This document shows positions 1 through 64,000 of a stretch of 64,000 nt of DNA, piece by piece (position 1 is the first letter of the stretch; every line of letters begins with the position of its first letter). The DNA is taken from NCBI GenBank assembly GCA_903938445.1, contig CAJADG010000082.1, positions 1 to 64,000 on the forward strand, written 5' to 3'. Position numbers and translations under genes: made by a program. This stretch comes from an uncultured Bacteroidota bacterium (GTDB taxonomy: Bacteria > Bacteroidota > Bacteroidia > Chitinophagales > Chitinophagaceae). The notes beneath the pieces are model-generated. The model was not told the origin of the DNA and searched no databases. It saw nothing but the letters and a program-made list of their open reading frames with translations.

Positions 1-42
1 ATAAATTTAAAAAATATTATATGATTAAAATTGTGCTTAATT

Positions 43-867
43 TTAGTTTTCAAGTTGAACTAACAACTCATAAATCTTTTTCGCGATTGAATCATCATAA
101 ATAGGCTTCACATTCATATCGTCTACCTGATGGACTGGAATGATGCGCTTAGTGGAACTAGTGATAAAAGCCTCTTTGGCAGTTGCAATTTCATTTAAAT
201 GTAAATCACGCGTTTCAACTTTTATTCCATTTGCGTTGCAAACAGCTAGTATATTTTTTCTAGTAACCCCTTTTAACATGTTTTTTTCAGCAGTTACCAA
301 AACATTGTCTTTGGTAACTATAAAGAAATTAGATCTAGGACATTCACTCACCACACCATTATGATGGTATAAAATATCATCAGCACCTTGTTGTCTCATC
401 CAGGGCTGTAACCAAACGGCCATTAGGTAGTCTGTAGTTTTAACTTCTGGTATCTGTCGCTGATAATTATAAGAAACAATTTTAATGCCTGAAGTTGGCA
501 AAGTTAAAGTTGGCTCTGCCAACGGTGCTTGTATAACAATTAAATGAGGTTGCTCAATCGTATAACCATCTGGAGCATCTCCCCCGGCAATAATCATACG
601 AATACCAGAATAATCCATTTTATTTTTTTCAATAAGCTCCCCTACAATATTTTTTATGTCTTCTCTTGTTTGAGGAATATTCAAACGCATTATTTCGGCT
701 GAGGTAAAAAAACGATCCAAATGATCTTCAATAAAAAGAGGCTTCTCTTTAGCTACTCTTAAAAAATCAAAAATTCCATAGCCTCTTTGCACTAATAAAT
801 CGGTAACTGGTACACCAGCAGTAGTAATCTCTTGAATTTGATTATTGGAAAAACAAAATACACTCAT
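43..867 (-). CDS. Aminotransferase class IV (branched-chain aminotransferase / aminodeoxychorismate lyase-like)
   Basis: 274-aa ORF; fold-type IV PLP pattern (RGYGIFDFLRV, VSECPRSNFFIV, KGVTRKNIL). Confidence 0.85.
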   Translation of the reverse strand: MSVFCFSNNQIQEITTAGVPVTDLLVQRGYGIFDFLRVAKEKPLFIEDHLDRFFTSAEIMRLNIPQTREDIKNIVGELIEKNKMDYSGIRMIIAGGDAPDGYTIEQPHLIVIQAPLAEPTLTLPTSGIKIVSYNYQRQIPEVKTTDYLMAVWLQPWMRQQGADDILYHHNGVVSECPRSNFFIVTKDNVLVTAEKNMLKGVTRKNILAVCNANGIKVETRDLHLNEIATAKEAFITSSTKRIIPVHQVDDMNVKPIYDDSIAKKIYELLVQLEN

Positions 868-1056
868 CTCTATTTATTTTTATAAAGCTACAATTATTTT
901 ATTTCAAAAACATTAATAGCACAACTCACCTTTCGCTATTAGAATTTCAAATTACACATTGTGATAAGCTTAACTACTTTAAGGAAATTTTAAGCAAGCA
1001 TAAATTAATCTTATTCGTTACTTTGTAGTCTAATTGAATATACAAATTTTATAATT

Positions 1057-1914
1057 ATGAAAAAGAATTCTCGTTTTACAGTAACCTTACTATTAATGGT
1101 TGCTTTTGCGTTCACTTCTTTTGTTAGTAATGCCCAAAGAGGAGGCAGAGGTGGATTTGGTGGCGGACATTTTGGAGCTGGGTTTGGTGGTGGATTTTCA
1201 TCACATTTTAGTGGCGTCCGCATGGGAGCAAATGTTGGATACACTTCCCGCGTTTTACCTTACGGTGGTATTTACCGTTTACCATCTTCCTATCTACGTT
1301 TAAGTTTTGGAGGGTATCCTTATTTTTTTTCCGATGGATTGTTTTACGCAGCTTATGGAGATTATTATGGATTAGTAGCCCCTCCATTTGGTTTAACCCT
1401 TGGATTTTTACCTAGAGGATATTGGGGTTTTAATTGGGGTGGGTATCCTTACTATTATTACAGTGGAGTATTTTACAAACCCACCGAAGATAAAAAATAT
1501 CAAGTGGTTGTTCCTCCAGTAGGTGCTGAAGTTCCAAGTATTCCTAAAGAAGCAAAACCAATTGTAGTGAATGACCAAAAATTATATGAATATCTTGGTA
1601 CGTATTATAAAGAGGTGATGGGTACTGATGGTAAAATAAAATATATTGTACAAGGAAAAGATGGCGTATTAAATACCGATACCGTAAAAGATAGCGTTGC
1701 TGCACATGATCAAAATTACATTCAAAAACATGATGTAAACACACAGCCAGCTACAATTTACACTCCAAGTGTTGGTGATATTGTATTGCAATTACCAAGT
1801 CAAACAATGGTTGTAATTGTGAATGGTAAAAAATTATATGTTACACCTGAACACATTTACTACGAAGAATTTGTAGATGGAAATGTTTTAAAATATAAAA
1901 TAGTAGGAAAGTAA
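1057..1914 (+). CDS. DUF6515-like secreted protein, Gly-rich N-terminus and Tyr/Gly-rich middle
   Basis: Signal peptide, RGGRGGFGGG tract, YYYYSGVFYKP...YQVVVPPVGAEVPSIP typical of the family. Confidence 0.7.
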   Translation: MKKNSRFTVTLLLMVAFAFTSFVSNAQRGGRGGFGGGHFGAGFGGGFSSHFSGVRMGANVGYTSRVLPYGGIYRLPSSYLRLSFGGYPYFFSDGLFYAAYGDYYGLVAPPFGLTLGFLPRGYWGFNWGGYPYYYYSGVFYKPTEDKKYQVVVPPVGAEVPSIPKEAKPIVVNDQKLYEYLGTYYKEVMGTDGKIKYIVQGKDGVLNTDTVKDSVAAHDQNYIQKHDVNTQPATIYTPSVGDIVLQLPSQTMVVIVNGKKLYVTPEHIYYEEFVDGNVLKYKIVGK

Positions 1915-1950
1915 AATTGCAATTTTAAATTTCCGAATAATAAAATTAAA

Positions 1951-1980
1951 AAAGGCGAACCAGATGGTTCGCCTTTTTTA
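1951..1980 (+). terminator. Rho-independent terminator
   Basis: GGCGAACC-AGAT-GGTTCGCC followed by TTTTT, just after the 1057-1914 CDS. Confidence 0.85.
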
Positions 1981-1995
1981 TTAAAAACATTTTTG

Positions 1996-4683
1996 TTATT
2001 TATACAGCTGATTAAATAACATTTTGTAAGTACCATGTGTTTGACCACGGAAAGTAATCTCTGGTCCATACACATATAATTTTCCTTTACCCACATTGGC
2101 TTCAAAAGCAGCAACACCATCTTGTAAATAGGCTTGTCCAAATGCCCAACCACTTCTTAAGGTTGTTGCAGATGCATACCAAGCTAAAGGAGTTACTTCT
2201 TTTTGTGCAATAGCTTCTGGTGCTAATTTAAATACTGGGCTTGCGCTAAAATAAACATCTGCTTTATTATTCATGCCCCAGTTGGGTGCATAATTATTAT
2301 CAACATCCACTTGCATAACACTTCCTGGAATATAAAATTTTTCACCAGGCAATGCTTTTTCTTTTCCTGCAACCATTTCAACCAATGCATTTTTCACAGG
2401 TAAATTTAAATGATAAGCAAGATTGGCGCTTGATCCAATCGTTATGATACGTCCACCATTATTCAAGAATTTTTGTAAAGCAGGAATTGATTTTTGTGCA
2501 GTAATTTTTCCAAGATGGTCTTTAAATTCTGCAAGAATCTCATCCTCTTTTGGTTCTTTATCTTCCCATGGAGATGGTGTTGCAACCAATGCAGGAATAG
2601 CTCCTTCAACAAAAACTATAACATCATACTTACTATTTAAGTTGGCTGCATCAATTTCTTTAGCATAAGTTAAATTAAAAGGAAAATGGTATTGTTCAAA
2701 AATCCATCTTACCCAGCCCGATGAAATAGAGCCACCATATTTATCCCATAAAGCAATACGTAATGGATCTACTTTATTTGTGATATCATTTGGCTTAACA
2801 CTCACTGCCATAAATGAAACACCATTTGTAGTAGTTGCTGCTTTAATAATAGATTCTGCTTTTGGATTACTTGCAACAAAATAGTTTTCCTTATTTTTTA
2901 ATACCTCTACACCTTCTTTTAATAAATCATTTACAACAACATATGCAGCATTGTCTTTTATAGAGAAAGTATATCCTGCAATTGTTTTGGTGTCAAATTT
3001 TGTATTGCCTTTTGGTTGTTGCACATCGCCATAAGCAATGGTTTCAAAAGGACCATTAAAGTCTTCTAGGATTCTATCAAATTGAATGCCCATGGTAAAT
3101 GCTGGAGTCCAACCCGCAGCATCATAAGGACGAACGGGTGGTCCTCCTGGATATTGAAAATCATTCGGATGATCCTGTGGTTCAAACATATCTAATACAT
3201 GCGGTCTAAATGCTTGATTGGTTTTTACAATATACGAACCTGCTAGATATTCCTTACCAGCTACAGAAAAATTACTTAATGCTTTTTGAACTTGTATACC
3301 GCTATTAATTAAAATATTAATAAATGCGGTAGCTGTTGTGGTTTGATTTGCAGGTACAATATATCCTCTAGGGTCTCTCAACTCTTTATTTTTATAAACC
3401 TTATTAAAATATTCAACAGGTAAAGTGTCTGATCGAGATTCTTTTTTATCGGCTTTAAAAACATCAGCAAGTAACTCCACTTTCTTTGGAGACTTGGTCC
3501 AACTGTCTTTGCTTCCTGCTTCAATACTATGTTTTCCCATAGTATAAATATTATACAAAAGCTCATCCTTATATCTTGAAGCATAATTTAAAACAGCATA
3601 ATTTAATGAAACTGAATAATCGATTGAATTTTTAAAATACCATTTCTGTGGTTCAATAGGATAGGGCGTAGCACTATTGGGGATTAATCTTTGTGGGACT
3701 AATGGAATGGTGCTTGGAGTTGGATTGCCAATAATTTCCGTTAACAAACCAATGATATTATGATAGTAAGCAGCGGTTCTTAATCCTCCATTCCACCAGG
3801 TTGAATACACGGAACCACTCTTCATGGTATAGCCTGGTTTACCTTCTGCATTTAAACGGCTACTCATTGCAGCACCCACGGCATCAATACCAGTTACCAA
3901 CAATGGATCATATACATAATTAAATGGATCGCGGTAGGGAGGTCCTGCTACTACAGTACCTGGAGGACCTGTTTGATGATGATTGTATAAAATTTGAGGC
4001 ATCCATTCAATATACAATTGACGACTCATGTTTTTAGATTCACTCATATTTAACATGAAAAAATCACGGTTATTATCATGTCCGATATATTTTTCATACA
4101 AACGAGGAATATCACTTGTAGATCTTTTTAAAGTATCTGCATTACGCATATACCAATTGGAAACTAATTCCTGTCCATCGGGATTCGCATGAACAAATAA
4201 AATGATGGTTGACTTTAAAATATTTTTAGTTTCTTCATCATCTCTTGTTAATACAGTATATAAAGTTTGTATTAATTGATGAATACCTGTAACCTCTGTT
4301 GCGTGTAATCCCCCATCAATCCACACCACCGTCTTTCCGTCTTTTGCTAATTGCTTTGCTTCAGCATCTGATAAATTTTCAGCTCTTGCTAATTTTTGTG
4401 AAATAGATTTGTATTTAGCAAGCTGTCTGATATTACTAGGATCAGATACAATCATCATGTATTGATTACGTCCCTCTTCGGTTTTACCAATTACTTGCAA
4501 CTTTACTTTGTTAGAAGCTGCTGCAACTTTTTTGAAGTAAGCTTCGGTTTGAGTAAAGGTTGCTAAATGATAATTATCTCCAATATTAAAACCAAAATGT
4601 TCTTTAGGAGTAGGGATGGACTGAGCATTTAATTGAATAACGCTCAAAACCAACAATAAAAAGCAAAACAATAGTTTACGCAT
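1996..4683 (-). CDS. M14-family zinc carboxypeptidase, secreted
   Basis: 895 aa, signal peptide; WIDGGLHATEVTG and HANPDGQE zinc-site context. Confidence 0.85.
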   Translation of the reverse strand: MRKLLFCFLLLVLSVIQLNAQSIPTPKEHFGFNIGDNYHLATFTQTEAYFKKVAAASNKVKLQVIGKTEEGRNQYMMIVSDPSNIRQLAKYKSISQKLARAENLSDAEAKQLAKDGKTVVWIDGGLHATEVTGIHQLIQTLYTVLTRDDEETKNILKSTIILFVHANPDGQELVSNWYMRNADTLKRSTSDIPRLYEKYIGHDNNRDFFMLNMSESKNMSRQLYIEWMPQILYNHHQTGPPGTVVAGPPYRDPFNYVYDPLLVTGIDAVGAAMSSRLNAEGKPGYTMKSGSVYSTWWNGGLRTAAYYHNIIGLLTEIIGNPTPSTIPLVPQRLIPNSATPYPIEPQKWYFKNSIDYSVSLNYAVLNYASRYKDELLYNIYTMGKHSIEAGSKDSWTKSPKKVELLADVFKADKKESRSDTLPVEYFNKVYKNKELRDPRGYIVPANQTTTATAFINILINSGIQVQKALSNFSVAGKEYLAGSYIVKTNQAFRPHVLDMFEPQDHPNDFQYPGGPPVRPYDAAGWTPAFTMGIQFDRILEDFNGPFETIAYGDVQQPKGNTKFDTKTIAGYTFSIKDNAAYVVVNDLLKEGVEVLKNKENYFVASNPKAESIIKAATTTNGVSFMAVSVKPNDITNKVDPLRIALWDKYGGSISSGWVRWIFEQYHFPFNLTYAKEIDAANLNSKYDVIVFVEGAIPALVATPSPWEDKEPKEDEILAEFKDHLGKITAQKSIPALQKFLNNGGRIITIGSSANLAYHLNLPVKNALVEMVAGKEKALPGEKFYIPGSVMQVDVDNNYAPNWGMNNKADVYFSASPVFKLAPEAIAQKEVTPLAWYASATTLRSGWAFGQAYLQDGVAAFEANVGKGKLYVYGPEITFRGQTHGTYKMLFNQLYK

Positions 4684-4749
4684 ATTTTAAATTTTGAAGT
4701 AAGTTAATTAAAATGCCCTTACTTTTTTTATAAAAAATGTGCTTTTACA

Positions 4750-5376
4750 CTAATGGAATAAAATAGAGGCTTGCTTTTTAAAGGAATATTGGGTAGATAG
4801 GAAATGTGGCGGATAAGTGTTGATGATTTGTTGAATGCTACTTAATAGATTGAATGGATTTCCATAAACATACTTATGTTTTCTTTTCATTTTTTGGGCT
4901 AACGCATTTGCTGCAATTTTAGCAATAGAATCCTTTGTTGAAATATGAGCATATACAATTGAGTTATCATGCTTTTTTGCAAATTCAAAACATTCTCTAT
5001 ATAAATCAACAATGGCATTAGGTTTAAAACGAATTAAATTATATAAATGAATAATATCCAATTGTAACCAGATTATATTTTGATAACCATTTTTGCTTAG
5101 CGCACCATTATTTAAATAAGGCTGTTCCTGAATTTGATCCTGTTGTAGTTGTGGAGCTGACGCAATAATTCCCTCAAATGGATATTTTAAAATGACTTGT
5201 ATAGCACTTGCCGAAATTTGAATTTGCGCCTCAAAAGATTGTTTCAAATAGGTAAACTTAAGCTGACCCTTAATAACCTGTTTTGTTTTTGATTTAATAA
5301 TTAAATCGAAATCTGCTGAGGTTTTAGATACGGAAGTTAAATCGGGAGTTACGGGGGTAGAATGCTGTAAAAACAT
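4750..5376 (-). CDS. Uncharacterised 208-aa protein
   Basis: Intact ORF preceded by a consensus promoter and structured leader; no family recognised. Confidence 0.6.
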   Translation of the reverse strand: MFLQHSTPVTPDLTSVSKTSADFDLIIKSKTKQVIKGQLKFTYLKQSFEAQIQISASAIQVILKYPFEGIIASAPQLQQDQIQEQPYLNNGALSKNGYQNIIWLQLDIIHLYNLIRFKPNAIVDLYRECFEFAKKHDNSIVYAHISTKDSIAKIAANALAQKMKRKHKYVYGNPFNLLSSIQQIINTYPPHFLSTQYSFKKQASILFH

Positions 5377-5403
5377 AGTTTTTTTATTTTGACATGAATG
5401 ACC

Positions 5404-5468
5404 TCATCGATTTTACCACCGCGGAGTTAAACTCTCTCGGTTGGTACCCATTAAAGGGTTCTTGATGA
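5404..5468 (-). ncRNA. Candidate structured cis-regulatory leader RNA (three-way junction)
   Basis: Minus strand: P1 UCAUC/GAUGA (5464-5468 with 5404-5408), P2 ACCC-UUUAAU-GGGU (5446-5459), P3 ACC-AA-CCG...CGG-U-GGU with inner GAG-UUUAA-CUC (5415-5445). Confidence 0.45.
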
Positions 5469-5473
5469 TGGAA

Positions 5474-5505
5474 CAAAGGTAGGAAATTGGGAGATTACTA
5501 CCAAA
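5474..5505 (-). promoter_or_regulatory. Bacteroidota sigma-70-type promoter (TTTG-N20-TACCTTTG)
   Basis: Minus strand TTTG (5502-5505), 20-nt spacer, TACCTTTG (5474-5481). Confidence 0.75.
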
Positions 5506-5530
5506 AAAAGGCCGGTAAAATACCGGCCTA
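5506..5530 (-). terminator. Rho-independent terminator of the MoxR-like gene
   Basis: Minus strand GGCCGGTA-TTT-TACCGGCC followed by TTTTTTT. Confidence 0.85.
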
Positions 5531-5566
5531 CTATTGAATGAATTAGTTTATAAAATATTTAAACTT

Positions 5567-7123
5567 TTATGCATAGTCGTTAAAATCATCCTCCTCAAAG
5601 TTCATTGACCCAAGGTTCATCATACTACCCATTAAGTCTTTAAACTCAATCTTACCATCAATCATTTTTTTACTAATTAATGAATAAGCAGAAAGACCAT
5701 GCAATACAAACTCCATTAATAATGCTGCTTGTTTATCATCGGCTTGCGGAAAATGTTTTTTCACGATTCCAAACAAACCATCTACTTTATACAAAGCAAG
5801 AATTTTTTCATCATCTTTCATATCCAATAATAAATCCAAATGATTACCCGCATCAAACCATTTAGTAATTAATGCATATGGATTTTCTGGCTGCTTTGCT
5901 TCTGCAGTTTGCGCAGCAGATTTTTTTACAGGTTTCTTTTTCTTTAATTCATCCGGATTAGGAAAATATGAAACGAATAAAGTACGGATTGATTTATTTA
6001 ATAAATTTAAAGCCACTTCATAAGGCCCCTCTTGTTCCCCTTCATATACCAATTCAATTTTTCCAGTAATGGCTGGAATGATACCGGACAAATCACTAAT
6101 CCAAATTTGTGTATGTTTTTCGTTATGAATAATGGCTCTTCGTTCTGCACTACTCACCGCAGCCTCATACGCAGCAATGGTTAGACGCGCACTCACTCCA
6201 CTTTTTTTATCTACAAATTCGTTGGTTCTTGCTTCAAATGAAACCTGCTCAATTAATCGTTTAACTAAATCACTCACGGCAACTTTATCCTTTTGTGCAG
6301 GTAAAATATTTGCCTCCTGTTCCGTAATTGCTAAAGAAGTTTCAATACTTTTTGGATAGTGTGTTAAAATTTGACTTTCAATTCTATCTTTCAATGGTGT
6401 TACAATACTTCCTCTATTCGTATAATCTTCAGGGTTAGCAGTAAACACAAATAAAATATCTAATGGCATGCGTAACTTAAATCCTCTAATTTGAATATCC
6501 CCTTCTTGTAAAATATTAAATAAGGATACTTGAATTCTAGCTTGTAAATCCGGCAATTCATTAATAACAAAAATGCCTCTATTGCTTCTTGGAATAATTC
6601 CATAGTGTATGACTTTCTCATCCGCAAAACTTAATTTTAAATTAGCCGCTTTAATAGGATCAATATCTCCAATCAAATCCGATACGCTCACATCGGGTGT
6701 GGCTAATTTTTCTCCATAGCGTGCACTTTTGTGCACCCAATGAATTGGGGTTTTATCACCATGTTCGGCTATAAGATCAACAGCAAAACGACTTAAGGGT
6801 TGTAAAGGGTCATCATTTACTTCCGAGCCGGCAATTGTTGGAATGTATTCGTCCAATAAATCTACCATTTGACGCGCCATTCTGGTTTTTGCTTGACCAC
6901 GTAATCCTAAAAACAAAATATTATGTCTACTTAATAAAGCTCTTTCTACATCAGGTATTACGGTATCCTCATAACCTAAGATACCTTCAAATGCATTTTC
7001 TTTGTTTTGAATGCTCGCAATTAAATTGTCTCTAACCTCATCTTTGATGGACTTAGGTTGATAACCCGATTTTTTTAAATCTCCTAAAGTTAAAATTTTA
7101 GTGATGTCTATTTTCTTACTCAT
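5567..7123 (-). CDS. MoxR / Mg-chelatase-like AAA+ ATPase
   Basis: 518 aa; NILFLGLRGQAKTRMARQ Walker A, GIFVINELPDL Walker B, FVFTANPEDYTNRG. Confidence 0.85.
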   Translation of the reverse strand: MSKKIDITKILTLGDLKKSGYQPKSIKDEVRDNLIASIQNKENAFEGILGYEDTVIPDVERALLSRHNILFLGLRGQAKTRMARQMVDLLDEYIPTIAGSEVNDDPLQPLSRFAVDLIAEHGDKTPIHWVHKSARYGEKLATPDVSVSDLIGDIDPIKAANLKLSFADEKVIHYGIIPRSNRGIFVINELPDLQARIQVSLFNILQEGDIQIRGFKLRMPLDILFVFTANPEDYTNRGSIVTPLKDRIESQILTHYPKSIETSLAITEQEANILPAQKDKVAVSDLVKRLIEQVSFEARTNEFVDKKSGVSARLTIAAYEAAVSSAERRAIIHNEKHTQIWISDLSGIIPAITGKIELVYEGEQEGPYEVALNLLNKSIRTLFVSYFPNPDELKKKKPVKKSAAQTAEAKQPENPYALITKWFDAGNHLDLLLDMKDDEKILALYKVDGLFGIVKKHFPQADDKQAALLMEFVLHGLSAYSLISKKMIDGKIEFKDLMGSMMNLGSMNFEEDDFNDYA

Positions 7124-7125
7124 AA

Positions 7126-8223
7126 TTAATACACTGTTTTTCTTTTACCACTTTCAAAATCATTAAATATAAAACTACCCAAATTGTCAAGTGAAGCAAA
7201 ATAGGCTTTACCATTGTTCATCTCTGTAAACTCTTCTACAAATTTTTGTAAATAAGGATCAGATGCAATCATGAATGTTGTGATGGGGATTTTTAATTTC
7301 TTGCATTGTGCGGCAAGGTTTATGCAACGATTCACCACTTTTCTATCTAATCCAAAACTATTTTTATAATACTTACCACCAATTTTTAAGCAAGTTGGTT
7401 TACCATCGGTAATCATAAATATTTGCTTATTGGCCGTTTTTCTTCTTCGTAATATATCCATGGCTAATTCAAGCCCAGCAACCGTATTGGTATGATAAGG
7501 TCCTACTTGTAAATAAGGTAAATCTTTAATTTCAACCTGCCATGCATCATTTCCAAACACAACAATATCAATGGTGTCTTTTGGATATTTTTTGGTAATA
7601 AGTTCACACAAAGCCATTGCTACTTTTTTTGCTGGCGTAATTCTATCCTCTCCATATAAAATCATGGAATGAGAAATATCAATCATTAACACAGTGGATG
7701 TTTGTGTTTTAAAATCCGCTTCTCTAATCACTAAGTCATCCTCATGCATAGAGAATGATTCTACACCTCTATTAATTTGTGCATTCTTAATACTTTCTGT
7801 GAAATCTATTTGCTCCATTAAATCCCCAAACTGAAAGGATCTTGTATCAGAATTGATATCACCGGATGGACCCGCCTTGGTAGTACTATGATTTCCTTGT
7901 TTGGCTTTTTTTAGTTTTCCGAAAATTTCCTCCAAACTTTTTTGACGAATGGTTTGTTCCGTTTTAGCAGTAATGGCAAAACGACCATCCTGTGGATTTT
8001 CTTTTAAATATCCATTTTGCTTTAAGTCCTCAATAAAATCACCTACACCATAATCATCGTCTGTAAACTTATGGGTACGATCCAATTGATTCATCCAATC
8101 CAAGGCCTCACTGGCATCACCACTCGTATAGTTGAGTAATTGCGTGAAAATATCAAGCATTTGCTCAAATTTAGTTTTTGAGTTTTCTCCTGGAGTAAAA
8201 TTTACAAAACGATGGCCTATCAT
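7126..8223 (-). CDS. VWA-domain protein partnered with the MoxR-like ATPase
   Basis: MIDISHSM (DxSxS MIDAS-like); ATG at 8223 (MIGHRFVNF) preferred over the track start at 8307, which lies in a terminator hairpin. Confidence 0.8.
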   Translation of the reverse strand: MIGHRFVNFTPGENSKTKFEQMLDIFTQLLNYTSGDASEALDWMNQLDRTHKFTDDDYGVGDFIEDLKQNGYLKENPQDGRFAITAKTEQTIRQKSLEEIFGKLKKAKQGNHSTTKAGPSGDINSDTRSFQFGDLMEQIDFTESIKNAQINRGVESFSMHEDDLVIREADFKTQTSTVLMIDISHSMILYGEDRITPAKKVAMALCELITKKYPKDTIDIVVFGNDAWQVEIKDLPYLQVGPYHTNTVAGLELAMDILRRRKTANKQIFMITDGKPTCLKIGGKYYKNSFGLDRKVVNRCINLAAQCKKLKIPITTFMIASDPYLQKFVEEFTEMNNGKAYFASLDNLGSFIFNDFESGKRKTVY

Positions 8224-8305
8224 AGTTATGCAAGTTAACAAAATACAAGGCACAAGGTTTAAAGAATATGATAGAACTAGCCCATATTCCGTATTTAATA
8301 AATAC

Positions 8306-8340
8306 AAGAGGGGGGCACCCCATAAAGAATGCCCCCTCTT
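8306..8340 (-). terminator. Hairpin terminator of the 8357-9634 gene pair
   Basis: AAGAGGGGG(G)C ... GCCCCCTCTT inverted repeat. Confidence 0.65.
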
Positions 8341-8356
8341 AACTTAAATTTAATGC

Positions 8357-8728
8357 CTACTTGCTTATTTTACGAAGACTATCTGCTTTTAGGTCTAATA
8401 ATTGGATGGAAGTATCTAATTTAACTACATGTAAATAAACATAAATTGGATAACTTAACATCCCTATTGCAATAATGCAAAATAAAGTAGCAACTGCCCA
8501 GTATAATTTGTTTGTTTTTAAAAAATTGATCCTGGCTGAATAAATTAAAATAGTTGCAAACATCCAATATATAATTCCGATCAATAAAAAATATAAATAA
8601 TATTCAATGCTGTTCACTTTTAATGTGGATAGGGGCCATAAATTCAAAAATTGAATAATTAAAAACAATACAAAGAATATATATAAATATTTTTTAGGGA
8701 AAGTAAAGCTGTTTGAATTTGTTTTCAT
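8357..8728 (-). CDS. Small multi-pass membrane protein, unknown function
   Basis: 123 aa with about four hydrophobic segments; 12 nt downstream of the lipoprotein gene. Confidence 0.6.
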   Translation of the reverse strand: MKTNSNSFTFPKKYLYIFFVLFLIIQFLNLWPLSTLKVNSIEYYLYFLLIGIIYWMFATILIYSARINFLKTNKLYWAVATLFCIIAIGMLSYPIYVYLHVVKLDTSIQLLDLKADSLRKISK

Positions 8729-8740
8729 ATGGAGGTTTTA

Positions 8741-9634
8741 TTAATGACCATTTCTTCTAAGTACACATGCTCTATAATCTAGTGTACAGGTATATAAATC
8801 TGAGTTAAACATTTGTCTTGCTATAACAAGGCCAAAATATGAACCAATTGACACACCTACCGATGCACCAGCAGCAGTTCCTACTATTGGAACCAAGGAG
8901 GCAATCCCTGCCCCTGTAACTCCAGCACCAGTGGCAAGTGTAGCCCCTATATTTACTGAATTACCAAGAAAATTTTTAGCGGCTTTTTGATTACAACTTA
9001 CATACTCTAAACAACAAGCATCCGCACAACCACCGCCTCCTGTATCTATGTCTTCTAAATCCATTTCGTTAAAAAACTGAAAAGCAGGCGCCTCTGGATT
9101 AAGCACATAATCATCAAACATACTATTTGACTTTATTTTATTGGAATTATTTTTTACCGAATCCATTTTATTTTTTGCATATAAATTCCTGGCTTTTAAA
9201 AATAATTGAGCTTGTTCTTTGGTATAATTAGTATCTATTGAAAAGTATTTTTGTTTTATCAAAGTGGTATTTGTTAAAATTTGACTTGAAAAATATTTTA
9301 GTTCATCCATTGATTTTAATTTGTAAAAATCCACCAGCTGTTGTTGTATTATCAAACTATTTGGACTCTCATTTAATTTTTCAAATAACAATTTACCTGA
9401 ACTTACAATTTCCTCTGAAGTTCTTTGATCCTTAAAGACTAACTGTAAATAATGTGGATCAAAATGATTTAAGGCATCGTACAAACCAATAAATGCAGGA
9501 TCTCCCGCCAACTGTTTAGGATCTGCTACTGAAACAGTGGAAGCCAATGGCGTATCTAAGGTCTTGGTACAACTATAAAAAAAGGCGATTCCGATAACAA
9601 AGAGCATGCTAGTTGCGATGATTCTTATATTCAT
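8741..9634 (-). CDS. Lipoprotein with Cys-rich / glycine-zipper C-terminus, unknown function
   Basis: ATG at 9634 gives MNIRIIATSMLFVIGIAFFYSC lipobox; C-terminus GGGGCADACCLEYVSC plus Gly/Ala-rich hydrophobic stretch. Confidence 0.6.
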   Translation of the reverse strand: MNIRIIATSMLFVIGIAFFYSCTKTLDTPLASTVSVADPKQLAGDPAFIGLYDALNHFDPHYLQLVFKDQRTSEEIVSSGKLLFEKLNESPNSLIIQQQLVDFYKLKSMDELKYFSSQILTNTTLIKQKYFSIDTNYTKEQAQLFLKARNLYAKNKMDSVKNNSNKIKSNSMFDDYVLNPEAPAFQFFNEMDLEDIDTGGGGCADACCLEYVSCNQKAAKNFLGNSVNIGATLATGAGVTGAGIASLVPIVGTAAGASVGVSIGSYFGLVIARQMFNSDLYTCTLDYRACVLRRNGH

Positions 9635-9876
9635 ATTATTTTGATTTACACATAAACTGAATTGCTTATGCATTAAAACCAAAATAGCATTCAAGTGTAT
9701 TGCAATAGAGCGTGTTTATACTTTCGATTCTATTCAATATTTTAATCAAATTTCTAACATGATAAAACTAATCTAAGTTGAACTATAAAAACGAAAAGAC
9801 ATATTTGAAAGTTTTCTCAATTTTAAGTGAAGAGACGAGAATATTTTCTTAATTTCAAATCATTAAGCCTATACCA

Positions 9877-10593
9877 TTGAAAAAATATTTTATTCTTTTT
9901 TGTATTGTATTATGCTGCATTACATTATATGCGCAAGATGATAATGATAACTCTTATACGATTGAGTCTTTTTTATATAACTGGAATCACCCCTCAAGTA
10001 ATGCTGCAAGAGTGATGGATCATACAGACCAAATGTTGGTAGTGTTTAGAGAGCGTTTTCAGGATATCAAGATTGCTGGTGTAGAAAAAGAAAATGGAGT
10101 TTGGAAATTAAAACTTGCCCCTGTTAAGGCAAGCATTGGTCGCAATGGCCTTATTTACGAAATGGCAAAAAAAGAAGGAGATGGTTGTACACCCGTAGGA
10201 TTTTTTGAACTTGGGAAATTATATAGTTACGAATCAAGTATAAAATCAAATCTTCCTTATACGCAAACTACTTCCGAAGATAAATGGATCGATGATCCTA
10301 CTTCGGATGATTATAATAAATATGTAAGGGGGGCTACCACAGCGAAATCATTTGAAAATTTATTATTAAAAAATATTTATTACAAATATTGTATGGTGAT
10401 AGAATATAACACCCACCCTGTTGTCAAAGGAAAAGGAAGTGCTATTTTCTTTCATGTTACAGATGAAAAATATTCCCCAACTGCAGGCTGTGTTGCCATT
10501 GCCGAATCGGATATGTTACAATATTTAAATTGGCTACAACCCAATAAAAGAAAGGCAATTTGGATTATTGCAGATGAGGAAGATGAAGATTAA
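9877..10593 (+). CDS. L,D-transpeptidase-like (YkuD-type) secreted protein, TTG start
   Basis: Signal peptide; AIFFHVTDEKYSPTAGCVAI catalytic His/Cys context. Confidence 0.7.
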   Translation: MKKYFILFCIVLCCITLYAQDDNDNSYTIESFLYNWNHPSSNAARVMDHTDQMLVVFRERFQDIKIAGVEKENGVWKLKLAPVKASIGRNGLIYEMAKKEGDGCTPVGFFELGKLYSYESSIKSNLPYTQTTSEDKWIDDPTSDDYNKYVRGATTAKSFENLLLKNIYYKYCMVIEYNTHPVVKGKGSAIFFHVTDEKYSPTAGCVAIAESDMLQYLNWLQPNKRKAIWIIADEEDED

Positions 10594-10638
10594 ATAATAA
10601 ATAGAGATCCATTTTATATAAAAACTCAAAAAATATAC

Positions 10639-12216
10639 ATGAAAAAAATTTTCATTCTGTTATTGGTAACTACCATCGTACAAACGAACTTTTCAAACAG
10701 ATTATTTGCTCAATCGCAAAGTATAAGCAGTCAACAAATTGATTCCCTAACAGAATTGGTTTTAAAAACCTTTAATGTACCTGGCATCGCAGTAGGAGTA
10801 GTTAAAGATGGTAAGCTAGTTCATGCCAAGGGTTATGGAGTTACAAATTTAAATACAGGGAAAAAAGTGGATGAAAATACCCTTTTTGGAATTGCCTCCA
10901 ACAGTAAAGCGATGACTGCTGCTGCTTTAGGTATTTTAGTGGAAGAAGGAAAAATAAAATGGGATGACAAAGTCACCGATTATATTCCAGAATTTAAAAT
11001 GTATGATCCTTATGTTACAGATGCATTCACGATACGAGATTTATTAACGCATCGAAGTGGCCTGGGTTTAGGAGCAGGAGATTTAATGATGTTCCCTGAT
11101 GGTAGTGATTTTACTAAAAAAGACATCATTCATAATTTAAGATATCTAAAACCTGTTTCTGCATTTAGAACAAAGTACGATTATGACAACAATTTATATA
11201 TTGTTGCTGGCGAGGTAGTAGCAAGAGCAAGCGGAAAAAGCTGGGAAGATTTTGTTGAACAAAGATTAATGCGTCCATTAGGCATGACTAAAACCGCAGC
11301 CTCCTTATATCGTTTAAAAGATAAAAGTAATGCAGTGCGTCCACATGCACCAGTAGAAGGAAAATTACAAGTTTTAGATATTGATTGGAGCGAATCTGCC
11401 AATGCAGCAGGGGGTATATGGAGTAATATTACTGATTGGAGTAAGTGGGTAATGGTTCAAATGAATCATGGAAAATATGGTGATAGTTTACAAAATAAAA
11501 TATTTACAGAAGACACACACGAAGAAACTTGGAGCGCTCAAACAATAATTAATGCAAAAACAGTTGCTCCTTATAATACGCATTTTGCGGCATACGGATT
11601 AGGTTGGTTTTTGAGCGATGTAAAAGGGTACAAACAAGTAACACATACTGGTGGACTTGCAGGAATGGTTACTCAGGTTGTAATGTTTCCAGAATTGAAC
11701 CTTGGCATAATTGTATTAACGAACCAACAAGTGGGTGCAGCATTTAATGCAATCAGCAATACCATTAAGGACAGTTATATTGGTGTAACTGGATATGATT
11801 GGGTTAAAATAATGCATAATAAAGTTGTAAGTGGTGAAGAAGAAGCAAGAAAAATAAATGAAGCTGTTGAAAAAAGCATTAAAGAAGAACAAGCAACATC
11901 TAGTAGAAAATTTAATGCTGAACCTTACTTAGGTACGTACAGGGATACTTGGTTTGGAGATATGGTTGTGAGCACAAACAATAATAAAGCATGGTTAACA
12001 AGTATAAAATCTCCTAAATTAAAAGGAGAATTATTTCCTTACAAAGGCAATACTTTAATTGTAAGATGGCTGGATCGTACTATGGATGCAGATGCTTATG
12101 TAATGTTTACTACCGATATGGATGGAAAACCATCTGGTATGACGCTGAAAGCAATATCACCATTAACCGATTTTAGTTTTGATTTTCAAGACTTAGATTT
12201 AAAGAAAATCAAATAA
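10639..12216 (+). CDS. Serine hydrolase, class C beta-lactamase family, DUF3471-like C-terminus
   Basis: SNSKAMTAAALG (SxxK), YDYDNNLY (YxN), HTGG. Confidence 0.9.
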   Translation: MKKIFILLLVTTIVQTNFSNRLFAQSQSISSQQIDSLTELVLKTFNVPGIAVGVVKDGKLVHAKGYGVTNLNTGKKVDENTLFGIASNSKAMTAAALGILVEEGKIKWDDKVTDYIPEFKMYDPYVTDAFTIRDLLTHRSGLGLGAGDLMMFPDGSDFTKKDIIHNLRYLKPVSAFRTKYDYDNNLYIVAGEVVARASGKSWEDFVEQRLMRPLGMTKTAASLYRLKDKSNAVRPHAPVEGKLQVLDIDWSESANAAGGIWSNITDWSKWVMVQMNHGKYGDSLQNKIFTEDTHEETWSAQTIINAKTVAPYNTHFAAYGLGWFLSDVKGYKQVTHTGGLAGMVTQVVMFPELNLGIIVLTNQQVGAAFNAISNTIKDSYIGVTGYDWVKIMHNKVVSGEEEARKINEAVEKSIKEEQATSSRKFNAEPYLGTYRDTWFGDMVVSTNNNKAWLTSIKSPKLKGELFPYKGNTLIVRWLDRTMDADAYVMFTTDMDGKPSGMTLKAISPLTDFSFDFQDLDLKKIK

Positions 12217-12278
12217 AAAACAGGATGGTATAATTTTTGTACCTTTTCCAAAAATTTAAAATCAATAAAAACAGAATC

Positions 12279-12707
12279 ATGTCAACACAAAATTATAAAA
12301 ACCATCCACAAATGGTACCTGGTTTTCATTATGTAACTTTTGGATTATTATTTGCGCTTTTAGGAGGTTCTATCAATTATTTTTTAAGAGCAACTCCAGA
12401 AAATAAATACCTTGCTTCATTAGTAATTTTAGTTACTATTATATTGGTTTTATTAGCATGGTTTGCGAGAGGTTTTGCTTTAAAGGCGCAGGATAGAGCG
12501 ATTCGTGCCGAAGAATCACTTCGTTATTTTATTATGACAGGTAAGCCTTTGCCCAATAATTTAACCATTGGACAAATTATTGCTTTACGTTTTGCAAGTG
12601 ATGCAGAATACTTAGCACTTCTTGAAAAAGCAATCAAAGAAAATTTAAGTCCAAAAGAAATCAAGTTATCTATTCAAGATTGGAAAGGAGATTATCACCG
12701 CGTTTAA
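12279..12707 (+). CDS. DUF6526-family membrane protein
   Basis: MSTQNYKNHPQMVPGFHYV...; two TM segments; ATG at 12279 rather than track start 12237. Confidence 0.7.
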   Translation: MSTQNYKNHPQMVPGFHYVTFGLLFALLGGSINYFLRATPENKYLASLVILVTIILVLLAWFARGFALKAQDRAIRAEESLRYFIMTGKPLPNNLTIGQIIALRFASDAEYLALLEKAIKENLSPKEIKLSIQDWKGDYHRV

Positions 12708-12741
12708 AGTATGCGTGTTTAAAATTAAATTCATTTATATC

Positions 12742-12767
12742 AAAGCCCTGCATACCTGCGGGGCTTT
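12742..12767. terminator. Hairpin terminator between convergent genes
   Basis: AAAGCCC ... GGGCTTTT. Confidence 0.65.
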
Positions 12768-14338
12768 TACATTTTTACAATAGGCTTAACATAAACTTTC
12801 GTTTCGTTCTGTAATCTTAAATAATATACTCCAGGTAATAAACCATTACTATAAAGATTAAAACTATTCATACCTGCATAATTATAATTTGCTTCCACCA
12901 TTACTCTTAAAACAGTACCTGCACCATCAAGGAGTTGTAATAAAGTATGTCCTCCTTTTGTTTTAAATTCAATTTTAGTAAAAGTAGAGAACGGATTTGG
13001 ATAATTATAAATAAGCGCATCTTTTGCAAAAGTAGAATCCTTATCATTGATACCACACACACTTGCATTGATTAAAGGAAGTATTGGATATTGCTTCGTT
13101 AAAATTTGACTTTCGCCAGTATCTGATACACAAAACCAGTTTTGCAAAATAGTAGCATAAATAGTTCTGAAATCATATTGATAAGGTACATTATCGTTTA
13201 CAGTTGCATTAGTAGGAATGGTTGGATTATTTCCAAATACCCCACCTCTTACATTTTTACCAAATAAAAATAGTGGCGCTGCTGCTCCATGATCTGTTCC
13301 ACCACTAGCATTTGATTTAATACGACGACCAAATTCAGAATAAGTCATTCCAATAACTCGGTCTTCAATTTCTAACCCTTTTAAATCAGATTGAAAAGCC
13401 GCAACCGCATCGGATAATACCTTTAATAAATTAGCATGCGCTCCTGTAGTAGTATCACTTGCAACTACTTGACCCGAATGGGTATCAAATCCTCCATAGT
13501 TGACCATGTATACCTTGGTTTGCAAACCTCCTTTTATAAGTCTTGCGACAATTTTAAGTTGATTGGCTAAACTATTGTTAGGATAAGCAACTTGTTGTGT
13601 TACCTTATCAGATGCACTTTTAATACGGGTAGTGTATAAATTCGTTTGCTTTGCAACACTTCTTAAAAAACTTAATTCATACCCTGAATTGGTATTTGAC
13701 ACAGTTGCGTTAGTACCGTCTATTAAATTATAAAAAGAACTAGGGTCGGAAACACTTAATGCCATATTTACGGTGGGGCCTTGACAGGTAAGTGTTGATA
13801 AAGAACCAATTTGAATGGCTAATGGGTCGGGATTTTCTGGAGAAGGATAGGCATCAGGATAACCAGGAAATTCATAATTTAAAAATCTTCCTGCCCATCC
13901 TGTATTTAAATATTCATTACTATCTGAACCTGACATCCAAATATCCGTGGCTCTAAAATGTGAAAAGCTGGGTTGAGGGTATCCAACAGATTGAACAATA
14001 TTTAGTTTTCCGTCGGAAAATAAATTTTGCATCGCAGTCATAGCAGGATGAATACCCGTTGCATTATTACCTGTTAAGCCTAGTACTTTATTTTCTGGAA
14101 TAGCTATATTGGATCTTGCATTTTGATAGTTACTATATTCACTTAATGGAATAACTGTATTCAATCCATCATTACCTCCACTTAACTGTATAATCACTAA
14201 AACCTTATCTGTTGTTGAAGTTGCCAACATTGCTGTATTGAGTAATGGGTGATCTTGTAATATATGAATTGCATTACCTCCAATCATGGTTGGTGCTAAT
14301 AAAGCCAAACTATTTTTTATAAAATTTCTTCTTTCCAT
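12767..14338 (-). CDS. DUF1501 protein with twin-Arg-like signal and T9SS type A sorting domain
   Basis: MERRNFIKNSLALLAP N-terminus; VIIQLSGGNDGLNTVIP; C-terminal YNYPNPFSTFTKIEF...LPGVYYLRLQN. Confidence 0.85.
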   Translation of the reverse strand: MERRNFIKNSLALLAPTMIGGNAIHILQDHPLLNTAMLATSTTDKVLVIIQLSGGNDGLNTVIPLSEYSNYQNARSNIAIPENKVLGLTGNNATGIHPAMTAMQNLFSDGKLNIVQSVGYPQPSFSHFRATDIWMSGSDSNEYLNTGWAGRFLNYEFPGYPDAYPSPENPDPLAIQIGSLSTLTCQGPTVNMALSVSDPSSFYNLIDGTNATVSNTNSGYELSFLRSVAKQTNLYTTRIKSASDKVTQQVAYPNNSLANQLKIVARLIKGGLQTKVYMVNYGGFDTHSGQVVASDTTTGAHANLLKVLSDAVAAFQSDLKGLEIEDRVIGMTYSEFGRRIKSNASGGTDHGAAAPLFLFGKNVRGGVFGNNPTIPTNATVNDNVPYQYDFRTIYATILQNWFCVSDTGESQILTKQYPILPLINASVCGINDKDSTFAKDALIYNYPNPFSTFTKIEFKTKGGHTLLQLLDGAGTVLRVMVEANYNYAGMNSFNLYSNGLLPGVYYLRLQNETKVYVKPIVKM

Positions 14339-14339
14339 T

Positions 14340-15944
14340 TTATTGCAATTGATAGTCTGGTAAATTCATGATATATTTCAACAAAGCCTTAAGTCGTGTA
14401 TTTACTATATTAAAATTAATCGTTGTAGGATTTGAAATATATAAATTCCAAGCATCAGTCCAATAATAATCACTTGCTTGACCTGTTAAAAGCAGCTGTA
14501 TTTTTAAAGTGTTTTTTAATGAGGGGTCAATATCAGTTGAAACTAGAAAGGCAAAAAAACTATCTACTAATAAGTTTGGATCGGAGGGATTGTCACATAC
14601 ATTTTTTGCAAACTGAATCGTATTGACAATAATTTTACTTGTTGCTTTTGTATAACCAGTTTCAATCATTAAATCGGTAAACTTATTTCTTTTTGGAAGG
14701 GTGTCCGCATTAATCCAAAGTTCATTGTAATCAGGTGCTTGATAATAAGCAGGCCAACCTGCTACATTAGGAGGATCTACTGGACTTTGACCCATTCCAA
14801 TTAATTGAGCAACCATATTATTGTATAAAGAATAGGCGTCCAAATAATTTACAGCAGTGTCAGGAAAAGCAATTTCGTATTGTCTTAAAAAACCTACCAC
14901 ATGATCAATGGGGCTTTTAATTTGACAGCCAATATATAATGAATCATAGAAATGTTCACTTTGTAACAATAGTTTTAAAACTGGTTTTATTTCAAAATTA
15001 TTGGCAATAAATGCATTTGCTAATGGTGTAATAATATTAGTTTCAACATTGTCATCAATATAGTAGTATACAAAATAGCGGTATAATTTTCTGCAGATAA
15101 ATTTTGCAACTTCTGATTTTTGAAAAATCATATTCAACAAATCATCTGTCTCTAATGCTCCATTGGCTCCTACTCTTCCTGCTATAATTGTATTATTATA
15201 AAAAGCCGAAAATGTTTTGTTCGTTGTATCATGACGCGTACTATCAAACACTGCATTAAATGTGGCATCTATTTTCCAGCCCGTTAAAGTCTTTGCAGCA
15301 TTTTTTACATCATCCTCGCTATATTTTGCGCCACCTTCTTTTCCAACCGAAAATAATTCTTGTAACTCACGGCCATAGTTTTCATCCGGCGCAGTTTTAG
15401 TACTTAAATATCCATTCAAATACCTAAGCATTCCAGGGTCAGTTGTAATAGCACGAACCATCTGCTTAAAATTTCCAACACAATTGGTTCTTAAAATCTG
15501 ATGATGATTATAAGTCATAGTTGCATACACAATGGTATCCGCTTCGGTACCAAAATGATTGCTCCAAAACAATGATAATTTTTCTCTGATATTTCTTTCT
15601 TGATTCACCCATATACTTAACAACCATTTTTTATATGTACTTGTTCTATAACTATTTGTTGTACCATCTAATGAAACATCATTCACCCAAGTTTTGCCTA
15701 TGGGAATATTCGGATCTGTGTAAGTAGTCGAATTGTAGTCGTTAACGGGAGGTAGTGGAAGAATTGCAGGAACATTCAATAGTTCATCTACACTAGACAT
15801 TAAACCCTTGCTTTTAAAATAGTTGATGTCTGCTGCTTTTGCACCAAACATAGTTCTATTTAATAAATGCTTTGTTTGTAATGCAAGCCAAGGGCCGGCA
15901 TAGGTATTTAATCCTAATTTGCTGGACTGGGGGGAATTAGGCAT
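14340..15944 (-). CDS. DUF1800-family protein
   Basis: KHLLNRTMFGA, NYGRELQELFSVG, VAGWPAYYQAPDYNELW. Confidence 0.85.
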   Translation of the reverse strand: MPNSPQSSKLGLNTYAGPWLALQTKHLLNRTMFGAKAADINYFKSKGLMSSVDELLNVPAILPLPPVNDYNSTTYTDPNIPIGKTWVNDVSLDGTTNSYRTSTYKKWLLSIWVNQERNIREKLSLFWSNHFGTEADTIVYATMTYNHHQILRTNCVGNFKQMVRAITTDPGMLRYLNGYLSTKTAPDENYGRELQELFSVGKEGGAKYSEDDVKNAAKTLTGWKIDATFNAVFDSTRHDTTNKTFSAFYNNTIIAGRVGANGALETDDLLNMIFQKSEVAKFICRKLYRYFVYYYIDDNVETNIITPLANAFIANNFEIKPVLKLLLQSEHFYDSLYIGCQIKSPIDHVVGFLRQYEIAFPDTAVNYLDAYSLYNNMVAQLIGMGQSPVDPPNVAGWPAYYQAPDYNELWINADTLPKRNKFTDLMIETGYTKATSKIIVNTIQFAKNVCDNPSDPNLLVDSFFAFLVSTDIDPSLKNTLKIQLLLTGQASDYYWTDAWNLYISNPTTINFNIVNTRLKALLKYIMNLPDYQLQ

Positions 15945-16034
15945 ACAAGATAGATTTGAATCTAAATTTATAGAAAATATAGTTACATCCTTATAAGCCT
16001 TGTTTAATTATTTGCTAAATAATTAAACGGTTTT

Positions 16035-17144
16035 CTATTTGCCTCCACTAATAGCATACACTGCAAAACTTGCCAACCAATGTTCTCCACCATAATTACC
16101 AGAAGCAACTGTACTTAAACTTTGATTTAAATACTTTGTTGAAGATGCTAATAACAATTTTCGACGAGGATCAGTTTTAGGAAGGGCATTCGCAATACCA
16201 GACATACACCAACTTCTGCTAAAACATAAACCATCTAAATGTACAATTTGTAAATCTGTTCTATCTGAAACATGGGGTAGCTCGGTTAAATGTGTAAGTG
16301 CTTTATTTGACAACCAACCAGAAAGCCATTTTTGATAAACAGTATTGCTTAAAACCTTACGCATTAAATCCGCTTCCATTAAAGAAGGAGAGAAAAAGTC
16401 TGCACCATCTGGTTCCCAAGTGGTTGGCGCATTTTTATCATTTAAAAATAATTGTTTAGCGGAAGCAATAATTGCGTTTTCAAATTTTACATTTTTGGTA
16501 GCACGCGCATAATCTAATGCAAAAGATAAACCAAACGCAGTATTACCATGCATTCCAGAACGATTTGCATAAGTTTGTTTAGGCAAATACACATTCCAAA
16601 TTTTAATAATGGTATCACAAAGGGGTTGTAAAGCCTTACTCCATTGCTTAGCATCAGGATCGTTATAATCCAATAATTCTTGTTGTAGTTTTAAAACCCA
16701 AGCCCAGCCGTATGTTCTTTCAAAACTTCTGTTTAAAGACGTTTTAAAATAATCAGTTTCAATTTGAAGATTTTTTTGAGTTAAAGTGATGTTCAATACT
16801 TTTCGAATGTCTCCCTGCTCTTTTAGGTTGGGGAATTGCTTTAATAATCTCACCAACATCCAATGACCGTGTACACTACTATGCCAATCAAAACAACCAT
16901 AAAAACTTGGATGTTGTTGAATGGGAGTAAGCATTTGATCACTATCCGCAATAGCAGTATGGTTAATTTTATTAGGGTACTGTTGAAGGATACACTTCAT
17001 TGGAAGAGACGCTAAATGAGAAGCACCCTCAGCCGTTAATGTAAATTGAGTACTATCCGAGTTAGAGGTAAAGAATTGGATTTTTTCTTGCGCATTAAGC
17101 TTTATAGCCACAAAGAAGAGCACTATTAAAAGGTATTTTTTCAT
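16035..17144 (-). CDS. DUF2891-family protein, secreted
   Basis: HPSFYGCFDWHSSVHGHWMLVRLLKQFP family motif, signal peptide. Confidence 0.85.
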   Translation of the reverse strand: MKKYLLIVLFFVAIKLNAQEKIQFFTSNSDSTQFTLTAEGASHLASLPMKCILQQYPNKINHTAIADSDQMLTPIQQHPSFYGCFDWHSSVHGHWMLVRLLKQFPNLKEQGDIRKVLNITLTQKNLQIETDYFKTSLNRSFERTYGWAWVLKLQQELLDYNDPDAKQWSKALQPLCDTIIKIWNVYLPKQTYANRSGMHGNTAFGLSFALDYARATKNVKFENAIIASAKQLFLNDKNAPTTWEPDGADFFSPSLMEADLMRKVLSNTVYQKWLSGWLSNKALTHLTELPHVSDRTDLQIVHLDGLCFSRSWCMSGIANALPKTDPRRKLLLASSTKYLNQSLSTVASGNYGGEHWLASFAVYAISGGK

Positions 17145-17240
17145 AAAAATATTTACTTACAAAATACATAAATTCTAACGAAACTAGGATTGGGATAAGA
17201 AATTAAATTAACCTAACTTCATAAAACAAAAAATTACAGC

Positions 17241-17483
17241 ATGCTACAAAATATTATCATCGGCGTTTGGATCTTATGCGCTATTTACTGTTTATACAAA
17301 CTTTTTAAAAGATCTAAATTATCCTCACATGATGGAGTTATAGGATATTCACCAGGTCTAGAGGTATTAATGGTAATCATGATTGGACCCATTTTAGCTA
17401 TTATTGACATTTCACTTACTTGGATAAGAATTTACAAAGAAGCCGAAGAAGCAAGAAGAAGAGTAGAAAAGAAACAAGATTAA
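17241..17483 (+). CDS. Small membrane protein, unknown
   Basis: 80 aa with two hydrophobic segments, followed by a perfect terminator. Confidence 0.55.
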   Translation: MLQNIIIGVWILCAIYCLYKLFKRSKLSSHDGVIGYSPGLEVLMVIMIGPILAIIDISLTWIRIYKEAEEARRRVEKKQD

Positions 17484-17520
17484 ACAAAAAGCGCCTTGAA
17501 TATCAAGGCGCTTTTTGTTT
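17483..17520. terminator. Bidirectional Rho-independent terminator
   Basis: AAACAAAAAGCGCCTTGA-ATA-TCAAGGCGCTTTTTGTTT perfect inverted repeat. Confidence 0.9.
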
Positions 17521-17539
17521 ATAATTATTGTAAATATTT

Positions 17540-18535
17540 TTATTTAATATTTTTTAAAACACTTTTTTTAATCATTGCCACTACTTCTACCTTAGGGTCA
17601 ACAATTTCAGTGATCTTATATTCAATGGAAGAACCCATTACTTGAGTAGCTTCTTCCAAAGTCAAATCGTATCTTTCTTGCAACCAAGTCAACATTCCTT
17701 TGGTCGCAATTTTTAAGGAGTTATCTAAAGTATAGTCCATTCCAACTGTCATGATATATTCTGCATCTTCCACTCTTGGATACGCAATACTTAATGTTGA
17801 TTTTTTGATCAGCTTGGTTGTAAATGAATAGTCTAATGAAGTTTCTAATGCCATCCAATTTAATTCCCCATCACCTTGTGCAGCATGGCCATCACCTATA
17901 TATAACAATCCACCTTTTGTAAATACCGGCAAGGAAACCGTTGCTCCATTAGTGATTTTAGAGAAGTCCATATTTCCCCCAAAAGGTCCAGAATCCTCGG
18001 TTGAAATTTCTTCATTATTGGGTGCCGCCAAACCAACACATCCAAAAAAAGGATTTATGGCTATAGAAAAGTTTTTTAGATGTGGCGTTTTGGCCTGTAA
18101 ACTTGCTCTTTTGTTTTTAATATCTAAATCCCAAATTATTTTGTTGCTAGTATTGTTTTTTACTTTATCCGTAATGGCTGCCGGCATACTGCGTTCATGA
18201 AAAAAAGGAATACAAACAGCGGTATTACGACTAAACCTAACATTGGAAAAAGTAACTTGAACTACGTCACCTTCTTCGGCACCTTCAATATAAAAAGGAC
18301 CCGTAAGCGGATTCTCCGCATTGCCAATAGAACACTTCACACCTTTTTTATCAAAACCATCACAATCAATAGAGCTTGTAGAAATAGTATCTCCAGGTTG
18401 AATGGTCAAGACTGGCGCTGTCTTTGCCGAAAAATGAGAATAATACTGAGTGGGCGTAAAATTTATTTTTTTATGATTTTGTGCACTAGCATTTAAAAAT
18501 ACAAGTAGGTACAAAATGGTTTTAAGATATTTCAT
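17540..18535 (-). CDS. Acetamidase/formamidase family protein
   Basis: GPFYIEGAEEGDVVQVTF, GGNMDFSKITNGATVSLPVFTKGGLLYIGDGHAAQGDGE. Confidence 0.9.
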   Translation of the reverse strand: MKYLKTILYLLVFLNASAQNHKKINFTPTQYYSHFSAKTAPVLTIQPGDTISTSSIDCDGFDKKGVKCSIGNAENPLTGPFYIEGAEEGDVVQVTFSNVRFSRNTAVCIPFFHERSMPAAITDKVKNNTSNKIIWDLDIKNKRASLQAKTPHLKNFSIAINPFFGCVGLAAPNNEEISTEDSGPFGGNMDFSKITNGATVSLPVFTKGGLLYIGDGHAAQGDGELNWMALETSLDYSFTTKLIKKSTLSIAYPRVEDAEYIMTVGMDYTLDNSLKIATKGMLTWLQERYDLTLEEATQVMGSSIEYKITEIVDPKVEVVAMIKKSVLKNIK

Positions 18536-18602
18536 AAAAGGTAGATTTTAAGTAGAAAGATAAGTTAAACTATTATTGATTAAATTTACTTAATACTATT
18601 TT

Positions 18603-19481
18603 ATGAAATACTTTTTTACATTGCTAATATCTATAAACACTCTAAATAGCTTTAGTCAAAATATGAAAATAAACCTATGGCCTAATGGTTCAATACCTCA
18701 AAGTATTCAGAACAATATTCAAGAACAAGTAGAAAGTACAGATATCGTAAGAATTAGTAAAGTGCAGGTACCGCAACTTGAAGTATATATCCCTAATAAA
18801 AAGGGGGCAACCGGTCAAGCGGTTATTATTTGTCCTGGTGGTGGATATGCTCGATTGGCCTATGATTGGGAAGGAACCGATATTGCAAAGCTTTTCAATG
18901 CCCATGGTATTGCCGCTTTTGTATTAAAGTATAGACTTCCCGATTCACTTTCTAGCAATTATCCCGATCAAGTGCCCTTACTCGATGCAAAACAAGCCAT
19001 GCAAATAGTTCGTACCAGAGCTGCTGAATGGAATATTAATCCTCAAAAAATTGGGATCATGGGATTTTCAGCAGGGGGTCATTTAGCTTCAACTCTTTCA
19101 ACACATTTTGACCAAATTTCTAGGCCCGATTTTAGCATTTTAATTTATCCGGTTATTTCTATGGATAAAAATATTGCACATATGGGTTCAAGAAATAATC
19201 TTATCGGAACAAATCCAACCGAAGCGTTGATAAAATTATATTCAAACGAATTACACATCAGTGCTCAAACTCCTCCCACATTCATTTTACATGCAACTGA
19301 TGACAATGCAGTACCCGTTGAAAATAGTTTGAACTATTATCAAGGTTTAATGAAAAATGGGGTGCCAGCAGAGATGCATATTTTTCCTTCAGGTGGCCAC
19401 GGATTTGCTTTAGCGATTGGTAAAGGCGCTTTAGAAAAATGGCCAGAGTTATTATTGAATTGGATGAAGGAGTTAAAATAA
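18603..19481 (+). CDS. Alpha/beta hydrolase (BD-FAE / acetylesterase-like)
   Basis: CPGGGYARLAYDWEG, GFSAGGHLAS, catalytic His in SGGHGFA. Confidence 0.85.
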   Translation: MKYFFTLLISINTLNSFSQNMKINLWPNGSIPQSIQNNIQEQVESTDIVRISKVQVPQLEVYIPNKKGATGQAVIICPGGGYARLAYDWEGTDIAKLFNAHGIAAFVLKYRLPDSLSSNYPDQVPLLDAKQAMQIVRTRAAEWNINPQKIGIMGFSAGGHLASTLSTHFDQISRPDFSILIYPVISMDKNIAHMGSRNNLIGTNPTEALIKLYSNELHISAQTPPTFILHATDDNAVPVENSLNYYQGLMKNGVPAEMHIFPSGGHGFALAIGKGALEKWPELLLNWMKELK

Positions 19482-19537
19482 TTCAGCTCGGTAAGAAAGC
19501 TTAATTTTATACTCCCATTAAGGGTATTAATTATAAC

Positions 19538-21940
19538 ATGAAAACAATTTTTTACAAATTCTTATTTTGCTTAGCACTAATTTTCTTTTTTAATAAAGGA
19601 CAAGCACAAGTGATTGATTCGGTGATGAATATTTATGAGGAGCAATATCCGCATGAAAAAATTCACATACAATTGGATAGATCCATTTACAATATTGGTG
19701 AAACACTTTTTTACAAATTATATTTACTCAATGGTATAGAGTGGACCAGCCTAAGTAAAAACGTATATGTAATTTGGTATGATAATAATGGTAATTTTTT
19801 AAAAGAAACGGTTGCTCCTTTATTTCAATCCTCTGCAAAAGGGAGCTTTGATATTCCTAAAGATTATAAAGGCGAATTTTTACATCTTAAAGCTTATACA
19901 AGATGGATGTTAAATGACGATAGCGTTTTTTTATACGAAAGAAATATCCCTATCAACATTGCAAATTCAACCAATATTAAAACAGTTAGTATTTCAAAAA
20001 CTAGGGTGGAGGTTTTTCCAGAAGGGGGAAATTTAGTAAATGATTTAAAAAGTAAAATAGCATTTAAAGCAACTAATGAAGCTGGTTCACCGGTTTTTAT
20101 AAAAGGATTTCTTGTAAATAATAAAAACAAAGTATTAGATACCATAAAAGTTGCGCATGACGGGATGGGAATAGTTAAATTAAAACCTATTGCTGGTGAA
20201 ACTTATCAATTAAACTGGTCAGATAATGTTGGTCAAAAGGGTAGCACTCCCATTATGTCTGCTAAAACATCAGGGGTGGTTATGAATGTGAGTATGGATA
20301 ATGAAAAGGCCTATGTAATTGTAGAAAGATCATTTGATGTGCCTGATAATTTTAGAAAAATGAGATTACTGGTGCACCAAAATCAACACCTCATTTATAA
20401 AGTAGATTTTAAAGGTGAAGATCGTATTGCACAAAAAGCTAGTTTACCAATTGATGAATTACCAACAGGAATAGTTCAAATTTCATTATTTACATATGAT
20501 TGGTTGCCAATTGCCGAAAGAATTATTTTGGTAAATAATCGTTTACATGAATACAACGCCCAGGTTTCTATTCAAATTAGCAATGTAAATAAAAGAGGAA
20601 AAAATGTTTTAGAATTATTGGTTAAAGATACTACCGCAGCGAATATGTCCATGGCCATTACGGATGCATCGGTAGTGATTCCAGAACAACAAACCATTTA
20701 TTCCGATTTCCTATTGAGCAATGAGATTAAGGGACGTGTATACAATCCAGCTTATTATTTTTCGAGTGATGCCGATAGTGTTGCTGCACATTTAGATTTA
20801 GTTATGCTCACTAATGGTTGGAGAAAATTTGATTGGGATAAAATTAAAAATGCAGTGTTACCCAAACAAATATATCCTGTAGAAACTGATTTAATGAAGA
20901 TTACAGGTAAGGTATATGGAAACAACTCCAAAACACTCAATGAAAATTTACTATTAAATTTAATTGTACGCGCAAAAGATAGCAGTAAAAAATTATTGTT
21001 TTTACAAGTACAAAAAGATGGAAGCTTTGTAGATAAGTCTGCCTTCTTTTATGATACATCAAAAATTTACTATGCTTTAAATGGAAAGTCAAATATCAGT
21101 GCACCTGTGATTAATTTTGAAAATGGATTATTAAATCAAAGTTTTAAAAAGATAAATTTAGATTCGGACCGTTTTTTGTCCACTTGGAGCGATAGCCTTG
21201 CTAGGGTTAAGTTAAATGCAATTTTATTAGAACAAGAGCGTCAAAGAAAAATGCAAGAATCCCTTACACTTAGTCAAGTAGTTGTAAAGGCTAAAGTGAA
21301 ATCGCCTATTCAATTATTAGATGAAAAATATGCAAAAGGTTTGTTTGCAGGAAACGATGGAATGTCATTTGATTTAACATCAGACGCAAATATGGTTGCC
21401 TCCATTGACATCTTAACTTACTTACAAGCAAAAGTCCCTGGACTTACTATCACTACGAATGGTCAACCATCTGCTACATGGAGAGGATCTAATACCGATT
21501 TCTTTTTAAATGAAATGAATACCACCATTGATCAAGTGCAATCCTTAAATATTGCTGACATCGCATACATTAAAGCATTACGTCCTCCATTTTTTGGATC
21601 TGTTGGTGGTGGCAGTGGTGGTGCGATTGCGATTTATACAAAACAAGGTGGATACAATAGAGGGAAACCTGACAATAGTAAAGGAATGGAATATGCAGTC
21701 CTTGGAGGTTACTCTGTTTTTAAAGAATTTTATAATCCTAGTTATGATAAACCTGCAGAAAATTTTGAAGTAGATAATCGCGCCACTATTTATTGGAACC
21801 CATATTTACTTACCAATAAAAAGAGCTCAAGGGTGCGTATTGAATTTTATAATAACGACATTAGTAAAAGATTACAAATTGTTTTAGAAGGGATTAACGC
21901 CAATGGGAAATTAGCAAGAGTGGTGAAATATATTGAATAA
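19538..21940 (+). CDS. MG2-like and TonB-plug-like domain protein lacking a beta-barrel
   Basis: 800 aa; HIQLDRSIYNIGETLFYKLY, plug-like LTYLQAKVPGL...GGGSGGAIAIYTKQG; ends too soon for a barrel. Confidence 0.65.
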   Translation: MKTIFYKFLFCLALIFFFNKGQAQVIDSVMNIYEEQYPHEKIHIQLDRSIYNIGETLFYKLYLLNGIEWTSLSKNVYVIWYDNNGNFLKETVAPLFQSSAKGSFDIPKDYKGEFLHLKAYTRWMLNDDSVFLYERNIPINIANSTNIKTVSISKTRVEVFPEGGNLVNDLKSKIAFKATNEAGSPVFIKGFLVNNKNKVLDTIKVAHDGMGIVKLKPIAGETYQLNWSDNVGQKGSTPIMSAKTSGVVMNVSMDNEKAYVIVERSFDVPDNFRKMRLLVHQNQHLIYKVDFKGEDRIAQKASLPIDELPTGIVQISLFTYDWLPIAERIILVNNRLHEYNAQVSIQISNVNKRGKNVLELLVKDTTAANMSMAITDASVVIPEQQTIYSDFLLSNEIKGRVYNPAYYFSSDADSVAAHLDLVMLTNGWRKFDWDKIKNAVLPKQIYPVETDLMKITGKVYGNNSKTLNENLLLNLIVRAKDSSKKLLFLQVQKDGSFVDKSAFFYDTSKIYYALNGKSNISAPVINFENGLLNQSFKKINLDSDRFLSTWSDSLARVKLNAILLEQERQRKMQESLTLSQVVVKAKVKSPIQLLDEKYAKGLFAGNDGMSFDLTSDANMVASIDILTYLQAKVPGLTITTNGQPSATWRGSNTDFFLNEMNTTIDQVQSLNIADIAYIKALRPPFFGSVGGGSGGAIAIYTKQGGYNRGKPDNSKGMEYAVLGGYSVFKEFYNPSYDKPAENFEVDNRATIYWNPYLLTNKKSSRVRIEFYNNDISKRLQIVLEGINANGKLARVVKYIE

Positions 21941-21964
21941 CTAATTTCATGGTGAGACATAAAC

Positions 21965-21998
21965 AAAAAAGACCTCAACTTTCGTTGAGGTCTTTTTT
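21965..21998. terminator. Bidirectional terminator between 19538-21940 (+) and tRNA-Phe (-)
   Basis: AAAAAAGACCTCAAC-TTTC-GTTGAGGTCTTTTTT. Confidence 0.9.
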
Positions 21999-22009
21999 GT
22001 GAGTTTTTG

Positions 22010-22082
22010 TGGCACCACCCGGGCTCGAACCGGGGACACAAGGATTTTCAGTCCTTTGCTCTACCAACTGAGCTACAGCGCC
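22010..22082 (-). tRNA. tRNA-Phe(GAA)
   Basis: Minus strand GGCGCTGTAGCTCAGTTGGTAGAGCAAAGGACTGAAAATCCTTGTGTCCCCGGTTCGAGCCCGGGTGGTGCCA; cloverleaf, anticodon GAA, 3' CCA not encoded. Confidence 0.95.
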
Positions 22083-22125
22083 ATCGGAATTAAATCCATC
22101 CTTACAAATTGCTTTGTTCGGGCAG

Positions 22126-22157
22126 CAAATATAGCATAGGCCGCCTTAAATAGCAAA
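22126..22157 (-). promoter_or_regulatory. Promoter of tRNA-Phe (TTTG-N20-TATATTTG)
   Basis: Minus strand TTTG (22154-22157), 20-nt spacer, TATATTTG (22126-22133). Confidence 0.75.
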
Positions 22158-22206
22158 AAAATAGGCTTGTTTATTGAAATTCATTGAAAAATATAGAAAA
22201 GTCAAA

Positions 22207-23091
22207 CTAGGCTACTGCTGCCACTACAAAAAAGCTAATCATTATTAATACCAAGCCAGCCCATTGTTTAAGACTTAGTCTTTCTTTAAAAAACATAAAA
22301 CCTAAAAGCACCGATAGCAATTGACTACTTATGATTAAAATATTAATAACCATGATAGGAAGGTATTGATAGGAAATATTAATAGCTAGTCCACCTGCTA
22401 CCAATAAAATACCCTGAACAATATAAGTTTGAATATGAATTGCCTTTACATATTTGAATAGCTGATTGAATAAACCATCTCGCACTACCAACACCAATCC
22501 AAACAACATGGCAGTTGTTTCAATGACAAAACTAAAACCAAGCGGACCCCACCAGCCAATAGGAAATTTATACAAAGCATAAGAACTTCCCCAGAAAAAA
22601 CTAGAAGCCAAACCATAAAGTACTCCTGTTTTTTGCTCTTTCGCACTTGCGTGTTCTGAACCATCTATATACAATAACAATAAGCCACCTGTTGATAAAA
22701 TAAATGCATATAAATACGGCATTTTCCAAATTTCACCTACTACAAAAACGGCAGTTAATATGGTAAACACTTTTAATGCAGACACAGGTACCACAACGCT
22801 TACGGGCGCTTTTTGAATACCACGTAAAAAAAACAGTAACCCAAAAATATTAAAAACACAAATCGCAATGGTCAATAATAATTGTTGATCAAGGGCTAAG
22901 TTGCGCACGGTCCAACCTGTAAAAAAAGGATGGGCTCTAAATCCAAAATATAAAATGGCAAAAACACCAGAGGCAAAAATTCCTCTATAAAACATACCTA
23001 TTTGATAAGGAATCGTTTGCGTTACTTTTTTCCAATATGCATTACTAATGGCAAAACAAAAAGCACCAATTAAAACAAAAAGTATACCCAT
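22207..23091 (-). CDS. EamA/DMT-family transporter
   Basis: 294 aa, about ten TM segments, duplicated EamA architecture. Confidence 0.85.
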   Translation of the reverse strand: MGILFVLIGAFCFAISNAYWKKVTQTIPYQIGMFYRGIFASGVFAILYFGFRAHPFFTGWTVRNLALDQQLLLTIAICVFNIFGLLFFLRGIQKAPVSVVVPVSALKVFTILTAVFVVGEIWKMPYLYAFILSTGGLLLLYIDGSEHASAKEQKTGVLYGLASSFFWGSSYALYKFPIGWWGPLGFSFVIETTAMLFGLVLVVRDGLFNQLFKYVKAIHIQTYIVQGILLVAGGLAINISYQYLPIMVINILIISSQLLSVLLGFMFFKERLSLKQWAGLVLIMISFFVVAAVA

Positions 23092-23093
23092 AT

Positions 23094-24554
23094 TTAGTAT
23101 TCACAGTTATTGGGAGTCCTTGCAAAAGCAATTACATCTCTAATATTGGTCATGCCCGTAACAAATTGTACCATACGCTCAAAACCCAATCCAAATCCAG
23201 CATGTGGCACGCTACCAAAGCGTCTTGTATCTAAATAATAACTCATTTCTTCTAATGGAATATGCATATCACGCATTCTTTGCTCCAATTTTTCTAAACG
23301 CTCTTCTCTTTGAGAACCTCCCACAATTTCTCCAATTCCTGGCGCTAAAATGTCCATCGCAGCCACCGTTTCTTTACCCGCTTCACAACCATCATTCATG
23401 CGCATATAAAATGCCTTGATAGCAGCAGGGTAATTGGTTACGATGACTGGTTTTTTAAAATGTTGTTCCACTAAATATCGCTCATGTTCACTTTGCAAAT
23501 CAATTCCCCACTTCACATCATATTGGAATTTCTTTTTCTTATAGTGATTGCTATTTAATAAAATATCAATTGCTTCGGTATAAGTAATTCTTTCAAAGCC
23601 GTTTTCTAAAACAAATTTTAATTTTTCAATTAAACCTAAGCCACTTCTTTTTTCTGTTGGCAATTGTTTTTCTTCTTCCGCTAAACGACTGTCTAAAAAT
23701 TGCAAATCATCTGCATTATGTTTCATAACATAATCTATCAAATGTTTAATGAAATCTTCGGCCAAATTCATATTATCTTCTAAATCATTAAACGCCACTT
23801 CGGGTTCAATCATCCAAAATTCTGCTAAGTGTCTAGTTGTATTTGAATTTTCAGCACGGAAGGTTGGGCCAAATGTATAAATGTCTGAAAAGGCCATGGC
23901 GCCTAGCTCTCCTTCCAATTGACCACTCACTGTTAAGTTGGTGCTCTTACCAAAAAAGTCTTGTGTAAAATCAATTTCACCTGCATCATTTTTTGGAGCA
24001 CCTTCTAATGGAAGTGTAGTTACGCGAAACATTTCACCAGCACCTTCGGCATCACTACTTGTAATAATAGGTGTATGTAAATATAAAAATCCACGCTCAT
24101 TAAAAAACTGATGCACCGCAAAAGCCAATGAATGTCTGATACGAAAAACAGATCCGAAAGTATTAGTTCTAAAACGCAAATGCGCTTTTTCTCTTAAAAA
24201 TTCAAGAGAATGTTTTTTAGGTTGTAATGGATATTTTTCTGCATCACTATCTCCTAAAATTTCAATACTAGTTGCTTTGACTTCTACAGTTTGTCCTTTA
24301 CCTTGACTTTCCACCACAATGCCCTTTACTTTCAAAGAAGCACCTGTTGTAACACGCTTTAATAATGCATCATCAAATTCACCCAAACTTGCCACCACTT
24401 GAACATTATTATTAGTGCTACCGTCATTTAAGGCTATAAACTGATTATTACGGAAAGTGCGAACCCATCCCATAACCACCACTTCGGAACCCACCGCACT
24501 AGCAGCATCTGTGCCACTTAGCAATTGCTTGATTTTTACTCTTTGATTGAACAT
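23094..24554 (-). CDS. asnS: Asparaginyl-tRNA synthetase
   Basis: OB-fold [20 protein letters not shown]; class II motifs [33 protein letters not shown]. Confidence 0.95.
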
Positions 24555-24580
24555 ATGACTTATTTGAACTATTTGGAAGG

Positions 24581-24588
24581 CAAAGATA
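24581..24588 (-). promoter_or_regulatory. -7 element upstream of asnS (TATCTTTG)
   Basis: TAnnTTTG on the minus strand; no clear -33 element seen. Confidence 0.5.
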
Positions 24589-24772
24589 ACCCATAAAAAA
24601 TTGTTTTTTTATTGAAAAACTGCTTAACATTGCATTAGAAAGCAATGATTAACCGTTTTGTTCCAATTGCTTTATCATAAAGCGGCCCTACCATCTGGAC
24701 CAATACCTCAATAAACAGATCCTCAAAATCCTCCGAAGAGATTCGATTTTTAAATAAATTATAAGATTTACA

Positions 24773-26329
24773 GTGCAAGAAAAAGACGACAAACCAAAAA
24801 GGGGACGCAAGCCCGTTGCTGCTCCCGCTACTAAGTCCGCTAAAGCAGAAAAAACAGCACCAGCAAAAGAAGAAGCAGCACCAAGGGCCAGAAAGCCTAT
24901 TGCTAAAAAAGCTGTTGCAGGTGAAGGTGAAAATCAAAGTATTGATGATAAAGCTTCAAAAATAGCGGCTCAACTATTTGGTGATGAGAGTGCCGCTAGT
25001 GCGCCCGCTCCAGAAGTAGCATCATCAAATGCTGGGCAAGAAGGTCCGACAGCCGGTTCTCAAGAAGCTACCGACCCACAAACAGGTCAACCTGTTGGAC
25101 AAAATGGTGGCCATCCAAATGGAGATTTCCGCGGACAAAGAGGGCCTGGTCAAGGTCAACACCAACACCAAAATAGACATCAACCTAAAAAAGAGCCAGC
25201 ATTTAATATAGAATTTGACGGTGCAATTCCATCCGAAGGTGTTTTAGAAATGATGCCAGATGGTTATGGTTTTTTAAGAAGCTCGGACTATAACTATTTA
25301 TCTTCTCCCGATGACGTTTACGTTTCGCCATCTCAAATAAAATTATTTGGATTAAAAACAGGTGACACCGTACAAGGCTCGGTACGTCCTCCCAAAGAAG
25401 GGGAAAAATATTTTGCTTTAACAAAGGTGGATTTTGTCAATGGTAAAAAACCAGACGAAATTCGTGATCGTATTCCTTTCGATTATTTAACTCCACTTTT
25501 CCCTTTTGAAAAATTAAATTTATATACAACTGCTACTAATTACAGTACACGTATCATGGATTTATTTACACCAATTGGTAAAGGACAACGTGGATTATTA
25601 GTTGCACAACCTAAAGTGGGTAAAACCATGTTATTAAAGGAAGTCGCTAATGCCATTGCCGCAAACCATCCAGAATGTTATTTAATGGTGGTGCTAGTGG
25701 ATGAGCGTCCAGAGGAAGTTACAGATGTGGAGCGTTCTGTAAAAGCAGAAGTGATTGCATCTACTTTTGATGAGCCTGCAGAAAAGCACGTGAAGGTTTC
25801 AACCATGGCTTTACAAAAAGCAAAACGCTTAGTAGAGTGTGGACACGATGTTGTTATTTTATTAGATTCTATTACGCGTTTAGCACGTGCACATAATACC
25901 GTTGCTCCAAGTTCTGGTAAAGTTTTATCAGGTGGTGTGGAAGCAAATGCGATGCAAAAACCAAAACAATTTTTTGGTGCTGCACGTAAAATAGAAAATG
26001 GTGGCTCTTTAACCATTATCGCTACAGCCCTTGTGGATACTGGTTCTAAGATGGATGAGGTTATCTTTGAAGAGTTCAAGGGTACGGGTAATATGGAATT
26101 AGTGTTAGATCGACGTTTAGCGAATAAACGTATTTTCCCAGCGATTGATTTAACCGGTTCAAGTACACGTCGCGATGATTTATTATTATCTGCAGATGTA
26201 TTACAAAGAATGAATATTTTAAGATTATTCTTGAATGATATGAATACCGACGAAGCGATGAATGAATTATTAAAACGTATGCGCGGTACAAGAGACAACG
26301 AAGAATTTTTAGCGAGCATGAATCGTTAG
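24773..26329 (+). CDS. rho: Transcription termination factor Rho with disordered N-terminal region, GTG start
   Basis: [49 protein letters not shown]; in-frame TAA at 24755 precludes a longer ORF. Confidence 0.92.
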
Positions 26330-26397
26330 AAATAAAAAGGAATTTAAACTTTTCTACACATCATTCGATTTCGCGAATTCTTCTCTTATGATTTTTC

Positions 26398-26427
26398 AAA
26401 GGCACCCTATAAACGGGTGCCTTTTTA
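26398..26427 (+). terminator. Rho-independent terminator after rho
   Basis: GGCACCC-TATAAAC-GGGTGCC-TTTTT. Confidence 0.85.
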
Positions 26428-26435
26428 TTGCGGAA

Positions 26436-27008
26436 TTAGTCCTTGAAATAATTATTATTTTCTATTTCTTCGCGTACTTTTTCGGGAACCAAATAACGAA
26501 TGGTGATTCCTTCTTTTCGATTATTTCGAATTAATGTTGCAGATAATTCAAGCATGGGGGCTTCTAAATAAATAATATTTGCACCATGTGTTTCTGTGAT
26601 TTCAAACCCTGGTCTTCTATAAACAATGAAACTGTAGTTTTTTATAAGTGTTTCAAAGTTTTTCCACTTCGGTAAATTCTGAAAACTATCACCACCCATG
26701 ATCACCGAAAATTCATGTTGAGGATACTGCTCTTGTAAATAAGTTAAAGTATCAATGGTATAAGAAGGCTTGGGCAATTTAAATTCAATATCAGAAACGC
26801 GAAGCTGTGGATCATCTTCAATTGCAATTTGCGCTAAATGCAATCTATCATATTCATTCAATAAACTGCTTTGTGCTTTATGTGGATTTTGAGGAGACAC
26901 TACCAACCAAACTTGTTTTAAGTCGGAGTGATTGGCAATATAACTTGCCACCATTAAGTGACCATTATGAATGGGATTGAAACTACCAAAGAATAAACCT
27001 ATTTTCAT
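26436..27008 (-). CDS. nadD: Nicotinate-nucleotide adenylyltransferase
   Basis: MKIGLFFGSFNPIHNGHLMVA, ELSATLIRNN. Confidence 0.93.
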   Translation of the reverse strand: MKIGLFFGSFNPIHNGHLMVASYIANHSDLKQVWLVVSPQNPHKAQSSLLNEYDRLHLAQIAIEDDPQLRVSDIEFKLPKPSYTIDTLTYLQEQYPQHEFSVIMGGDSFQNLPKWKNFETLIKNYSFIVYRRPGFEITETHGANIIYLEAPMLELSATLIRNNRKEGITIRYLVPEKVREEIENNNYFKD

Positions 27009-27037
27009 CTTAATTAATTGATTATCAATTGTTTAAA

Positions 27038-27265
27038 TTAAATTGCAGGTGTAATTAAAATGCTTTCGGCCTCATCCATTCTTAAGCTTAATTGATAGCC
27101 AGCTACTGAAATACTTATTGGGTCACCAAGTGGAGCTATTTGTTCTACCGTAATATATTCACCCGGTATACAGCCCATTTCCATTAATTTTAAAAAGATT
27201 TCGTCATTTTCAAATGAATGAATAACACCAGACTCTCCAATATTTAGTTCAGATAGTTTCTTCAT
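27038..27265 (-). CDS. Stand-alone FeoA-domain protein
   Basis: MKKLSELNIGESGVIHSF...LKLMEMGCIPGEYITVEQIAPLGDPI; ATG at 27265 preferred over track start 27364. Confidence 0.85.
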   Translation of the reverse strand: MKKLSELNIGESGVIHSFENDEIFLKLMEMGCIPGEYITVEQIAPLGDPISISVAGYQLSLRMDEAESILITPAI

Positions 27266-27274
27266 AATAGAATA

Positions 27275-27282
27275 CAAATATA
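27275..27282 (-). promoter_or_regulatory. -7 element (TATATTTG) of the FeoA-like gene
   Basis: Minus strand TATATTTG-TATTCTATT-ATG. Confidence 0.5.
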
Positions 27283-27366
27283 CTTTCAATCTAAGACAAA
27301 TACTTACGAGATTTGGAGCAATAATTTTGGCAATAATTCGTATAAATATTTGAAAGACATTCAACT

Positions 27367-27813
27367 ATGAGTATGACTATTTCATTTAATAAAGCTGATA
27401 AGAACATAAGCCTGGGAAACAGAGTTGCCTTAAAATTGTTCTTAGAAAAGCAAATGAAAAAGGAAGGTATTCGAATTGAGTTTCTTCAGTATGTTTTTTG
27501 CTCTGATAAGTATTTGTTGGAGATCAATAAGCAGTTTTTAAACCACGATTACTATACCGATATTATCAGTTTTGATTTATCAGAGGTAAAAGGGGAACTT
27601 ATTGGAGACATCTATATAAGTGTGGACCGTGTGAAGGAGAATGCGAAATTGATAAAGACCACACAGGCTAATGAATTATTAAGGGTAATATTTCACGGTG
27701 CCTTACATTTTTGTGGATACAAGGACAAGAAGCCTGCTGATACCAAACTAATGAGGTCCATGGAGGACAAATGGTTGAGAATGTTCCATGTGGAACACTC
27801 GAAGTCGAAATAG
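27367..27813 (+). CDS. ybeY: rRNA maturation endoribonuclease YbeY
   Basis: FLNHDYYTDIISFDL, GDIYISVDRVKENA, LLRVIFHGALHFCGYKD. Confidence 0.93.
   Translation: MSMTISFNKADKNISLGNRVALKLFLEKQMKKEGIRIEFLQYVFCSDKYLLEINKQFLNHDYYTDIISFDLSEVKGELIGDIYISVDRVKENAKLIKTTQANELLRVIFHGALHFCGYKDKKPADTKLMRSMEDKWLRMFHVEHSKSK
27782..27797. promoter_or_regulatory. parS-like palindrome 1 (TGTTCCATGTGGAACA)
   Basis: 16-bp near-perfect palindrome inside the 3' end of ybeY. Confidence 0.65.
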
Positions 27814-27828
27814 GGAAAAAATTTAGGA

Positions 27829-27844
27829 TGTTCCACGTGGAACG
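27829..27844. promoter_or_regulatory. parS-like palindrome 2 (TGTTCCACGTGGAACG)
   Basis: Perfect GTTCCACGTGGAAC core between ybeY and mnmG, 47 bp from palindrome 1. Confidence 0.75.
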
Positions 27845-27865
27845 TTTTAATATAACATACCATCT

Positions 27866-27873
27866 TATCTTTG
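27866..27873 (+). promoter_or_regulatory. -7 element of mnmG (TATCTTTG)
   Basis: TAnnTTTG 7 nt before the ATG at 27881. Confidence 0.6.
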
Positions 27874-27880
27874 CAATCTT

Positions 27881-29749
27881 ATGTTTCCAAAATACAATGT
27901 TATAGTAGTAGGGGCCGGTCATGCTGGATGTGAAGCAGCAGCGGCGGCGGCGAATATGGGTAGCAAGGTTTTACTTGTTACTATGAATATGCAGACCATT
28001 GCACAAATGAGCTGTAACCCTGCCATGGGCGGAATTGCCAAAGGACAAATTGTAAGAGAGATTGATGCGTTGGGTGGGTATAGTGGAATTGTTTCTGACT
28101 TAAGTACGATCCAGTTTAGAATGTTGAATAAGAGCAAGGGGCCTGCAATGTGGAGTCCAAGAACCCAAAATGACAGACACCTTTTTGCAGCTAAGTGGAG
28201 AGAAATGTTAGAGCAAACTCCGAATGTAGATTTTTACCAGGATTCTGTCAATGAATTAATTATAAAAAATGGTAAAGCTTGTGGGGTTAAAACAAGTCTT
28301 GGTCATTTGATTGAATCGGATGCGGTTGTAATTACCAGTGGTACTTTCTTAAATGGTATCATGCATATTGGAGAGAAACAAATTGGAGGTGGTCGTGTTG
28401 CTGAAAAAGCTGCTACAGGAATTACAGAGCAATTGGTTTCTTTTGGTATGGAATCAGATAGACTTAAAACAGGAACACCTCCAAGGGTAGACGGAAGAAG
28501 TTTGGATTATTCTAAAATGGAAGAGCAAAAAGGAGATGAAGAAGTAGTAGGATTTTCTTATTTGAATACGCCTAAAACAAAAGCATCCGAACAAAGATCT
28601 TGTTGGATAACGTATACAGATACTATTGTTCATGATATATTAAAAACAGGTTTCGACCGTAGCCCAATGTATGCGGGAAGAATTGAGGGAGTGGGCCCTA
28701 GATATTGTCCAAGTATTGAGGATAAGATTAACCGTTTTGCAGAAAGAGAAAGACACCAATTATTTGTAGAGCCAGAAGGATGGAATACAGTGGAAATATA
28801 TGTAAATGGCTTTAGTACAAGTTTACCAGAAGAAGTTCAATACGAAGCACTTCGTAGAGTTCCAGGTTTTGCGAATGCTAGAATGTTTAGACCGGGTTAT
28901 GCTATTGAGTACGACTTCTTTCAACCTACTCAATTAAAATATACACTAGAAACTAAAGCAATCGAAAATTTATATTTCGCCGGACAAATAAATGGAACAA
29001 CGGGTTATGAGGAAGCAGCTTGTCAAGGTATCATGGCCGGTATGAATGCGCATTTAAAAATAACGCATCAAGCTCCGTTTATTTTACACCGCAGTGATGC
29101 ATATATAGGTGTTTTAATTGATGACTTAATTGGTAAAGGAACCAATGAGCCTTATCGTATGTTTACATCACGTGCAGAATTTAGGACTTTGTTAAGACAA
29201 GATAATGCGGATTTAAGATTAACCGAAATCAGCTACAAACTAGGCCTAGCAAAGGAAGAGCGCATGCATCGTGTTGATTTAAAAAATAAAGAAGTTGCAG
29301 ATATTAAAAATATTTTAGCAAGTCAATCGATCGAACCATCAGAAATAAATGAGTTTTTAACTACGATTGAATCAGCAACTTTAAACGAAAAACAAAAGGC
29401 TGCAAAGTTAGTATTACGTCCCAATATTAGTCTTCAACAAATTATTGATAATAGCCAAAGTTTAAAAGAAGGCTTATTAAATAAAGAAACTGAATTTTTA
29501 GAACAAGCAGAAATTCAAATTAAGTACGAGCGCTATATTGAAAAAGAAAAAGAGATAGTAGATCGTATGGCATCATTGGAGAATTTAGTAATTCCTGAAA
29601 CTTTCGATTATGATAAAGTTGCGGCGCTTTCTATCGAAGCACTTCAAAAATTCAAGAAAATAAGACCAGTTACCATTGGACAAGCTAGCCGCATAAGCGG
29701 TGTGAATCCAAGTGATATCCAAATATTAATGGTTTATATGGGTCGTTAG
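27881..29749 (+). CDS. mnmG: tRNA uridine-5-carboxymethylaminomethyl(34) synthesis enzyme MnmG (GidA)
   Basis: VIVVGAGHAGCEAAAAAANMG, NPAMGGIAKGQIVREIDALGG, RLKTGTPPRVDGRSLDYS. Confidence 0.96.
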   Translation: MFPKYNVIVVGAGHAGCEAAAAAANMGSKVLLVTMNMQTIAQMSCNPAMGGIAKGQIVREIDALGGYSGIVSDLSTIQFRMLNKSKGPAMWSPRTQNDRHLFAAKWREMLEQTPNVDFYQDSVNELIIKNGKACGVKTSLGHLIESDAVVITSGTFLNGIMHIGEKQIGGGRVAEKAATGITEQLVSFGMESDRLKTGTPPRVDGRSLDYSKMEEQKGDEEVVGFSYLNTPKTKASEQRSCWITYTDTIVHDILKTGFDRSPMYAGRIEGVGPRYCPSIEDKINRFAERERHQLFVEPEGWNTVEIYVNGFSTSLPEEVQYEALRRVPGFANARMFRPGYAIEYDFFQPTQLKYTLETKAIENLYFAGQINGTTGYEEAACQGIMAGMNAHLKITHQAPFILHRSDAYIGVLIDDLIGKGTNEPYRMFTSRAEFRTLLRQDNADLRLTEISYKLGLAKEERMHRVDLKNKEVADIKNILASQSIEPSEINEFLTTIESATLNEKQKAAKLVLRPNISLQQIIDNSQSLKEGLLNKETEFLEQAEIQIKYERYIEKEKEIVDRMASLENLVIPETFDYDKVAALSIEALQKFKKIRPVTIGQASRISGVNPSDIQILMVYMGR

Positions 29750-29854
29750 GTTTTTAATTAAAACCATCTATCAAAAAATAAATATTGTTCTTTTTTGCAA
29801 AGAAGTATTTTAGTAGCTTTAGAATATTCTATCATTATTAAAATACTGTCGCGC

Positions 29855-32800
29855 ATGAAGAGGATCTTTTTATGGCTAACACTTTTATCTATAAGTGTTG
29901 TTACAAGAGCACAAGAGACTTTCCCGGTTAACGGAGTAAGAGATGTTCGTTTGGGTTTGTATGCATTTACAAACGCAACGATTGTGCAAAATGCTACTAC
30001 TAAAATTGAAAAAGGAACCCTCCTTATAAAACAAGGGAAAATAATTGCAGTGGGTACAAATGTAAATGTACCTAATGATGCAGTTGTGGTAGATTGTAGT
30101 GGGAAATTTATTTATCCTTCATTTATTGACGCTTATACAAATTATGGTGTAGGTGCTCCAAGCAGACCAGCAGGTGGATTCAATTATGGCGCACCAGCAC
30201 AATTTGTTTCAAATAAACCAGGAGCATATAACTGGAATCAAGCGATTAAACCAGAAGTAAATGCTGCAGAAATATTTGTAACCGATGATGCTGTTGCAAG
30301 CAGTTTTAGAGCAAATGGTTTCGGTACAGTATTTACACATGTTAAAGATGGAATTGCACGCGGTACGGGTGCAGTAGTAACTTTAGCAACAGAAGATGCA
30401 CACCAAGCACTTATTAAGACAAAGGCTGCTGCGGTATATTCTTTCGAGAAAGGTTCTTCAACACAATCTTACCCAAGTAGTTTAATGGGTAGTGTTGCTT
30501 TGCTTCGTCAAACATATTTAGATGCAAAATGGTATCAAAATAAACCTGCTTCAGAAGGAACTAATCTTTCTTTAGAAGCATTTAATGCAAACCAATCTTT
30601 GCCTCAAATATTTGCGGCTGATGATAAATGGTCAACACTAAGAGCTAACAGAATTGGAAATGAATTTGGAGTACAATACATTTTAAAAGGTGGTGATAAT
30701 GGTTATCAAAGAATAGATGAGTTAGCAAAAACAAAGGCATCCTTTATTATTGGAATTGACTTCCCGGCTGCATTAGATGTAGAAGATCCTAATGATGCTC
30801 GTTTTGTATCATTAGCCGATATGAAACATTGGGAATTAGCGCCTACCAATCCTGGTGCTTTTGAAAAAGCAAATATTCCTTTTAGTATTTCAGTTTCAGA
30901 AATGAAAGATTCAAAAGCATTCTTTGCTAATTTAAGAAAAGCAATTAGTGCAGGATTATCTGAAGCAAAAGCATTAGAGGCTTTAACTAAAACTCCGGCT
31001 ACACAAATTGGTGTATACGATCAAGTGGGATCTATTGAAAATGGTAAATTGGCGAACTTTATTATTACAACGGAACCTATATTTAATAGTAATGCAAAAA
31101 TTATTGAAAACTGGGTACAAGGTAAAAAATATGATGTGAATGCATCTGATTGGTCAAATTATGCTGGAAAATATAAATTAACGATCAATAATGCAGGTTT
31201 AAATACTTCATATAATTTAGAAGTTAAAAAAGATTTGTCCGCATCTATTATTGGTGCAGACACATTAACTGCTAAAGTTGCCATAAATGAATCTATCGTT
31301 AAATTAAGTTTCCCGTCTAAAAAAGGAAAAGGCGCAGAACAAATTAAATTAGGTGGTATTGTGGGCGGAAAAACATGGAACGGTATAGGGACGGATGCGC
31401 AAGGAAATAAAACTACTTGGACAGCAACACTTGTAGGAGAAATTACTACAGCTCCTGAAAAGAAAGCTTGGTCTGATTCTACAAAAGCCCTTGCAAAAAT
31501 TACATATCCTTTTGTTGGATTTGGAAATGAAACCATTCCTTCTCAAGAAACTATATTGATTAAAAATGCAACCGTTTGGACAAGCGAAAAAGAAGGTGTT
31601 TTACAAAATACGGACGTGCTAGTGAAAGGTGGGAAAATTGCAAAAGTTGGAAATAATATTTCTGACGCAACTGCAAAAGTTATTGATGGTACTGGTAAAC
31701 ATTTAAGTGCCGGAATTATTGATGAGCACTCACATATTGCAGCCCTTTCAATCAATGAAGGTGCTCAATCGGTTACAAGTGAAGTGCGTATTGGAGACAA
31801 TATGAATCCAGAAGACATTAATATCTATCGTCAATTGAGTGGTGGAGTAACAACTTCACATATTTTACATGGTTCTGCTAACACCATTGGTGGTCAAACT
31901 CAATTAATAAAATTACGTTGGGGTACTACTGATGAAGGTTTGAAATTTGTGGGCGCTGATCCATTTATCAAATTTGCATTAGGTGAAAACGTAAAACGTA
32001 CTACTTCACAAAATAACAATCGTTTCCCGGATACTAGAATGGGAGTGGAAGAAGTTTTAACGGATGCATTTGATAGAGCAGTTGATTATCAAAAAGCGAT
32101 GAAATCAAATCCGAATTACAGAAAGGATTTAGAATTAGATGCGTTGGTTGAAATTATGAACAAAAAGCGCTTTATTACTTGTCACTCTTATGTACAACCA
32201 GAGATTACCTACACCATGCGTGTAGCTGAAAAATATGGTTTTAAAATTAATACTTTCACGCACATATTAGAAGGATATAAAGTTGCAGATAAAATGTTAG
32301 CGCATGGTGCAAATGTTTCTACTTTCTCTGATTGGTTTATGTATAAGCAAGAAGTAATTGATGCAATTGCTTATAATGCAGCAATCATGCAAAAAGTGGG
32401 ATTAAATGTTTGTATCAATTCTGATGATGCCGAAATGGCGCGTCGTTTAAATCAAGAAGCTGGTAAAGTGGTTAAGTATGGTGGTGTTTCAGAAACAGAA
32501 GCATTAAACATGGTGACGATTAATCCTGCGAAAGCTTTACACGTAGCGGATAAGGTTGGAAGCATTAAAGTGGGTAAAGATGCCGACTTGGTATTATGGT
32601 CAGATAATCCATTAAGTATTTATGCAAAATCATTGTATACAATAGTAGATGGAGTTATTTATTTTGATCGTGAAAAAGATGCTGTTGCAAGTAAAAATGT
32701 AGCTGCTGAAAAAGCAAGATTAATTCAAAAAATGTTAGGTGAAAAAAGAGCGGGTGCTCCTACAAGACCAGCCACAGCAAGCTTACAAACCATATTAAAT

Positions 32801-32860
32801 TGCGGTGATCACGAACATGCAGATGCATTAACAACTATTTACGAAAACGAAAAAAACTAA
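29855..32860 (+). CDS. Two-module amidohydrolase-superfamily protein, secreted
   Basis: N-terminal module degenerate (PSFIDAYTN), C-terminal module with GIIDEHSHIAA; ATG at 29855 gives a signal peptide. Confidence 0.85.
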   Translation: MKRIFLWLTLLSISVVTRAQETFPVNGVRDVRLGLYAFTNATIVQNATTKIEKGTLLIKQGKIIAVGTNVNVPNDAVVVDCSGKFIYPSFIDAYTNYGVGAPSRPAGGFNYGAPAQFVSNKPGAYNWNQAIKPEVNAAEIFVTDDAVASSFRANGFGTVFTHVKDGIARGTGAVVTLATEDAHQALIKTKAAAVYSFEKGSSTQSYPSSLMGSVALLRQTYLDAKWYQNKPASEGTNLSLEAFNANQSLPQIFAADDKWSTLRANRIGNEFGVQYILKGGDNGYQRIDELAKTKASFIIGIDFPAALDVEDPNDARFVSLADMKHWELAPTNPGAFEKANIPFSISVSEMKDSKAFFANLRKAISAGLSEAKALEALTKTPATQIGVYDQVGSIENGKLANFIITTEPIFNSNAKIIENWVQGKKYDVNASDWSNYAGKYKLTINNAGLNTSYNLEVKKDLSASIIGADTLTAKVAINESIVKLSFPSKKGKGAEQIKLGGIVGGKTWNGIGTDAQGNKTTWTATLVGEITTAPEKKAWSDSTKALAKITYPFVGFGNETIPSQETILIKNATVWTSEKEGVLQNTDVLVKGGKIAKVGNNISDATAKVIDGTGKHLSAGIIDEHSHIAALSINEGAQSVTSEVRIGDNMNPEDINIYRQLSGGVTTSHILHGSANTIGGQTQLIKLRWGTTDEGLKFVGADPFIKFALGENVKRTTSQNNNRFPDTRMGVEEVLTDAFDRAVDYQKAMKSNPNYRKDLELDALVEIMNKKRFITCHSYVQPEITYTMRVAEKYGFKINTFTHILEGYKVADKMLAHGANVSTFSDWFMYKQEVIDAIAYNAAIMQKVGLNVCINSDDAEMARRLNQEAGKVVKYGGVSETEALNMVTINPAKALHVADKVGSIKVGKDADLVLWSDNPLSIYAKSLYTIVDGVIYFDREKDAVASKNVAAEKARLIQKMLGEKRAGAPTRPATASLQTILNCGDHEHADALTTIYENEKN

Positions 32861-32863
32861 AAC

Positions 32864-34174
32864 ATGCAAAAGAAATATTCTAGTTTATTTATATTGTCTC
32901 TTGCATTGTTATGTAAAGTAACAAGTGCTCAAGAAACAATTTATCCAGCTGTTGCACAACAAGGCATTACAGCTATTACACACGCAACAGTGCATGTGGG
33001 CAATGGAACAGTATTAAATGATGCTACCGTTGTTTTTGAAAAAGGTAAAATTACGGCGGTAGGTGCAGGATTAGCAACACCGGCGGGTGCTACTTTAGTG
33101 GACGGCACTGGAAAACAGGTTTATCCTGGTTTAATATTATCTAATTCCTACTTAGGTTTGAAAGAGGTTGCAAATGGAGTAAGAGGTAGTAATGATCTTG
33201 TAGAAATTGGAGAAAACAATGCGAGTATTAGATCATTGGTTTCTTATAATTCTGATTCAAAAATTACCAATGTACTAAGAGCAAATGGCATTTTATTAGC
33301 GCATATTGCACCTGAAGGAGAATTAATAGACGGTCAATCAAGTGTAATTCAGTTAGATGCTTGGAACTATGAAGATGCTGCATATAAAGCTGACATTGGT
33401 CAATTTATTGAATTGCCTTCCTTTATAGTACGTCAAAGAGGACGTGGTTTTATGCGTCAAGCACAAACAGCAGATCCTTTAAAAGATGCTTTTAATAAAA
33501 TTGAAACTATTAAAAAGTTCTTTACAGATGCACATGCTTATTTACAAGAAAAAAACCATGTTACTAATAATTTAAAATTAGAAGCTACACGAGGTTTGTT
33601 TGAAGGAAGACAAAAATTATATGTTCGTGCAAATGAAGTAAAACAAATGTTGATTGCCATTGAATTGGGTAAAACATTTGGTTTTAAAATAGTGATCGTA
33701 GGAGGTTCTGAAAGCTTCCAAATTGCACCTATTTTAGCTGCAAATAATATACCAGTAATATTAGATGGTCAACACGCATTACCAAGTACCGAAGATGATG
33801 ACGTGGACCAACCCTATAAATTACCAGCTCAATTAACAAAGGCGGGAGTTTTAGTATCCTTGAGCGATATGAGTGAAAATACGAAACAAAGAAACCTTGC
33901 TTTTAATGCGGGAACTGCGGCTACTTATGGATTAACAAAGGAAGAGGCTTTAAGTGCCATTACCTTAAATAGTGCAAAAGTTTTGGGCATTGATGATGTT
34001 ACAGGTTCTATTGAAACAGGAAAAGATGCCAATATTATTGTTAGCGAGGGTGACATTCTAGATATGCGTGGAAACCAAGTGGTGAAAGCGTTTATACAGG
34101 GTCGTGACATTTCATTAGACAATAAACAAAAGCAACTATTTGAACGTTACAAATACAAGTATAAAATAAAGTAA
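32864..34174 (+). CDS. Amidohydrolase-like protein with degenerate metal site
   Basis: VDGTGKQVYPGLILSNSYLG in place of PGxIDxHxH; C-terminal NSAKVLGIDDVTGSIETGKDANIIV. Confidence 0.8.
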   Translation: MQKKYSSLFILSLALLCKVTSAQETIYPAVAQQGITAITHATVHVGNGTVLNDATVVFEKGKITAVGAGLATPAGATLVDGTGKQVYPGLILSNSYLGLKEVANGVRGSNDLVEIGENNASIRSLVSYNSDSKITNVLRANGILLAHIAPEGELIDGQSSVIQLDAWNYEDAAYKADIGQFIELPSFIVRQRGRGFMRQAQTADPLKDAFNKIETIKKFFTDAHAYLQEKNHVTNNLKLEATRGLFEGRQKLYVRANEVKQMLIAIELGKTFGFKIVIVGGSESFQIAPILAANNIPVILDGQHALPSTEDDDVDQPYKLPAQLTKAGVLVSLSDMSENTKQRNLAFNAGTAATYGLTKEEALSAITLNSAKVLGIDDVTGSIETGKDANIIVSEGDILDMRGNQVVKAFIQGRDISLDNKQKQLFERYKYKYKIK

Positions 34175-34199
34175 TTCTATTGATCGCTTGTTTTAATAT

Positions 34200-34237
34200 A
34201 CATCCCATTCGCGAAAGCGTTTGGGATGTTTTTTTTG
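34200..34237 (+). terminator. Rho-independent terminator of the amidohydrolase operon
   Basis: ACATCCCA ... TGGGATGT-TTTTTTT. Confidence 0.85.
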
Positions 34238-34249
34238 TACCTTAGCAAC

Positions 34250-37147
34250 ATGGCTAAAAAACTATATTTATTGGACGCATTGGCTTTAATTTATAGAGCT
34301 TATTATGCATTGATACGCACACCAAGAATTACAAGTACAGGAATTAATACGAATGCACAATTCGGTTTTACGAATACTCTTTTAGAAATTATTAAAAAAG
34401 AAAACCCTACACATATAGCAGTTTGTTTCGACACACATGCACCAACTGAAAGACATACAGATTTTACTGATTATAAAGCAAATCGTGAAGCCGCACCTGA
34501 AGATTTGCTAAGTTCTTTACCTCATATCAAAGCCATCATTGAGGGTTTCAATATTCCGGTGGTAGAGTGTGATGGTTTTGAAGCAGATGATGTAATTGGT
34601 ACTTTAGCTTGGCAGGCTGCAGATTTGGGTTATGAGGTATATATGGTCACTCCAGATAAAGACTATGGACAATTATTGGTGAAACCAAACGTATATATGT
34701 GGAAACCACCCGCTTTTGGAAATGAAAGAGAAATAATTGATGCAGAAAAAATTAAAGCAAAATGGGATATCGCAAGAGTTGATCAAGTAGTAGACATGCT
34801 AGGTTTAATGGGAGATGCAGCTGATAATATTCCTGGAATTCCAGGTGTGGGAGAAAAAACGGCTGCAAAATTATTAAAAGAATATGATACACTTGAGGGT
34901 GTACTAGCCAATGCTGACAAGATTAAAGGCGCAATGGGTGAAAAAGTAAGAGCCGGGGTGGATTCTGCTATCATGAGTAAAAAATTAGCAACCATTATTA
35001 CCAATGTGCCAGTTCAGTTTCATGAAGAAGATTACAAACTTTCAGAAAAGAATATACCAGCACTTACAGAAATATTTAATTTATTAGAATTTAAAACGCT
35101 AGGTAAAAGAATTTTAGGAAGTGATTTTGAAATAGTAACAGAAGGTGCAAAAGATAAACAAGTGGATCTTTTTGGGAATGAAGTAAAGCCTGTTAAAGAA
35201 AAGAGTAATAAAACTAAAACAAATACCATCGAATCATTAGAAGCATCCATTGCATCGAATGAAAATGAAACGGAAAATATGGATGGTGATGATGAAGAGT
35301 TGCCTCAAATAATAGTTAACAAAAATATAAATAATACCGAACATAAATATGAAGCAATTGTTGGAGAAGAGGCGATCAAACAATTAGTAACATCTTTATT
35401 AAATGAAAAAGAAATTTGTATTGATACTGAAACAACAGGCATAGATGCAAACAATGTATCTCTTGTGGGACTAAGCTTTGCATACAAAGAGCATGAGGGT
35501 TATTATATTCCTGTAGCCAATGATGAAAATGGTGTTAATGGGGCAGCGCATATATTATCATTGTTCACCGAGTTATTCAATAAAGAAGATATCACCTGGA
35601 TTGGACAAAATTTAAAATATGATTTTTTAGTATTAAAATGGTATGGTGTAGAAATTAAAGGAAAAACATTTGACACCATGTTGGCCCATTATGTTATTGA
35701 ACCAGAAGGTAGACGTAGCATGGATTTGTTAAGTGGTCAGTTTTTAGGATATGAACCGGTAGCAATTGAAACCTTGATTGGAAAAAAAGGGAAAAATCAA
35801 GGAACTATGCGTGATGTGGAATTAGATTTAATTAAAGAATATGCAGCTGAGGATGCAGATATTACCTTACAATTAAAACATTGTTTTTATCCAATGTTAA
35901 ATAAAAAAGGAGTTGAAAAAGTGTTTGAAGAAGTAGAGAATCCTTTGGTAAGAGTATTAGTAGATATGGAATATGAGGGGGTAAAAGTGGATACTAACTT
36001 TTTAAACGATTATAGTATTGTTTTAGAAGAAGAAGCAAAAAAAGCAGAAGAACGTGTATTTGATCAAGCTGGCGTTAGATTTAATTTAGCATCACCAAAA
36101 CAATTGGGTGAGGTTTTATTTGATGTTTTGAAATTAGATCCTAAAGCAAAAAAAACAAAGACGGGGCAATATGCCACTGGCGAAGATGTGTTATCTAAAA
36201 TGGCAGCAAAACACAAAATTGTTGATGATATTTTAAATTTTAGAGAAATAACAAAATTAAAGTCAACCTATGTGGATGCTATACCTGAATTGATTAATCC
36301 TAAAACAGGCAGAATCCATACTAGCTATGCACAAGCTGTGGCGGTTACAGGAAGACTAAGTAGCACCAATCCCAACTTACAAAACATTCCCATTCGTTCT
36401 GAAAGAGGAAGAGAAATTAGAAAAGCATTTATTCCAAGAGATCCAAGTAGAGTTTTGGTAAGCGCCGATTATTCGCAAATTGAATTAAGAATTGTTGCGG
36501 CCATTAGCGGTGATCCTAATATGTGTGAAGCCTTTAAACAAGGTAAAGATATTCATACCGCAACCGCTGCGAAAGTATATGGAATAGCGGAAGAGGATGT
36601 AACCAAAGAAATGCGTTACAAAGCGAAGAGTGTGAACTTTGGAATTATTTATGGTCAAGGAGCTTTTGGACTTGCTGAAAATTTGGGAATTTCTAGAACA
36701 GAAGCAAAAGAGATCATTGATAATTACAAAAAGGAGTTTCCAAATATTCAAAAATATATGGACCAACAAATTAATAATGCAAAAGAGGTTGGATTTGTTG
36801 AAACATTAATGGGACGTAAAAGATGGTTAAGAGATATTAATAGTTCCAACTTTACGGTTCGTGGATTTGCAGAGAGAAACGCTATTAACTCCCCAATTCA
36901 AGGATCCGCTGCAGATATGATTAAGTTGGCAATGATTCGTGTTCATAACGAAATGAAAAAGAAACATTGGGAATCAAAAATGATTTTACAGGTGCACGAT
37001 GAACTGGTTTTTGATGCTGTAGAATCTGAATTGCCGGAATTAAAAGCGCTTATCTTAAATTGTATGACTTCTGCAATGGTATTACCAAATGAAGTACCAG
37101 TGGAAGCAGAAATTGGAGTAGGGAAAAATTGGTTAGAAGCACATTAG
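34250..37147 (+). CDS. polA: DNA polymerase I
   Basis: 5' nuclease KKLYLLDALALIYRAYYALIR; CIDTETTGI exonuclease motif; RVLVSADYSQIELRI and LQVHDELVFD; ATG at 34250, track start lies in the terminator. Confidence 0.95.
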   Translation: MAKKLYLLDALALIYRAYYALIRTPRITSTGINTNAQFGFTNTLLEIIKKENPTHIAVCFDTHAPTERHTDFTDYKANREAAPEDLLSSLPHIKAIIEGFNIPVVECDGFEADDVIGTLAWQAADLGYEVYMVTPDKDYGQLLVKPNVYMWKPPAFGNEREIIDAEKIKAKWDIARVDQVVDMLGLMGDAADNIPGIPGVGEKTAAKLLKEYDTLEGVLANADKIKGAMGEKVRAGVDSAIMSKKLATIITNVPVQFHEEDYKLSEKNIPALTEIFNLLEFKTLGKRILGSDFEIVTEGAKDKQVDLFGNEVKPVKEKSNKTKTNTIESLEASIASNENETENMDGDDEELPQIIVNKNINNTEHKYEAIVGEEAIKQLVTSLLNEKEICIDTETTGIDANNVSLVGLSFAYKEHEGYYIPVANDENGVNGAAHILSLFTELFNKEDITWIGQNLKYDFLVLKWYGVEIKGKTFDTMLAHYVIEPEGRRSMDLLSGQFLGYEPVAIETLIGKKGKNQGTMRDVELDLIKEYAAEDADITLQLKHCFYPMLNKKGVEKVFEEVENPLVRVLVDMEYEGVKVDTNFLNDYSIVLEEEAKKAEERVFDQAGVRFNLASPKQLGEVLFDVLKLDPKAKKTKTGQYATGEDVLSKMAAKHKIVDDILNFREITKLKSTYVDAIPELINPKTGRIHTSYAQAVAVTGRLSSTNPNLQNIPIRSERGREIRKAFIPRDPSRVLVSADYSQIELRIVAAISGDPNMCEAFKQGKDIHTATAAKVYGIAEEDVTKEMRYKAKSVNFGIIYGQGAFGLAENLGISRTEAKEIIDNYKKEFPNIQKYMDQQINNAKEVGFVETLMGRKRWLRDINSSNFTVRGFAERNAINSPIQGSAADMIKLAMIRVHNEMKKKHWESKMILQVHDELVFDAVESELPELKALILNCMTSAMVLPNEVPVEAEIGVGKNWLEAH

Positions 37148-37653
37148 TCTTTGCGCTTATAAACAGGCACTGTACTACAAGGCTCTCCAAACATGATGCT
37201 CTTTACGGTAGGTCTTAATTTTTGCGTAATGGCAACATATGCACTTTCTTCTATTTTGGTTTCACCACAACCCTTAATAACGATTCTTTGATCATTATAA
37301 TCGGAAGGATTTATTTGAACAATAGCATCTAAAATTATCTGTTCTCTAACCTTTTCTTCTGCGCCAAAATAAACAGCCTTTGCAATGGGTTGTAAATAAG
37401 AAACGATTAACATATTGGCCCACATTGGGATAATAGCATCTGTTGAACAATGAATACCTACAATTTTATCAGCATAACCACTCCAATCTGTTGCTAATAA
37501 TGCTGCTCTAAAGTCTTTTTCTTTTAAAATAAGCTCCATGAAAAGAAACGGTTTTATATCAAATAAAACAATTTCATTCGGAGGCAAATAAGATGCAAGG
37601 TCAATGGTAATTAAACCACTTTCGGCAACTTTATTATTAAGGATTGTAGACAT
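37144..37653 (-). CDS. DUF2480-family protein
   Basis: 169 aa; LASYLPPNEIVLFDIKPFLFMELILKEKDFR; convergent 4-nt overlap with the polA stop. Confidence 0.8.
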   Translation of the reverse strand: MSTILNNKVAESGLITIDLASYLPPNEIVLFDIKPFLFMELILKEKDFRAALLATDWSGYADKIVGIHCSTDAIIPMWANMLIVSYLQPIAKAVYFGAEEKVREQIILDAIVQINPSDYNDQRIVIKGCGETKIEESAYVAITQKLRPTVKSIMFGEPCSTVPVYKRKD

Positions 37654-37713
37654 AAAACAAAATTAGGATGTTTTATTAAATCTGTATTTACTATTTACAA
37701 TAATAGTTCGCAT

Positions 37714-37740
37714 AAAAAAGCCCCCTTAAAGGAGGCTTTA
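37714..37740 (-). terminator. Hairpin terminator of the PPIase gene
   Basis: AAAGCCCCCTT-AAAGGAGGCTTT with flanking A-run on the + strand. Confidence 0.7.
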
Positions 37741-37759
37741 TATTATTTATTTGAATGAA

Positions 37760-39844
37760 CTAGAAAATTCTAGATCTATTATCTTCAATTTTCGCAATTT
37801 TCTTTAAAGAAGCATTTGATCTAAATAAAGAACTTCTTGTCCTATTTAAGGTTTCATCTTTAAAGAAGTTTAATTCTTGTTGAGCTTGTTTAGCACTAAC
37901 ATTATTTACAGAAAGTACAAAAACACCAGAATTACCCGCTATCGGTGCACTCACTTTATTTACTAATGATTTATTAAATGCTGCACCAATTAATTTTGGT
38001 TCATTACCTAATCCTGGGATCATTGAATAAGTGAAACTTAAACTATCCGCTTTTTGAACCAAAGCTTTTGAACTAGCTGCAATCGCCTCTAGTGTATTAC
38101 CCTTTAAACTTGGTTTAATTTTATCTGCCTTCTTTTGATCTCTAATAATTCCTTCCACCTGTGGCTTTGCCGCATCTACACTTGCCAAACCCGCTTTGTC
38201 TTCGGCAGTAATTACTGCAACAATGTAGGTATCACCCAATTCTATGGGTTCAGATACATCATTAACATTTTTTTCATATGTCCAACGTACTAGTTGACGA
38301 GTTTCACCTAAACCTTGAATTTCAAAATCATTCACTTTAATTCCAGTTGCTGGTAAAACTTGTTTACCTAATTTAACTGCATTTTCATTAAATGACTTTA
38401 CATCCTTACTTGTTGATGCAAATTGTGCTGCAGCAGTTGAGGCTGCAGTAATGGTTTCATTACTAGGTGTAATGGGTTTGGACAAATAAGCAATTTTATA
38501 AGCAGGTCCTTTTGCGGTTTGTTTTAAAATTTCTACATAATGATATCCGAAATCAGTTTTTATAACACCCTTTGTTCCAACAGAATTATCAAAAGCAAAG
38601 TCATTAAAAGCAGGAACCATTTGTGCTTGTGCAAACATACCTAAATTACCACCCTTTGCTTTACTTCCACCATCATCAGAATATTGTGCACATAAAGCTT
38701 CAAAATTAGCACCACCTTTAATTGCAGCACTAATACTGTCAATTAATTTTTTAGCACTGCTATCATCTTTAATTTGTTGTCCGTTTTGAGGATTATTAGT
38801 AGCTATTAAAATATGTCTAACACTTGTACTATCTGGCCATTGTTTTACGCCTAAAACTTTTGCTATGGTATAATTTTTACCATCTACATAGGGGCCATAT
38901 GTATTTCCAACACCTACTGATAAAACAGAATCCTTGTTAGGTATTTGTAATGTTTTTTTACTGATATAGCTATTATAATAAGGAATTTCAGAACCCACTT
39001 TATTTAAATAAACAGCAGCATCTGGAGCAGCTTTAAAAGCTTCTTTTAAAGCAGTGATTTCATTTTTTGTATTTAAAGAGTCTGCTGATGTTGGAGCAGC
39101 GCTAAATCCAATATATCCAATATTTCTAGAAGTTTCTTCAATTTGATAAGCAGCAGGATTTTCTTTTAAATAAGCTGCAATTTCTTCATTCGAAACCTTT
39201 ATACTACTATCAGAAATAGTCGTATAAGGCACGTGAACAAAATTAATCGATGAAATATTATTTAAATCTGCATATTGCTTTTCTACCAACCATTTAGGTA
39301 CTTGAACACCTTTAACAACTAAAGCTTGATATTTATTTCTAATTCTATTTTCAATAGAAGGCTCTATATAGAATTTTTCTATTTGTTTAATTTGATCTTT
39401 ATTCTTTGACTTTTTAATTTGTGCAATAGAATTTTTTGCATCATTCACTTTAAATTCACCAGTAGTTTTATCAGTAAATTCTTGTTTAAAAGGGGATTCA
39501 TTACCAAATAATACATCAGATAATTCTTTTGTTCCTACGGTAATTCCTAATTTATCAGACTCGCTTTTAAAAAGTAATCTAGTAACTTCTTGTTCCCATA
39601 AATAACCAATCATTTGTTCTCTCTTCACACCTTGAGAAGCATACTGTTGTAATTGGATATCTAATTTTTCATCAAACTCTGTTTTATTAATTACTTCACC
39701 ATTAACCTTACCTAAAGTAGAAGTATCATTCGCTCCTCTTTTGCGACCAATACCGTCTTGTAATATAAAAGCGATTAATGCAATAGCAATAATACCAAAG
39801 ATGATCCAAGCACCTCTTTCTCTAATGTTCTGAATAATTGACAT
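37760..39844 (-). CDS. SurA/PpiD-like peptidyl-prolyl isomerase, membrane anchored
   Basis: MSIIQNIRERGAWIIFGIIAIALIAFILQDG; parvulin core VRHILIATNN...GGNLGMFAQAQMVPAFNDFAF; ATG at 39844. Confidence 0.88.
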   Translation of the reverse strand: MSIIQNIRERGAWIIFGIIAIALIAFILQDGIGRKRGANDTSTLGKVNGEVINKTEFDEKLDIQLQQYASQGVKREQMIGYLWEQEVTRLLFKSESDKLGITVGTKELSDVLFGNESPFKQEFTDKTTGEFKVNDAKNSIAQIKKSKNKDQIKQIEKFYIEPSIENRIRNKYQALVVKGVQVPKWLVEKQYADLNNISSINFVHVPYTTISDSSIKVSNEEIAAYLKENPAAYQIEETSRNIGYIGFSAAPTSADSLNTKNEITALKEAFKAAPDAAVYLNKVGSEIPYYNSYISKKTLQIPNKDSVLSVGVGNTYGPYVDGKNYTIAKVLGVKQWPDSTSVRHILIATNNPQNGQQIKDDSSAKKLIDSISAAIKGGANFEALCAQYSDDGGSKAKGGNLGMFAQAQMVPAFNDFAFDNSVGTKGVIKTDFGYHYVEILKQTAKGPAYKIAYLSKPITPSNETITAASTAAAQFASTSKDVKSFNENAVKLGKQVLPATGIKVNDFEIQGLGETRQLVRWTYEKNVNDVSEPIELGDTYIVAVITAEDKAGLASVDAAKPQVEGIIRDQKKADKIKPSLKGNTLEAIAASSKALVQKADSLSFTYSMIPGLGNEPKLIGAAFNKSLVNKVSAPIAGNSGVFVLSVNNVSAKQAQQELNFFKDETLNRTRSSLFRSNASLKKIAKIEDNRSRIF

Positions 39845-39868
39845 ATATAATAAATTATAGGAAGGCAA

Positions 39869-40626
39869 AAATAAAGGTTTCTATTAACTTAATAAGCGTA
39901 ATCCAATAAAAATGAGGCCTTTTTTAACTAAAAAGGGTAATTAAAAATACACATAGGGTTAGTGGAAAAATTAAAATTTAGTGGATAACCCTAATTTTTG
40001 AGTGAATAAATCTTAATAACTATGGAATAAAAAAAGAAGGTTGGTATCTGTTTTAAACTTTTAATCAAAAAATGTAAGTTTTATACCCGTTAATTAACAG
40101 TTAATAAACTGTGTATTAAAAAAAAAACTCTAAAATTGAATATAATTTTGTTAAGTATTTAATTCTTTAAAAGAATGCCTATACAATCATACAATTTAAA
40201 ATATCTATATGTAATTATAGATGGTGTACATAAAATCTATTGTGAATAACTAAGATATACACTTATACACAGGGGTAATAGTATTAGGTTCTTTATATAA
40301 ATGTATTATAGTTTAATACTACAATAGAAATTAACATTGGATTGAATTTAGAAATTTAGGCAGTTGATTTAAAATAAACTACTTTTATTCTCATCAAAAA
40401 AGGCACTATTTAAGGCAAGTATAAATACTATTATTAAAAATACTAAGTTTATACTAAAATACTAAATAGATATTAATTATTGATAATCAATTATTTATGA
40501 TAAAAATTATTTAAAAAAGTAAAATAAACTAATCTAATTAGTAGAAAAATACTAAATATTTTAGTTTATTAACAAATTATCCCTATCTTCACATAAATAT
40601 TCAAAGAAAACATAAAACGATTAACC
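39869..40626. other. 758-bp extremely AT-rich intergenic region with DnaA-box matches (oriC candidate)
   Basis: TGTGAATAA 40241-40249 and TTATACACA 40263-40271 (9/9); one-mismatch sites near 39980, 40001, 40110, 40225; iterated ATACTA(A) 40425-40465. Confidence 0.4.
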
Positions 40627-41646
40627 ATGAGTACTGCAAATGCTGAAAAATTAAAAGCCCTTAAATTAACCATCGATAAAATCGATAAGGATTATGGTAA
40701 GGGAAGTGTGATGATGATGAATGAAAGAAGTCAAGAGCCTCAAGAAGTTATTTCTACTGGTTCTATTGGATTAGATACTGCCTTAGGAATTGGAGGATTA
40801 CCAAAAGGAAGAATAATTGAAATATATGGACCAGAATCTTCAGGTAAAACAACAGTTGCAATTCATGTAATTGCAGAAGCACAAAAAAAGGGTGGAATGT
40901 GTGCAATTATCGATGCTGAACATGCTTTTGATAGTGCATATGCTAAACGTTTGGGTGTTGATGTTGATAATTTACTAGTTTCTCAACCTGATTACGGTGA
41001 GCAAGCTTTAGAAATTGCGGATCGTTTAATATTATCTGGTGCAATAGATGTTGTTGTTATTGACTCAGTAGCTGCATTAGTTCCAAAAAGTGAATTAGAA
41101 GGTGAAATGGGAGATTCTAAAATGGGTTTACATGCTCGTTTAATGTCACAAGCATTAAGAAAATTAACAGCCACTATTAATAAAACTGGTACCGTATGTA
41201 TTTTCATTAACCAGTTAAGAGAAAAAATTGGTGTAATGTTTGGTAACCCAGAAACTACAACGGGTGGTAATGCATTAAAATTCTATGCTTCTGTTCGTTT
41301 AGATATTAGAAGAATGGCACAGATTAAAGATGGTGATGAAGCTGTTGGAAATAGAGTGAAAGTAAAAGTGGTTAAAAATAAAGTAGCTCCTCCATTTAGA
41401 GCAGCAGAATTTGAAATTATTTTTGGAGAAGGAATTAGTAAGATCGGTGAAATAATTGATATGGGTGTTGAATTAGAAATTATCAATAAAAGCGGCTCTT
41501 GGTTTAGTTATGAAGGAAATAAATTAGGACAAGGGCGTGATTCAGTTAAAATAATTTTACACGATAATCCAGAAATGGCGAATGAAATTGAAGCTAAGAT
41601 AAGAGCAAAAATTGCAGCAAAAGTTGAAGAAGCTGCAAGTAAATAA
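40627..41646 (+). CDS. recA: Recombinase A
   Basis: [56 protein letters not shown]-type core. Confidence 0.97.
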
Positions 41647-41681
41647 TATTTATCTCGTTTTTTAAAGGTTAGTAGGTACGG

Positions 41682-41710
41682 ACCGCATCATTTATGGTGC
41701 GGTTTTTTTA
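41682..41710 (+). terminator. Rho-independent terminator of recA
   Basis: ACCGCATC-ATTTAT-GGTGCGGT-TTTTTT. Confidence 0.85.
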
Positions 41711-41725
41711 TATTTATAAAAAAAA

Positions 41726-42598
41726 TTGATTCGAATTTTAAAAATATTTATTAGAGCAGCACTCTGGATATTTTGTGCTGATATTAAAATAAAAAATAAA
41801 TATTTATTAAAACAAGATGGGCCATTATTAATCATAGCAAACCATCCAAATTCCTTCTTAGATGCTATTATAATTGGAGCCCAATATAATAGAAGAATCT
41901 ATTTTTTAGCAAGAGGTGATGCTTTTACTAAAAAACACCATCGTTTTTTATTAGGCTTATTAAATATGATTCCCGTTTATCGACTAAGAGAAGGAAAACA
42001 ATATTTACATCTAAATGAATATGCATTTAATGAATCGGTTAAATTATTAAATAAGGGTGAAGCTGTTTTAATTTTTATAGAAGGAGTTTGTATGAATACT
42101 CATCAACTTCAACCATTTAAAAAAGGAGCTTCAAGAATTTTAGCGCGCGCACATCAACAAAATATATTTCCTACAATTCATATTGCTGGTATATCTTATA
42201 ACCAACTCATAGGAGTTGGTAAAAAAGTAAATATTTGTATTACTGAATTCTTATTAACCTTTCCACTCAAAACCCCAAAGGATTTCGTACATTTTAATCA
42301 ACAGGTGTTTATTGAGTTAGAAAATAATATACATATACCCACATCCCCCACTAAAATTAAAAAGAACGTAATCTATTTTTTACATTTTCCATATTACAAG
42401 TGGTTATATTTTTTTACTGCAAAAAAAACAAAAAACACCGTTTTTTTTGATTCTGTACTATTCAGCTTATTGTTATTTACCTATCCAATTTTTATGATCA
42501 TCTTATTTTTAATTTTTTATTTAATTGGAATATCGTTGCCAATTATTTTTGGTATATTGTTATGTATTCTTTTATACAATAAATACACGGTAGAATAA
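41726..42598 (+). CDS. PlsC-like lysophospholipid acyltransferase-family protein
   Basis: LIIANHPNSFLDAIIIGA, FIEGVCMN, C-terminal TM segments. Confidence 0.75.
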   Translation: MIRILKIFIRAALWIFCADIKIKNKYLLKQDGPLLIIANHPNSFLDAIIIGAQYNRRIYFLARGDAFTKKHHRFLLGLLNMIPVYRLREGKQYLHLNEYAFNESVKLLNKGEAVLIFIEGVCMNTHQLQPFKKGASRILARAHQQNIFPTIHIAGISYNQLIGVGKKVNICITEFLLTFPLKTPKDFVHFNQQVFIELENNIHIPTSPTKIKKNVIYFLHFPYYKWLYFFTAKKTKNTVFFDSVLFSLLLFTYPIFMIILFLIFYLIGISLPIIFGILLCILLYNKYTVE

Positions 42599-42606
42599 TT
42601 AAAAAA

Positions 42607-43074
42607 ATGATAAAATCAACAATGAAAAATATTAGAAAACTAGAACGTAGAAAAAAAATCGCACTCATTGCGCATGACAATAAAAAGAAAGATTTAATAG
42701 AATGGGCAATTCATAATAAGATAGAGTTATCAAAACATTCTTTAGTAGCTACAGGTACTACGGGAAAACTAATTGAAGAAGCTTTAGACCAACCTGTCGT
42801 AAAATTATTAAGTGGTCCACTGGGTGGTGATCAACAAATTGGTGCAATGATTGCTACAGGAGACATTGATGTGGTGTTTTTCTTTTTTGATCCCATGGAA
42901 GCGCAGCCGCACGATAGCGATGTAAAAGCATTATTAAGATTGGCTGTTGCCTGGAACCTACCAATGGCCTGTGATAGAACCACTGCCGATTTTTTAATGA
43001 CCTCTAGATTTATGCAGGAAGAATATAGTTATGAGCTTCCTGATTACACCCAATACCTTAATAGAAACATTTAA
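42607..43074 (+). CDS. mgsA: Methylglyoxal synthase
   Basis: KKIALIAHDNKKKDLIEWA, LLSGPLGGDQQIGAMIA, FFFDPMEAQPHDSDVKALLR. Confidence 0.93.
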   Translation: MIKSTMKNIRKLERRKKIALIAHDNKKKDLIEWAIHNKIELSKHSLVATGTTGKLIEEALDQPVVKLLSGPLGGDQQIGAMIATGDIDVVFFFFDPMEAQPHDSDVKALLRLAVAWNLPMACDRTTADFLMTSRFMQEEYSYELPDYTQYLNRNI

Positions 43075-43089
43075 ATAAAAAGAATAAAA

Positions 43090-45291
43090 ATGAAAAAGCA
43101 AGCACTCCTATTTTCTTGTATATGTTTATTATCAAATACAATCAACGCACAAAAAAATTTAATTGGATTTAAATCTGATGTCAATCAATTAAAAAATGAA
43201 AAAGCTTTTGACGCACAATTAAATGCAAAAAGAGTTGGTGAACACATTAAACAACTTTCTTCGGTACCCCATCATGTTGGTTCAGTGGGTGGTAAAATGG
43301 TAGCAAGTGAAATTGCTAAAGTATTCACTGCTGCAGGATGGGATACAAAAATTGAAACGTATCAATTAATGTTTCCAACACCTATAACAAGAACACTAGA
43401 GATGTCTGGCGTAACGAATTATAAAGCGAAATTAAAAGAGACGCCTTTAAAAGAAGACGCAACTTCAAATCAAGCAGATCAACTACCCACCTACAATTGT
43501 TGGAGTGCAGATGGGGATGTAACTTCTAATTTGGTTTTTGTAAATTATGGTTTACCGGAGGATTATGAAACACTTGCTAAATATGGTATTGATGTAAAAG
43601 GTAAAATTGTTATCGCGAAATATGGTCGTAGCTGGAGAGGAATTAAACCAAAAGTAGCACAAGAGCATGGCGCTATCGGTTGTTTAATTTATTCTGATCC
43701 TATTGATGATGGGTATGGTGCTGGAGATGCTTACCCAGTTGGTCCTTTTAAAAATGATCAAACGGTACAAAGAGGATCTATTATGGATATGGTTATTTAT
43801 CCGGGAGACCCTACTACGCCTAATATAGCATCCGTGGAAGGCGCCCCTAGAGTGGATCATAATGATGCAAAAAACCTACTAAAAATACCGGTACTTCCTA
43901 TTAGTTATGGAGATGCCGCACCTTTGTTAAAAGATATGGCGGGTCCTGTCGCACCAAAAGAATGGGTGGGTGGCTTGCCATTTACTTATCATATTGGGCC
44001 AAGTGCATCTCAAGTACATTTAAAGCTTGCGTTTGATTGGAAATTAAGACCAGGTTTAGATGTAATTGCAACTATAAAAGGATCTGAATTTCCTGATCAA
44101 TGGGTAATTAGAGGTAATCATCATGATGGTTGGGTAAATGGAGCAGCAGACCCAATAAGTGGGATGGCTGCTGAGCTAGAGGAGGCTATTTCGATAGGCG
44201 AATTATTAAAAACAGGGTGGAAACCAAAAAGAACTTTGGTGTATTGTGCTTGGGATGCGGAAGAACCTGGATTAATGGGGTCCACAGAGTGGGTTGAAAA
44301 CCATGCTGCAGAATTACAAGCAAAAGCAGTTGCTTATATTAATTCAGATGGCAATGGACGTGGATTTTTAGGAGCCGAGGGCTCACACGCATTTGCACCC
44401 TTAATTACAGAAATTAGTAAAACCGTAATTGATCCTCAAACGAAAGTTTCGGTGTTTGAAAGAGCAAAAGCCGCAAGAGCAGTACGTGCATCAAATCCTG
44501 CCGCAAAAAAAGAGGCATTTAATTCAACGCAATATCCTTTAGGCGCAATGGGTTCGGGCTCTGATTATTCTTCATTTATTCAACACCTTGGAATTCCATC
44601 TCTAAATATTGGATACGGTGGTGAAGACGAAGGTGGTGAATATCACTCGATTTATGATTCTTATGATATGTACACACGTTTTAAAGATCCAACTTTTGAA
44701 TATGGAATTACATTGGCTCAAACAACTGGCCGTGTAGTATTGCGTCTTGCAGATGCTGATGCTTTACAGTTTGATTTTAGAGAATTACATAAAACAGTAA
44801 AAGGATATATTAGCGAGTTAATGAAAAATGTGGACCAGCTTCGTGAAAAAGCAACCATAGAAAATGAATTAATTAAAAACAAGGCATATATCTATGCAGC
44901 CGATCCTACTGAAAAATTAAAAACCCCAGAACTGGTTGCTGAAGTACCTTATGTTGATTTTTCATCTATTTTAAATGCATTAACTAAATTAGAAAAAGCA
45001 GCAGCCCATGCAGAAGAAGTTAAAAAATCAATGGACGCTCATCAATTAGCCGAAGTAAATTCAAAAATATACCGAGCAGAGCAAACCTTGTTAACTGATG
45101 CTGGATTGCCAAGACGCCCTTGGTTTAAACACAGTTTATATGCACCAGGATTTTACACGGGCTATGGTGTAAAAACAGTACCAGGTGTAAGAGAAGCTAT
45201 TGAACAAAAAAATTGGGCGGAAACAAAAGAACAAATTAACGAAGTGGCAAAATCAATTGATAAACTTTCTGCTTATTTAGAAGCATTATAG
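43090..45291 (+). CDS. M28-family peptidase (glutamate carboxypeptidase II-like)
   Basis: PA insert, GNHHDGWVNGAADPISGMA, WDAEEPGLMGSTEW, SDYSSFIQHLGIPSLNIGYGG. Confidence 0.9.
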   Translation: MKKQALLFSCICLLSNTINAQKNLIGFKSDVNQLKNEKAFDAQLNAKRVGEHIKQLSSVPHHVGSVGGKMVASEIAKVFTAAGWDTKIETYQLMFPTPITRTLEMSGVTNYKAKLKETPLKEDATSNQADQLPTYNCWSADGDVTSNLVFVNYGLPEDYETLAKYGIDVKGKIVIAKYGRSWRGIKPKVAQEHGAIGCLIYSDPIDDGYGAGDAYPVGPFKNDQTVQRGSIMDMVIYPGDPTTPNIASVEGAPRVDHNDAKNLLKIPVLPISYGDAAPLLKDMAGPVAPKEWVGGLPFTYHIGPSASQVHLKLAFDWKLRPGLDVIATIKGSEFPDQWVIRGNHHDGWVNGAADPISGMAAELEEAISIGELLKTGWKPKRTLVYCAWDAEEPGLMGSTEWVENHAAELQAKAVAYINSDGNGRGFLGAEGSHAFAPLITEISKTVIDPQTKVSVFERAKAARAVRASNPAAKKEAFNSTQYPLGAMGSGSDYSSFIQHLGIPSLNIGYGGEDEGGEYHSIYDSYDMYTRFKDPTFEYGITLAQTTGRVVLRLADADALQFDFRELHKTVKGYISELMKNVDQLREKATIENELIKNKAYIYAADPTEKLKTPELVAEVPYVDFSSILNALTKLEKAAAHAEEVKKSMDAHQLAEVNSKIYRAEQTLLTDAGLPRRPWFKHSLYAPGFYTGYGVKTVPGVREAIEQKNWAETKEQINEVAKSIDKLSAYLEAL

Positions 45292-45295
45292 AGTG

Positions 45296-45303
45296 TACCT
45301 TTG
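45296..45303 (+). promoter_or_regulatory. -7 element abutting uvrB (TACCTTTG-CGT-ATG)
   Basis: TAnnTTTG 3 nt before the ATG at 45307. Confidence 0.5.
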
Positions 45304-45306
45304 CGT

Positions 45307-47355
45307 ATGCCTTTTCAACTAAAATCTACTTATACCCCCTCAGGAGATCAACCTAGTGCCATTGCACAGTTGACTGAGGGGGTTTTAAGTGGAGATAGGT
45401 GCCAAACACTTTTAGGTGTTACAGGAAGTGGTAAGACATTTACGATTGCCAATTTAATTCAGAACATACAACGTCCCACTTTAGTGTTAACGCACAATAA
45501 AACATTGGTTGCGCAACTATATGGGGAATTCAAAAGTTTTTTTCCCGATAATGCGGTAGGTTATTTTGTTTCCTATTATGATTATTATCAACCCGAAGCA
45601 TATTTACCAACATCAGGAGTATATATTGAAAAAGATTTAAGCATTAATGAAGAGTTGGATAAACTTAGGCTTCAAGCAACTGCACAATTATTAAGTGGTC
45701 GTAGAGATATTATTGTTGTTGCAAGCGTAAGTTGTATTTATGGTATGGGTAATCCTACTGAATTGGAAAATGGAATTATAAGAATTTATAAAGGACAAGT
45801 ATTAGCAAGACAAGCTTTTTTACATGCACTTGTAAATGCACTATACCATCGTAGTGTGATTGAATTTGATCGCGGAGCATTTAGAGTAAATGGAGACACG
45901 GTGGACATTAGATTACCCTATGTAGATTATGGATATCGTATTACTTTTTTTGGAGATGAAATTGAAGATATTGAAACCATTGAAATAGAAACAGGAAAAA
46001 GAATAGAACGCATGGATAATGCTGCTATTTTTCCAGCCAATCTTTATTTGGCACCAAAAGATATGGTGCAACAAATTATTTCAGAAATACAGGATGAAAT
46101 GCGTGCACAGGTGGAGTATTTTAAGAGTGTAGGAAAAAATGTAGAAGCAGCGAGAATTAAAGAGCGTGTTGAATATGATATTGAAATGATTAGAGAGTTG
46201 GGTTATTGTACTGGCATTGAAAACTATTCTCGATTTTTTGATAGAAGAGTTCCTGGTACAAGACCTTTCTGTTTATTAGATTATTTCCCAAAGGATTTTT
46301 TATGTGTGATTGACGAGAGCCATCAAACTATCCCACAAATTAGCGGTATGTATGGTGGAGATAGAAGCAGAAAAATGAATTTGGTGGAATATGGTTTTAG
46401 ATTACCAAGCGCTATTGATAATAGGCCACTTAATTTTACGGAGTTTGAAAACATTATTGGTCAAACTATTTTTGTAAGTGCAACTCCGGGTGAATATGAA
46501 TTAGAAAAAACAGGAGGATTAATTGTGGAACAGGTAGTAAGACCAACAGGATTATTAGATCCACCCATTGAAGTGCGACCGACAAAAAATCAAATTGATG
46601 ATTTATTAGACGAGATAGCCATGCAGGTTGAAAAAGGGGATCGTGTATTGGTAACAACGCTTACTAAAAAAATGGCGGAAGAAATGGATCGTTTTTTACA
46701 AAAAATACAAATCAAATCAAAATATATACATAGTGATATAGATGCTTTAGAACGTGTTGAAATATTACGTGAATTAAGATTAGGGGTGATCGATGTACTT
46801 GTTGGTGTAAATCTTTTAAGAGAAGGATTAGATTTGCCAGAGGTTTCTTTGGTTGCGGTATTAGATGCTGATAAGGAGGGATTTTTAAGAAATGAAAAAT
46901 CGTTAACACAAACTGCAGGAAGAGCGGCGAGAAATTCCAATGGTCGCGTAATATTTTATGGGGATAGTATTACAAAAAGCATGCAAAGAACCATTGATGA
47001 AACCAATCGTCGTCGCGAAAAACAAATTAAATATAATACAGAACACAATATTACACCTACCACCGTGGTAAAGAGTATAGAACAAGTCATGGCACAAGGA
47101 TCGGTGTTAGATATCAAAGGATACACACTTAACAATATGAATGTGCGAACCACGGATGAAATAAATATATTGTCTGAAAGTACCGAAAAGTATAGTGAAT
47201 TTAAAACCATTCCTCAATTAGAGAAGGCCATTAAGGATACTAAAAAACAAATGGATAAATTTGCAAAAGCAATGGACTTTATGGAAGCAGCAAAAACAAG
47301 AGACGAAATGTTTTTATTAGAAGCCCAATTAGAAAAAATGAAAGCTGCGAATTAA
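45307..47355 (+). CDS. uvrB: Excinuclease ABC subunit B
   Basis: YTPSGDQPSAIAQLTEGV, LLGVTGSGKTFTIAN, YYDYYQPEAYLP, DVLVGVNLLREGLDLPEVSLVAVLDADKEGFLR. Confidence 0.97.
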   Translation: MPFQLKSTYTPSGDQPSAIAQLTEGVLSGDRCQTLLGVTGSGKTFTIANLIQNIQRPTLVLTHNKTLVAQLYGEFKSFFPDNAVGYFVSYYDYYQPEAYLPTSGVYIEKDLSINEELDKLRLQATAQLLSGRRDIIVVASVSCIYGMGNPTELENGIIRIYKGQVLARQAFLHALVNALYHRSVIEFDRGAFRVNGDTVDIRLPYVDYGYRITFFGDEIEDIETIEIETGKRIERMDNAAIFPANLYLAPKDMVQQIISEIQDEMRAQVEYFKSVGKNVEAARIKERVEYDIEMIRELGYCTGIENYSRFFDRRVPGTRPFCLLDYFPKDFLCVIDESHQTIPQISGMYGGDRSRKMNLVEYGFRLPSAIDNRPLNFTEFENIIGQTIFVSATPGEYELEKTGGLIVEQVVRPTGLLDPPIEVRPTKNQIDDLLDEIAMQVEKGDRVLVTTLTKKMAEEMDRFLQKIQIKSKYIHSDIDALERVEILRELRLGVIDVLVGVNLLREGLDLPEVSLVAVLDADKEGFLRNEKSLTQTAGRAARNSNGRVIFYGDSITKSMQRTIDETNRRREKQIKYNTEHNITPTTVVKSIEQVMAQGSVLDIKGYTLNNMNVRTTDEINILSESTEKYSEFKTIPQLEKAIKDTKKQMDKFAKAMDFMEAAKTRDEMFLLEAQLEKMKAAN

Positions 47356-47376
47356 TTAATCACAATAAATTAAATA

Positions 47377-48009
47377 ATGACCAATCTTTTACAATCAATT
47401 TTTGATGGATTAATGCAAACGGGGTGGGTTGAGGGGGTTGCTGTTATTGCTGGTATTGTATCTGTTTGGTATAGTAGAAAAGAAAATATATTAGTTTATC
47501 CAACAGGGCTTGTAAACACGATTTTTTATATTTATTTAAGTTATAAAGGTCATTTATTGGGCGAGGCTAGTGTAAACTTATATTATACCATTATGAGTAT
47601 CTATGGTTGGTATTTGTGGACGCGTAAAAAAGAAGACCATCAAACACTTGTGCTTCAAATTACACTGAGCACAAAAAAAGAGTGGTTAATGCAACTTGCA
47701 TTTTTTGCCGCTTTTTATATTTTAATTTTTGTTTCCCTCACTTTTGCAAAAGCAGCATTTGCGCCAGAAGCTATTCCTTGGGCTGATGCGTTTGCAAGTG
47801 CTACAGCCTATACGGGCATGTGGTTAATGGCAAAGAAAAAAGTAGAGAGTTGGATTTGGTGGATACTTACCAATATGGCTTCTATTCCACTCTATTTTAT
47901 AAAGGGATATGCATTTACAAGTGTGCAATTTATTGTTTTATTAATTTTAGCAATTGCAGGATTAAAATCCTGGTATCAAAAGTCAAAACAAATCAATGCA
48001 AGCCATTAA
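47377..48009 (+). CDS. pnuC: Nicotinamide riboside transporter PnuC-like
   Basis: VAVIAGIVSVWYSRKENILVYPTGLVNTIFYIYLSYKG, multi-TM. Confidence 0.88.
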   Translation: MTNLLQSIFDGLMQTGWVEGVAVIAGIVSVWYSRKENILVYPTGLVNTIFYIYLSYKGHLLGEASVNLYYTIMSIYGWYLWTRKKEDHQTLVLQITLSTKKEWLMQLAFFAAFYILIFVSLTFAKAAFAPEAIPWADAFASATAYTGMWLMAKKKVESWIWWILTNMASIPLYFIKGYAFTSVQFIVLLILAIAGLKSWYQKSKQINASH

Positions 48010-48526
48010 AAAAATTGTTGTTTTAGGACCAGAGTCTACAGGAAAATCAACCCTATGTGAGGCCTTAGCAAAGCATTATAATACACAATGGTGTCCCGAA
48101 TATGCGCGACAATATTTATCAGAAAATGGGACGGATTATACTTATGAAAATTTATTAACCATTGCAAAGGGTCAGTTAGCGGGCGAAGATGCTTATGTGG
48201 AAAAAGCAAGCGACTTGTTAATAATTGACACAGATATGTATGTTATGAAAGTTTGGTGTGAATATGTGTTTAATAACTGCCATCCATTTATTTTAGAAAA
48301 AATAAATGAAAGAAAATATGATGCTTATTTATTGTGTGATATTGATTTACCATGGGCTGCTGATGAAATGAGAGAATATCCCAACGAAGCACCGCGCAAG
48401 GAATTGTTTACCATTTATAAGGAACTATTAATCAATCAAAAAACGCCTTGGGGAATCGTAAGTGGCACCGGAGAAGTTCGAACTAAAAATGCTATTGAGC
48501 TAATAGAAAAAATGACCCAACAATAA
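47996..48526 (+). CDS. NadR-like ATPase/ribosylnicotinamide kinase
   Basis: VVLGPESTGKSTLCEALAKHY, PEYARQYL; 14-nt overlap with pnuC. Confidence 0.85.
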   Translation: MQAIKKIVVLGPESTGKSTLCEALAKHYNTQWCPEYARQYLSENGTDYTYENLLTIAKGQLAGEDAYVEKASDLLIIDTDMYVMKVWCEYVFNNCHPFILEKINERKYDAYLLCDIDLPWAADEMREYPNEAPRKELFTIYKELLINQKTPWGIVSGTGEVRTKNAIELIEKMTQQ

Positions 48527-48530
48527 TTTT

Positions 48531-49226
48531 CTATTTGCTTTTTAATAAAGCATGAATATCTTCATCGAATTCAATATTATTCATCTCTCTTAATATTTGA
48601 GGATACCTCCATGCAACCCTTCCTGACATTGGGTTTGCAGTGAATTTTTTAGGATTAGGAAACCCAGCAATAATCATTGCTGCTTCGGCTCTTGTTAAAT
48701 TTTTTGCTGATTTATGAAAATAATGTTGAGCAGCAGCTTCAACTCCAAAACAACCGGGTCCTGTTTCAATTACATTTAAATACACTTCTAATATTCTTTT
48801 TTTACCCCAAATTTTTTCAATTAAAAAAGTGAAATAAAATTCTGGAATTTTTCGAATGTATTTATCAAATCCACTTCCTTGCCAAAGAAAAACATTCTTT
48901 GCAGTTTGTTGAGTAATAGTACTTGCTCCACCACCAAAAGGTATTTTAGATTTTTTATTTTTCTTTTTGGGGTGCATACTTTTTTCCATTGCATCCCAAT
49001 CAAAGCCACTATGATCGGTGAAAGCTTGATCCTCACTAGCTATAGCGGCCAATTTAATATTATATGAAATTTCATCCCAGCCAACATAGTCTCTATTTAA
49101 ACCCAATCCAAATGCATTGGTTATTTGTGTAATAGTGATAGGGGGCTCTACAAATTTTGTGATAAGCACATATAATATAGAGCTTAAAAAAAGATAGAAT
49201 AAAATTTTTCGAATTTTTTTAAACAC
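48531..49226 (-). CDS. mtgA: Monofunctional biosynthetic peptidoglycan transglycosylase
   Basis: AAIASEDQAFTDHSGFDWDAM, GASTITQQTAKNVFLW, KKRILEVYLNVIETGPGCFGVEAAAQHYF. Confidence 0.92.
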   Translation of the reverse strand: MFKKIRKILFYLFLSSILYVLITKFVEPPITITQITNAFGLGLNRDYVGWDEISYNIKLAAIASEDQAFTDHSGFDWDAMEKSMHPKKKNKKSKIPFGGGASTITQQTAKNVFLWQGSGFDKYIRKIPEFYFTFLIEKIWGKKRILEVYLNVIETGPGCFGVEAAAQHYFHKSAKNLTRAEAAMIIAGFPNPKKFTANPMSGRVAWRYPQILREMNNIEFDEDIHALLKSK

Positions 49227-49245
49227 TTATTTCTGTTGTTTAAAT

Positions 49246-49797
49246 TTAAATAACCTCCAAGGTAAATCGTTTACCAATAGGTCGATAGTTAGGATTTTTC
49301 TTAGCCTGCCAATCTCCTAAAAACCAAGCCACAATACCAGCGGCAATTTGTGAAATATTGCGACTTCCAAAAACAGGTTCCTTATTAATAATGGAGTTAG
49401 TTATATTTAATCCAGAATACAAAGGACCAGCCACTTTTAAAAAGGCTCCATTTGTAAAAACGCTTGTGTAGTGACCTTTTTCAAAAGCAACTGAAATGAT
49501 TTCATTATAATGAATGGTAAGAGTTCCTAATTTTAAAGTGTCTTCTCCCCATGTTCCATATACTGTGGTCATTGGTTGTAAGCTATACAAATTAAGGTGA
49601 ATAGAATCTGCTTGCACTTTTTGAACAACACCAGTAATCCACTGATGATTACTTAGTTCAATGTTCATGTAACTCCCATTCACATAGGAATGAACAATCA
49701 CTCCACGATCTTTTAAAGCTAAAACACTACCTCCCTGCGCATTTAGTTGGCCAAGGCTCACTATTAAAATGATAAATATTGAAATAATTTGCTTCAC
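49246..49797 (-). CDS. Uncharacterised secreted protein
   Basis: 183 aa with signal peptide; no family recognised. Confidence 0.55.
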   Translation of the reverse strand: MKQIISIFIILIVSLGQLNAQGGSVLALKDRGVIVHSYVNGSYMNIELSNHQWITGVVQKVQADSIHLNLYSLQPMTTVYGTWGEDTLKLGTLTIHYNEIISVAFEKGHYTSVFTNGAFLKVAGPLYSGLNITNSIINKEPVFGSRNISQIAAGIVAWFLGDWQAKKNPNYRPIGKRFTLEVI

Positions 49798-49812
49798 AAT
49801 ACAAGTTACGAA

Positions 49813-50451
49813 CTAATATTTTAATGCACTATAAAAAAGTGCTGCACTAAAAATTAATATGATGATCCCAGATAAACGGTTAATCCAAATTAATGTTTTT
49901 TCGGTAAGCTTGGGTCTAAGTGCACCCGCTAAAAGTACTTTTAATAAATCCGATATTAATACAAAAAATAAACAGGTACCAAAAACAACTAATTTATAAA
50001 AAGTAGGATTTTCGGTTTCAATGGCGTCCGCACCAATAGCGGCAGTCCATGCAAACCAAAATAAAAACACACCAGGGTTTAGCATATTCATTAAATACCC
50101 CGAAAAAAAGATACCTAATAGATCTCTTTTACGTAACTCTTTTTGCTTATCATCTATTATTTCGGTTTGCACTTTTTTAAACAAAAGTGTATATAAACCC
50201 ATTAATAATAAAAATCCTGCTCCTACCATGGCAACAACAGCCTTGTGCGATAATACAAGTGTAAATAATGCAGTGAATACATTACAAATAATTAGTAAAG
50301 TAATATCGCTTGCTGAAACCCCTGCTACGAAAGCATATCCAGCCTTATGACCATTTGTTAAACTTTGTTTTAGTATAGCAAAAATTACTGGCCCAATAGA
50401 AATACTTAAAATAAGACCTAATAGCAGGCCCTTGATAATGGGTGCTATCAT
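49813..50451 (-). CDS. LysE-family translocator
   Basis: KGLLLGLILSISIGPVIFAILKQSLTNGHKAGYAFVAGVSASD, multi-TM. Confidence 0.88.
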   Translation of the reverse strand: MIAPIIKGLLLGLILSISIGPVIFAILKQSLTNGHKAGYAFVAGVSASDITLLIICNVFTALFTLVLSHKAVVAMVGAGFLLLMGLYTLLFKKVQTEIIDDKQKELRKRDLLGIFFSGYLMNMLNPGVFLFWFAWTAAIGADAIETENPTFYKLVVFGTCLFFVLISDLLKVLLAGALRPKLTEKTLIWINRLSGIIILIFSAALFYSALKY

Positions 50452-50452
50452 A

Positions 50453-51973
50453 TTACTTATTTGAAATAAAGGCTTTCCAATCTTTTAATAGTTCGCCTTT
50501 TAATACTCTTGGAAATTTATGTTGTCCACCAATCTTTCCCTTGCTTTGCATGAAAGATAAAAATACCGACTCTTTTAAAATACATACGCTGATATCTTTC
50601 AATGCACTTTTTCTTTCTACCGCATAATCATCATTCAAATCATTAAGCTTATCATCAATTTTAGAGGCTAATATTTTTTCATCTACATTCTGATCACAAG
50701 CAATATACCATTTGTGCGCAAAAAAATTATGTAAGGGTTCACCTGTAACACAATATTCAGGAATAGAAATATTCAATTCTTCACTTACCAATTGAATGGC
50801 TTTATTCATATTATCAACACTTAAATGCTCCCCCACTAAACTTAAAAAGTGTTTAGTTCTTCCTGTGATAATAATTTCAGCATTTGCTTTGTCAATAAAA
50901 CGAACTGTATCACCAATTAAATAACGCCAAGCTCCTGCAACGGTACTAATTAATATGGCATAATCTTTTCCCTCTTCAACTTCATGAATCATTAGGGCTT
51001 CAGGATTTTCAATCAACTCACCGTCTGCGTCAAAATTATTTTCATCAAAAGGCACGAACTCAAAAAAGATATGTTGATTAAACGAAAGGCGCATCCCTGC
51101 ACCATTTTGTTTATCCTGCCATGCTAAAAAACCTTCGCTGGCCAAATAGGTTTCAATATATGAAATAGGCTTACCTAATAATTTTTCAAAACCATGTTTG
51201 TAAGGCTCAAAACTTACACCACCATGTACAAAAAAGGCAAGATTAGGCCACATTTCATGAATGTTGTTTAGTTGGTATCTTTCAATAATCATTTCGATAC
51301 ACATTTGTATCCATGCAGGAACTCCAACAATAAATCCAATATCCCAATTAGGTGCTTTTTCAACAATCTCTTTTAATTTTTTATTCCAATCTCTTTCTTT
51401 GGCAATTTTTCTTCCAGGCTTATAAAAAGGTTGAAACCAAAATGGTGCTTTTTTTGCAGTAATGCCACTTAAGTCTCCTGCATAATATCCTGGACCTTTT
51501 TGTAAATCAGTACTACCACCCAATGTTAACCAACCTTTGCTAATACTTGTAAATGGAACATCTTTGTAATTAAACAAACTAATAAGTTGTTTAATCATGA
51601 TTACTTTGTTACCTCTTAGTAAATCATTGGTTACCGGAATATATTTACTAGCAGCCTCGCTTGTACCACTACTAAGGGCAAAAAATTTAATTTTACCAGG
51701 CCAAGTAATATCAGGTTGTCCTTCGAGGGTTTTATACCACCACTCTTTGTATATTTTATTGTAATTATAGGCAGGCACATTTTGTTGAAATGATTTTCCT
51801 ACATGTTTGCTTTGTAAAATTTGTTCGAAACCAAATTTTTGACCAAATTCAGTATAGCGCGCTCGCTTTAATAGCTTTTTAAGCACGCGTAGCTGCGATC
51901 TTCTAGGACTTCTTTGGGGAAGCCCTAGTGCCTTATTAAGGCTCTTGGGAAGGTTAATCTCGAAAATCGGCAT
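50453..51973 (-). CDS. GH3-family acyl-acid amido synthetase-like protein
   Basis: 506 aa; FALSSGTSEAASKYIPVT, YIETYLASEGFLAWQD, GAWRYLIGDTVRFID, LSLVGEHLSVDNM. Confidence 0.9.
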   Translation of the reverse strand: MPIFEINLPKSLNKALGLPQRSPRRSQLRVLKKLLKRARYTEFGQKFGFEQILQSKHVGKSFQQNVPAYNYNKIYKEWWYKTLEGQPDITWPGKIKFFALSSGTSEAASKYIPVTNDLLRGNKVIMIKQLISLFNYKDVPFTSISKGWLTLGGSTDLQKGPGYYAGDLSGITAKKAPFWFQPFYKPGRKIAKERDWNKKLKEIVEKAPNWDIGFIVGVPAWIQMCIEMIIERYQLNNIHEMWPNLAFFVHGGVSFEPYKHGFEKLLGKPISYIETYLASEGFLAWQDKQNGAGMRLSFNQHIFFEFVPFDENNFDADGELIENPEALMIHEVEEGKDYAILISTVAGAWRYLIGDTVRFIDKANAEIIITGRTKHFLSLVGEHLSVDNMNKAIQLVSEELNISIPEYCVTGEPLHNFFAHKWYIACDQNVDEKILASKIDDKLNDLNDDYAVERKSALKDISVCILKESVFLSFMQSKGKIGGQHKFPRVLKGELLKDWKAFISNK

Positions 51974-52041
51974 CTACAAAATCGGGTTTTATCTTTTAAG
52001 ATTATATACAAAAATAGGAATGTTATTCCAGCAAACGAAGC

Positions 52042-52049
52042 TACTTTTG
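52042..52049 (+). promoter_or_regulatory. -7 element (TACTTTTG) 4 nt before the ATG at 52054
   Basis: TAnnTTTG-TAAT-ATG. Confidence 0.5.
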
Positions 52050-52053
52050 TAAT

Positions 52054-52830
52054 ATGATTAAAAATACACTTTTCAAGGCCATTCAGGCAGGAGCAAATGA
52101 GTTAACAAGGTATTTTAACGGTACTTTTACAATTAATAGTAAGGCTACAATTAACGATTTGGTAACCGAAGCGGATCATGCTTCTGAGCGCGCCATTTTT
52201 GAAGTAATTCAGGCAGCGCATCCCGATCATTTTATATTAAGCGAAGAAACAGGCGCGATTCCCTCTAATTCAAATATTAAATGGATTATTGATCCAATTG
52301 ATGGCACCATCAATTTTGCCAACGGAATACCTATTTGTTGTGTTAGTATTGGGGTGGAAGAAAACGGAGAAATGTTAATGGGTGCGGTGTACAATCCATT
52401 TATGAATGAAATGTTTTTTTCAGAAAAAGGAAAGGGAGCTTTTTTAAATGACAAACCCATTAAAGTAAGTGATAAAGACAATCTATTAACAAGTTGCTTG
52501 GTTACCGGATTTCCATATCAATACTTAGATGCAGAAAATGGACCCTTGCAAATTTTTGAAAAACTAATTCGAAAATCAATACCAGTTCGAAGATTAGGTA
52601 GTGCTGCACTTGACTTATGCTGGACGGCGGCAGGTAGATTTGATGGTTTTTATGAACACAAATTACAAGCTTGGGATAGTGCTGCAGGATATTTAATTGT
52701 TCAAGAAGCGGGAGGTACTGTGACAGATTTAAATGGCGATAAATATAATCCATATCAACCAGGTATCATTGCTACTAATGGAAAAATTCAGGATCAATTA
52801 TTGGCTTTATTAAAAGGTGGATCTTTATAA
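52054..52830 (+). CDS. Inositol monophosphatase-family protein (SuhB-like)
   Basis: HFILSEETGAI, WIIDPIDGTINFANGIP, LQAWDSAAGYLIVQEAGG. Confidence 0.9.
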   Translation: MIKNTLFKAIQAGANELTRYFNGTFTINSKATINDLVTEADHASERAIFEVIQAAHPDHFILSEETGAIPSNSNIKWIIDPIDGTINFANGIPICCVSIGVEENGEMLMGAVYNPFMNEMFFSEKGKGAFLNDKPIKVSDKDNLLTSCLVTGFPYQYLDAENGPLQIFEKLIRKSIPVRRLGSAALDLCWTAAGRFDGFYEHKLQAWDSAAGYLIVQEAGGTVTDLNGDKYNPYQPGIIATNGKIQDQLLALLKGGSL

Positions 52831-52839
52831 AATATAATT

Positions 52840-53868
52840 ATGGAAGAAAGAACAGAAATAGAAAAACTAGGTGAGTTTGGATTGATTAATCATTTAACTG
52901 CAAATTTTGAAACTCAAAATGCATCTACTGTATTATCTATTGGAGATGATGCAGCAGTGATTGATCATTTTGGAAAACAAACCGTGATCACTACCGATTT
53001 ATTAGTGGAAGGAGTACACTTTGATTTAATGTATACTCCCCTAAAACATTTAGGATATAAAGCAGTAGTAGTCAATGTAAGTGATGTGTATGCAATGAAC
53101 GCACAACCCACACAAATCACGATGAGCTTAGCTTTCAGCAATAGGTTTAGTTTAGAAGCGTTGGAAGAATTTTATTTAGGCGTACAAATTGCTTGTGAAA
53201 AATATGGGGTTGATTTAGTGGGTGGAGATACTTCTACTTCTCAAAAAGGGTTGGTTATTTCTGTTACAGCGATAGGAGAAGTGGCACCGGAAAAATTTGT
53301 AAAAAGAAGTACTGCAGAAAGTGGTGATTTAATTTGCGTATCCGGAGATTTGGGAGCAGCATTTTTAGGTTTAACCTTAATGGAGCGCGAAAAGAAAATC
53401 TTTTTAGAAAATCCACAAGTACAACCAACGCTTGAAAATGAAGATTATATCGTGGGTCGTTTATTAAAACCGGAAGCAAGAAAAGATATCATAGAGTATT
53501 TAGAAACACAACAAATAATGCCAACTGCCATGATGGATGTGAGCGATGGCTTGAGTAGTGATGTGTTACATATTTGTAAGCAAAGTAATTTAGGTTGTAG
53601 AATTTATGAAGATAAAATTCCTTTAAACGAGGCAACTAAGGCGGCAGCTTTTAAATTTGGATTAGACCCAACAGTGTGTGCATTAAATGGTGGAGAGGAT
53701 TACGAATTATTATTTACCATGAAGCAAGCCGACTATGATAAAATCACATTACAGGAAGATATAAGTGTAATTGGATACATGTGTGATTTGGAAGAAGGAA
53801 CCAAAATTATCACCAAAGGAAATAATGTATTTGATATCAATGCACAGGGATGGAACGCATTTGCTTAA
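52840..53868 (+). CDS. thiL: Thiamine-phosphate kinase
   Basis: IGDDAAVI, TTDLLVEGVHFDLMYTPLKHLGYKAVVVNVSDVYAMNAQP, GEDYELLFT. Confidence 0.93.
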   Translation: MEERTEIEKLGEFGLINHLTANFETQNASTVLSIGDDAAVIDHFGKQTVITTDLLVEGVHFDLMYTPLKHLGYKAVVVNVSDVYAMNAQPTQITMSLAFSNRFSLEALEEFYLGVQIACEKYGVDLVGGDTSTSQKGLVISVTAIGEVAPEKFVKRSTAESGDLICVSGDLGAAFLGLTLMEREKKIFLENPQVQPTLENEDYIVGRLLKPEARKDIIEYLETQQIMPTAMMDVSDGLSSDVLHICKQSNLGCRIYEDKIPLNEATKAAAFKFGLDPTVCALNGGEDYELLFTMKQADYDKITLQEDISVIGYMCDLEEGTKIITKGNNVFDINAQGWNAFA

Positions 53869-53897
53869 ATAAAATAGTTTGCTAATGTTATGTTTAT

Positions 53898-54980
53898 TTA
53901 GCTTACTACCATTTTAATGAACTGACGATCTGCACTTAAACAAAGTAGGTCGGCATTTTCATTGATATCAATCTTTGCATGTATACCCTCTTTGTGCATT
54001 ACGCGAGCGGGATAAACACTACACATTTTAATGGCTTCTCCTAAGTCAATACCCACTTCGTTCACTAAATTATTTATGGATTTAATTTGTGTTAAAGCAG
54101 ATCCACTAAGTGTTCCAGCGCTTTCATATTTATCTCCCGCTAATACATGTTGATAAAAACCAGTATTGGTTTCGGTAACCGCATCGGTGATACAAAATAA
54201 ACGATCTCCCATTAATTTTTTTGCAATTTTAATGGCAGAAAAATCAACATGATAACCATCTGCTACCAAGCTACACATTGCACGGTTGTGATTAAATAAT
54301 GCACCTACCATTCCGGGTGCTCTATGTTGTAAAGCACTCATTGCATTAAATAAATGAGTTGCAACAGTTATATTATTATTAAAAAAAGTACTACTCAATT
54401 CATAGCTTGCATTACTATGACCAGCAGATACAATAATTCCATTCGATTGAATTAAATCAATAATTTCATTATTGCAAATCTCAGGAGCCAATGTAATCAT
54501 GCTAATCCATTCTTTACCATAATCCAATAAATCTTGTACTTGTTGTAGACTAGGACTATGTAAAACAGAGGCTTGATGCGCTCCCTTTTTTGATTCATTA
54601 ATCCAAGGTCCCTCAATATGCAAACCAATACAACCCTTACCACCATTTGTTTTATAATCTTTTACTGCATCAATAGCTTTGTAAATGATTGGATAAGTTT
54701 GAGAGGCAATAGTGGGTTGAAAATAGGCAGCCCCCCCTTTTAAGCAATACTGATAAATTTTTTCGATACAATCTGCATCGGGAAATTCTGAAAGTAATTT
54801 TCCTGCAGCTCCATAAATTTGAAGGTCAATTAATGCAGGAATAATTAATGGATATGCATTTTTATGATCATAGCCTTCTTTGCTTATTGAAATTATTTTA
54901 CCATTATTTATTTCAATACACACTTCTGAAACCCACCCATTTCCAGTAAATAATTCTTGTGCCGATAAAAATTCAGACAT
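53898..54980 (-). CDS. nagA: N-acetylglucosamine-6-phosphate deacetylase
   Basis: GCIGLHIEGPWINESKKGAHQ, VATHLFNAMSALQHRAPG, ITDAVTETNTG. Confidence 0.9.
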   Translation of the reverse strand: MSEFLSAQELFTGNGWVSEVCIEINNGKIISISKEGYDHKNAYPLIIPALIDLQIYGAAGKLLSEFPDADCIEKIYQYCLKGGAAYFQPTIASQTYPIIYKAIDAVKDYKTNGGKGCIGLHIEGPWINESKKGAHQASVLHSPSLQQVQDLLDYGKEWISMITLAPEICNNEIIDLIQSNGIIVSAGHSNASYELSSTFFNNNITVATHLFNAMSALQHRAPGMVGALFNHNRAMCSLVADGYHVDFSAIKIAKKLMGDRLFCITDAVTETNTGFYQHVLAGDKYESAGTLSGSALTQIKSINNLVNEVGIDLGEAIKMCSVYPARVMHKEGIHAKIDINENADLLCLSADRQFIKMVVS

Positions 54981-54998
54981 GGATAAAATTTAAATAGA

Positions 54999-55787
54999 TT
55001 AAAGAATTTTAAAATCATCTGCATCTTTCCAAAAAGGAAATTGCGTTCTGGTATTGTTTATTTCTTCCTTTTGTAGGGTGATGTGAAAAACATCTTCTTC
55101 GTATGCGCAGTGATAAAGCACTTCGCCCAAAGGACCCACTACCATTGAGTCTCCGCTATGTGCAATATTTTTTCCATCTAATCCTACTCTGTTCACACCA
55201 ATTGAAAAACATTGATTTTCAATGGCACGTGCACATAATAATGTTTTCCATGCATGATTTCTTTTTTCGGGCCAGTTCGCAACATACAGTATCACATCAT
55301 ATTCTTTATTGTCATCCACTAGTTGTTGACGCGACCAAATGGGAAAACGTAAATCGTAACAAACTTGCAAATTTATTTTCCACCCTTTTACACTTGCAAT
55401 TAATCTTTTATTGCCACTAGCATACTTTTCATCCTCGCCCGCAAATGCAAATAAATGGCGCTTATCATAATAACCTAACTGTCCATTGGGTAACATCCAA
55501 ATGAGTCGATTGTAATATTTTTCGTTCTCTTCAATAATAACGGAACCAGTAATAATAGCCTTTTTTTCAAATGACCATCTACGCATCCAGTCAATAGTGG
55601 GTCCCTCCATCGTTTCTGCAAACTTTTCAGGTTGCATGGTGAATCCTGTAGTAAACATTTCGGGCAGCACAATGATTTCTGTAGGTTGATCAATGGAATT
55701 TATTTTTTCAGAAAACATAGAAAGATTAGCTTCCTTATCCTCCCAAAAGAGAGCTGTTTGAATCAAAGAAAACTTTAAAGATGACAT
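54999..55787 (-). CDS. Nitrilase-superfamily amidohydrolase (omega-amidase-like)
   Basis: IIVLPEMFTTGF (Glu), YDKRHLF (Lys), QVCYDLRFP (Cys). Confidence 0.9.
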   Translation of the reverse strand: MSSLKFSLIQTALFWEDKEANLSMFSEKINSIDQPTEIIVLPEMFTTGFTMQPEKFAETMEGPTIDWMRRWSFEKKAIITGSVIIEENEKYYNRLIWMLPNGQLGYYDKRHLFAFAGEDEKYASGNKRLIASVKGWKINLQVCYDLRFPIWSRQQLVDDNKEYDVILYVANWPEKRNHAWKTLLCARAIENQCFSIGVNRVGLDGKNIAHSGDSMVVGPLGEVLYHCAYEEDVFHITLQKEEINNTRTQFPFWKDADDFKIL

Positions 55788-55828
55788 TACAAAGGTTTTG
55801 CTTTACAAATTAAAGATACAATTACTTG

Positions 55829-56308
55829 CTAAGATCCAGGTTTATACAACTTTTGAATAATGGGCTGGATAAGTACTGGCTCAAAGCCTCTTTGGTGTAG
55901 AAATGCCTGTGTTTTTACCATTCTTGCTAGTCCTCGCTCCCCCTTGAGTGTAGCCCACTTTTTGTTAGCCAGGTCCTGAAGCTTTGCTATATAATCATCT
56001 TCATCAATGGAAGCCAAAGCCTTTTTGATATTATAAGCACTTACCTTTTTTTGGTATAAAGCATGGTTAATTTTTAATTTCCCCCATCCTTTAATACGAA
56101 AATGCCCCCCAGCAAAAGAGGTTGCAAATCTTTCCTCATTTAAAAAATTATCTGCAATCAAATCTGACAAGATTTCCTCTACTTCTGGCTTGGTCATTCC
56201 CAGTTCGTATAGCTTATCCCTCACTTCCTGTTGGGCCCTTTCTTGGTAGGCACAAAAATGACGAATGCTAATGATGGCCTGTTCTTTTCCTACTCTATTT
56301 TTTTTCAT
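55829..56308 (-). CDS. recX: RecX-family regulatory protein
   Basis: 159 aa; FCAYQERAQQEVRDKLYELG, FLNEERFATSFAGGHFRIKGWGKLKI. Confidence 0.85.
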   Translation of the reverse strand: MKKNRVGKEQAIISIRHFCAYQERAQQEVRDKLYELGMTKPEVEEILSDLIADNFLNEERFATSFAGGHFRIKGWGKLKINHALYQKKVSAYNIKKALASIDEDDYIAKLQDLANKKWATLKGERGLARMVKTQAFLHQRGFEPVLIQPIIQKLYKPGS

Positions 56309-56336
56309 CTATGTCAATAAGTAGTGCTAAAATAGC

Positions 56337-56367
56337 TTTTTAATCTTAACATTTTACATTAGGTTTG
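56337..56367 (+). promoter_or_regulatory. Candidate dnaN promoter (TTTT-N19-TAGGTTTG)
   Basis: TAnnTTTG at 56360-56367 with an imperfect -33 element. Confidence 0.45.
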
Positions 56368-56416
56368 CTCTAGTTATAAAACGCGATTTTTTCAAAAGCC
56401 AAACAACAAAAATTCT

Positions 56417-57532
56417 ATGAAATTTATTGTTTCTTCATCTTCTCTTTTAAAACACCTTCAACAAATTTCTGGTGTCATAAATACCAATACTGTTTTGCCT
56501 ATTTTGGAAGACTTTTTATTTGAAATAGAAGATAAAAAATTGAACATTGTTGCAACGGATTTAGAAACAGTGATGCGTGTACAAATGGAAGTAGAAAGTA
56601 AGGCAAATGGTCGTGTTTGTATTCCTGCAAAAATTTTAATTGATTCTTTAAAAAATATTGCGGACCAACCTTTAACTTTTAACATTGATAAAAATTACGC
56701 AGTAGAAATTACAAGCGACAATGGTAAGTATAAAGTGATGGGAGAGAATCCAGATAATTTTCCAAAAGAGCCTACAGCGGACGATACCACTGGATTTAAG
56801 ATGACAAGCACAGGATTATTAACTGCCATTAATAAAACATTGTTTGCGGTGAGTGGTGATGATTTGCGACCAGCTATGACAGGTGTATTTTTCGAATTAT
56901 CAAAAGATAGCGTGCAATTTGTTGCAACAGATGCACATCGTTTAGTAAGATATAAAAGAACAGATGCAAAGGCAACGCAAAACGCAAGTTTTATTGTTCC
57001 TAAAAAACCATTGAATTTATTAAAGAACGCATTGCCTGATAATGACGATCCAATCACAATTAGTTTCAATAACAATCATTTATTTGTGGACCACGGATCA
57101 ACACAATTAATTTGTCGATTAATTGATGCACGTTTCCCTGATTATAAAGTAGTTATTCCAAACGATAATCCATATCGATTAACTGTAAATAAGCATGATT
57201 TTCAAAATGCATTGCGTCGTGTAAATGTATTTAGTAATAAGAGCACAAACCAAGTTGCTTTAAATATTACAGGTAATGAATTGCAAATGGCAGCTCAGGA
57301 TATTGACTTTAGTTTTGAAGGAAATGAGCGCATGAGTTGTGAATACCAAGGTGAAGACATTCAAATTGCATTTAATGCAAAATTCTTAATTGAAATGTTG
57401 AATGCTGCCGATACCGATGACGTCTATTTAGAATTATCAACACCAAGTAAAGCGGGCTTAATTAAGCCTTCAGAACAAGCACCAGGCGAGGACTTGTTAA
57501 TGTTGGTGATGCCATTGATGTTAAATAGTTAG
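56417..57532 (+). CDS. dnaN: DNA polymerase III beta subunit (sliding clamp)
   Basis: MKFIVSSSSLLKHLQQISGVINTNTVLPILEDFLFEI, VATDAHRLVRYKR, C-terminal LVMPLML. Confidence 0.96.
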   Translation: MKFIVSSSSLLKHLQQISGVINTNTVLPILEDFLFEIEDKKLNIVATDLETVMRVQMEVESKANGRVCIPAKILIDSLKNIADQPLTFNIDKNYAVEITSDNGKYKVMGENPDNFPKEPTADDTTGFKMTSTGLLTAINKTLFAVSGDDLRPAMTGVFFELSKDSVQFVATDAHRLVRYKRTDAKATQNASFIVPKKPLNLLKNALPDNDDPITISFNNNHLFVDHGSTQLICRLIDARFPDYKVVIPNDNPYRLTVNKHDFQNALRRVNVFSNKSTNQVALNITGNELQMAAQDIDFSFEGNERMSCEYQGEDIQIAFNAKFLIEMLNAADTDDVYLELSTPSKAGLIKPSEQAPGEDLLMLVMPLMLNS

Positions 57533-57578
57533 TCAAATAATTAGTAAGAGATAATCCGTACCATAAAAACAACCCAAG

Positions 57579-57617
57579 CCCGATGATTTCTGTATAAGAA
57601 CATCGGGTTTTTTATTT
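57579..57617 (+). terminator. Rho-independent terminator of dnaN
   Basis: CCCGATG ... CATCGGG-TTTTTTATTT. Confidence 0.85.
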
Positions 57618-57642
57618 ACATTTATGTACTAAAAACAATTGC

Positions 57643-58464
57643 ATGCTTCAGACTATTGAAAATTATTTTCAACACATTCCAAGTTTACATAGGGCATTAT
57701 TATTAGCTGGAGGGATTACTTTTTTTTGGTTGATTGAAATTGCTGTTCCTCTTTTTAATTTTAAGTATAGCAAAATTAAACACGCAGGTGTCAACTTGTT
57801 TTTTACATTTACCACCATTGTTATCAATTTTGGGTTTGCATTAATAATGGTAAAAGCAAGTGATTGGGTGGTTGATCAACATTTTGGTTTGCTACAAATA
57901 ATTTCAGTGGCACCATTGGCAAAAGCAATACTGGGCTTATTATTATTAGATTTTATTGGGGCTTATTTGGTGCATATGATTGAACATAAAGTAAAATTTT
58001 TATGGAAATTTCATATGGTGCACCATGCCGATACTCATGTTGATACTACAACAGGCAATAGACATCATCCAGGTGAATCGGTGGTAAGAGCAGTGTTTGC
58101 CATTTTAGCCGTACTTGTTTTAGGTACTCCTATGTGGATGGTGATGTTGTATCAAAGTTTAAGTGTCGTATTAACACAATTTAATCATGCGAATATTCGT
58201 ATACCTAATTGGTTTGATAAAACAGTTGGATTGATTATCGTATCTCCCAATATGCATAGAGTACATCATCATATTACACGCCCTCAAACGGATAGTAATT
58301 ATGGAAATATATTTTCGTTTTGGGATCGTATACTAGGAACTTATAATGATACTCCAATGAGTGAAATTGTATATGGCTTAGATGTATTAGATAATTCAAA
58401 AGATCAATCCATTGCCTATCAATTAAAGGCCCCGTTTGATAAAACCATAAAATCAGATTATTAA
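57643..58464 (+). CDS. Sterol desaturase / fatty acid hydroxylase-superfamily protein
   Basis: His clusters HMIEH, HMVHHAD, HRVHHH; multi-TM. Confidence 0.88.
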   Translation: MLQTIENYFQHIPSLHRALLLAGGITFFWLIEIAVPLFNFKYSKIKHAGVNLFFTFTTIVINFGFALIMVKASDWVVDQHFGLLQIISVAPLAKAILGLLLLDFIGAYLVHMIEHKVKFLWKFHMVHHADTHVDTTTGNRHHPGESVVRAVFAILAVLVLGTPMWMVMLYQSLSVVLTQFNHANIRIPNWFDKTVGLIIVSPNMHRVHHHITRPQTDSNYGNIFSFWDRILGTYNDTPMSEIVYGLDVLDNSKDQSIAYQLKAPFDKTIKSDY

Positions 58465-59184
58465 ATGACAAAAGTTGGTGCGTTTATTCCCGCTCGTTAT
58501 GCAGCAACCAGATTTCCAGCAAAGTTGATGCAAACCCTTGGTGATAAATCTGTGATAAGACACACGTATGATAATACAAAAGCAACAGGGCTTTTTGATG
58601 AGGTTTATGTGGTTACTGATAGTGAAATAATTTTTAATGAAATAGTGAACAATGGTGGGAAAGCCATTATGAGTAAGCGCTCCCACGAAAGCGGCTCTGA
58701 TAGAATTGCAGAAGCAATTGTGGATTTAGATATTGATATCGTAGTGAATGTACAAGGGGATGAGCCCTTCGTAAAAAGAGAGCCCTTGCAAAAAGTGATT
58801 GATGTTTTTGCGGATAGTTCGGTTCAGGTTTCTTCATTGATGCAAGTGTTGACCAATCCCCAATTCATTGAAGATCCTAATTATGTGAAAGTAGCAGTTG
58901 ATACTAAAATGAATGCACTGTTTTTTTCACGTAGTGTAATTCCTTATCCACGTGCTACCGATATTACCATTACTTATTATGAACATATAGGCGTATATGC
59001 TTTTAAGAAACAAGCCCTATTGAATTTTACCAATTGGCCGATGACTCCCCTGGAAGCTGCTGAAAAAATTGAATGCTTGCGTTATTTAGAAAATGGAGTG
59101 CCTATAAGAATGGTTGTTACAGATTATATGGGTGTTGAAATTGATACGCCCGAAGATTTAATAAAAGCTGCAAAATTATTATAA
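58465..59184 (+). CDS. kdsB: 3-deoxy-manno-octulosonate cytidylyltransferase (or the 8-amino-Kdo variant)
   Basis: [67 protein letters not shown]. Confidence 0.92.
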
Positions 59185-59185
59185 A

Positions 59186-60532
59186 ATGAATAAAGGAAAA
59201 TTATTTCAATCCACTGTCGTAGCCGCATTGGCTGGTTTTATTTTTGGTTTTGATATGGTAGTAATATCAGGAGCCGATAAGCCAATTCAGGAACTATGGC
59301 ATACCACTCCTTTGTTTCATGGATTTTTTATTATGTCTATGGCTTTATGGGGAACTGTTATTGGATCAGTGTTTGCGGGCGCACCCACTGAAAAATATGG
59401 CCGTAAAAAAGTTTTAATTTGGTTAGGTGTAATGTTTGTTGCTTCGGCAATTGGTTCTGCATTGGCACAAGATCCTTATACTTTTTCGTTCTTTAGATTA
59501 ATTGGTGGCATCGCGATTGGCGTTTCGTCGGTTGCAGCACCTACGTATATTTCAGAAATTTCCAACAAGAACAATCGTGGTAAATTGGTAGGTATGTATC
59601 AGTTTAATATTGTGTTTGGAATTTTGATCGCTTATTTATCTAATTATTTTTTACACGGATTTGGAGGTGTCAATGATTGGCGTTTTATGTTGGCTGTTTT
59701 ATTAATACCTTCTACCGTGTATACTGTAATGACTTTGGGTTTACCAGAAAGTCCAAGATGGTTATATTCTGTTGCCAATGATGAAGCTGCAGCAAGGAAA
59801 ACCTTGGCTATTGTAGGTGTAGAAAATATTGATGAAACTATAAATGAAATAAAGGTTTCCAATGAACAAGAAAAATCATTTGGTTCAGCAAAGTTGTTTA
59901 CCAAGCATCATACCAAAATTATTTCACTAGCCTTTTTTGTAGCATTTTTTAATCAGGCTTCTGGAATCAACTTCTTGTTATATTATGCACCAAGAATTTT
60001 GGAAGAAGCGGGATTTGCAAAAAACAATTCTTTATTAAGTTCTATTTCATTAGGAATGATGAATTTAGTTTTCACCTTTGTTGGACTTTGGTTAATTGAT
60101 CGCATTGGTCGTAAAACCTTATTAATCATTGGCTCCTTTGGGTATATTATTAGTTTAGTCATGGTGGCTTATGGCTTTATAGCACATAGCGCACCAGAAT
60201 TTATGTTAAGCTTTTTATTATTATTTATTGCATCGCATGCCATTGGACAAGGTGCGGTTATTTGGGTATTAATTTCCGAAATATTTCCAACACAGATTCG
60301 TGCAAAGGGTCAGGCTTTTGGGGCAAGTATACATTGGATATTTGCCGCTTTAATTACATTAATCACACCTGTATTCTTGGATAGTGAGTATGGAATATTT
60401 AAAGAAAATCCATGGCCTATTTTTGCTTTCTTCGCAGTGATGATGTCCTTACAATTAGTTTGGATTTTAGTAAAAGTGCCTGAAACCAAGGGAGTTTCAT
60501 TAGAGGATCTTCAAAAGAAATTAGTTCAATAG
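59186..60532 (+). CDS. Sugar porter-family MFS transporter
   Basis: GFDMVVISGADKPIQELW, EKYGRKKVLIW, PESPRWLY, WVLISEIFPTQIRAKGQA, PETKGVSLEDLQ. Confidence 0.93.
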   Translation: MNKGKLFQSTVVAALAGFIFGFDMVVISGADKPIQELWHTTPLFHGFFIMSMALWGTVIGSVFAGAPTEKYGRKKVLIWLGVMFVASAIGSALAQDPYTFSFFRLIGGIAIGVSSVAAPTYISEISNKNNRGKLVGMYQFNIVFGILIAYLSNYFLHGFGGVNDWRFMLAVLLIPSTVYTVMTLGLPESPRWLYSVANDEAAARKTLAIVGVENIDETINEIKVSNEQEKSFGSAKLFTKHHTKIISLAFFVAFFNQASGINFLLYYAPRILEEAGFAKNNSLLSSISLGMMNLVFTFVGLWLIDRIGRKTLLIIGSFGYIISLVMVAYGFIAHSAPEFMLSFLLLFIASHAIGQGAVIWVLISEIFPTQIRAKGQAFGASIHWIFAALITLITPVFLDSEYGIFKENPWPIFAFFAVMMSLQLVWILVKVPETKGVSLEDLQKKLVQ

Positions 60533-60546
60533 GGTTAGATAATTAT

Positions 60547-60554
60547 TATCTTTG
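60547..60554 (+). promoter_or_regulatory. -7 element (TATCTTTG) upstream of the Fe-ADH gene
   Basis: TAnnTTTG 14 nt before the ATG at 60569. Confidence 0.5.
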
Positions 60555-60568
60555 TTAAAATATTTTAT

Positions 60569-61642
60569 ATGCAGTTTCGCAATTTTAAAATGGTCGACTA
60601 TGTGGTATATGGTCGTGGTGCGTTTAATCAATTAGATGAAATTTTAGCTCCTCGTAGAAAAGATAATTTTCCAATGATTTTTTTCTTGGATCACTTTTTT
60701 ATTGGAAAGCCTTTGGCTTCACGCATTCCTTTAAGAGGAAAAGATAAAATTGTTTATGTTGATGTAACCCATGAGCCTAAAACAAAACAAGTGGATGCAT
60801 TGGCTGCAGAATTAAAAGCTGAATTTGGTGAAGTGAGCGGTATCATTGGTATTGGAGGGGGTTCAACAATGGACTTAGCGAAAGCGGTTTCCTTAATGAT
60901 GACCAATCCTGGTTCTTCGGCTGATTATCAAGGATGGGATTTAGTAAAACAAGCGGGCGTTTATAAAGTAGGTATTCCAACATTAAGTGGTACGGGCGCC
61001 GAAGTGAGTCGTACAACGGTTTTAACAGGTCCTGTTCGTAAATTAGGAATGAACTCTGACTTTACACCATTTGATCAAATTGTATTAGATCCAGAATTAA
61101 CACAAAACGCTCCTGCCAATCAACGTTTTTATACGGGCATGGATTGTTATATACATTGTATTGAAAGTTTAGAAGGAACTTTTTTAAATGAATTTAGTAA
61201 GAGCTATGGCGAGAAAGCACTTGAGCTTTGTCGTAAAGTTTTTGTTGAAAAAGAAAAATGGGATGACGAGTGTGATGATCAATTAATGATGGCCTCTTAT
61301 GCAGGTGGTATGAGTATTGCCTACAGTCAGGTGGGTGTTGCCCATGCGGTGAGTTATGGATTAAGTTTTTTATTGGGTACTAAACACGGTATAGGCAACT
61401 GTATTGTAATGAATCATTTGGAGGAATACTATCCAGCGGGTGTGAAAGAATTTAAATACATGGTGGAGAAAAACAATATTGAAATTCCAACCGGCATCTG
61501 CGCCAATTTAACCGAAGAGCAATTTGACGCCATGATCAATGTTTCCTTGGGCATGAAACCACTTTGGGAAAATGCATTAGGAAAGGATTGGGAAAAAATC
61601 ATGACGCGTGAAAAATTACGCGCTTTGTACGGTAAGTTATAA
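60569..61642 (+). CDS. Iron-containing alcohol dehydrogenase, KdnB (Kdo 8-oxidase)-like
   Basis: IIGIGGGSTMDLAKAVSLM, PTLSGTGAEVSRTTVL, GMDCYIHCIESLEGTFLN, AHAVSYGLSFLLGTKHGIGNC; proximity to kdsB. Confidence 0.75.
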   Translation: MQFRNFKMVDYVVYGRGAFNQLDEILAPRRKDNFPMIFFLDHFFIGKPLASRIPLRGKDKIVYVDVTHEPKTKQVDALAAELKAEFGEVSGIIGIGGGSTMDLAKAVSLMMTNPGSSADYQGWDLVKQAGVYKVGIPTLSGTGAEVSRTTVLTGPVRKLGMNSDFTPFDQIVLDPELTQNAPANQRFYTGMDCYIHCIESLEGTFLNEFSKSYGEKALELCRKVFVEKEKWDDECDDQLMMASYAGGMSIAYSQVGVAHAVSYGLSFLLGTKHGIGNCIVMNHLEEYYPAGVKEFKYMVEKNNIEIPTGICANLTEEQFDAMINVSLGMKPLWENALGKDWEKIMTREKLRALYGKL

Positions 61643-61694
61643 GCATTTATAAACGCACCAATAGCCTTTGTTTATTAGCTTCTAAAGGTATTAT

Positions 61695-61713
61695 TAAGGT
61701 TAATTTAACCTTA
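61695..61713. promoter_or_regulatory. Perfect 19-bp palindrome, candidate repressor operator
   Basis: TAAGGTTAA-T-TTAACCTTA upstream of the RND efflux operon. Confidence 0.5.
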
Positions 61714-61731
61714 TCTTATGAGACCTTGCTA

Positions 61732-61739
61732 TATCTTTG
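61732..61739 (+). promoter_or_regulatory. -7 element of the RND efflux operon (TATCTTTG)
   Basis: TAnnTTTG; ATG at 61772. Confidence 0.55.
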
Positions 61740-61771
61740 CGACCAATAATTAATAAACCTTATTGATTGCT

Positions 61772-62842
61772 ATGAATAAATTAAATTTTTTATTTGTATT
61801 AGTCGCTGTTTCTCTAATGGGAACAGCTTGTAGTTCAAAAAAAGAGACTAAAAAAGAGAACGGAAAATATATAACTACAACCGCTTTACGTATTGATACT
61901 TCATTCACTAAAGAGTACGTTGCGGAAATACAATCTTTTCAAAATATTGAAATTAGAGCAAAAGTTAAGGGCTTTATAGAATCTATTAATGTTGATGAGG
62001 GGCAGCATGTGAATGGCGGTCAAATTTTATTTACCATTCGTCCCAAAGAATATGAAGCAGAATTAATCAAAGCAAAAGCAGAAGTAAAAAAGTCCGAGGT
62101 GGACGCTCAAAATGCAAAAACTCTATCTGATAAAAATATCATTTCTAAATCAGAATTGGCATTGGCGCTTGCTAAATTAGAACAAGCAAAAGCAGATGAA
62201 TCACTAGCAGCATTATATGTGTCTTATACAAAAGTTAATGCTCCATTTGAGGGAATTATAGACAGATTAAAATTAAAGCAAGGAAGTTTAATTGACGAGG
62301 GAACTTTATTAACAACACTTTCTAATAATAAAAATGTGTACGCATATTTTAATGTTTCAGAAAATGAATACTTAGATTTTAAATCTAAAAACAGCAAGGA
62401 TAAAAATAATATAGTTTCCCTAATGTTGGCAAACGGACAAGCGCATAAGTTCAAAGGAAAGATTGAAACGATACAGGGCGAATTTGATAAAAACACCGGT
62501 AGTATTGCGTTTAGGGCTATTTTTCCAAACCCAGATGGTTTATTAAAACATGGTGAAACGGGTAGAGTTCAAATGAAGGTAGATTTAAAACAAGCATTGA
62601 TTATTCCTCAAAAAGCAACTTTTGAATTACAGGATAAAGTGTATGTATATGTGGTTGATAAGAACAATGTGATTAAATCAAGAAATATAAAAATCAAACA
62701 ACGCTTAAATAATTTATTCGTTATTGAATCTGGACTTTTAGAAAATGATGTATTTATTTTGGAAGGAATTCAAAGTTTAAAAGACGATGACAAAGTAGAA
62801 ACTACACTTGTGCCTGCAAGTGCATCTGTATCTATAAAATAA
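61772..62842 (+). CDS. RND efflux periplasmic adaptor lipoprotein (AcrA/MexA-like)
   Basis: Lipobox SLMGTACSS; EIRAKVKGFIESINVDEGQHVNGGQILFTI; ATG at 61772 rather than TTG 61763. Confidence 0.9.
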   Translation: MNKLNFLFVLVAVSLMGTACSSKKETKKENGKYITTTALRIDTSFTKEYVAEIQSFQNIEIRAKVKGFIESINVDEGQHVNGGQILFTIRPKEYEAELIKAKAEVKKSEVDAQNAKTLSDKNIISKSELALALAKLEQAKADESLAALYVSYTKVNAPFEGIIDRLKLKQGSLIDEGTLLTTLSNNKNVYAYFNVSENEYLDFKSKNSKDKNNIVSLMLANGQAHKFKGKIETIQGEFDKNTGSIAFRAIFPNPDGLLKHGETGRVQMKVDLKQALIIPQKATFELQDKVYVYVVDKNNVIKSRNIKIKQRLNNLFVIESGLLENDVFILEGIQSLKDDDKVETTLVPASASVSIK

Positions 62843-62852
62843 GCAAGAGACA

Positions 62853-64000
62853 ATGATTAAAAAATTAATAAGCAGACCCGTTTTTTCTATAGTAATTTCA
62901 ATCGTAATTGTATTATTGGGTCTTTTGTCATTAATACAGTTACCGGTTACACAGTTTCCATCTGTTTCACCACCAAAGGTTAATATTGTTGCAGAGTACC
63001 CAGGTGCGAATGCAGAATTAATGATTAAAGCGGTTGTAATTCCATTAGAGCGTGCGTTAAACGGTGTCCCTGGTCTTAAATATATTGCATCTGATGCGGG
63101 TAATGACGGAGCTTGTTCCATCACAGTTGTTTTTAAATTAGGTACGGATCCCAATATTGCATCTGTCAATGTTCAAAATAGGGTAGCTGCAGTTAACAAT
63201 AAGCTTCCACCTCAGGTTATTAAAGAGGGTATTAAAATTTCAAGGGAAGAATCCAACATGTTGATGTATGTGAACTTAATAAGTAAGGATAGTAACCTGG
63301 ACGTTAATTTCTTATACAATTATGCCGACATTAATTTGCTTTCTGAATTAAAAAAGATCGATGGTGTTGGTTTTGCAGATATTTTAGGAAATAGAGAATA
63401 TGCCATGCGTGTTTGGTTAAAGCCAGACAGAATGGTTGCTTATAATATTTCGGCTGACGAAGTGTTACAAGCGATTGATGAACAAAATTTAGAAGCGGCA
63501 CCTGGTAAAACAGGAGAAAGCTCTGGAAAACAAGCACAAACCTTTCAATATGTTTTAAAATACCCAGGTAGATATAATACCAAAGAGGGATATGAAAATA
63601 TTATTTTAAGATCTAGTGCGAGTGGACAGGCTATTAAAGTAAAAGATGTTGCGGATGTAGAATTTGGAAGTTCTTATTATGACTTGTATTCCAAAATGGA
63701 TGGTAAACCATCTGCTGCCATTATGATTAAGCAATCTTATGGAAGTAATGCAAGAGAGGTTATTCAAAATATCAAAACCAAGTTAGACGAAATTAAACAA
63801 ACCTCTTTTCCAAAAGGGATGGATTATGAATTGAGTTATGATGTATCCAAATTCTTAGATGCATCTATCGAAAAAGTAATTCACACTTTAATTGAAGCAT
63901 TTTTATTAGTTGGATTTGTTGTGTTTTTATTTTTGGGCGATTGGAGGTCCACTTTAATTCCTGCCATCGCTGTACCCATTTCCTTAATTGGTACTTTTTT
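62853..64000 (+). CDS. RND efflux permease (AcrB-like), truncated by the window end
   Basis: Manual translation: MIKKLISRPVFSIVISIVIVLLGLLSLIQLPVTQFPSVSPPKVNIVAEYPGANAE...; open to 64000, absent from the ORF track. Confidence 0.93.
   Translation, partial: MIKKLISRPVFSIVISIVIVLLGLLSLIQLPVTQFPSVSPPKVNIVAEYPGANAELMIKAVVIPLERALNGVPGLKYIASDAGNDGACSITVVFKLGTDPNIASVNVQNRVAAVNNKLPPQVIKEGIKISREESNMLMYVNLISKDSNLDVNFLYNYADINLLSELKKIDGVGFADILGNREYAMRVWLKPDRMVAYNISADEVLQAIDEQNLEAAPGKTGESSGKQAQTFQYVLKYPGRYNTKEGYENIILRSSASGQAIKVKDVADVEFGSSYYDLYSKMDGKPSAAIMIKQSYGSNAREVIQNIKTKLDEIKQTSFPKGMDYELSYDVSKFLDASIEKVIHTLIEAFLLVGFVVFLFLGDWRSTLIPAIAVPISLIGTF

What the first reader, a model, noticed from the sequence alone, without database searches (positions are those of the whole stretch)
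5404..5481. Compact three-way-junction RNA leader upstream of an unknown 208-aa protein
Seen: on the minus strand, right after a TTTG-N20-TACCTTTG promoter, the predicted 5' UTR can fold into P1 UCAUC/GAUGA closing two directly abutting hairpins, P2 ACCC-UUUAAU-GGGU and P3 ACC-AA-CCG ... CGG-U-GGU. Both apical loops carry UUUAA, allowing a self-complementary UUAA loop-loop contact. Known: aptamer-type leaders often have this compact junction design, and the AA-opposite-U internal loop flanked by CC/GG resembles the P3 pocket of SAM-I riboswitches (GGCAACC...GGUGCC). Inference: a cis-regulatory RNA, possibly a reduced or novel class. It lacks the SAM-I P2 kink-turn and P4, so I do not call it SAM-I.
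Basis: partly seen in the sequence, partly recalled or inferred. Interest (0 to 1): 0.65.

Follow-up and report, generated by a model that had tools for sequence, protein, structure and literature searches.

The report
SAM riboswitch before an unknown gene
The folded RNA leader is real and belongs to a known class of switch that senses the metabolite S-adenosylmethionine; here it sits in front of a conserved protein of unknown function, and a second copy in the same genome sits, unusually, in front of a degenerate transfer-RNA gene.

Summary
The minus-strand leader matches Rfam RF01725 (SAM-I/IV riboswitch) at window 5375-5473 with 53.8 bits against a cut-off of 41.1. Two parts were missed: a hairpin 3' of P1, and a pseudoknot (PK-2) from the P3 loop to AAACU, the five bases before the AUG. 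Relatives show compensatory changes in P1-P3 and PK-2. So it is a cis-regulatory RNA, but not a new class. All 13 orthologues found of the 208-aa gene carry it. The gene is under purifying selection (dN/dS about 0.19) and matches no known family or fold. In the same order the class precedes metK and metH. Best mechanism: SAM locks the aptamer and PK-2 beside the start codon and blocks translation. The unexpected part lies outside the window. A second copy (49.2 bits) sits between the promoter and the body of a degenerate second tRNA-Cys (A33, G73), an arrangement seen in 15 genomes of the genus. There the leader's 5' end copies the tRNA acceptor strand and is predicted to invade it.

The parts
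5502..5505 (-). -33 promoter element TTTG; it overlaps the T-run of the terminator of the upstream gene
   Evidence: sequence; TTTG-N19/20-TAnnTTTG kept in orthologous loci
5474..5481 (-). -7 promoter element TACCTTTG
   Evidence: sequence; same position in orthologues
5375..5473 (-). SAM-I/IV riboswitch (RF01725), full model length
   Evidence: cmscan 53.8 bits, cut-off 41.1
5404..5468 (-). P1 (5468-5464 with 5408-5404) closing P2 (5459-5456 with 5449-5446) and P3 (5445-5443 with 5417-5415; 5440-5438 with 5421-5419; 5436-5434 with 5426-5424)
   Evidence: covariation in 69 sequences; fold z -3.4
5415..5445 (-). SAM-I-type ligand pocket in P3: AA (5442-5441) opposite U (5418)
   Evidence: kept in essentially all aligned relatives; aligned to the RF01725 consensus
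5391..5402 (-). hairpin 3' of P1 (P5 in SAM-IV naming), GUCA-UUCA-UGUC with one U-U mismatch
   Evidence: outer and third pair kept in relatives
5429..5433 (-). PK-2, 5' strand AGUUU in the P3 loop
5377..5381 (-). PK-2, 3' strand AAACU, directly abutting the start codon 5376-5374
4750..5376 (-). regulated gene, 208 aa, no known family; a five-stranded sheet followed by helices is predicted

Best explanation
The element is a SAM-I/IV riboswitch in the 5' UTR of a lineage-specific 208-aa protein. Transcription starts a few bases after TACCTTTG. When SAM is plentiful it binds the P1/P3 pocket and locks the three-way core. The P3 loop AGUUU then pairs with AAACU (PK-2), which is the last five bases before the AUG, and with the 3' hairpin this keeps the initiation region of the mRNA closed. 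When SAM falls, P1 and PK-2 loosen, the A-rich stretch before the AUG is free, and the protein is made. Shown here: class membership, compensatory changes, PK-2 complementarity across the class, conserved promoter, conserved linkage to the gene, purifying selection on the gene. Inferred: SAM binding, OFF direction, translational level. The role of the protein in SAM or methionine physiology is unknown.
For: RF01725 match above the gathering score. Compensatory changes in P1-P3. PK-2 complementarity exceeds all 500 re-pairings in the genus set and all 1000 in the family/order set, with different sequences such as GAAC/GUUC, AGAACG/CGUUCU, UUUAAACG/UGUUUAAA and GUGAACG/UGUUCAC; in L031 the PK-2 strand UUAUGAG contains the AUG itself. 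All 13 orthologues of the 208-aa gene found in 61 relatives have the element upstream. Targets elsewhere in the order include metK and metH. No intrinsic terminator lies between aptamer and AUG, so control is more likely translational. dN 0.10, dS 0.54 for the gene. Ten genus members have the AUG directly after the aptamer; most others carry a longer platform whose UUCUUGGUGUGA can pair with the aptamer 5' strand or form a hairpin ending at the AUG (mean duplex energy -8.8 against -3.6 kcal/mol in window-type leaders; hairpin).
Against: No binding or expression data. The window hairpin 3' of P1 has a U-U mismatch. PK-2 is weak in three window-type relatives (loop AGGAU with AACC). The unconstrained fold of 170 nt prefers pairing the P1 3' strand with codons 19-25, but that pairing is not conserved. 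The order-wide link to metK/metH does not say what the 208-aa protein does.
Confidence: 0.85

Rival explanations
1. Novel or reduced riboswitch class with a ligand other than SAM.
For: The target is an unknown gene, and other copies precede many unrelated unknown genes.
Against: Full-length match to RF01725, pocket letters kept, and the same class precedes metK and metH in the order.
Confidence: 0.07
2. Transcriptional control: SAM binding drives termination before the gene.
For: Many SAM-I riboswitches work this way (established knowledge; no tool result here).
Against: No G+C-rich hairpin with a T-run between aptamer and AUG; the AUG lies immediately 3' of PK-2, which leaves no room for a terminator. 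Rho-dependent termination cannot be excluded.
Confidence: 0.12
3. Relic: a once functional aptamer kept by chance near a dying gene.
For: Copies near the second tRNA-Cys have been lost in several genomes, leaving scars.
Against: Compensatory changes, purifying selection on the 208-aa gene and 13 of 13 linkage.
Confidence: 0.03

Closest known systems
SAM-I/IV riboswitch (Rfam RF01725, SAM-I-IV-variant)
   Same: P1-P2-P3 core, P2 without internal loop, SAM-I pocket, hairpin 3' of P1, PK-2 from the P3 loop to the 3' end; above the curated score
   Different: Target is an undescribed protein family; PK-2 abuts the start codon with no separate expression platform
SAM-IV riboswitch
   Same: P3-loop PK-2 after a 3' hairpin (PMC6890682)
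   Different: No P2a/P2b division and no PK-1
SAM-I riboswitch (RF00162)
   Same: Ligand-pocket letters
   Different: No P2 kink-turn, no P4 between P3 and P1, no RF00162 match in the genome

Membership tests
SAM-I/IV (RF01725) | covariance-model score above the gathering cut-off | tested here: met
   53.8 bits, cut-off 41.1, full model
SAM-I/IV (RF01725) | P2 helix without internal loop (PMC2864571; PMC6890682) | tested here: met
   4-bp P2 with a 6-nt loop, covarying
SAM-I/IV (RF01725) | SAM-I-type core: J1/2 AUCAAGA, P3 CC-AA-CC opposite GG-U-GG | tested here: met
   present in the window and kept in relatives
SAM-I/IV (RF01725) | hairpin 3' of P1 and PK-2 with the P3 loop | tested here: met
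   hairpin with one U-U mismatch; PK-2 AGUUU/AAACU, class-wide complementarity reached by 0 of 1000 shuffles
SAM-I/IV (RF01725) | P4 helix mentioned for the crystallised SAM-I/IV (PMC6890682) | tested here: inconclusive
   about 7 nt between P3 and P1, no helix there; the RF01725 consensus shows none either, so it was not treated as defining
SAM-I/IV (RF01725) | binds SAM | not testable with these tools
   needs in-line probing or ITC
SAM-I (RF00162) | P2 kink-turn with PK-1, and P4 | tested here: not met
   P2 is 4 bp with a 6-nt loop; no RF00162 match in the genome
SAM-IV | P2a/P2b with PK-1 | tested here: not met
   single short P2

The most novel reading that the evidence does not exclude
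In this genus the same SAM riboswitch has been placed between the promoter and the body of a degenerate second tRNA-Cys (A33 instead of U33; G73 instead of U73), where it gates the folding of that tRNA-like RNA. Without SAM the leader's 5' end UGUCAU, a copy of the tRNA acceptor 5' strand, captures the acceptor 3' strand; SAM binding would lock P1 and let the cloverleaf form. This would be a riboswitch whose output is a tRNA-like RNA instead of an mRNA.
Probability: 0.3. Interest if true: 0.82.

Novelty: new member of a known kind. Interest (0 to 1): 0.5.

Why it matters
The window element ties an undescribed protein family to SAM sensing and gives a compact case in which PK-2 ends exactly at the start codon. 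The wider survey shows that one genus carries this riboswitch in front of many unknown genes and in front of a tRNA-like gene. If the latter is functional, a riboswitch can control a structured RNA by swapping strands with it, a mode for which I found no report in the papers searched (only a part of the literature is held).

Tried and rejected
UUAA loop-loop contact: not conserved. SAM-I: no RF00162 match in the genome. Mini-ORF AUGUCAAAAUAA (5395-5384): absent from several orthologous leaders. Alternative pairing of the P1 3' strand with the coding region around 5303-5322: no counterpart seen in orthologues. Anti-P1 platform in the window: none (p 0.78). Assigning the 208-aa protein: no Pfam, NCBIfam, PDB-profile or PDB-fold match. 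My first strand-exchange runs used a tRNA acceptor index off by one; one search replaces them. A regular-expression tally of tRNA loci failed and was replaced by ARAGORN-based. The original SAM-I/IV structure paper was not held.

Full report
What is there. On the minus strand the window reads: terminator hairpin of the upstream MoxR-type gene (5528-5510, T-run to 5503), promoter TTTG-N20-TACCTTTG (5505-5474), then a structured leader and the ATG of a 208-aa ORF at 5376. cmscan of the whole window finds two RNAs above their curated scores: a tRNA and RF01725, the SAM-I/IV riboswitch, at 5375-5473 with 53.8 bits (cut-off 41.1, E 5e-6). The alignment covers the full 99-position model. The 65-nt core folds better than all 200 shuffles (z -3.4).

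Comparative test. Searching the genus with the leader gave matches in 46 of 121 genomes. I aligned 69 distinct elements from the genus and family. For the named pairs 94.4% of cells are standard pairs (shuffled mean 88.0%, maximum 89.3%), further pair types 33 (maximum 27) and two-sided changes 22 (maximum 15). This shuffle does not correct for relatedness, but P2 shows CG, GC, UA and UG at the same pair, and P3 switches CG to GC. PK-2 complementarity between the P3 loop and the segment 3' of the hairpin is reached by 0 of 500 re-pairings in the genus and by 0 of 1000 in 28 sequences, mostly from outside the genus. The topology matches the published description: in SAM-IV a strand of the P3 loop pairs as PK-2 with the 3' end beyond hairpin P5, and SAM-I/IV lacks the P2a/P2b division and PK-1 (PMC6890682; PMC2864571).

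Gene. The 208-aa protein has orthologues in 13 of 61 relatives, all in the same genus, and all 13 have the riboswitch upstream. dN is 0.10 and dS 0.54 against the 80%-identical orthologue. It has no Pfam or NCBIfam match. An AlphaFold2 model from five sequences (mean pLDDT 74) gives five strands followed by helices, with no convincing PDB match, and no profile hit in PDB sequences. Its function remains unknown.

Mechanism. In ten genus members, including the window, the AUG follows the aptamer directly, and in the window PK-2 (AGUUU with AAACU) ends at the base before it. In L031 the PK-2 strand contains the AUG. Most other leaders carry a longer platform in which UUCUUGGUGUGA can pair with the aptamer 5' strand CAUCAUCAAGAA or form a hairpin ending at the AUG. 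Both designs suggest that SAM turns translation off; this is inference. Elsewhere in the order the same class precedes S-adenosylmethionine synthetase (L021, L024, L169, L170, L173, L174, L176) and methionine synthase (L177), besides DUF192 proteins and MoxR ATPases, which supports SAM as the ligand.

The second copy. The genome has an 86%-identical copy at G000:C40:11535-11635, which scores 49.2 bits for RF01725. It lies directly upstream of a tRNA-Cys. Fourteen genomes have this order with only a short ORF or none between, and a fifteenth (G005) has a 137-aa ORF in between. Seven of the fourteen were scored above the RF01725 cut-off. These genomes also have an ordinary tRNA-Cys elsewhere where I checked. 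Of 51 second tRNA-Cys loci, 37 have A33 and G73 or A73 instead of U33 and U73; the riboswitch occurs only with the A33/G73 kind (15 of 27). U33 and U73 are, from general knowledge, the U-turn base and the main cysteinyl-tRNA synthetase identity base, so this RNA is probably not an ordinary translation tRNA.

The riboswitch sits after the tRNA promoter. In A33 loci without it, an inverted repeat (GTCTAT..ATAGTAGAC) mostly lies 46-50 bases before the tRNA, next to TAnnTTTG. With the riboswitch the same repeat lies 163-229 bases before the tRNA, or 559 in G005. Eight loci at 77-132 bases carry intermediate spacers, some with recognisable aptamer remains, such as G322. In G032 and G034 about 38 bases separate the aptamer from the tRNA and contain no TAnnTTTG, so the tRNA must be transcribed through the riboswitch. 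A MoxR tree puts riboswitch-bearing loci in both deep parts of the genus with about eight presence/absence changes, so loss is frequent (many forks are weakly supported). Short ORFs after the aptamer resemble the start of the DUF192-like ORF (for example MQTLPFQFQQ and MKHLPIPFEQ), so the cassette may once have carried that gene.

Strand exchange. In all 14 short-gap loci the leader begins UGU(C/U)AUC, which repeats the tRNA acceptor 5' strand (UGUCAUG; AGUCAUG in G372), whereas almost all other copies begin CAUCAUC or UAUCAUC. ViennaRNA predicts that this end pairs with the acceptor 3' strand (mean 5.8 pairs) and that the tRNA's own acceptor is open (0.05 pairs). Changing UG to CA gives 0.28 and 3.3 pairs. 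Chimeras with aptamers from other loci give 0.8 and 2.0 pairs, with 6% showing more than three invading pairs. The state with P1 and the cloverleaf lies 1.9-10.3 kcal/mol higher, so SAM binding could shift the balance in at least some species. Caveats: no tertiary, modification or cotranscriptional effects are modelled; the UGUCAU may be a footprint of insertion; one mRNA-type copy (G003:C180) also begins UGUCAUC.

Verdict. The window finding is a well-supported new member of a known riboswitch class with an unknown target. The tRNA-linked copies are the unusual part and deserve an experiment.

Noticed in passing
L002 1389-1601 (G000:C40), also L053, L067-L070, L072, L073, L075, L078-L081, L087: SAM-I/IV riboswitch directly upstream of a second, degenerate tRNA-Cys; the 5' end of the leader copies the tRNA acceptor strand.
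   Followed up: yes
second tRNA-Cys loci L098-L133 and L080: tRNA-Cys with A33 and G73 or A73 in 37 of 51 loci, with a conserved inverted repeat GTCTAT..ATAGTAGAC upstream of its promoter (possible operator). In G000 the exact repeat occurs only there.
   Followed up: partly
just 3' of the second tRNA-Cys in many loci: Conserved GCAAGCAATCG stretch between the tRNA and its terminator; the transcript may act as a longer RNA.
   Followed up: no
L056 (G005:C59), L071, L164, L171, L172: DUF192 proteins or look-alikes behind the same riboswitch; in tRNA-linked copies short ORFs look like their truncated starts.
   Followed up: partly
L082, L084-L086, L088, L091, L026, L027, L031 and others: The riboswitch precedes many unrelated small genes of unknown function, as if leader and promoter spread as a cassette.
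   Followed up: partly
window 5502-5528: Terminator of the upstream MoxR-type gene overlaps the -33 element of the riboswitch promoter; the arrangement recurs in orthologous loci.
   Followed up: partly
window 22009-22082 (-): tRNA-Phe (anticodon GAA), the only tRNA in the window.
   Followed up: no
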